Below are positions 1-32,753 of a DNA stretch of 32,753 nt, piece by piece. The stretch's first letter is position 1, and each line of letters begins with the position of its first letter. The stretch lies in NCBI GenBank assembly GCA_027024445.1, contig JALVSJ010000359.1, positions 1-32,753 of the forward strand, read 5' to 3'. Position numbers and translations under genes: made by a program. The notes beneath the pieces were generated by a model. It had not been told where the DNA came from and searched no databases. It worked only from the letters and a program-made list of their open reading frames with translations. The DNA is from Desulfobacterales bacterium. Its GTDB lineage: Bacteria; Desulfobacterota; DSM-4660; Desulfatiglandales; Desulfatiglandaceae.

Positions 1-89
1 ATGATGTAGTGACCATGGAAATAGCTCCTAAAGTGAGAGTGAAAGTTTCACGGAGTTCCATAGCTGGCAGGATAGGAAGAGAAAGCTGA
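1..89 (+). CDS. yajC: YajC preprotein translocase subunit, C-terminal fragment (truncated by window start)
   Basis: Frame 3 reads DVVTMEIAPKVRVKVSRSSIAGRIGRES* ending at TGA 87-89. It resembles the YajC C-terminus and lies directly upstream of secD. Confidence 0.75.
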   Translation, partial: DVVTMEIAPKVRVKVSRSSIAGRIGRES

Positions 90-134
90 AAGCAGGTGCT
101 GATTAAATAACCTATGGTATAACTCGAGGAGTGA

Positions 135-1739
135 GTGGTGTCTAACAAGTTGACTTGGCGCGTTGTGGTTATTGCTCTGAGTATCCTGGGGGCCTTTATA
201 TACCTCGTTCCCTCCATCAGCCAGAGCCTTCCGCCATGGTGGGGTAAGATTTTGCCCACAGAGAAGATTCACTTGGGTCTGGATCTGCAAGGTGGAATGC
301 ATCTGGTCCTGGAAGTGGAAGCAGAAAAGGCGGTAGAGAGCAATATTGAGAGAGTAGTGGAAGAGTTGAAGCACGACCTAAGGAAAAACAGATTCAGGTA
401 TCAGGACCTCAAACGAGTGGGGACAGACGCAATCAGTCTTACGCTTCTAAGAGAGAAAGACCGTAAGCCTTTCGTGGAGATGTTTGAGGCCAACTATCCT
501 GATTTTGAAATCAAGGAGGTGTCCGGTGAACCGGGCAAGCCATCGTTTAGACTCGTGCTCAGGCCAAAGGCCAAAGAGCATATAATGAAAATGGCTGTAG
601 AGCAGGCCCTTGAGACCATACGAAACAGAGTGGATCAGTTTGGTGTGAGCGAACCGGATATTCGGCCTCAGGGCAAGAATCGAATACTCATCCAACTGCC
701 CGGAATCAAGGATCCAGAACGGGCCAAAAGACTAATAGGAAAGACGGCGCTGCTGGAATTCAAACTTGTAGACGAAGACCACAGCGTAGAAGAGGCCCTG
801 AAAGGTAATATCCCTCCAGGAGATGAGATCCTCTACAAGGTTGTTTACGATCCGAAGACAGGTAGAGTGCGCAAGATTCCCTACTTATTGAAGAAACGCG
901 CTTTGCTCACCGGCCAGTATATTACAGATGCGAGGGTTCAGATTGATAGACAATATAACGAACCTTACGTAACCCTTTCCTTTGATAGAAGAGGGGCTAA
1001 GCTTTTTGAGAAGATTACAGGTGAGAACATAAAAAAGCGCCTGGCCATTGTCCTGGACAATAAAGTCAATTCAGCCCCCGTGATCCAAGACAAGATATCA
1101 GGGGGCCGAGCCCAGATAACAGGGAATTTCACTATGGAAGAAGCTCGAGACCTTGCCATAGTTCTGAGGGCTGGTGCTCTTCCTGCCCCTGTTAAGATCT
1201 TAGAAGAGAGAACAGTCGGTCCTTCACTTGGAAAAGACTCAATTCATAAGGGATTGGTCTCAATGCTTGTGGGTGGCCTTGTGGTCATCGTATTTATGGC
1301 AATATACTATTCTCTGTCCGGTGTAATTGCAGACGTGGCCCTACTGTTGAACATTCTGTTTATTATGGCGGGGCTTGCCTTTTTCGGTGCGACTCTTACT
1401 TTGCCTGGTATCGCGGGGATCATTCTTACTATTGGTATGTCCGTTGACGCAAATGTGTTGATCTTTGAACGGATCAGGGAAGAGTCCCGGCTTGGCAAGA
1501 CACCTCGGGCTGCAATTGATGCAGGGTATTCTAAGGCCCTTGTAACCATTTTGGATGCGAACATAACCACTCTTATAGCAGCCCTGGTTCTGTTTCAGTT
1601 CGGCACAGGACCGGTAAGGGGTTTTGCCGTTACCCTGAGCATAGGAATCATTAGCAGCTTGTTTACAGCCATTTTTGTGACAAGGGTAATTTTTGACTAC
1701 CTTTACCTTCAAAGACGAATGAAGAAGCTCCGCATATGA
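135..1739 (+). CDS. secD: Protein translocase subunit SecD
   Basis: 534 aa; HLGLDLQGGMHLVLEV, FGVSEPDIRPQGKNRILIQLPGI, GIILTIGMSVDANVLIFERIREE motifs; GTG start. Confidence 0.97.
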   Translation: MVSNKLTWRVVVIALSILGAFIYLVPSISQSLPPWWGKILPTEKIHLGLDLQGGMHLVLEVEAEKAVESNIERVVEELKHDLRKNRFRYQDLKRVGTDAISLTLLREKDRKPFVEMFEANYPDFEIKEVSGEPGKPSFRLVLRPKAKEHIMKMAVEQALETIRNRVDQFGVSEPDIRPQGKNRILIQLPGIKDPERAKRLIGKTALLEFKLVDEDHSVEEALKGNIPPGDEILYKVVYDPKTGRVRKIPYLLKKRALLTGQYITDARVQIDRQYNEPYVTLSFDRRGAKLFEKITGENIKKRLAIVLDNKVNSAPVIQDKISGGRAQITGNFTMEEARDLAIVLRAGALPAPVKILEERTVGPSLGKDSIHKGLVSMLVGGLVVIVFMAIYYSLSGVIADVALLLNILFIMAGLAFFGATLTLPGIAGIILTIGMSVDANVLIFERIREESRLGKTPRAAIDAGYSKALVTILDANITTLIAALVLFQFGTGPVRGFAVTLSIGIISSLFTAIFVTRVIFDYLYLQRRMKKLRI

Positions 1740-1801
1740 GTTAAAGATTGCGAGGCGGCTGATAAGTACTTGTTAGGAAGATATCGCATGGGAGATTTTA
1801 T

Positions 1802-2854
1802 ATGGAGTTCATTAAGCCTGGTATCAATATTGATTTCATAGGAAAAAGAAACATTGCCTTTTTCATCTCGGGAGCACTTATTGTTGCAACCTTTTTCTTG
1901 CTCATATGGCGGGGAGGGCCAAACTACGGCGTAGATTTCACTGGTGGCGTTCTCATACAGGTCAAGTTCGACAAGAGGCATTCTTTAGATGAGATCAGGA
2001 AGGCACTTGTGCCTATAAATCTCGATGACAGTATAATTCAAGAATTTGGCGAAAAGGGACATGCTGAGTACTTGATCCGTGTGAGGAAGACCGATATCGA
2101 GCTTACAGGCCTTGGTCAAAAGGTAGAGGGGGCCATGAAAGCGGCCTTTGGCAAGGGAGTTGAGATCAGGCGGGTTGAGATGGTAGGGCCAAAGGTGGGA
2201 AAGGATTTGCGTCAAAAGGCGTTGTTTGCAATTTTTTATGCTATCTTATTCATTGCGATTTACATTTCCGGCCGGTTTGAACTGAAATGGCTTATGAGCA
2301 TAGTAATGGCAGTCTCTCTTTCCGTGGTGGTATATATTGCCTCTTCGTTCGGTGTTAAGGTGACCTGGCTGATAGTGATTGCATTGGCCGTTACACTGGG
2401 ATTGTGCTGGATGCTGAAGTTGCGTTATGCCCTGGGAGCCATATTTGCACTGGTCCACGATGTCACCATCACCGTGGGAGCCTTTGCGCTAACTAATAGG
2501 GAGGTCTCTCTTGCCATTATTGCCGCATTCCTCACGATTGTCGGTTACTCACTCAACGATACAATCATTGTGTTTGACCGCATCAGGGAGAACTTGAAGA
2601 GGTACCGAAGGCGCCCGTTTGTGGAGGTGATGAATCAGAGTATTAACGAGACCCTTAGTAGAACAGTTCTTACCTCTTCAACCACGTTGTTTGTTGTTCT
2701 GGCATTATTTGTACTGGGGGGGGGAGTGATCCATGACTTCGCCTTTGCCATGCTCGTCGGGATAATAGTAGGGACTTACTCATCAATTTACATCGCGAGC
2801 CCCATATTGCTGATCTGGGAGCGCAGTGGCAATCAGAAGGCATCGCGTAAGTAA
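1802..2854 (+). CDS. secF: Protein translocase subunit SecF
   Basis: 350 aa; NYGVDFTGGVLIQVKF, GYSLNDTIIVFDRIRENLKR, SINETLSRTVLTSSTTLFVVLALFVLGG; adjacent to secD. Confidence 0.96.
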   Translation: MEFIKPGINIDFIGKRNIAFFISGALIVATFFLLIWRGGPNYGVDFTGGVLIQVKFDKRHSLDEIRKALVPINLDDSIIQEFGEKGHAEYLIRVRKTDIELTGLGQKVEGAMKAAFGKGVEIRRVEMVGPKVGKDLRQKALFAIFYAILFIAIYISGRFELKWLMSIVMAVSLSVVVYIASSFGVKVTWLIVIALAVTLGLCWMLKLRYALGAIFALVHDVTITVGAFALTNREVSLAIIAAFLTIVGYSLNDTIIVFDRIRENLKRYRRRPFVEVMNQSINETLSRTVLTSSTTLFVVLALFVLGGGVIHDFAFAMLVGIIVGTYSSIYIASPILLIWERSGNQKASRK

Positions 2855-2865
2855 CACCGGTTGCA

Positions 2866-4692
2866 GTGGACACCCGAAGCTACCGAAAGAGAAGGAAACC
2901 CAGATCGCGAAGCAACAGGATTGCGCTATGGATTCTCTGCCTCTTAATTCTCGCACTGATCGCCCTGGGGTGGAGGGTATGGCAGGGGATGCACACCGTA
3001 AAGCCAACCCTTTACTCCCTCCTTATTCGCGTCAATGATCAGACCCAGAGCCTGCTATCGGGTGAAAAACTGACGATTCACCCCAAGGACAGGATAAAGA
3101 TCCTCAAGGTCTCCACCAATGTCCCTTTTAACATTGGTATCCGATTATACTGCAGGATGTTCGATGCCCAAAGCCTCATGTATGATGAAATGCGGGTTAT
3201 TGATCTCCTTCCTGAAGAGGCTGCGTTCACCAAGCCGACACTCAAAGTGCAGATAAAGTATTACAACCAGGAGGCTGGCCACATCACCTTTCTTGTGAGG
3301 CCGTTTGTGGGAGACTGGCTGGAGAAGGCTTCCAGAATCATTGACAGGAAAAAGCGTATAGCCTTACTCGAAGAGGCCGTGGTTAAGGTGCCTGGAAGTG
3401 AGGAAATTCGCCAGCGCCTATTGAAAGAATACCTTGCTGCCGGCCAGTATGAAAAAGCCACCAAACTCCTGGAAGAGGAAGTGCAAAAGACCCCTTCAGA
3501 AGGCGTGCTGAGAAAGCTCCTGGAAATATACAAGAAGGCAGGGAATACCAAAGGAGTTATATCTACCCTTGAAAGGCTTATAGACCTAAACCCATCTGAT
3601 AAGCAGACCAGGTATGAACTGGCAGAGATGCTCCAGAAAAGGGGCCGGCTGTCCAGAGCGATCTCTCAGTACAGGGCCATCCTCAAGCTGGCGACACCTG
3701 ATGAGAAATTTGATTTGTATGTGCAACTGGGCTACCTGAATGCCAAAGCAAAGAGGACGAGGGAGGCAATTAAATATTACAGGAAAGCCTCTGAACTGCA
3801 TGCTAATGATGAGAACCTTTACTACAACCTTTCATACTTGTATGACAGGCTGGGGAAGAAAGACAAAGCAGACTTTTATCTGGAAAAGGCAGTAAAGCTG
3901 AAGGGTTCAGACACAGAGGGCCGAATTAGGTTAGCCCAACACTATATTGAAAAGCGTAAATTCAAGAAGGCAAGATCACTTTTGAGCCAGGTTCTCAAGA
4001 AGAAGCCCAGATCACTTAAAGCGCTCATGCTGATGATGGAAGTTGCAGAGAAAAGCGGGAACAAAACCGAACTGAAAGATATTTACAAGAGAATCCTTAA
4101 GCTTCAACCCAAAAACGCTACAGTCCTTTACAACCTTGGTGCACTGGAATATGAAGCCGGCAGGCTCAAGTCTGCTTCATATTATCTGGAGAAGTATGTG
4201 GCCCTCAAACCTAGGGACAGTTCGGCCCATTCCCTCCTCTTTGATATTTATAAACAGACAAAGCAGACGGATAAAGCGGTAGAGAAGGCAAAGACCCTCC
4301 TGGCATTAGGGGCTGGGGAGCCCGAGGTGTATGCCTATCTCTTTGAGGCCTTTAAGGCGAAGAGAGCTTATGCAGACATTGAGTCTTTGATGAAAAGGGC
4401 CATCGGGAAGGACCCAAAGAACGCGCAACTGCATAAGTATTTGCTTTTTGCATATCTTCAGACTGGAAAAGAAAACAAGGCCATGGCCGAGATGGAAAGT
4501 ATCCTTAAACTGGAGCCAAGAAATGTGGAGCTATGGCTACATCTGGCAAAGCTGAGAGAAAAGAATGAGAAATATGGCGAGGCAATGGCTGCATATAAAA
4601 GGGTCATCGCACTTGATCCTAATAATGACGAAGCTGCAGACGCATATCTGAAATTGAGGTTACGGGGTTTTGAGGAAAAGGTCGGAGAATAA
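2866..4692 (+). CDS. Membrane-anchored TPR-repeat protein
   Basis: 608 aa; N-terminal TM (ALWILCLLILALIALGW) followed by many TPR motifs (e.g. AIKYYRKASELHANDENLYYNLSYLYDRLGKKDKADFYLEKAVKL). Confidence 0.85.
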   Translation: MDTRSYRKRRKPRSRSNRIALWILCLLILALIALGWRVWQGMHTVKPTLYSLLIRVNDQTQSLLSGEKLTIHPKDRIKILKVSTNVPFNIGIRLYCRMFDAQSLMYDEMRVIDLLPEEAAFTKPTLKVQIKYYNQEAGHITFLVRPFVGDWLEKASRIIDRKKRIALLEEAVVKVPGSEEIRQRLLKEYLAAGQYEKATKLLEEEVQKTPSEGVLRKLLEIYKKAGNTKGVISTLERLIDLNPSDKQTRYELAEMLQKRGRLSRAISQYRAILKLATPDEKFDLYVQLGYLNAKAKRTREAIKYYRKASELHANDENLYYNLSYLYDRLGKKDKADFYLEKAVKLKGSDTEGRIRLAQHYIEKRKFKKARSLLSQVLKKKPRSLKALMLMMEVAEKSGNKTELKDIYKRILKLQPKNATVLYNLGALEYEAGRLKSASYYLEKYVALKPRDSSAHSLLFDIYKQTKQTDKAVEKAKTLLALGAGEPEVYAYLFEAFKAKRAYADIESLMKRAIGKDPKNAQLHKYLLFAYLQTGKENKAMAEMESILKLEPRNVELWLHLAKLREKNEKYGEAMAAYKRVIALDPNNDEAADAYLKLRLRGFEEKVGE

Positions 4693-5092
4693 GCCTCACC
4701 TGCAAGTGACGGCAGGGCTCGTATGGGACGGCCCTAAGATTCTGATCACCCGACGCCCACCGGGGATCCATATGGAAGGATTCTGGGAGTTTCCCGGTGG
4801 CAAGAAGGAGCATGAGGAAAATTTGGAGCAGTGCCTCAGAAGGGAACTTATGGAAGAATTGGGGCTGGAAGTGAAAGTGAGGGAACAGTTTGCCCGGGCA
4901 ATCCATGAATATGAAGATCGTATCGTAGATCTTTACGTATTTAACTGTGACATTGTGAGCGGTCGGGCAACGGGTAAAGAGTCGCAGGAAATTCGCTGGG
5001 TTAGACCTGAAGAACTTAACAAGTATTGCTTTCCTCCTCCCGATGCGGCGATAATCAAGAAAATTCTTGGTCAAGGGCGAAGGAAGGATTGA
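4670..5092 (+). CDS. NUDIX hydrolase (MutT/8-oxo-dGTP diphosphatase-like)
   Basis: 140 aa; NUDIX box GGKKEHEENLEQCLRRELMEELGLEV; TTG start overlapping the upstream gene by 23 nt. Confidence 0.9.
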   Translation: MRKRSENKPHLQVTAGLVWDGPKILITRRPPGIHMEGFWEFPGGKKEHEENLEQCLRRELMEELGLEVKVREQFARAIHEYEDRIVDLYVFNCDIVSGRATGKESQEIRWVRPEELNKYCFPPPDAAIIKKILGQGRRKD

Positions 5093-5110
5093 TCTCAGTG
5101 GGAGGTTAGC

Positions 5111-5431
5111 ATGTTCTATAAAAGGACGGAAAGTGGATACAAGAATCTTGGGGAAGGTGTGGAGTTTAAAGCCCTGGTACATGGTGACAAGACAATGCTC
5201 TGCGAGTTCAGAATCAAGGCGGGAAAAGGCGTACCGGATCATGAACACCCACACGAGCAAACAGGATACTTGGTCAAAGGCAAGTTGAGGTTGTTTATTA
5301 GGGACGAGGCTATGGAATTGAAGCCTGGTGACAGTTGGTGTGTACCCGGGGGAGTGCCTCATCGTGCCGAAGTACTCGAGGACTCTGTAGTTATTGAAGT
5401 ATTTTGTCCTCCAAGGAAAGAATACCTTTAA
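5111..5431 (+). CDS. Cupin-domain protein
   Basis: 106 aa; GVPDHEHPHEQTGYLVKGKLRLFI...LKPGDSWCVPGGVPHRAEVLEDSVVIEVFCPPRKEYL, typical small cupin motifs. Confidence 0.9.
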   Translation: MFYKRTESGYKNLGEGVEFKALVHGDKTMLCEFRIKAGKGVPDHEHPHEQTGYLVKGKLRLFIRDEAMELKPGDSWCVPGGVPHRAEVLEDSVVIEVFCPPRKEYL

Positions 5432-5555
5432 TGAGATCCCCTCCACAAATCCCTAATGCCCTATTCATACCGGTCCGATACACTAATATATTGTAAGAGT
5501 TAGGACGCACAAGCCTGCTTGAACCACCTGTCTGAAATACCGCAGGAGGGGAGCA

Positions 5556-7430
5556 ATGGACAAAGGGAACTGCGAATTTACCGGAACCGGAGGGCAGTAT
5601 TTCCCCACCGTGTTTATTCATCTCCTGATCTTGGGCACACTTACTTTTGGTATTTATATGCCCTGGGCCTTGTGCAGGTTATGGGGGCTTAAGGCCTCAC
5701 ATACCAGAATCAGAGGCAAAGATGTATCCTTCACGGGGCGCGGCGGAGAGCTCTTAATACTGGCCCTGATCCAGGGGCTTCTTACCCTGGTCACCCTTGG
5801 AATATATGCGCCATGGGCAGCATCAAAGATCCTCAAGTGGAAGATGGAGAATACCCTGGTTTCAGGTAAGCCCAGTGCTTTCAATGGTACGGGGGGCTCC
5901 TTGTTTTTTCTCTATTTAATCCATCTGGTAATACTCCCCATGTTGACCCTGGGTATCTACTACCTCTGGGGGGTGTATCGCTTTTATGCATGGAAAGAGG
6001 AGAACTCCCTCTATGGAGGGGAAAGGACCAGTTTTGGGGCAGGTTTTGGCGGGTTTGTGAAGATATCGCTGTTGAGCTGGATTCTTAATGCCGTGACTTT
6101 ACAACTTTTTACCCCATGGTCAATATGCTGGCTGTATAAGTGGCAGATAGAGGGGCTCAGGGTAGGGCCTGAACCTGAGGTTGAGCACTACCCGCTGGTG
6201 AAGACAAATGTCGTGGCCGTGGCACTACTCGTTCTCCTTGGGTTGGGTGCAATGTACGGGGTGTTCAGCGTGGTGAAAAACCAGGCCATAATGGCAATTA
6301 TCATGATGAATCAGTTGGCGCAAATGAATAAAATGAAGACGCTGCAGCCAGGCAACGTAAGATTGACGCCCCTACCTAGCGCTAAACCAGCGTTTAGAAA
6401 ACAAAGGCGAAGCCTACTACAGCCGGTGAAAGAAAGAAAAGCACCTTGGAAAATGCCCAGGGCAGGAGAGATAAGTAGACAGAATTCAAAGAAAATTGCT
6501 GGCCTCATGGAATTTGGTTCCAAACATTATGGCAGCCCCGAGGCCTATTATAACAGGGGACTTGCGTTTTACATGATGGGGAAATTTGACCAGGCAATCA
6601 AAGAGTATACCCGTGCCATTAGAGGCAACAAGCTGGATGCAGACAGCTATTACAACAGGGCACTGGCATACCTGAAAAAGAGGCAATATAGCAAGGCCAT
6701 AAGGGACCTTGCCGTTGCCATAAAGTATGACCCAAAGGCTGCTGATGCCTATTGCAACAGGGCAGGTGCGAATTTTCGCCTGGGCAGACTTGACAGCGCC
6801 CTGGCTGACTACAACGCTGCAATAAAGCTCTCGCCAAATGATCCAGACTTATACAACAACAGGGCACTGGTGTACAAGGCCCTGGGGCAAATGGACAAGG
6901 CCACGGCAGATCTGAAAAAGGCAAAGACCCTGGCGGGGAAATATACCCAGAGACCTGAGGCTGCTCCGGTCAAAACCACGGCGGCCATGTGGAGGGCAGA
7001 CCTCGAGGGCGTCAACATCCCCGCGAGCCCTGCCGCTGGTATGATCCATGGTGAGCCATTCCGCGTCCAGGATGCCATGCTGGAAAATGGAATCCTGACA
7101 TTGAGACAGGGGCAGAATTTTTTCGCTGACAGAGAAATAAAAATTTTCACCTTCAAGAGCATGGAAGAAGAGCCCTATGGGACCGTTTTTCGTGCAACCA
7201 CAAAACATAAATATGGTGTGCCCCATGTGCACCTGAGCAGGATGGAGAAGGGGAAAAACCTGCCGAAAATCAAGATCTACTCTGGCGGCTACTCCATGGT
7301 GCTACGGATAGGGCAAAGGGAAGGTGATTTTGTCCCCGGTTCCATTTATGTGTGCCTGCCTGATGAACAGCACAGTTTTGTAGCCGGGAGTTTCAGGGCA
7401 AAGATAGGTCGCACGGCAAAAAAATACTAA
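5556..7430 (+). CDS. DUF898 (YjgN-like) membrane protein fused to TPR repeats and a C-terminal domain of unknown type
   Basis: 624 aa; repeated F-x-GTGG...LGIYxPWA...W modules at the N-terminus, then TPRs (EAYYNRGLAFYMMGKFDQAIKEYTRAI), then about 150 aa with no motif I recognise. Confidence 0.8.
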   Translation: MDKGNCEFTGTGGQYFPTVFIHLLILGTLTFGIYMPWALCRLWGLKASHTRIRGKDVSFTGRGGELLILALIQGLLTLVTLGIYAPWAASKILKWKMENTLVSGKPSAFNGTGGSLFFLYLIHLVILPMLTLGIYYLWGVYRFYAWKEENSLYGGERTSFGAGFGGFVKISLLSWILNAVTLQLFTPWSICWLYKWQIEGLRVGPEPEVEHYPLVKTNVVAVALLVLLGLGAMYGVFSVVKNQAIMAIIMMNQLAQMNKMKTLQPGNVRLTPLPSAKPAFRKQRRSLLQPVKERKAPWKMPRAGEISRQNSKKIAGLMEFGSKHYGSPEAYYNRGLAFYMMGKFDQAIKEYTRAIRGNKLDADSYYNRALAYLKKRQYSKAIRDLAVAIKYDPKAADAYCNRAGANFRLGRLDSALADYNAAIKLSPNDPDLYNNRALVYKALGQMDKATADLKKAKTLAGKYTQRPEAAPVKTTAAMWRADLEGVNIPASPAAGMIHGEPFRVQDAMLENGILTLRQGQNFFADREIKIFTFKSMEEEPYGTVFRATTKHKYGVPHVHLSRMEKGKNLPKIKIYSGGYSMVLRIGQREGDFVPGSIYVCLPDEQHSFVAGSFRAKIGRTAKKY

Positions 7431-8878
7431 AGAATTCCTTTGGAAGCGGTTTCTATCTTATGTTGGAGGGATACATCACCCTTGGCCAGGCGTTTAGCTT
7501 CCAGAAAATGAAATCTTGCCTTTTGTCGTCTCCCGATTTTTTTGAAATAGAGACCAAAGTAATAGTGGGCAAGGGCAAGACGGCTAAGCCGACCATAGGC
7601 CATGCCTAAGAGGTAGTACACTTTTGGCTCAACACTATCAGAAAAAGAGAGCGTTTTGAGTAAAGATATGGCTTTTTGGTACTCTCCCAAATTTTCATAG
7701 GACTCAGCCAATAATAATGTTGCTTTGCGGTTGTTCGGATTTTGGCGCAGGGCCTTTTCAAACAAGGAGATGGCCTCGCCATTTTGCCCTGTCAATTGGT
7801 AGGACTGCCCCAATTCCATCCAAATAGCTGCACAGGAGGGCATGGCGGCCAGAGCAACTTTCAAATGCCCCACAGACTTGGTGTATTCGGACTTTGTCTT
7901 GTAAACGATGCCCAGGCCCAGATGGGCAAGGGGTACATTCTTGCCTATCTGTAGATCTTTCTTGAAAACCTGTTCCATCTGATCAGGATTGCCGGCTTTT
8001 GCCTGAACAATTGTCTTAAAGATAGGGAACTGTTGCCTGAGTTGGTCTGCCTCGGGATTGGGATGAGGATGAAAACCTTGAGGCATGCTTTCAAGATTGG
8101 AAATACGTTCGGGCCCTGTTGGGTGGGTCAGCAGATAGGGAGGCATTCTATTGGAATCCAACCATGAATTTTTCTGAATTACTTCAAGTGCCTGTATCAG
8201 CCCTGAGGGACGGAAACCGGCCAGAGTAGAATACTTGAACCCTAGCTGATCTGCCTGACGCTCGTCTTCACGGCTATAATGGAGCTGGGTCTGGATCCCG
8301 GCCGCTACAGAGCCAGTACCAAGGGCTGCCCCCACCTTCCCCCCAATGAAAATCCCGGCCAGTACGGCTGCCATGGTTGCTAGACTGATTTTTTTTGCTT
8401 GTTCTATCCGCTCGGACAGGTGACGAGCGGTTATGTGTCCCATTTCGTGGGCCAGAACTCCGGCCAGTTCATCCACATTGTCCATTGAGGAAATCAGGCC
8501 GCTAAAAATAAAGATGTGCCCTCCTGGGCCGGCAAATGCATTGAGATCATTGTGCTTGATTATGTAATAGTGGAATGGAAAAGGTTTGACATCAATTCCT
8601 CGGGAAAGGGTTTGTCCCAATCGGTTGATATAATCTTGAACAAATTCATCATCCAGGAACTGAAAATGGCTCTTGATGCTAGCCAAAAATTTTTGGCCTA
8701 ACTCTGTTTCTCTTTCAATTGACAACGCTCTTGCAAGGGGGGGTGCTAGAGGCTGGGTTGTTAGGAAAAAGAGTGTGATTAGGACAATAATACAAAGGAG
8801 GTGCTTGCCACCAGATGAAATAGCCAATATTCTAATCTCCCGCATGGTCAGGTTCGACAAAAGTGATCTTGGGTGCAT
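7427..8878 (-). CDS. M48-family metalloprotease with C-terminal TPRs (BepA/YfgC-like)
   Basis: 483 aa; zinc motif AGVLAHEMGHITARH, EDERQADQLG, then TPR repeats; N-terminal hydrophobic segment. Confidence 0.9.
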   Translation of the reverse strand: MHPRSLLSNLTMREIRILAISSGGKHLLCIIVLITLFFLTTQPLAPPLARALSIERETELGQKFLASIKSHFQFLDDEFVQDYINRLGQTLSRGIDVKPFPFHYYIIKHNDLNAFAGPGGHIFIFSGLISSMDNVDELAGVLAHEMGHITARHLSERIEQAKKISLATMAAVLAGIFIGGKVGAALGTGSVAAGIQTQLHYSREDERQADQLGFKYSTLAGFRPSGLIQALEVIQKNSWLDSNRMPPYLLTHPTGPERISNLESMPQGFHPHPNPEADQLRQQFPIFKTIVQAKAGNPDQMEQVFKKDLQIGKNVPLAHLGLGIVYKTKSEYTKSVGHLKVALAAMPSCAAIWMELGQSYQLTGQNGEAISLFEKALRQNPNNRKATLLLAESYENLGEYQKAISLLKTLSFSDSVEPKVYYLLGMAYGRLSRLALAHYYFGLYFKKIGRRQKARFHFLEAKRLAKGDVSLQHKIETASKGIL

Positions 8879-9194
8879 CTATCCAAAGGCCCTCAAGATC
8901 GTAAAACTCCCTAAAAGGCTGATAGAATAGATGGATGACGATGTCGCCGTAGTCAAGGAGTATCCAGTGTCCCTCTTCCTGACCTTCTAGGCCGTAAGCC
9001 CTAAAACCTGCTGCCTTCATTTTGCGCACCAGATGGGAGGCCATGGCCTGGACCTGTCTACTGGAACTCCCGCTGGCAATTAGAAAATAATCGGCTATGG
9101 AAGTGAGCTTGCCCACCTCGAAAAGGACCGGGTCAATGGCCTTTCTTTCGGAAATGATCTCCATACAAAGTTTTGCCTTATCAAGAGGTTTCAT
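8832..9194 (-). CDS. rsfS: Ribosome silencing factor RsfS
   Basis: 120 aa; LTSIADYFLIASGSSSRQVQAMASHLVRKMK...EGQEEGHWILLDYGDIVIHLF; adjacent to nadD. Confidence 0.95.
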   Translation of the reverse strand: MKPLDKAKLCMEIISERKAIDPVLFEVGKLTSIADYFLIASGSSSRQVQAMASHLVRKMKAAGFRAYGLEGQEEGHWILLDYGDIVIHLFYQPFREFYDLEGLWIDAPKITFVEPDHAGD

Positions 9195-9195
9195 G

Positions 9196-9837
9196 TCATC
9201 TATACAGTTTTTTTGCGAGCACGTAGTCCATTACCTGATCAGGAACAAGATATCTTATGGACAGCCCTCTTTTGACTAAATTTCTTATCTGTGTTGATGA
9301 TATGTCCATGCGCGTAGGGGACTTGTGAAGTAACCGTTTTCCAGGGCCTAAGATGACGGTGTCAGGGTCAGATGTCAACTCATATTGGACTTTCAGCCTT
9401 CGCAAATAAGCAAAAATCTCATCATATCTATGCCCCTTGCGGTCCACTACCACAACATGGGCCAAAGCAAAAATAGAACGGTACTCCTTCCACGTATGGA
9501 TTTCAAGGAACCCTTCAATACCCACTATAAAATATAAATCATTTTGTTGACCCAGGGAAGATCTCAATTCCCTGACCGTATCTACAGAGTAAGAGGGACC
9601 ATCTCTCTTTGCCTCAATGTCCAGCACTTCTAAAGAAGGAGAATGCTGAACAGCTATTCGCGCCATCTCATATCGATGAGAAAAATCTGAAACTGGGCTG
9701 CTGTGCTTGTGAGGCGGGGTAGAAGCTGGAATCAAAAAAAGTTTGGCTAGACGCAGTTCCTGAACCATTTCCTCGGCAGTTCGTAAATGGCCCATGTGAA
9801 TAGGATCAAAGGTTCCACCAAAAATGCCGTACTTCAA
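9196..9837 (-). CDS. nadD: Nicotinate-nucleotide adenylyltransferase NadD
   Basis: 213 aa; GIFGGTFDPIHMGHLRTAEE, STPPHK, PTRMDISSTQIRNLVKRG. Confidence 0.96.
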   Translation of the reverse strand: MKYGIFGGTFDPIHMGHLRTAEEMVQELRLAKLFLIPASTPPHKHSSPVSDFSHRYEMARIAVQHSPSLEVLDIEAKRDGPSYSVDTVRELRSSLGQQNDLYFIVGIEGFLEIHTWKEYRSIFALAHVVVVDRKGHRYDEIFAYLRRLKVQYELTSDPDTVILGPGKRLLHKSPTRMDISSTQIRNLVKRGLSIRYLVPDQVMDYVLAKKLYR

Positions 9838-9934
9838 GATTACCTCTCGCTCATAGTGGCAGTGCCCATAATCCGTTAGACAGCAACACTTGGATATCTA
9901 AACGGTAGGTTTATCCAAGTTTCAGTATTACACA

Positions 9935-11191
9935 TCAGCTCCGGATCTGGCCATTTCCTAAGACCACAAACTTGGTTGTCGTGAGCTCTTTCAGCCCCAT
10001 GGGACCAAAGGCATGCAGCTTAGAAGTATTTATGCCAATTTCGGCGCCCAGACCCAGTTGTCCCCCGTCGTTAAAGCGTGTGGATGCATTAACCAATACT
10101 ACAGAAGAGTCTATTTGGGCAAGGAAGCGATGGGCCCTCAGATAGTCACTGGTTACTATGGCCTCCGTATGATTCGAACCATATTTATCAATATGGTCTA
10201 TGGCTTCCTCCATACTTGAGACTACCTTTACCGCCAATATAAGATCAAGATATTCTTCATACCAATCTTGTTCAGTTGCTCGAGTCAAATCTGGCAGGAC
10301 TTCCAGTGTCCTGGGACATCCCCTAAGTTCCACACCTGCTTTCCTGAAACGTTCACACATGAGAGGCAGGAATTTAGTGGCTACCGCCCTGTGAACAAGC
10401 ATTGTTTCCATGGCATTACATACACCAGGACGTTGGACCTTAGCGTTAAAGCATATTTCCTGGGCCATTTGCAGATCAGCCGACTCATCGACATATATGT
10501 GGCACACGCCCTTGTAATGCTTTAAAACAGGGACTTTTGAGTTTTCCGCAACGAATCGTATCAGGCCTTCGCCGCCCCTTGGAATAATGATGTCTATATG
10601 ATCTTCCATCTGGACCAAGAGCCTTACGGCTTCTCGATCAGTGCTGGGTACAACCTGCACAGCTTTTGGTGGGAGCCCGGCCTCACTCAAGGCGTGCTCT
10701 AGTATTGAAGCAAGGGCAAGGTTAGAGTTGATCGCCTCAGAGCCTCCTTTTAGAATCACCGCATTGCCCGACTTCAGGCATAGACTTGCCGCATCAACGG
10801 TGACGTTGGGCCTGGACTCATAAATAAACCCTATGACGCCCAGAGGAATTCGCATCCTCCCTACCACAATCCCGTTGGGTCTCTTCCACATACCAGTAAT
10901 TTCACCCACAGGGTCAGGCTGACCGACCACCTCTTCCAGCCCCTGAATCATGGCATCGATTACAGCATCGCTCAAGGTGAGCCTGTCGATCATGGCTGTT
11001 GAAAGGCCAGCCTTGCGAGCGCCCTGAAGATCCTTGTCATTCTCCCTTATAAGCTCCTGCCTCCTTTGATCAAGGAGCCTCGCCATGGTCCGAAGGGCAG
11101 CGTCTTTTTTTTCTCTGCCAGCCGTTCTCAATGCCTTGGCGGCGCCGCGCGCTTGCTGCCCCATATTGTAGATCAACTCTTGAAGTGACAT
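9935..11191 (-). CDS. proA: Glutamate-5-semialdehyde dehydrogenase ProA
   Basis: 418 aa; [38 protein letters not shown]...[17 protein letters not shown]. Confidence 0.97.
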
Positions 11192-12366
11192 TCTTCCACT
11201 CCTTCTTCAGTCTCACTTGTCAGTACCAGGTTGTCCCTATGAATCACTTCATCGGCGTGCTTGAATCCCAGTACGGATGATATCTTACTTGTCCTTATTC
11301 CCTTAATTCTTTTTAGGTCCACAGCTTGATAGTTCACTAGTCCAACAGCAATATTTTCTCCGCGCTCATTGCTGATGACCACGGAATCTCCTACGCCAAA
11401 TTTACCCCTGACTTCCATGATACCTGAGGGTAACAGGCTCTTGCCGTTGAACAAAATTGCCTTTTCAGCCCCCTTGTCCACCACCAGTTCTCCCTTAGGT
11501 GCTTTGGCAAAGGCAATCCAGTGTTTGCGCTTACACAGCGAGGCGTCTCTGGGCAAAAAGAAAGTTCCGATTGCCCTGCCCTCAAATATGTCTCTTAGGA
11601 CGCCGGGGCGCAATCCGTTTGCAATAATACCGGGTATCCCTGCCAGAGCAACTTTTTGGGCAGCGGCTATCTTGCTGCTCATGCCACCAGTTCCCAGAAA
11701 GCCGGGAATCGTACTGGCAAAGTTCTTGATTTTGCTGTCCACTTTCTCCACCACTGGAATAAGCCTGGCATCGGGATTGTCCCTCGGATCACTATCAAAT
11801 AATCCGTCTATGTCGGTCAGGTTCACCAGCAGATGGGCGTCTACGAGGTTAGTAACCATGGCGCTCAGGTTGTCATTATCTCCGAGCTTTATTTCCTCTA
11901 CCACCACAGTGTCGTTTTCGTTGATGATGGGTATGATGTCCCAAGACAGCAGAGTCCTGAGGGTATTTCGTGCGTTGAGGTACCTGCGGCGGTTGGTCAG
12001 GTCGTCTCTAGTAATCAGTATCTGGGCGACCTTTTGCCCATGTCTCTCAAAGGCCTTCTCCCAGGCCATAATGAGGGCGGGTTGGCCGATTGCGGCCACA
12101 GCCTGCTTTTCAGATATGGTTTTAGGTTTGCGCCCCAAGGCCACCTTCTTGAAACCTGAGGCAATTGCACCGGAGGAAACCAGAACTACTTCGATACCCT
12201 TTTGCTTAATATCGTTAATGCAGGAGGCAAGGTGTTTGATCACGGAGAGATTCAATCCCCTCGGGCCGGTAAGCACACCGCTGCCCACCTTTATCACTGT
12301 TCTTTTCACCCGGCTAAGCAAAGCCGTTCTAAAATCAGCGACTGTTTCTTCCCTTTGAGCTTCCAT
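11173..12366 (-). CDS. proB: Glutamate 5-kinase ProB (with PUA domain)
   Basis: 397 aa; [86 protein letters not shown]-terminal PUA-like region. Confidence 0.97.
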
Positions 12367-12372
12367 AATTAC

Positions 12373-13464
<1,092 letters not shown>

Positions 13465-13719
13465 CTAAGGAGCGTAAACGCTGACCTTTTTTCTGTATTT
13501 TCCCAGGCGTTCAAAAGCAACCACACCGTCTATTTTCGCAAAAAGGGTGTAGTCCTTTCCAAGCCCCACATTTTCTCCCGGGTGAATGTGAGTGCCCTTC
13601 TGTCGCACCAGAATGCTGCCAGCCTTTACTTTCTGGCCTGCAAACCGTTTAACTCCATATCGCTTACCGGCACTATCGCGGCCATTGCGTGAGCTTCCGC
13701 CTGCTTTCTTGTGAGCCAT
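13465..13719 (-). CDS. rpmA: 50S ribosomal protein L27
   Basis: 84 aa; [29 protein letters not shown]...[28 protein letters not shown]. Confidence 0.99.
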
Positions 13720-13743
13720 TGCATTACTCCTGTCTAGCCAGAT

Positions 13744-14070
13744 TTATTGGCCAAGGCCTTCAATCTTTTCAATTTCCACTAGACTAATATACTGTCTGTG
13801 GCCTTTCTTACGTTTGTAGTTCTTTCTGCGCTTATATTTGAAAACCACTATTTTCTTTGATTTTGCCTGCTTAATAACTCTACCAACAACCTTGGAACCC
13901 TCTACATAAGGTTTGCCCACCTTGAGGGTTTCACCATCAGAGGCCAATAGAACCTTATCAAAGGCTATTTCCTCGCCAGGTTTGAATGGGAGTTTTTCTA
14001 CCTGGATTTGATCTCCCGGCGAGACCCTGTATTGTTTTCCTCCTGTCTGAATCACCGCGTACATTGTCAT
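13744..14070 (-). CDS. rplU: 50S ribosomal protein L21
   Basis: 108 aa; MYAVIQTGGKQYRVSPGDQIQVEKL...KYKRRKNYKRKKGHRQ; adjacent to rpmA. Confidence 0.99.
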   Translation of the reverse strand: MTMYAVIQTGGKQYRVSPGDQIQVEKLPFKPGEEIAFDKVLLASDGETLKVGKPYVEGSKVVGRVIKQAKSKKIVVFKYKRRKNYKRKKGHRQYISLVEIEKIEGLGQ

Positions 14071-14201
14071 GGCTCCTTCACTAAAATTTAGTAATAATAA
14101 CTAATTATGTCCGACAGGTCAATCACAAAAGCCAGCACCCGGTTCTCCGAGCGGTGTATAAGTTTGATGAAATTATAAAAAGTCAAACGATACTCGCTTT
14201 G

Positions 14202-14251
14202 GTCATTCCCGCACAAGTCTGTGCCGGACGCGATTGGGGATCCGGCATGAC
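14202..14251. repeat. Palindromic intergenic REP-like unit (GTCATTCCCGC...GCCGGATCCGGCATGAC type)
   Basis: Outer arms GTCAT/ATGAC enclose two nested hairpins, GCACA-AGTC-TGTGC and CCGGA-(12 nt)-TCCGG, in the gap between rplU and the tRNA. Confidence 0.5.
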
Positions 14252-14296
14252 GATTTCAGAACTCTTGGGGGAATCCATCAAGTTTAACGGAAAAAA

Positions 14297-14373
14297 TGGT
14301 GCCCCCGGCATGACTCGAACATGCGGCACCCAGATTAGGAATCTGGTGCTCTATCCACCTGAGCTACGGGGGC
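14297..14373 (-). tRNA. tRNA-Arg (anticodon CCT), CCA encoded
   Basis: GCCCCCG/CGGGGGC acceptor, D stem GCTC/GAGC, anticodon arm CCAGA-TTCCTAA-TCTGG, T arm GCATG-TTCGAGT-CATGC, ACCA 3' end. Confidence 0.95.
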
Positions 14374-14442
14374 ACAACATTTTATTTTCCTCAAAAATGG
14401 GGGTAAAGTCAAATGGTTTATACGCAAGGTGCGAGAAAGTTA

Positions 14443-14471
14443 TTGATTTGTCTTGTTCGGTCAATTATACT
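14443..14471 (+). promoter_or_regulatory. Putative sigma-70 promoter for the downstream tRNA
   Basis: TTGATT (14443-14448), 17-nt spacer, TATACT (14466-14471), about 88 nt upstream of the tRNA-Ala 5' end. Confidence 0.4.
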
Positions 14472-14558
14472 ATAAATTTACAAAGAATAACCACATAGAG
14501 TTCGCCCGAATTTATCGCCAGGGTGGCGCCCTTAAGGGGGAATGTCAAACGAAAACGT

Positions 14559-14634
14559 GGGGATGTAGCTCAGGTGGGAGAGCGGTACGTTCGCAACGTA
14601 CAGGTCAGGGGTTCGACTCCCCTCATCTCCACCA
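14559..14634 (+). tRNA. tRNA-Ala (anticodon CGC), CCA encoded
   Basis: GGGGATG/CATCTCC acceptor with G3:U70 (alanine identity pair), anticodon arm GTACG-TTCGCAA-CGTAC, T arm AGGGG-TTCGACT-CCCCT, ACCA end. Confidence 0.95.
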
Positions 14635-14797
14635 TTTTTTTATTGCCGCTTTAAAGGCCGCAAAAGAGGTTTTCCTCCGTGAATGGGGGGGATGTATTTT
14701 CTCCGGTGTTTGAAGACGGCAATGGTGGTTTTGGGAGCGGCATCAGGCGATTGGGCCGTCTGGATTTGTTCTGAGCAACTAATGTGAGGGTCAAATA

Positions 14798-15388
14798 GTG
14801 AAGCGAACTGCTCAACTTGAACGCAAAACCAAGGAAACACAGATCAAGGTAAGATTATCGGTGGATGGACGAGGAAAAGCAGATGTTGACACTGGCATTC
14901 CGTTCCTTGACCATATGTTAACTTTGTTTGCTGTCCACGGTTTTATGGACCTTGAATTGAAGGCAAGTGGCGATATTGACGTGGACCACCACCATACCAT
15001 TGAAGATATCGGCATATGTTTTGGTTCTGCGCTTGCACAAGCAATTGGGGACAGGGCTGGTATAAAACGCTTTGGAGATGCCACTGTTCCTATGGATGAG
15101 TCCTTGGCACGCGTGGTCTTGGATTTGTCTAATCGGCCGTTCATTTCATATAATGTGGAGCCCAAGCGTTCTTCCACGGGCACGTTCGATATTGACCTGT
15201 TAGGTGAGTTTTTCAGGGCGGTAAGTGTGCACTCCGGGATGAATCTACATGTTGACTTGCTAAGGGGACAGGACCCGCACCATATCTCAGAGGCCATCTT
15301 TAAGGCCTTTGCAAGGGCCCTGGACATGGCATGTAGCATTGACAGCCGCCTCAAAGGAGCAATTCCCTCCACGAAAGGCGTCCTATAA
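14798..15388 (+). CDS. hisB: Imidazoleglycerol-phosphate dehydratase HisB
   Basis: 196 aa; DTGIPFLDHMLTLFAVHGFMDLELKASGDIDVDHHHTIEDIGICFGSAL...LLRGQDPHHISEAIFKAFARAL. Confidence 0.98.
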   Translation: MKRTAQLERKTKETQIKVRLSVDGRGKADVDTGIPFLDHMLTLFAVHGFMDLELKASGDIDVDHHHTIEDIGICFGSALAQAIGDRAGIKRFGDATVPMDESLARVVLDLSNRPFISYNVEPKRSSTGTFDIDLLGEFFRAVSVHSGMNLHVDLLRGQDPHHISEAIFKAFARALDMACSIDSRLKGAIPSTKGVL

Positions 15389-16102
15389 GTGGGGCTCACG
15401 GTATCTCCGGTGAAAAAGAACTTAGCTTTCACAGCCTGTTTGACTTTTCTATTTCTTATCTCTTCCTGTAGCTTTTTTCGCCAACCGGCCAGGTACCAAA
15501 GGCCCCAAGGCCAGCCCGGGGACAGGCTGGCAGTAGCTGGTTTTGAACCTGCAATTCTGGCGGGACAAGGGTCCAAGACCGTGAGAGATCCCATCAATGG
15601 CTCGGTTTTCATGGCGGAGCCTGTGAGTGACGCTAATGCTCGGGATCTCACCGATAACCTGTATAGGCTGCTATTGGAAAGGGATGATTATTCCTTGATT
15701 CCCCCCACAAAAGTGGGGACCGCGGCTATGAGCCTGGAGATGTCAAATCCAAAACTCATTGAGAGACCAAAAGAGTTTTACGCTAAAGTGGGCAAGCAGC
15801 TTGGAGCAGACTTGTTAGTGGTCGGCTACCTTTACAGGTGGAGAGAACGTAAGGGAGAGGCCTATGGGGTAAGAAGAGCAGCCTCTGTGGCCTTTTCCCT
15901 CAGTTTGGTATCCATCCCTGATGGAGCGGTGCTGTGGGGTGGAAAATTCGACAAGACCCAGCGTTCTCTTGCAGAGAATCTATTGGACTTGATCACTTTC
16001 TTGAAGGGCAAAGGCAGATGGATGAGCGCTAGAGAACTAGCTCTAATGGGGCTCGAAAGGGTGGTAAAAGAAATTCCATCGCCAAGAGGCTTAAGGGACT
16101 GA
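15389..16102 (+). CDS. Putative lipoprotein of unknown function
   Basis: 237 aa; basic N-terminus plus hydrophobic stretch ending in a LISSC lipobox. The annotated GTG start abuts the hisB stop; GTG at 15410 is an alternative. Confidence 0.7.
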   Translation: MGLTVSPVKKNLAFTACLTFLFLISSCSFFRQPARYQRPQGQPGDRLAVAGFEPAILAGQGSKTVRDPINGSVFMAEPVSDANARDLTDNLYRLLLERDDYSLIPPTKVGTAAMSLEMSNPKLIERPKEFYAKVGKQLGADLLVVGYLYRWRERKGEAYGVRRAASVAFSLSLVSIPDGAVLWGGKFDKTQRSLAENLLDLITFLKGKGRWMSARELALMGLERVVKEIPSPRGLRD

Positions 16103-16104
16103 AG

Positions 16105-16854
16105 ATGCTGGTGATTCCGGCTATTGACTTGAAAGATGGCCGATGTGTCCGTTTGCGGCAGGGTAAGATGTGGGAAGAGACCGTTTTCTCTGATCACCCC
16201 GAGGAAATGGCTGAAAAATGGTACAGATTGGGAGCCGAAAGGATACACGTGGTTGATCTTAATGGGGCTCACGAGGGGGTTCCCGTAAACAGTGCGGTGA
16301 TTCGTAAGATGGCCAGTTCGGTGCCCGTGCCAATACAACTGGGAGGCGGAATTAGGGATATTCAAACGGCTGAGGCCTACCTAGAGCAGGGGGTAAGATG
16401 GGTGATTATTGGAACGGCGGCTCTGGAGGACCCAGATTTTGTATTTGAGGCCACGCAGAGGTTCCCCGGTAGGATCATTCTAGGAATTGATGCGAGAGAA
16501 GGCAAAGTGACAATAAAGGGGTGGACTGAGGAGGTAGCTGTTTCGCCTTCCCAATTAGCCAAGCGCTTTGAGTCTGCTGGTGTTTCGGCAATTGTTTATA
16601 CTGATGTGCTGCGTGATGGCATGAAAAGTGGGCCCAACGTAGAGGCCACTGCGGAGATGGCCCGGAAGACCTCCATACCTCTCATTGCTTCTGGGGGGAT
16701 CTCGGATCTGTCCGACGTGAAAAGGATATTGCCTTTGGCAAAACTGGGTGTCATAGGGTTGATTACGGGAAGGGCCCTGTATGATGGTACGCTCAGACTC
16801 GAAGAGGCCATATCTGTGTGCAAAAGCAGTGACGCTTACACATTTTCTTCTTGA
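16105..16854 (+). CDS. hisA: Phosphoribosylformimino-5-aminoimidazole carboxamide ribotide isomerase HisA
   Basis: 249 aa; MLVIPAIDLKDGRCVRLRQGKM, VVDLNGAHEG, IQLGGGIRDIQTAEAYLEQGVRWVIIGTAAL, IASGGISDLSDVK. Confidence 0.97.
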   Translation: MLVIPAIDLKDGRCVRLRQGKMWEETVFSDHPEEMAEKWYRLGAERIHVVDLNGAHEGVPVNSAVIRKMASSVPVPIQLGGGIRDIQTAEAYLEQGVRWVIIGTAALEDPDFVFEATQRFPGRIILGIDAREGKVTIKGWTEEVAVSPSQLAKRFESAGVSAIVYTDVLRDGMKSGPNVEATAEMARKTSIPLIASGGISDLSDVKRILPLAKLGVIGLITGRALYDGTLRLEEAISVCKSSDAYTFSS

Positions 16855-16878
16855 CAAAGCAGCTAAATGGAGTATACT
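16851..16878 (+). promoter_or_regulatory. Strong sigma-70-type promoter driving yqeY-dnaG-rpoD
   Basis: TTGACA (16851-16856), 16-nt spacer, TATACT (16873-16878). The -35 box overlaps the hisA stop codon. Confidence 0.7.
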
Positions 16879-16910
16879 AAAAGTTTATGTCCTGGAAGGG
16901 GGCCTAGGTC

Positions 16911-17357
16911 ATGTCCTTAGCAGACCAGATCGTTCAGGATCTCAAAGAAGCCATGCTCGCCAAAGATGAGGTTCGTATCTCCTGCCTTAGGATGCTCAAG
17001 ACATCAATCAAGAACAAGCAAGTAGAGAAGGGCAGAGAGTTGAAGGACGAGGAGATTCAAGCCGTCGTTTCATCTTTGGTGCGCAAGGGGAAAGAAGCTG
17101 CCGCAGAATTTGCTAAAGGCGGTAGGGAGGATTTAGCAAAGAAGGAAGAGCAAGAGCTTGAAATCTTCTATAAATATTTACCGAAACAGTTGAGTGAACA
17201 GGAGATCGAATCCGTCCTTCGTGATGTCATATCGGAGGTCAATGCAACCAGCCCAAAGGACATGGGGCGTGTTATGAAGGCTGCCATGTCTAAGTTGGCC
17301 GGCAAGGCAGAAGGCAAGGTCGTCAGTGAAATTGCCAAGAGACTGTTGAGCAACTAG
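16911..17357 (+). CDS. GatB/YqeY domain-containing protein
   Basis: 148 aa; LKEAMLAKDEVRISCLRMLKTSIKNKQVEKGRELKDEEIQAVVSSLVRKGKEAAAEF...YLPKQLSEQEIE. Confidence 0.93.
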   Translation: MSLADQIVQDLKEAMLAKDEVRISCLRMLKTSIKNKQVEKGRELKDEEIQAVVSSLVRKGKEAAAEFAKGGREDLAKKEEQELEIFYKYLPKQLSEQEIESVLRDVISEVNATSPKDMGRVMKAAMSKLAGKAEGKVVSEIAKRLLSN

Positions 17358-17513
17358 ACGCCTGAGGTGCAAAGGGCTGCTTGGTTTGACTATGCTAACA
17401 GCCGTTTTCTTTATAAAGCCCGAGACAGGCAGCTTTCGATCTCCCACAATGTCGTCAAGCCACTGTCCAGAAATATCAATCATGACCTTTCGAACTTGCC
17501 CCTGAACGGACAT

Positions 17514-17541
17514 ACTTTCCCAAGACTCTGGCTGGGAAAGT
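17514..17541 (+). promoter_or_regulatory. 9-bp perfect hairpin immediately upstream of dnaG (attenuator/processing/operator candidate)
   Basis: ACTTTCCCA-AGACTCTGGC-TGGGAAAGT, ending 11 nt before the dnaG ATG. Confidence 0.45.
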
Positions 17542-17552
17542 GAGAGGGACCA

Positions 17553-19313
17553 ATGGACAGAGAGTCCTATGAGAGTGTGAAGGAAGAAATCAAAAGATCT
17601 GCGGATATCGTTGATCTGGTGGGAAATTTTGTCCAACTTCGAAAAGCAGGAAAGAATTACGTGGGTCTGTGTCCTTTTCATTCGGAAAAAGAACCTTCGT
17701 TTACAGTAAACCGTGAAAGACAGATGTTTCATTGCTTTGGATGCAAGAAAGGGGGAGACATTTTTGCCTTTTGGATGGCCTATCACCACTGTTCATTTCC
17801 AGAGGCCATTAAAGACCTGGCCGAGAGATATCAAGTACCTCTTCCACAGAGACAGATGAGCCCGGGGGAGAAAAGGAGGAAAGAACTAAAAGAGGCAATT
17901 ATAAATGCCAACCAAAAGGCCCTAAAGTTTTTCCACGAAACGCTGGTTGGTTCAAGTAGCGCAGAAAAGGCAAGGGCGTATCTAAAAAGTCGAGGTATTG
18001 ATAAAGCCGTTATTGAGGAGTTCAAACTAGGCTTTGCCCCGCCCAAATGGGATAAGCTTGCCAATTACCTAAGTAGAGAAAAGGTGCCCCCCGGCGTTGC
18101 CGAAGCTGCTGGATTAGTTATATTAAATAATAAAGGACGCTACTATGATAGGTTCAGAGATAGGATAATATTTCCGATTTTTGACCTGAAAGGGCGTCCT
18201 GTTGGATTCGGTGGAAGGGTGCTCGACAATGGTCACCCCAAGTATTTGAATACGCCCGAGACTGCTGTATTTCAGAAGGGTTCGCTTCTGTACGGGCTGC
18301 ATGCCGCTTATACTCACATGCGCAGTGAGAGAAAGGCCCTCATCGTGGAGGGCTACATGGATTTCTTGGCGCTGTGGAAGTGGGGCCTGAAAAATGCTGC
18401 GGCAACACTGGGCACAGCCCTTACCCCATTGCAGGTTAGAAGGTTAAAGGGATATGTAGACGAAATTATAACGATTTTCGATTCAGATGAAGCGGGACGT
18501 AAGGCTGCGCTCAGAGGGTTACCCATTTTCATCAACGAAGGGGTTCGGTCGAAAGCTCTGCTTTTGCCTGAGGGGCATGACCCTGACAGTTTCCTGAATA
18601 CCTTTGGCAGTGATCGTTTTGCCGATATGCTGAAAAATGCTACCCCGCTGCTGGAATTTTACCTAAGTCAGACCCTCGTGGTGGGGAACCAAGGGCTTGA
18701 AGAGAAGGTCACTGCCGTGAGGGAGCTGCTGCCCCGGCTGTTGGAGGTGAAGGACCCCATGCTGAGATCTGCCTATGTGACGAAGATTGCCGAGACAGTG
18801 GGTATAAAAGAAAGAATAGTATGGGAAGAACTGGACAAGCTATCAAGGGAGGGCGGATCAGCGGATGCGGGGGCTACACAAAGTTCATTGAGGGCCTCTC
18901 TCGCAATAAAGTACAATAGAGATATGCATGTTTTGAACTTGCTCATTCATCACCCCGAGGTAGCCAGTGACTTATCGGACTGCCCTTGGGAGGAATTTGT
19001 GCAGGATGAATGTACATGTAAGCTTATTGCGAGATTTTTCGATAAATTGAAGAAGGGGGGACAGTTTGCGCCCGAACAGTTGCTGGAGGAACTTGAGGAT
19101 GAAGGGGCGCGCAATGAACTGCGGGAGGCACTAATGCTTCCGTCGTTTTACGATGAGGCCTCGGCACAATTGGCGGCTTCAGAGATCAGACGCAAAATTG
19201 ACGAAATAAGAATCACCTCTTCCATTCGTGAGGCCAGGGAAAGGGGTGACATGGAACAGTTGAACACCCTTTTGAGGGAAAGGGCAAGGCTCCATGAAGA
19301 TATGCTAAATTGA
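17553..19313 (+). CDS. dnaG: DNA primase DnaG
   Basis: 586 aa; zinc-binding CPFHSEKEPSFTVNRERQMFHCFGCKKGGDIFAFW; TOPRIM IVEGYMDFLALW...IITIFDSDEAGRKAALRG. Confidence 0.98.
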   Translation: MDRESYESVKEEIKRSADIVDLVGNFVQLRKAGKNYVGLCPFHSEKEPSFTVNRERQMFHCFGCKKGGDIFAFWMAYHHCSFPEAIKDLAERYQVPLPQRQMSPGEKRRKELKEAIINANQKALKFFHETLVGSSSAEKARAYLKSRGIDKAVIEEFKLGFAPPKWDKLANYLSREKVPPGVAEAAGLVILNNKGRYYDRFRDRIIFPIFDLKGRPVGFGGRVLDNGHPKYLNTPETAVFQKGSLLYGLHAAYTHMRSERKALIVEGYMDFLALWKWGLKNAAATLGTALTPLQVRRLKGYVDEIITIFDSDEAGRKAALRGLPIFINEGVRSKALLLPEGHDPDSFLNTFGSDRFADMLKNATPLLEFYLSQTLVVGNQGLEEKVTAVRELLPRLLEVKDPMLRSAYVTKIAETVGIKERIVWEELDKLSREGGSADAGATQSSLRASLAIKYNRDMHVLNLLIHHPEVASDLSDCPWEEFVQDECTCKLIARFFDKLKKGGQFAPEQLLEELEDEGARNELREALMLPSFYDEASAQLAASEIRRKIDEIRITSSIREARERGDMEQLNTLLRERARLHEDMLN

Positions 19314-19334
19314 GCCCACAAGGAGGTCAGGGGA

Positions 19335-21101
19335 ATGGCTAAGAATACCGATATGGTAAACCTAAAAAGACTTATAGATATCGGTAAGGACAAAGGCTAC
19401 ATAACATATGAAGAGCTTAATGACGACCTGCCCGAGGAGTTTATGTCCTCGGAGGAGGATATCGATGACCTCATGATGATGTTTGAAGAGCTTGATATTA
19501 TGGTCATCGATGAGTCGGCAAGGGAAGAAATTGAGAAGTCTAAGAGGCTGAAAAAGAAAAGAATGAAGGCAGAGGAAAGGGCCCAAATCCGCCCAGAACT
19601 CGCCGATACAGGGGCTAGGGTATCTGATCCGGTCAAGATGTATCTAAAAGAGATGGGATGCATCTCGCTGCTCACTAGAGAGGGTGAGGTGGAGATCGCA
19701 AAAAGAATAGAAAAGGGCGAAAAACAGGCCCTAAATGCACTGCTGGATTGCTCCATTGGTGTAGAGCATATCATCGAACTCGGCGAACAACTCAGAGAGG
19801 GCGAGGTAAAGCTCAAGGACGTGATCAATGACTTGGAAGATGAAGACAATTACACGCAGGTGGGTGAAAGAAAGGCCTCGCTGCTCCAGCTTATAGACCA
19901 GATCAAGGCACTTCACGAGGAGTGTATGGCGATACGGCGGGAAATGGCAAAGGAGCGTTTGACAGAGAAGAAAAAGAAGAAACTTCAGTCTGACCTAAAA
20001 CACAAGAAAGAAGAGATAAGAGAGCTAATTGACTCCTTCCGCCTGGAGAAGCGGCAGTTGGACAAAATGGTGAAGAAGCTCCAGGATACGGTTAAGGAGC
20101 TTGAAGAGGCCGAAAAGGATTTGACTGACTGTATGCTGAGAGTGGGAGGTAAGCCCATTTCCTACATCAAGAAGCACTTTCCCAAGATTGCCAAGGCTTC
20201 CAGTGATGATGAAATTATTCAGCCTCTTGGGATAAAGAAGAAGGAACTTGAAGAGGTCAAAGAGAAAATAGAGCGTTCGCAGAACTTGATAAAGAGTCTC
20301 AAGGAAAGAACCGGAATGACGCCTCGCCAGCTCAAAGAGACGTCGAAAAGAGTCGATAAGAGCATAGACAAGGCAAAGAAAGCCAAAAGCGAGCTTATTG
20401 AAGCTAATCTGCGTTTGGTTGTCAGCATTGCCAAGAAGTATACGAACAGGGGACTTCAGTTTCTGGACCTGATTCAGGAAGGCAACATTGGCCTCATGAA
20501 AGCAGTGGACAAATTCGAATACCAGCGGGGTTACAAGTTCAGTACATATGCTACCTGGTGGATTAGGCAGGCCATTACCCGGGCAATAGCTGATCAGGCC
20601 AGGACAATTCGTATTCCTGTCCATATGATTGAGACTATTAATAAGCTAATCAGGACATCCAGGTACTTGGTCCAGGAGCATGGAAGAGAACCAACGCCAG
20701 AAGAGATCGCGGAAAAGATGGAATTTCCTTTGGAGAAGGTGAGAAAAGTGCTCAAGATTGCCAAAGAGCCCATCTCTTTGGAGACCCCTATTGGTGAAGA
20801 AGAGGACAGCCATTTGGGAGACTTTATCGAGGACAAGAAGGTGCTATCTCCTGCCGATGCAGTAATTAACTTTAACCTTGCGGAGCAGACCAGAAAGGTT
20901 CTAGCGACGCTGACGCCCAGGGAAGAGAAGGTATTGCGGATGCGTTTTGGGATAGGTGAGAAGGCTGACCATACCCTCGAGGAAGTGGGGCGAGATTTTA
21001 ATGTCACCCGGGAACGAATCAGGCAAATTGAGGCCAAGGCGCTCAGAAAACTCAGGCACCCCAGCAGGAGCAAGAAGCTCAAGGGATTTATTGAGAATTG
21101 A
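19335..21101 (+). CDS. rpoD: RNA polymerase primary sigma factor RpoD
   Basis: 588 aa; [80 protein letters not shown]; region 4 [29 protein letters not shown]. Confidence 0.99.
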
Positions 21102-21163
21102 TGTTGAGAATTTTGCTTGACAAATTTTCTTTCAGTGAGCAATCTAATTAATAGAGTGATGTT

Positions 21164-21239
21164 GGGCCCATAGCTCAGTTGGAAGAGCCACCGGCTCATA
21201 ACCGGTAGGTCCCTGGTTCGAGGCCAGGTGGGCCCACCA
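21164..21239 (+). tRNA. tRNA with CAT anticodon (elongator Met or Ile2; not distinguishable here)
   Basis: GGGCCCA/TGGGCCC acceptor, anticodon arm ACCGG-CTCATAA-CCGGT, T arm CCTGG-TTCGAGG-CCAGG, ACCA end. Confidence 0.93.
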
Positions 21240-21296
21240 AATACCATGAATGAAAGAACAGACATGAACAAGTTCTTAAGAATTTTTTAGCGACAT

Positions 21297-21327
21297 AGGG
21301 GCGCATCCTGTTGAGGGATGCGCCCCT
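21297..21327 (+). terminator. Intergenic GC-rich hairpin, probable terminator after rpoD-tRNA
   Basis: AGGGGCGCATCC-(7 nt)-GGATGCGCCCCT followed by TAAATTTGT. Only a weak U tract. Confidence 0.55.
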
Positions 21328-21479
21328 TAAATTTGTACATTTTATGATGACTGTTTGTACATTGGAGTTCTTGACGGTTAGCACGGTCCACGAGGCCAGT
21401 GTAGGCGGCCGGTGGCATAAGGTGGGATGCTGGGTTTTAAGTGATTGTCAGTGGTTCGGAATGAGATAGAGAATCAGGA

Positions 21480-22355
21480 ATGACAACCCCAAGACTCGCA
21501 GACTTAATGGAGATTTTGGAGGAGATTGCTCCTGTTGAATTGGCTGAATCGTGGGACAACCCCGGCCTTCAGGTGGGATCCCTAGATCACAACATTCAAC
21601 GGGTAGTTTTGTCATTAGATCCTACAGTTCAGGCGGTCGAATACGCCGGCTCACTGCACGCCCAACTGCTGCTGACCCACCATCCACTGATATTTAAGCC
21701 TATTTCTTCCATAAGGGATGGCGATTATCCTGGTGGTGTGGTGTATGAAGCCATACGCCAGGGGCTGTCCATCGTAGCACTCCATACAAACCTGGATGCC
21801 GCTCACGAAGGAATCAATGCTATATTGGCGAAACTTTTAGGGCTGGAGGAGGTGGAGCCATTGTGCCAGGCCGGTGTAGCGCAGGGGCCAAAGGGTTCTC
21901 CATTTGCCCATGATGAACTAGGGGCGGAAGAGGATAGGAAAAAAAGCCCAGCAAAAACAGGACTTGGTCGCATAGGGGATCTTGCCTCTCCTCTCGCCCT
22001 TTCGGAGTTTGTTATAACGGCTAAAAGGATCCTGGGTCTTGATAGTGTCAAAGTGGTGGGGGAGGACTCCCGTATTGTCAAGCGAGTAGCAGTGGTGGGC
22101 GGTTCAGGAGGCTCACTTATTAAAGAGGCCTGGGCAAGGGGAGCCGATCTGCTTGTTACCGGGGATGTGAGTTACCACCAGGCGAGAGAGGCAGAGTTCC
22201 TCGGCCTGGCTGTGATTGACGGTGGGCATTATGCTACTGAGAAAGTGGCATTTCGGGAATTTAGTAGGGAACTCCAAAGGCAAGTCACGGCCAGAGGATG
22301 GGATGTAGACATTATATTTAATGAAGATGAAACAGATCCTCTAGTATCCAGGTAA
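21480..22355 (+). CDS. Nif3-like dinuclear metal center hexameric protein (YbgI family)
   Basis: 291 aa; ESWDNPGLQVG, LLLTHHPLIFKPISSI, ALHTNLDAAHEGIN, GADLLVTGDVSYHQAREAEFLGLAVIDGGHYATE. Confidence 0.93.
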   Translation: MTTPRLADLMEILEEIAPVELAESWDNPGLQVGSLDHNIQRVVLSLDPTVQAVEYAGSLHAQLLLTHHPLIFKPISSIRDGDYPGGVVYEAIRQGLSIVALHTNLDAAHEGINAILAKLLGLEEVEPLCQAGVAQGPKGSPFAHDELGAEEDRKKSPAKTGLGRIGDLASPLALSEFVITAKRILGLDSVKVVGEDSRIVKRVAVVGGSGGSLIKEAWARGADLLVTGDVSYHQAREAEFLGLAVIDGGHYATEKVAFREFSRELQRQVTARGWDVDIIFNEDETDPLVSR

Positions 22356-22387
22356 GGTTTTTGATTAAATAACTCTATTTTTGAGAG

Positions 22388-23140
22388 GTGATTGCATTGC
22401 GTGAGAAAATGAGATTGTTGATTGCTCTTCAAAATTGTGACAAAAAGATTCAAGAAACAAGGAAAAAGAGAGATGAGTGTCCTGCACGAATAGCCTCACT
22501 GGACAGTGAACTCGAGATGGCCGAGGCTTCACTAACTGAAGCAAAGGAAAAACTGGAAGCGCTGAAAAAGGACAGAAGGCAGGTTGAGAGGGATATAGAA
22601 GATGTGGAGGTCAGAAAAAAGAAAGGCCAGGCGAAATTGTCAAGTGTCTCTACAAACAAGGAATACAGGGCTGCGTTAAAAGAAATTGAGGAATTGGACA
22701 GAACCAGGAGTCTGTTGGAGGATAAGGCCCTGGAATTGATGGAGCAAGTAGAACAACTCGAGGAAGAGATAAAGGAAGGCGTGAAAGATCTAAAAGCTCT
22801 CAAAAAGAAAGTCGACGGGGACAGGAAGGTCATAGAACAAGAGATGAAGAAACTGGAGGATTACCTGGGCGTCCTGTTGAAGGAGAGAGAGCAATTGTGC
22901 AAGAAGGTGGATGGCGAGCTATTGAGCAGATATGACATGCTCCGTGAAAGGAGAGGGGGACTAGCCGTCAGCCCGGTGATATCCGGTGTATGTCAGACCT
23001 GTCACATGGGGATACCACCGCAGAAGTTTAACGAGCTCATTAGAGGGGATAACCTTATGAGTTGTCCCAATTGTCAGAGGATAATATATTGGGGAGAGGA
23101 CGAAAAGCTCAAACTCGAAGGCGAAGGTGCGGAGGAATGA
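22388..23140 (+). CDS. Coiled-coil C4 zinc-ribbon protein (CT398/DUF164 type)
   Basis: 250 aa; long coiled coil, then GVCQTCHMGIPPQKFNELIRGDNLMSCPNCQRIIYW. Confidence 0.88.
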   Translation: MIALREKMRLLIALQNCDKKIQETRKKRDECPARIASLDSELEMAEASLTEAKEKLEALKKDRRQVERDIEDVEVRKKKGQAKLSSVSTNKEYRAALKEIEELDRTRSLLEDKALELMEQVEQLEEEIKEGVKDLKALKKKVDGDRKVIEQEMKKLEDYLGVLLKEREQLCKKVDGELLSRYDMLRERRGGLAVSPVISGVCQTCHMGIPPQKFNELIRGDNLMSCPNCQRIIYWGEDEKLKLEGEGAEE

Positions 23141-23242
23141 CGGGGTATTGAAATTTCCTCTATAAAGATTATTATAAATTATATGTGATAATAGTTCTTT
23201 AACAATTTCCAGGGCATGTCAGAGTAGGACGAATGGCCACTG

Positions 23243-23347
23243 CCCGGCACTCAACTCTTAGGGGGGAGCTGCAAGTGATGCAAGGCCTTTCTTGAAGTAG
23301 GAGCGAGGCGGTAAGCCATGGGTTCCCTTTAAGAGTTGAGTGCCGGG
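23243..23347. repeat. Palindromic insert 1 in rnpB (P3 position)
   Basis: Perfect 18-bp inverted repeat CCCGGCACTCAACTCTTA (23243-23260) / TAAGAGTTGAGTGCCGGG (23330-23347). The GGCACT...GTGCC core is 99 nt (23246-23344). Confidence 0.9.
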
Positions 23348-23435
23348 GGGAGGAAAGTCCGGGCTCCACAGGACAAGGTGCTGGGTAACGCCCAGTCCCG
23401 GTAACGGGAAGGAAAGTGCCACAGAAAACAGACCG

Positions 23436-23540
23436 CCAGGCACTCAACTTTGAGTAGGTACTTTTGCAGTACCAGGAGAACAGCAATATTGGGTAATTGC
23501 TGCCATCAAATATGAGCCCTGCTCAGAGTTGAGTGCCTGG
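23436..23540. repeat. Palindromic insert 2 in rnpB (P12 position)
   Basis: 19-bp inverted repeat with one G-U: CCAGGCACTCAACTTTGAG (23436-23454) / CTCAGAGTTGAGTGCCTGG (23522-23540). The core is 99 nt (23439-23537). Interior hairpins GGTAC/GTACC and CAGCAAT/ATTGCTG. Confidence 0.9.
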
Positions 23541-23714
23541 TAAGGGTGAAACGGTGAGGTAAGAGCTCACCAGTCCCGTCGGTGACGGCGGGAGCTAGGC
23601 AAACCCCACCTGGAGCAAGACCAAATAGGGGAGCGCTAGAGGGTGGTCCGCCCGAGCTCCCGGGTAGGTCGCTTGAGCCCATCGGTAACGGTGGGCCTAG
23701 ATGAATGGCCATTG

Positions 23715-23818
23715 CCCGGCACTCAACTTCGAGGAGATATCTACGGACTGCCGGATTCTTCCCACTATTTGATGGTGGTCCGAGCATCCCAGATACCTTT
23801 TCAGAGTTGAGTGCCGGG
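23715..23818. repeat. Palindromic insert 3 in rnpB (P19 / J2-4 position)
   Basis: 28-bp imperfect inverted repeat CCCGGCACTCAACTTCGAGGAGATATCT (23715-23742) / AGATACCTTTTCAGAGTTGAGTGCCGGG (23791-23818). The core is 98 nt (23718-23815). Confidence 0.9.
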
Positions 23819-23913
23819 AACAGAACCCGGCTTATGGACTGCTCTGGCATGCCTATTTTCCTTTTTATATGCACATGGAAGCTACCGCAGATGTTTCACG
23901 AAGCTCACACCGG

Positions 23914-24567
23914 ATGAGGCCCCTGGTGGTACTGGGCGCAGGTCACTTTGGCCAAAGGGCTGTAAAGGTTCTCGGACTAGGAGGACAGAGGGCACTATGG
24001 GTCGTAGATAGGGATATGGATTCCCTCAGTAAGCTTCGGGGCTCTAATATTGAACTCATTCATGATGATGCGGTTGATTATCTAATAAGAAATAAGGGGG
24101 GTCTACCAGAGGGCACCGAGATAGTACCTGCAGTTCCCTTTCATTTTGCGTGGGAGTTTGCAAAGAGAGTTCTGAAAGAAAGAGGCTATCAGGTAGAGCC
24201 TATTCCAATACCGCCAGAAGTAAAATACTCGCTTCCTCACGTATGGGAAGCTGCCGATGGTTCGTTATTGATAAGCTATGCTGATTTTCGATGCCCCGAT
24301 GACTGCCCTGAACCACCGTATTGCACTGTGACAGGGGAGAAGCGGAAAAATCCTTTGTACAAGCTATTGAGTGATCTAGATGTTAAAGGCTTCAGGCTAT
24401 ACATTGTTAGAAGCCATCAGATGGCCGCTGGTGTCGGGGGCTACACGTTAGGAGATTTGCTAAGGCTGCGGTCTGTTTTGGAGGCTGGGGGCCCTGCTAA
24501 ATGGCTATTGGGCACCGCTTGCAAGTGCCACGGGGTGTTGAGTGGGTTAGAAGTGAAGGAGAGGTGA
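23914..24567 (+). CDS. Conserved hypothetical protein with Rossmann-like N-terminus and Cys-rich motif
   Basis: MRPLVVLGAGHFGQRAVKVL at the N-terminus (start refined from 23869 to ATG 23914); DFRCPDDCPEPPYCTVTGEKRKNPLY and GTACKCHG motifs. Confidence 0.7.
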   Translation: MRPLVVLGAGHFGQRAVKVLGLGGQRALWVVDRDMDSLSKLRGSNIELIHDDAVDYLIRNKGGLPEGTEIVPAVPFHFAWEFAKRVLKERGYQVEPIPIPPEVKYSLPHVWEAADGSLLISYADFRCPDDCPEPPYCTVTGEKRKNPLYKLLSDLDVKGFRLYIVRSHQMAAGVGGYTLGDLLRLRSVLEAGGPAKWLLGTACKCHGVLSGLEVKER

Positions 24568-24605
24568 AGCAGTGCGTACTATATAGTAGAGTAGGAGATT
24601 GATGT

Positions 24606-24908
24606 ATGTTTGTGTTTTCAAATCTGTTAATAGCAGTAGCAAAGATCCTGGATATTGCTCTCAACCTTTACATGTGGATTATCATTGGAAGGGCGATCAT
24701 TTCATGGGTGAGTCCTGATCCTTATAATCCCATAATAAGGTTCCTGCACGCGGTAACTGAGCCCGTGCTCTATCCGATTAGAAGGCGACTGCCAATAAGT
24801 TTTGGCGGTTTTGATTTCTCCCCTGTCATCGCGATACTGGCTATTATTTTTCTCCAGAGTTTCCTGGTTAAGACCCTTTATCAGATTGCGGTCAGGGTGG
24901 CAGGTTGA
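24606..24908 (+). CDS. YggT family membrane protein
   Basis: 100 aa; LYMWIIIGRAIISWVSPDPYNPIIRFLHAVTEPVLYPIRRRLP...DFSPVIAILAIIFLQSFLV. Confidence 0.93.
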   Translation: MFVFSNLLIAVAKILDIALNLYMWIIIGRAIISWVSPDPYNPIIRFLHAVTEPVLYPIRRRLPISFGGFDFSPVIAILAIIFLQSFLVKTLYQIAVRVAG

Positions 24909-24915
24909 GACCACA

Positions 24916-25194
24916 ATGGGGAAAATGACTGTGGCAAAGATCAGGGTGAAGGTGAATCCCGGAGCATCAAGAACTCAGATCCTGGGGGTAGAGGATGGTG
25001 TGTACAGGGTAAGAGTGGCTGCGCCGCCGGTAAAGGGAAAAGCCAATAAGGAATTGGTACGGTATCTAGCAACGCTTTTCAAGGTGCGCAAGGGAGATAT
25101 AGAGATCAGCTCCGGCGAACATGCGCGCACAAAAGCAATTACGATTAAGGGTATTCAAACCAAAGAGGTTACGGAGATCTTGAACAACGTCTAA
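24916..25194 (+). CDS. DUF167 family protein (YggU-like)
   Basis: KIRVKVNPGASRTQILGVEDGVYRVRVAAPPVKGKANKELVRYLATLFKVRKGDIEISSGEHARTKAITI. ATG at 24916 is preferred over the 24802 ORF start, which lies inside yggT. Confidence 0.93.
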   Translation: MGKMTVAKIRVKVNPGASRTQILGVEDGVYRVRVAAPPVKGKANKELVRYLATLFKVRKGDIEISSGEHARTKAITIKGIQTKEVTEILNNV

Positions 25195-25979
25195 GTCAGG
25201 CGGGCCGCAGTCTTTGTTATAGCAAGTATCTGGGGGAAAAGTAAGGGATTAGAGCCCACAATGGTATTCTCATATGGACTGTAAGCATAACCGCTATAGG
25301 TGCTGAGGATTCCTCCTGCCTCCTTCAATATAACACATCCGGCTGCAGTATCCCATGGTTTCAATGATTGTTCCCAGAATCCGTCCAATCTCCCCGCTGC
25401 CACATAACACAGGTCAAGGGCAGCTGATCCGGCTCGTCTTACCCCCTGAGCGACCAGGACCATCTTGCGAAATAGATCCAGGACATCATCTGATCTCTGA
25501 TGTATGTCATAGGGAAAACCGGTGGCCAACAGGGCATCACCTATATTCTCAGTGGTGGATACCCGGATAGGCTGGCCGTTGAGCGTAGCACCCCTGCCCC
25601 CTGCAGCCTGGAATAGCTCGTCTATGTAAGGGTTGTATACAGCACCCACGACGAGTTTCTGATCCACTTCAAGGGCTATAGACACACAAAAAAATGGGAA
25701 GCCGTGGGCGAAATTGGTGGTCCCGTCCAGTGGGTCTACTATCCAGGTTCTTGCCGAACGTTTGTTCTTGTCACCTGTCTCCTCAGACAATATATTGTCG
25801 CCAGGGAAGTGGCTGGAAATGATCTCCAGGATCAGGGACTCTGACTTCAGGTCTGCCTCTGTCACCAGGTCAATTTCCCCTTTTTTCATTATCTGATGGG
25901 CCTGGCCAAATCTTTTCCTTAGAACAGCGCCTGCCTCTCTAGCGGCCAGGGTGGCAATGTCAAGTTCTTGATCCCACAT
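25191..25979 (-). CDS. suhB: Inositol monophosphatase family protein (SuhB-like)
   Basis: 262 aa; LVTEADLKSESLILEII, ILSEETG, WIVDPLDGTTNFAHGFPFFCVSIAL, KPWDTAAGCVILKEAGG. Confidence 0.93.
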   Translation of the reverse strand: MWDQELDIATLAAREAGAVLRKRFGQAHQIMKKGEIDLVTEADLKSESLILEIISSHFPGDNILSEETGDKNKRSARTWIVDPLDGTTNFAHGFPFFCVSIALEVDQKLVVGAVYNPYIDELFQAAGGRGATLNGQPIRVSTTENIGDALLATGFPYDIHQRSDDVLDLFRKMVLVAQGVRRAGSAALDLCYVAAGRLDGFWEQSLKPWDTAAGCVILKEAGGILSTYSGYAYSPYENTIVGSNPLLFPQILAITKTAARLT

Positions 25980-26136
25980 TAGCTTCCTCCATTATGGAAA
26001 TGGGCCATGCTGTTATGTAAGACCAGATATACTTAGAAGGAGGAAGATATAAAGTCAAGCAATGGGTAGGCGAGACCTATTTCCTTGACATTCTTGCTCT
26101 CCCACAGTATAAATGCTAATTTTTGTAAGGCTCCTT

Positions 26137-26178
26137 GTTCCACCTGCAAGGCAGAAGTGATGCCTCAAGGGGTGGGAC
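26137..26178 (+). promoter_or_regulatory. Leader hairpin upstream of rpsF, candidate S6:S18-binding autoregulatory structure
   Basis: GTTCCACC/GGTGGGAC outer stem, AGGCA/TGCCT inner stem with an internal loop, about 28 nt upstream of rpsF. Confidence 0.4.
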
Positions 26179-26206
26179 CATTCCAAAAGGCCGAAAGGAG
26201 ATGACC

Positions 26207-26617
26207 ATGAGATTCTACGAAACACTTTACCTTTTGCCCCCGGATCTGTCCCAGGATGAATACAAAGCGGTCGTAGAGAAATTCAACGGGATTATTGAGA
26301 AAAACGGCGGGGTCGTCATCCGGATAGATGAATGGGGCAAGAAGGATCTGGCCTATCAGGTCAGAAAGTTTGACAAGGGATTTTACATTTTGCTCCAGTA
26401 CTGTGGGCCTCCGGGTATCACCTTCTTGCTGGAAAGGGATCTGCGGCTTGACGACAGGGTGATGAAGTACCAGACTATCAAACTGAGGGATAAGGCGGAT
26501 CCTGAGCAGTTGAAGAAGGAATTGGCTCCTGAGGAGGTTCAGGAGGAGGAAACTCCGGCGACTGACGAGCCGGAAGAGCGGGAAGAAGAATCCGGGATGA
26601 CACAGGAGGGGGCATAA
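26207..26617 (+). CDS. rpsF: 30S ribosomal protein S6
   Basis: [68 protein letters not shown] 26207 follows GAAAGGAG. Confidence 0.97.
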
Positions 26618-26618
26618 A

Positions 26619-26864
26619 ATGGCGTACAACAGAGCGAGAAGAACATATCACAGAAGGAAAGTTTGTAAATTTTGTGCCGATAGTAGCCTGAAAATAGATT
26701 ACAAGGACCCGCGAACCCTGAGGATGTTTACCACTGAGCGTGGCAAGATAATTCCCAGACGGATTTCGGGAAACTGTGCAAAGCATCAGCGAATGTTGAC
26801 ACTGGCCATTAAGAGGGCTAGGATCATGGCCTTGCTGCCTTTTACTACCTCTGTTGTGAGATAG
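26619..26864 (+). CDS. rpsR: 30S ribosomal protein S18
   Basis: 81 aa; [62 protein letters not shown]. Confidence 0.98.
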
Positions 26865-26885
26865 TCCTACCTCACAGGGGATCTC

Positions 26886-27866
26886 ATGGGGCTTATGCCT
26901 ATCGGGGAATCAGGCCCTGCCCTTGCCGGTGAACCAATGAGAATACCTGACATCATTGGATGTATGGGATGGGTAGCTGCCTTCTTGGCAGCGGTGGCCG
27001 TAATCCCCATCGGAGGACTATTCATAGGCCTCTTAACACCTTTGCCTTTTGTTTATTATTTAGCAGGCGTACCGCTGCGAAATGCGCTTCAATTTGTGGG
27101 CATTGTAGTGGGGTTCTTGGTGGTGATCTCCATGTTGCTGGGTTTTGGGAAGCTGGGCCTGTTCTGTCTTGAATTTGGTATCTTGGGATTGTGGATGGCC
27201 CAAGCCTTTCAGCACAGGCTAAGCATCGGCAAAATCATAGGCTCTGGCACAGCAGTTCTGATCGGGATAGGTGTGCTCGCTCTTGTCTTTGCCGCTATTG
27301 GGCAGGACAAGGGTTTGGTGGAAATGATTAGGGGCTATTTAACTGCCAATTTGAATGTGCCTGCAAAAACATATCAATCCATGGGGCTACCTGCTGATAA
27401 GGCAGTGGAGATCAAGGCCTACGCCGAGTCTGTCCGAAACGCTCTACTCAAAGTCTATCCTTCGCTTATGGTTGTAGGCAGTGCACTTGTGGTTTGGGCC
27501 AATGCAATTCTCAGTGTGAGACTATTCTCGTCAAAAGGGGTTACCTTGTCTGAGTCAGAAGAACTGGCCCTGTGGAAAGCCCCGGAGTATCTTGTATGGG
27601 GTGTGATCATTGCAGGTTTCTCTTTATTTTTGCCTGTTGAGGGTATAAGATTTGTTGCACTGAATCTGTTGATCGTTTTGGGATCTGTTTACCTCTTTCA
27701 GGGCATGGCTATCCTCTCATATTTCCTCAACAGATTCAGGGCCCCCTCCTGGGTGAAAGCTGTGGTTTATTTTTTCGTGGCTATACAGCAGTTTTTCCTG
27801 ATGCTGCTAGCACTTGCCGGGCTGTTTGATCAGTGGATCAATTTCCGCAGAATGGGAAAAAACTGA
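26886..27866 (+). CDS. DUF2232-type (YybS-like) membrane protein
   Basis: 326 aa polytopic; GLFDQWINFRRMGKN end; located between rpsR and rplI. Confidence 0.75.
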   Translation: MGLMPIGESGPALAGEPMRIPDIIGCMGWVAAFLAAVAVIPIGGLFIGLLTPLPFVYYLAGVPLRNALQFVGIVVGFLVVISMLLGFGKLGLFCLEFGILGLWMAQAFQHRLSIGKIIGSGTAVLIGIGVLALVFAAIGQDKGLVEMIRGYLTANLNVPAKTYQSMGLPADKAVEIKAYAESVRNALLKVYPSLMVVGSALVVWANAILSVRLFSSKGVTLSESEELALWKAPEYLVWGVIIAGFSLFLPVEGIRFVALNLLIVLGSVYLFQGMAILSYFLNRFRAPSWVKAVVYFFVAIQQFFLMLLALAGLFDQWINFRRMGKN

Positions 27867-27936
27867 CACGACCGATAGAAAAATGATTTGTTTGGACTGA
27901 AGTGATACACAAGAGCATGAGGAGGTTTATTATATT

Positions 27937-28392
27937 ATGAGGATCATTTTGACGCAGGATATTCATGACTTGGGATTGGAGGGAGATATTCTGGAAGTGG
28001 CCAATGGGTATGCTAGGAATTATCTATTGCCTAAGGGATTTGCCCTCGAAGCAACCCCGCAGAACTTGAGACTGCTGGAGAGTCGCCGGAAGAAGATAGA
28101 GGCCAAACGGTTAAGGGCAAAGGAAGAGGCGGAGCAACTAAGGGAAAAGATAGAGGCCTTGGAGTTGTGTTTTACGCATAAGGCGGGGGAGGAGGGGAAA
28201 CTCTATGGCTCAGTGACGGCGATTGATATCGCCCAGGAGTTGGAAAAACAGGGCATAGTAGTAGACCGAAGAAAGGTAGTACTGGATAAGCCAATTAAAG
28301 AGGTAGGAGAGTTTGAGGTCAAAGTGAAAGTCTACCCTGAAGTAGTTGCAACACTAAGAGTCAGGGTAGAGGCAGAAGGGGCAAAGGAATAA
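27937..28392 (+). CDS. rplI: 50S ribosomal protein L9
   Basis: 151 aa; MRIILTQDIHDLGLEGDILEVANGYARNYLLPKGFALEAT. Confidence 0.98.
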   Translation: MRIILTQDIHDLGLEGDILEVANGYARNYLLPKGFALEATPQNLRLLESRRKKIEAKRLRAKEEAEQLREKIEALELCFTHKAGEEGKLYGSVTAIDIAQELEKQGIVVDRRKVVLDKPIKEVGEFEVKVKVYPEVVATLRVRVEAEGAKE

Positions 28393-28429
28393 CTTGATCA
28401 GTTTTTGATCTTAAGGAAGGAAAAATGCC

Positions 28430-29794
28430 ATGGCAGGGGCACAACAAAAATCACCTTTGCCTAACATGAAGGTGCCACCTCACAATAATGAGGCGGAGCA
28501 GGCCGTGTTGGCTAGCATACTCTTGAACAATGACGCCCTGAATAGTGTTGTGGAGATACTCTCGCCCGATGACTTTTACAGAGAGGCCCATGGGCTGGTA
28601 TTTGAGGCAATGATAGCCCTTTACAATGAGGATGAGCCTATTGACCTTATCACCCTGTCGCATTACCTCAAGGAAAGAAACTTACTAGATAAAACAGGCG
28701 GGAATGATTATCTTATCTCCCTCGCTGAGTCCATCTCCACATCAGCAGGAGTCGTGCACCATGCCGAAATAGTGAAGGACCTGTCCGTACGGAGGAAACT
28801 TATTGCTCAGTGTGCCACCATCTCCGAGTCATGCTTTCAACAGTGGAATGAGACAGATGAATTGTTGGAGCTTGCAGAGCAATCCATATACGATATTGCT
28901 GAGGAGCGGGTCCGAGAGGGCTTTCAAAGCATGCAAGATGTGGTCAAGGACAGCTTCAAGAAACTTGAGAGTGTCTCTGCCACTGAAGGATTTGTCACTG
29001 GGGTGCCAACAGGCTTTGATGACTTTGACCGGATCACTGCTGGTCTTCAACCCTCAGATCTCATAATTATTGCTGGCAGACCCAGTATGGGAAAAACTGC
29101 TCTGGCTCTTAACATTGGTTACAATGCCGCACTTCAGACAGGCAAAGGGGTAGCCATTTTCAGCCTCGAGATGTCCAAAATGCAACTAGGCATAAGGTTG
29201 CTGGGTTTCGACGCGGGAATTGATGCGACAAGGCTCAGGACCGGCTTTCTGAGGGATGGTGACTGGGCAAGGCTCACAAATTCAGCGAATCGACTCTCAG
29301 AACTCCCCATTTTTATTGATGATAGTTCGGCAATCACCGTTCTGGAGATGAAGGCAAAGTGCCGGAGGTTGAAAAGGAAGAGGGATCTATGCCTGGTGAT
29401 AGTAGACTACCTTCAGCTCATCCAGGGGCGAAGGTCAGCGGAGTCAAGGCAACTGGAGATTTCGGAAATTTCCCGCTCCCTTAAAGCCCTGGCAAAAGAC
29501 CTCAACGTGCCTGTGCTGGCCCTGTCTCAGCTTAACCGGAAGGTGGAAGACAGGCCCAACAAGAGACCCCAGCTTGCTGATTTAAGGGAAAGTGGAGCAA
29601 TAGAGCAGGACGCAGATGTGATCGTTTTTATTTACCGCGATGAGGTCTACCACCCCACAACAGAGGAAAACCGCAATGTGGCAGAGATCATTGTAGCGAA
29701 ACAGCGAAACGGTCCAACCGGTTACTTCAAACTTACTTTTCAGAAAGAGATCACGAGATTTCGCAATTACATACAGGAAGAAGCCGCGGTTTAG
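28430..29794 (+). CDS. dnaB: Replicative DNA helicase DnaB
   Basis: 454 aa; PPHNNEAEQAVLASILLNNDAL, DLIIIAGRPSMGKTALALNIGYNAAL, VIVDYLQLIQG, DLRESGAIEQDADVIVFIYRDEVY. Confidence 0.98.
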   Translation: MAGAQQKSPLPNMKVPPHNNEAEQAVLASILLNNDALNSVVEILSPDDFYREAHGLVFEAMIALYNEDEPIDLITLSHYLKERNLLDKTGGNDYLISLAESISTSAGVVHHAEIVKDLSVRRKLIAQCATISESCFQQWNETDELLELAEQSIYDIAEERVREGFQSMQDVVKDSFKKLESVSATEGFVTGVPTGFDDFDRITAGLQPSDLIIIAGRPSMGKTALALNIGYNAALQTGKGVAIFSLEMSKMQLGIRLLGFDAGIDATRLRTGFLRDGDWARLTNSANRLSELPIFIDDSSAITVLEMKAKCRRLKRKRDLCLVIVDYLQLIQGRRSAESRQLEISEISRSLKALAKDLNVPVLALSQLNRKVEDRPNKRPQLADLRESGAIEQDADVIVFIYRDEVYHPTTEENRNVAEIIVAKQRNGPTGYFKLTFQKEITRFRNYIQEEAAV

Positions 29795-29903
29795 AGCGGC
29801 CCTTCCTTCTTGTCTGCAGGCAATATTTGTGAGAAAATAATAAACAGAGCGTGCAGCAATGTGTTTGCTTGGCGAGATAAGATGGAGGAAGGGGGAGTAG
29901 CCT

Positions 29904-31565
29904 ATCGAGAAAATTTACGGTAAGACTACAGGCCTTCGAGGCAGCCAACAAAAACGCCTCCAGCGCCTCTACCGCCGCAAGGTGCCTGCCTCAGAGATCA
30001 TCTCACGAGAGCTCGCCCGCCAACTGGCAGACCTTTCTTATGAGCTTAACAGACAAATAGCGGTCCTGATTACAAGGACAGGGCAAGTCGCCTACGTGGT
30101 GGTGGGCGACAGGTCCAGGATCTGGATTCCTGACCTATCAGGTTTCAGGCAGGGCCATGGAAGATTGAAGGGGCTGAGGTGTGTCCATACTCACCTCAGT
30201 GGCGAATCCCTCACAAAGGAAGACCTCAGTGACCTGGTACTTCTCCGGCTTGACCTGATGGTGAGCATTGAAGTGATTGAAGGGGGGATTCCTGGTGCCA
30301 TTGCGTATGCCAACATACTGCCGGCCAATAGCAAGGGACAAGGATGGAGCATCCACAGCGTGCCAGACACTGGCCGTTTGACCGTGGACTTTATGGAGAT
30401 GATCTTGTCTTTGGAATCAGAGTTGGCCAGGCTACAGCCGGGGGCGACGGTCGGCGGCAGGGATCGCGCGGTGTTGGTGGGCATTACAGCAGGGGAGAGA
30501 TGGGTTGAGGAGGAAAGGCTGGATGAACTCGAAGAATTGGCCCTGTCTGATGATATTGAAGTTGTGGGAAGAGTGGTCCAGCGTGTGAGGAAACCTGATC
30601 CCAGGTTCCTGATCGGAAAGGGCAAGCTTACCGATCTTGCTCTCATGTGTTTGCAAAATGGCTCAAACTTGCTGATATTTAATCATGAACTGACACCTGC
30701 TCAGGTAAAGAATCTTACTGATTTTACAGAGCTAAAAATCATAGATAGAAGCCAACTTATTCTGGATATATTTGCCCGCAGGGCAGTGACTCGCGAAGGT
30801 AAAATCCAGGTGGAACTCGCCCAGCTCAAGTACCTGCTTCCCCGACTGGCAACTAAAAACACGGCAATGTCTAGGCTCACAGGTGGCATCGGCGGAAGAG
30901 GACCTGGCGAAACCAAATTGGAGATAAACAGACGCAGGGTGCATGAAAGGATTGCGCGGCTCAAAAGGGAGTTGAAGGAGGTAAGGGCTCAAAGAGGCAC
31001 TCGAAGGAGACTGCGTAATGCAAGAAAACTACCCGTCATTTCCATAGTGGGCTATACCAATGCGGGCAAATCCACATTGCTGAACTCCCTTACCCACAGT
31101 AATGTCCAAGTGAAAAATCGTATGTTTGAGACCCTGGATCCCACCAGCAGAAGGCTCAGATTCCCCAGGGAGCGGGAGGCCATCATAACAGATACAGTGG
31201 GGTTTATCAGAGATCTTCCGAAAGATTTGTTGGATGCCTTTGCCGCTACGCTGGAAGAACTGGACGATGCTGATTTGCTGCTCCATGTGGTGGATGCGTC
31301 TCATCCACGGATGGAAAACCATATTGAGGAAGTGAACAAGGTGCTTGTGCACTTGAATCTTCAGGACACCCCCACCCTCTTGGTGTTGAACAAAGCCGAT
31401 CTCATCTCACCAGAAGCTGTGGTTTCTTTAGAGAACAAAATGGGAGGCATTGCTATTTCAGCAGTCAGTCCTCCCACTTTGAAGAGACTTATTGAGCGGA
31501 TAGAGACAGCTATGTGGTCGCGTTTTTCCAGTCCGCAGACCTCAGTATCTTGTTCTTCCTGGTAA
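29904..31565 (+). CDS. hflX: GTPase HflX (probable start at non-canonical ATC 29904; ORF track start GTG 29982)
   Basis: [78 protein letters not shown]. The upstream in-frame extension IEKIYGKTTGLRGSQQKRLQRLYRRKV looks like a HflX N-terminus. Confidence 0.93.
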   Translation: MEKIYGKTTGLRGSQQKRLQRLYRRKVPASEIISRELARQLADLSYELNRQIAVLITRTGQVAYVVVGDRSRIWIPDLSGFRQGHGRLKGLRCVHTHLSGESLTKEDLSDLVLLRLDLMVSIEVIEGGIPGAIAYANILPANSKGQGWSIHSVPDTGRLTVDFMEMILSLESELARLQPGATVGGRDRAVLVGITAGERWVEEERLDELEELALSDDIEVVGRVVQRVRKPDPRFLIGKGKLTDLALMCLQNGSNLLIFNHELTPAQVKNLTDFTELKIIDRSQLILDIFARRAVTREGKIQVELAQLKYLLPRLATKNTAMSRLTGGIGGRGPGETKLEINRRRVHERIARLKRELKEVRAQRGTRRRLRNARKLPVISIVGYTNAGKSTLLNSLTHSNVQVKNRMFETLDPTSRRLRFPREREAIITDTVGFIRDLPKDLLDAFAATLEELDDADLLLHVVDASHPRMENHIEEVNKVLVHLNLQDTPTLLVLNKADLISPEAVVSLENKMGGIAISAVSPPTLKRLIERIETAMWSRFSSPQTSVSCSSW

Positions 31566-32571
31566 TGAGCAGACACTGAGACCGAGGCAAAGAATTTATG
31601 AACCGGATTGCCCGCGTGGGGCCCATTATAAATGTGCTTGTGGAAAGGGCATCAGCTTCCATAGTTGTCTTGGCTATTACCGACGCACTGGTAAGTTCGA
31701 TGGGTGAGCGACCGGTTGTCGGATTTACTATGTGGTGAAACATCTTTTCCTTGTCAAAATAGACTTCATAATTGCCCGATGTGGCTATGGCTCCGTCATT
31801 CATTTTGATGATGTCAGGATAATGGCGTTTCTTTTGAGGATCCTGTATCGCTATTGTCCATGGCCTCTTACCCTTGGCTTGGCCCATGGTGCGGATATCC
31901 CCGCCGGCATTAATGAGATGATTCTTGATGCCCCCGGAACAAAGCACCTTTGAGGCCCTGTCCACAATGTAGCCCTTTGCGATTCCGTCGAGGGTTATAC
32001 CCATACCATCTTTGCGGAATGTGACGTTACGGCCGTCGAATACGATGTTTTCAGCGCCTACGCGATTTAGGGCGTCCTCTAACTGTCCTTCACTAGGTGG
32101 AGTTTTGTTCCCTTTCTCGAAGCGTTTCATATAAAGGTCTACAATGGGTTCGACTGTTATATCAAATACACCTCCTGTCAGTTTAAAGTACTTGAGGGCC
32201 TGGCCTATGACTTCGGATAACTCTGGGGGAAGGTCTTTAAGCATCCCTTCGCGGTTGAGTTCCCCCACTGCAGTGCTCTGGCTGAACCTGTTCAATAGGC
32301 GGGTTAGACGATTAATCTCTTCAAAGGCAAGCCCCATGGCCTCTTGAGCCTCATCGCGAGATGGATGGATTAAGGTCATGGATACAAAGGTACCCATATC
32401 CAAACGAGTCTCAGACACCTTATAATACTTCCTGTTAAATCGGACAGCCTCAGCCCCCACAGGGACGAAGATGGGTGTGGCAAGCCCTAAACCCACCCAG
32501 CCCGACATCTTCAAGAACTTTCGACGTGTCATCTGGGAGTCGGCTTTGTTCACAAGGCTTTGTGCTTTCAT
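31510..32571 (-). CDS. apbE: FAD:protein FMN transferase (ApbE family), Tat/lipoprotein-like N-terminus
   Basis: 353 aa; TRRKFLKMSGWVGLGLATP Tat-like signal, MGTFVSMTLIHPS, GITLDGIAKGYIVDRAS, INAGGDIRTMG, HHIVNPTTGRSP. Confidence 0.93.
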   Translation of the reverse strand: MKAQSLVNKADSQMTRRKFLKMSGWVGLGLATPIFVPVGAEAVRFNRKYYKVSETRLDMGTFVSMTLIHPSRDEAQEAMGLAFEEINRLTRLLNRFSQSTAVGELNREGMLKDLPPELSEVIGQALKYFKLTGGVFDITVEPIVDLYMKRFEKGNKTPPSEGQLEDALNRVGAENIVFDGRNVTFRKDGMGITLDGIAKGYIVDRASKVLCSGGIKNHLINAGGDIRTMGQAKGKRPWTIAIQDPQKKRHYPDIIKMNDGAIATSGNYEVYFDKEKMFHHIVNPTTGRSPIELTSASVIAKTTMEADALSTSTFIMGPTRAIRFINSLPRSQCLLITRKNKILRSADWKNATT

Positions 32572-32605
32572 TGGTTGACTCCTTGTATCATTTTAGTTGC
32601 GATTT

Positions 32606-32753
32606 TTATGCGGCCTCTGCCTCTTTTTGCTGCTTGGCAGCGGTCGACGGTCGGTAATACTGAAATATCTTTTGTGGGCACTTCTCCACACAAACTTCGC
32701 CACACTCTGGACCATAATCCAGACATTTCTTGTGATCTATTCTTACAATTCCG
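32606..32753 (-). CDS. 4Fe-4S ferredoxin-domain protein, C-terminal fragment (truncated by window end)
   Basis: Minus strand reads GIVRIDHKKCLDYGPECGEVCVEKCPQKIFQYYRPSTAAKQQKEAEAA*. Proximity to apbE suggests an Rnf-type locus (RnfB-like). Confidence 0.7.
   Translation of the reverse strand, partial: GIVRIDHKKCLDYGPECGEVCVEKCPQKIFQYYRPSTAAKQQKEAEAA

Follow-up and report, generated by a model that had tools for sequence, protein, structure and literature searches.

The three inserts carried by the RNase P RNA gene (rnpB) of a Desulfobacterales genome (G000) probably belong to a family of small, non-autonomous, mobile palindromes that occupy the tips of stem-loops and are tolerated in structured RNAs. 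A single end motif links inserts in RNase P RNA, rRNA, and riboswitches, and the replacement and inversion of the interiors are visible between close relatives, which makes the mobility testable.

The Inserts of the RNase P RNA Gene

The window, i.e., the whole stretch of 32,753 nt that was analyzed, contains the single rnpB of the genome, recognized by the Rfam model RF00010 with 289.7 bits. The gene is about 641 nt long including 296 nt of inserts; without them 345 nt are left, close to the 350 nt estimated by the first-pass annotation, and all the core blocks are intact, as this annotation had also proposed. The features, in positions of the window, are the following:

23213..23853, + strand: rnpB, class A RNase P RNA, P1 to P1' (RF00010, 289.7 bits; P1 ends read from the sequence)
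23246..23344, no strand: palindromic element at the P3 tip, 99 nt (exact ends; covariance model R1, 67.2 bits)
23439..23537, no strand: palindromic element at the P12 tip, 99 nt (exact ends; R1, 68.5 bits)
23718..23815, no strand: palindromic element at the P19 (J2/4) tip, 98 nt (exact ends; R1, 64.5 bits)
23246..23256, + strand: left 11-bp end of the P3 element, GGCACTCAACT (end-motif search)
23334..23344, - strand: right 11-bp end of the P3 element (end-motif search)
23439..23449, + strand: left 11-bp end of the P12 element (end-motif search)
23527..23537, - strand: right 11-bp end of the P12 element (end-motif search)
23718..23728, + strand: left 11-bp end of the P19 element (end-motif search)
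23805..23815, - strand: right 11-bp end of the P19 element (end-motif search)

All three inserts share exact 11-bp ends, GGCACTCAACT on the left and AGTTGAGTGCC on the right, and the six matches are the only ones in the window even when one mismatch is allowed (mean of 0.64 in shuffles). The first-pass annotation had described three same-ended segments of 99, 99, and 98 nt with self-complementary ends, and both points are exact; in fact, the inverted repeats reach 23243-23347, 23436-23540, and 23715-23818 through flanking CCC/GGG or CA/TG, and 11-bp inverted repeats of such a kind occur 0.2 times per window in block shuffles. The positions proposed for the inserts (P3, P12, and P19/J2-4) are borne out by the RF00010 alignment and by comparison with insert-free relatives. 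The interiors, claimed to be dissimilar from each other, indeed show no detectable similarity, whichever orientation is compared (local scores of 10-20, with the 99th percentile of the null at 20); the P19 interior has relatives in the P12 interiors of the congeners G001 and G002 (score of 28, above the null maximum of 26). The RF00010 match begins at 23304, inside the P3 insert, so that automatic annotation would misplace the ends of this gene; a warning thus concerns insert-bearing genes in general, whose ends are misplaced by covariance-model annotation.

Other Copies in the Same Genome

A pattern search for further genomic copies of the ends, suggested by the first-pass annotation, found them in G000 and in other genomes. 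In G000, a fourth exact paired-end copy of 99 nt lies in the hairpin of 23S rRNA helix 98 (H98; C394, 303-401), two copies with compensated ends TGCACTAAACT lie in cobalamin riboswitches (C64 and C395, located by R1 and by end searches), and at least five are carried by a dispersed long-hairpin repeat (C63, C78, C368, C415, and C476), among which the C415 copy has lost one end and the C476 copy is placed at a contig end. All the element copies located in this genome are at stem-loop tips. Four single ends were also detected, two belonging to truncated copies in the hairpin repeat and two occurring in coding-like sequence, the latter probably by chance.

The long-hairpin repeat, which carries the element at its tip, has arms of about 100 nt or more and a conserved core GTGACTTATC...GATAAGTCAC; its loci are L099:520-860, L205, L266, L270, and L267 in G000 and L100-L104 in G024, a genome in which most or all of the nine element copies appear inside this repeat. 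No Rfam match was found for this host. Moreover, between GCCACTG and GGGAAGG the cobalamin riboswitches of the genus carry another insert, AGCTGTCAGC...GCTGAAAGCTGA, which looks palindromic and is unrelated to the element (L251:1168-1604; L249 in G001, C26; L256 in G000, C404).

Anatomy of the Element and of Its Sites

The covariance model R1, whose E-values are rough, was built from 36 diverse inserts, in which the outer 11 pairs are near-invariant and are followed by one mismatch and then by eight covarying pairs. These inner pairs show 5-17 double changes each, and all the measures are above 500/500 shuffles and all the slid controls. The alignment (A1) was chosen by the element ends, which by itself accounts for part of the invariance seen in the outer pairs, while the covariation of the inner eight is unaffected; compensated changes are also found in the end variants TGCACTAAACT, GGCACCTAACT, and GCACCAAACT. 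The element is non-coding and about 94-105 nt in size with a freely varying interior, and the constant length noted in the first-pass annotation holds only approximately across the element family (copies longer than 80 nt average 99 nt, with an sd of 6.6 nt).

The stem of the host runs directly into the element ends, with at least three host pairs abutting at 47/60 sites versus 6.5% in shuffles, the sites not being independent as the same RNA positions recur in related genomes. No flanking direct repeat was present at any copy (0/69), and the absence of a target duplication speaks against classical DDE MITEs and in favor of a recombinase or a single-strand mechanism. The predicted RNA folds of the elements are long stems. 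In the covarying arm, G-U and A-C mismatches are 18:2 in rRNA hosts, 40:29 in rnpB, and 15:11 in riboswitches; this excess of G-U points to pairing and selection at the RNA level, clearly in rRNA hosts only and weakly in rnpB and riboswitches.

Filled, Empty, and Stub Sites in Relatives

Among 61 related genomes, 54 had an rnpB match, and in most of these genes P3, P12, and P19 are short and insert-free. The first-pass annotation had proposed to compare sister species and had named two observations that would speak against a mobile origin, namely the lack of insert-free orthologues and of other genomic copies of the ends; both failed, since insert-free orthologues are the majority and other copies exist. 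The congeners G001 and G002 carry inserts at P12 and P19, and G002 also at P3 (read from the alignment); the others are scattered, at P3 and P19 in G009, at P3 and P12 in G028, at P3 in G023, and at P12 in G007, G011, G031, G036, and G047, with shorter or divergent inserts in G004 and G039. Short stubs with little beyond the two ends are located in G001 (P3 and 23S H98), G007 and G047 (P3), G021 and G035 (P12), and in a riboswitch of G009.

The 23S H98 of most relatives is a plain hairpin of normal length, while G000 has the insert and G001 the stub; in comparison to empty hairpins (e.g., CCCTTCCTGTGGAAACACAGGAGCTGAAG), the filled H98 keeps the lower stem and misses the original tip. The distant G041 contains a related H98 insert whose ends are changed in a compensating fashion to GGCACCTAACT/AGTTAGGTGCC. 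In G010 the element is at the tip of 16S h44; a sequence near helix 25 of the 23S rRNA of the same genome, GCACTCAACTTGTTGAGT (L089:100-180, minus strand), looks like an element stub. The element hosts in G012 and at L127, L128, and L139-L141 have no assigned name, and a single coding-looking pattern match in G007 (C359) is probably due to chance.

Replacement and Inversion of the Interiors

The rnpB cores of G000 and G002 are 98.1% identical and the interiors at all three sites only 53-60% (shuffled mean 48%, maximum 57%); by sequence comparison, these interiors show little or no relationship. G001 and G002 have cores that are 92.3% identical and P12 interiors that are 97% identical in the opposite orientation, and other inverted pairs are the P3 interior of G002 with its own P19 (84%), the P12 interiors of G007 and G028 (76%), and the hairpin-repeat copies C78 and C476, which have the same interior in opposite orientations. 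Copies sharing an interior at different sites of the same genome were found in the riboswitches of G001, at P3 and P12 in G028, at P12 and P19 in L121, and in G012, and two copies are located within one riboswitch in L123.

The first-pass annotation had judged constant ends with variable interiors to differ from ordinary helix drift, and the replaced and inverted interiors bear this out. P3, P12, and P19 are length-variable helices of RNase P RNA, and the length of P12 differs among the related genomes; however, a drift in length producing similar ends by chance has a negligible probability, considering the identical 11-bp ends in three helices as well as in 23S rRNA, 16S rRNA, and riboswitches, the unrelated interiors between nearly identical cores, and the inverted interiors. 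The other genomic copies had already refuted it.

The same inversions bear on insertion at the RNA level, according to which excised hairpins would be ligated into other RNAs at their tips and then copied back to DNA. In favor of this route, the hosts are mostly abundant structured RNAs and those of rRNA type show the G-U bias; it is nevertheless very unlikely, given the dispersed intergenic copies and the presence of both orientations relative to the host RNA (P12 of G001/G002, P3/P19 of G002, P12 of G007/G028, and the C78/C476 hairpins), since RNA re-insertion would keep the sense. Intergenic copies and both orientations thus favor movement at the DNA level.

The ends could be linked to no transposase, recombinase, or autonomous copy, and the end regions examined contained no longer element. 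A candidate autonomous element in UBA3567 (C214, ends 2.2 kb apart) was rejected as it consists of two separate 103-nt copies. One genome of the host family, G013, contains about 20 near-identical genes for tyrosine recombinase-like proteins of 274 aa on many contigs.

Distribution Beyond the Host Family

A scan of 84,980 species for the exact-end pattern gave 35 stretches, with about one estimated by chance, in Desulfobacterota, several Firmicutes, one Acidobacteriota metagenome-assembled genome (MAG), and the gammaproteobacterium Pseudomaricurvus; the carriers are nearly all MAGs and the cross-phylum copies are taken as binned. The hosts assigned by Rfam beyond the family are rnpB (L121, twice; L130, L145, and L146), 16S rRNA (L116 and L122), 23S rRNA (L125 and L142), and cobalamin riboswitches (L123 and L135), and the 16S sites of the element are h44 and h6. 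The proposal of a palindromic element family settled at hairpin tips is supported, while its restriction to one ribozyme is not, because 16S and 23S rRNA, cobalamin riboswitches, and long-hairpin repeats are occupied too.

In UBA3567 (G070; L147-L166), 37 exact ends occur, and most of its many copies, each of about 103 nt, are nested in larger inverted repeats whose arms resemble GGACTTAATCAA/TTGATTAAGTCC. In a Desulfotomaculum MAG (L117:7070-7153), a copy follows a tRNA-like 3' end at a distance of a few bases and may belong to a terminator hairpin. Carriage by viruses was rejected, as no exact-ended copy was found in IMG/VR.

Proposed Mechanism and Implications

In the proposed explanation, a putative trans-acting enzyme would recognize the terminal hairpin and, acting at the DNA level, move or exchange the element into hairpin tips, probably in a single-stranded or cruciform form, a route suggested by the lack of duplication and by the use of either orientation. 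The copies would persist in essential RNA genes because peripheral hairpin tips tolerate them, and stubs would arise by internal deletion between the inverted ends. At the RNA level, the long element stems would likely be cut by RNase III, as in rRNA intervening sequences (IVSs): comparable rRNA inserts are excised by this enzyme leaving a working fragmented rRNA (PMC4990558, PMC2672173), and by analogy the RNase P RNA of G000 may work as pieces after insert removal, a fragmented yet working ribozyme being predicted. More tentatively, the family might represent a new class of mobile elements that targets the folded hairpin tip and not a sequence, keeps its terminal hairpin while swapping or inverting the interior, crosses phyla, and uses essential structured RNAs as safe harbors, with the RNase P RNA perhaps in four pieces after RNase III cleavage.

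Inversion and swapping could also be explained by recombination between the ends, without a dedicated enzyme. The inserts would then be old rRNA-type IVSs, inherited and transferred with their host genes and swapped and flipped by end-to-end recombination, and this account, although rather unlikely, agrees with the known IVSs in hairpins H25/H45 and in 16S rRNA (PMC4990558, PMC2672173) and with the related H98 inserts of G041 and G000 with compensated ends. On the other hand, it requires recombination over 11-14 bp and leaves unexplained both the spread of one end sequence to unrelated RNA classes and the near-identical copies dispersed in UBA3567 and G024; mobile palindromes are the preferred reading.

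Comparison with Known Systems

The first-pass annotation had compared the inserts with Rickettsia palindromic elements, REP/RAYT units, and MITEs, an analogy that is partial, as target duplications are absent (0/69) and no autonomous partner was identified. As MITEs, including Correia/nemis elements, whose transcripts are cut by RNase III, the element is small, non-coding, and multi-copy with terminal inverted repeats; it differs in the lack of target duplication and in being placed at the hairpin tips of structured RNAs. Rickettsia palindromic elements are likewise palindromes of about 100-150 nt inserted in genes and are best known from protein-coding genes, whereas no classified copy here interrupts an identified protein gene. 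REP/RAYT palindromes are GTAG-footed; the element has the ends GGCACTCAACT and shows no GTAG foot. The STRR in P12 of cyanobacterial rnpB are also repetitive DNA in a peripheral hairpin of this gene; STRR are tandem heptamers, while each element is one palindrome whose ends are conserved, with no tandem repetition.

The element resembles integron attC sites, imperfect hairpins of variable length that have conserved ends and contain an unpaired spacer; its main end type fits the R boxes RYYYAAC/GTTRRRY, and an integron integrase (TIGR02249) exceeds the cut-off in 25/46 genomes of the host family, including G000, G001, G002, G009, and G010. An origin as stray attC sites moved by this integrase is, however, highly improbable and was rejected: the cut-off is exceeded in 0/11 carriers outside the family and is not reached in G023, G024, and G036, the attC-like site beside intI of G001 has different ends, the variants ACTAAAC and ACCAAAC do not fit the consensus, and cassette genes are absent.

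A further close comparison is with the rRNA IVSs of Salmonella, Coxiella, Leptospira, and Clostridium paradoxum, which are inserts in rRNA hairpins with stem-forming complementary ends, sometimes of about 100 nt and with a scattered presence. Their origin has long been unclear, transposition remnants being a hypothesis only (Burgin 1990, as cited in PMC4990558), and no shared end motif is given in the IVS papers PMC4990558 and PMC2672173. In the literature, the end motif gave only primer-like chance matches, the element itself being unreported, and no paper joining inserts of RNase P RNA, rRNA, and riboswitches was found; subscription papers were under-covered in both searches and an earlier mention is possible. 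The copies at 23S H98 and 16S h44 and h6, rRNA hairpin inserts with complementary ends, would be called IVSs. Unlike IVSs, the element has no S23p gene and is not confined to rRNA genes, being the same in rnpB and cobalamin riboswitches; one end sequence spans RNase P RNA, 16S and 23S rRNA, and riboswitches across phyla, and encloses interiors that can be replaced and inverted.
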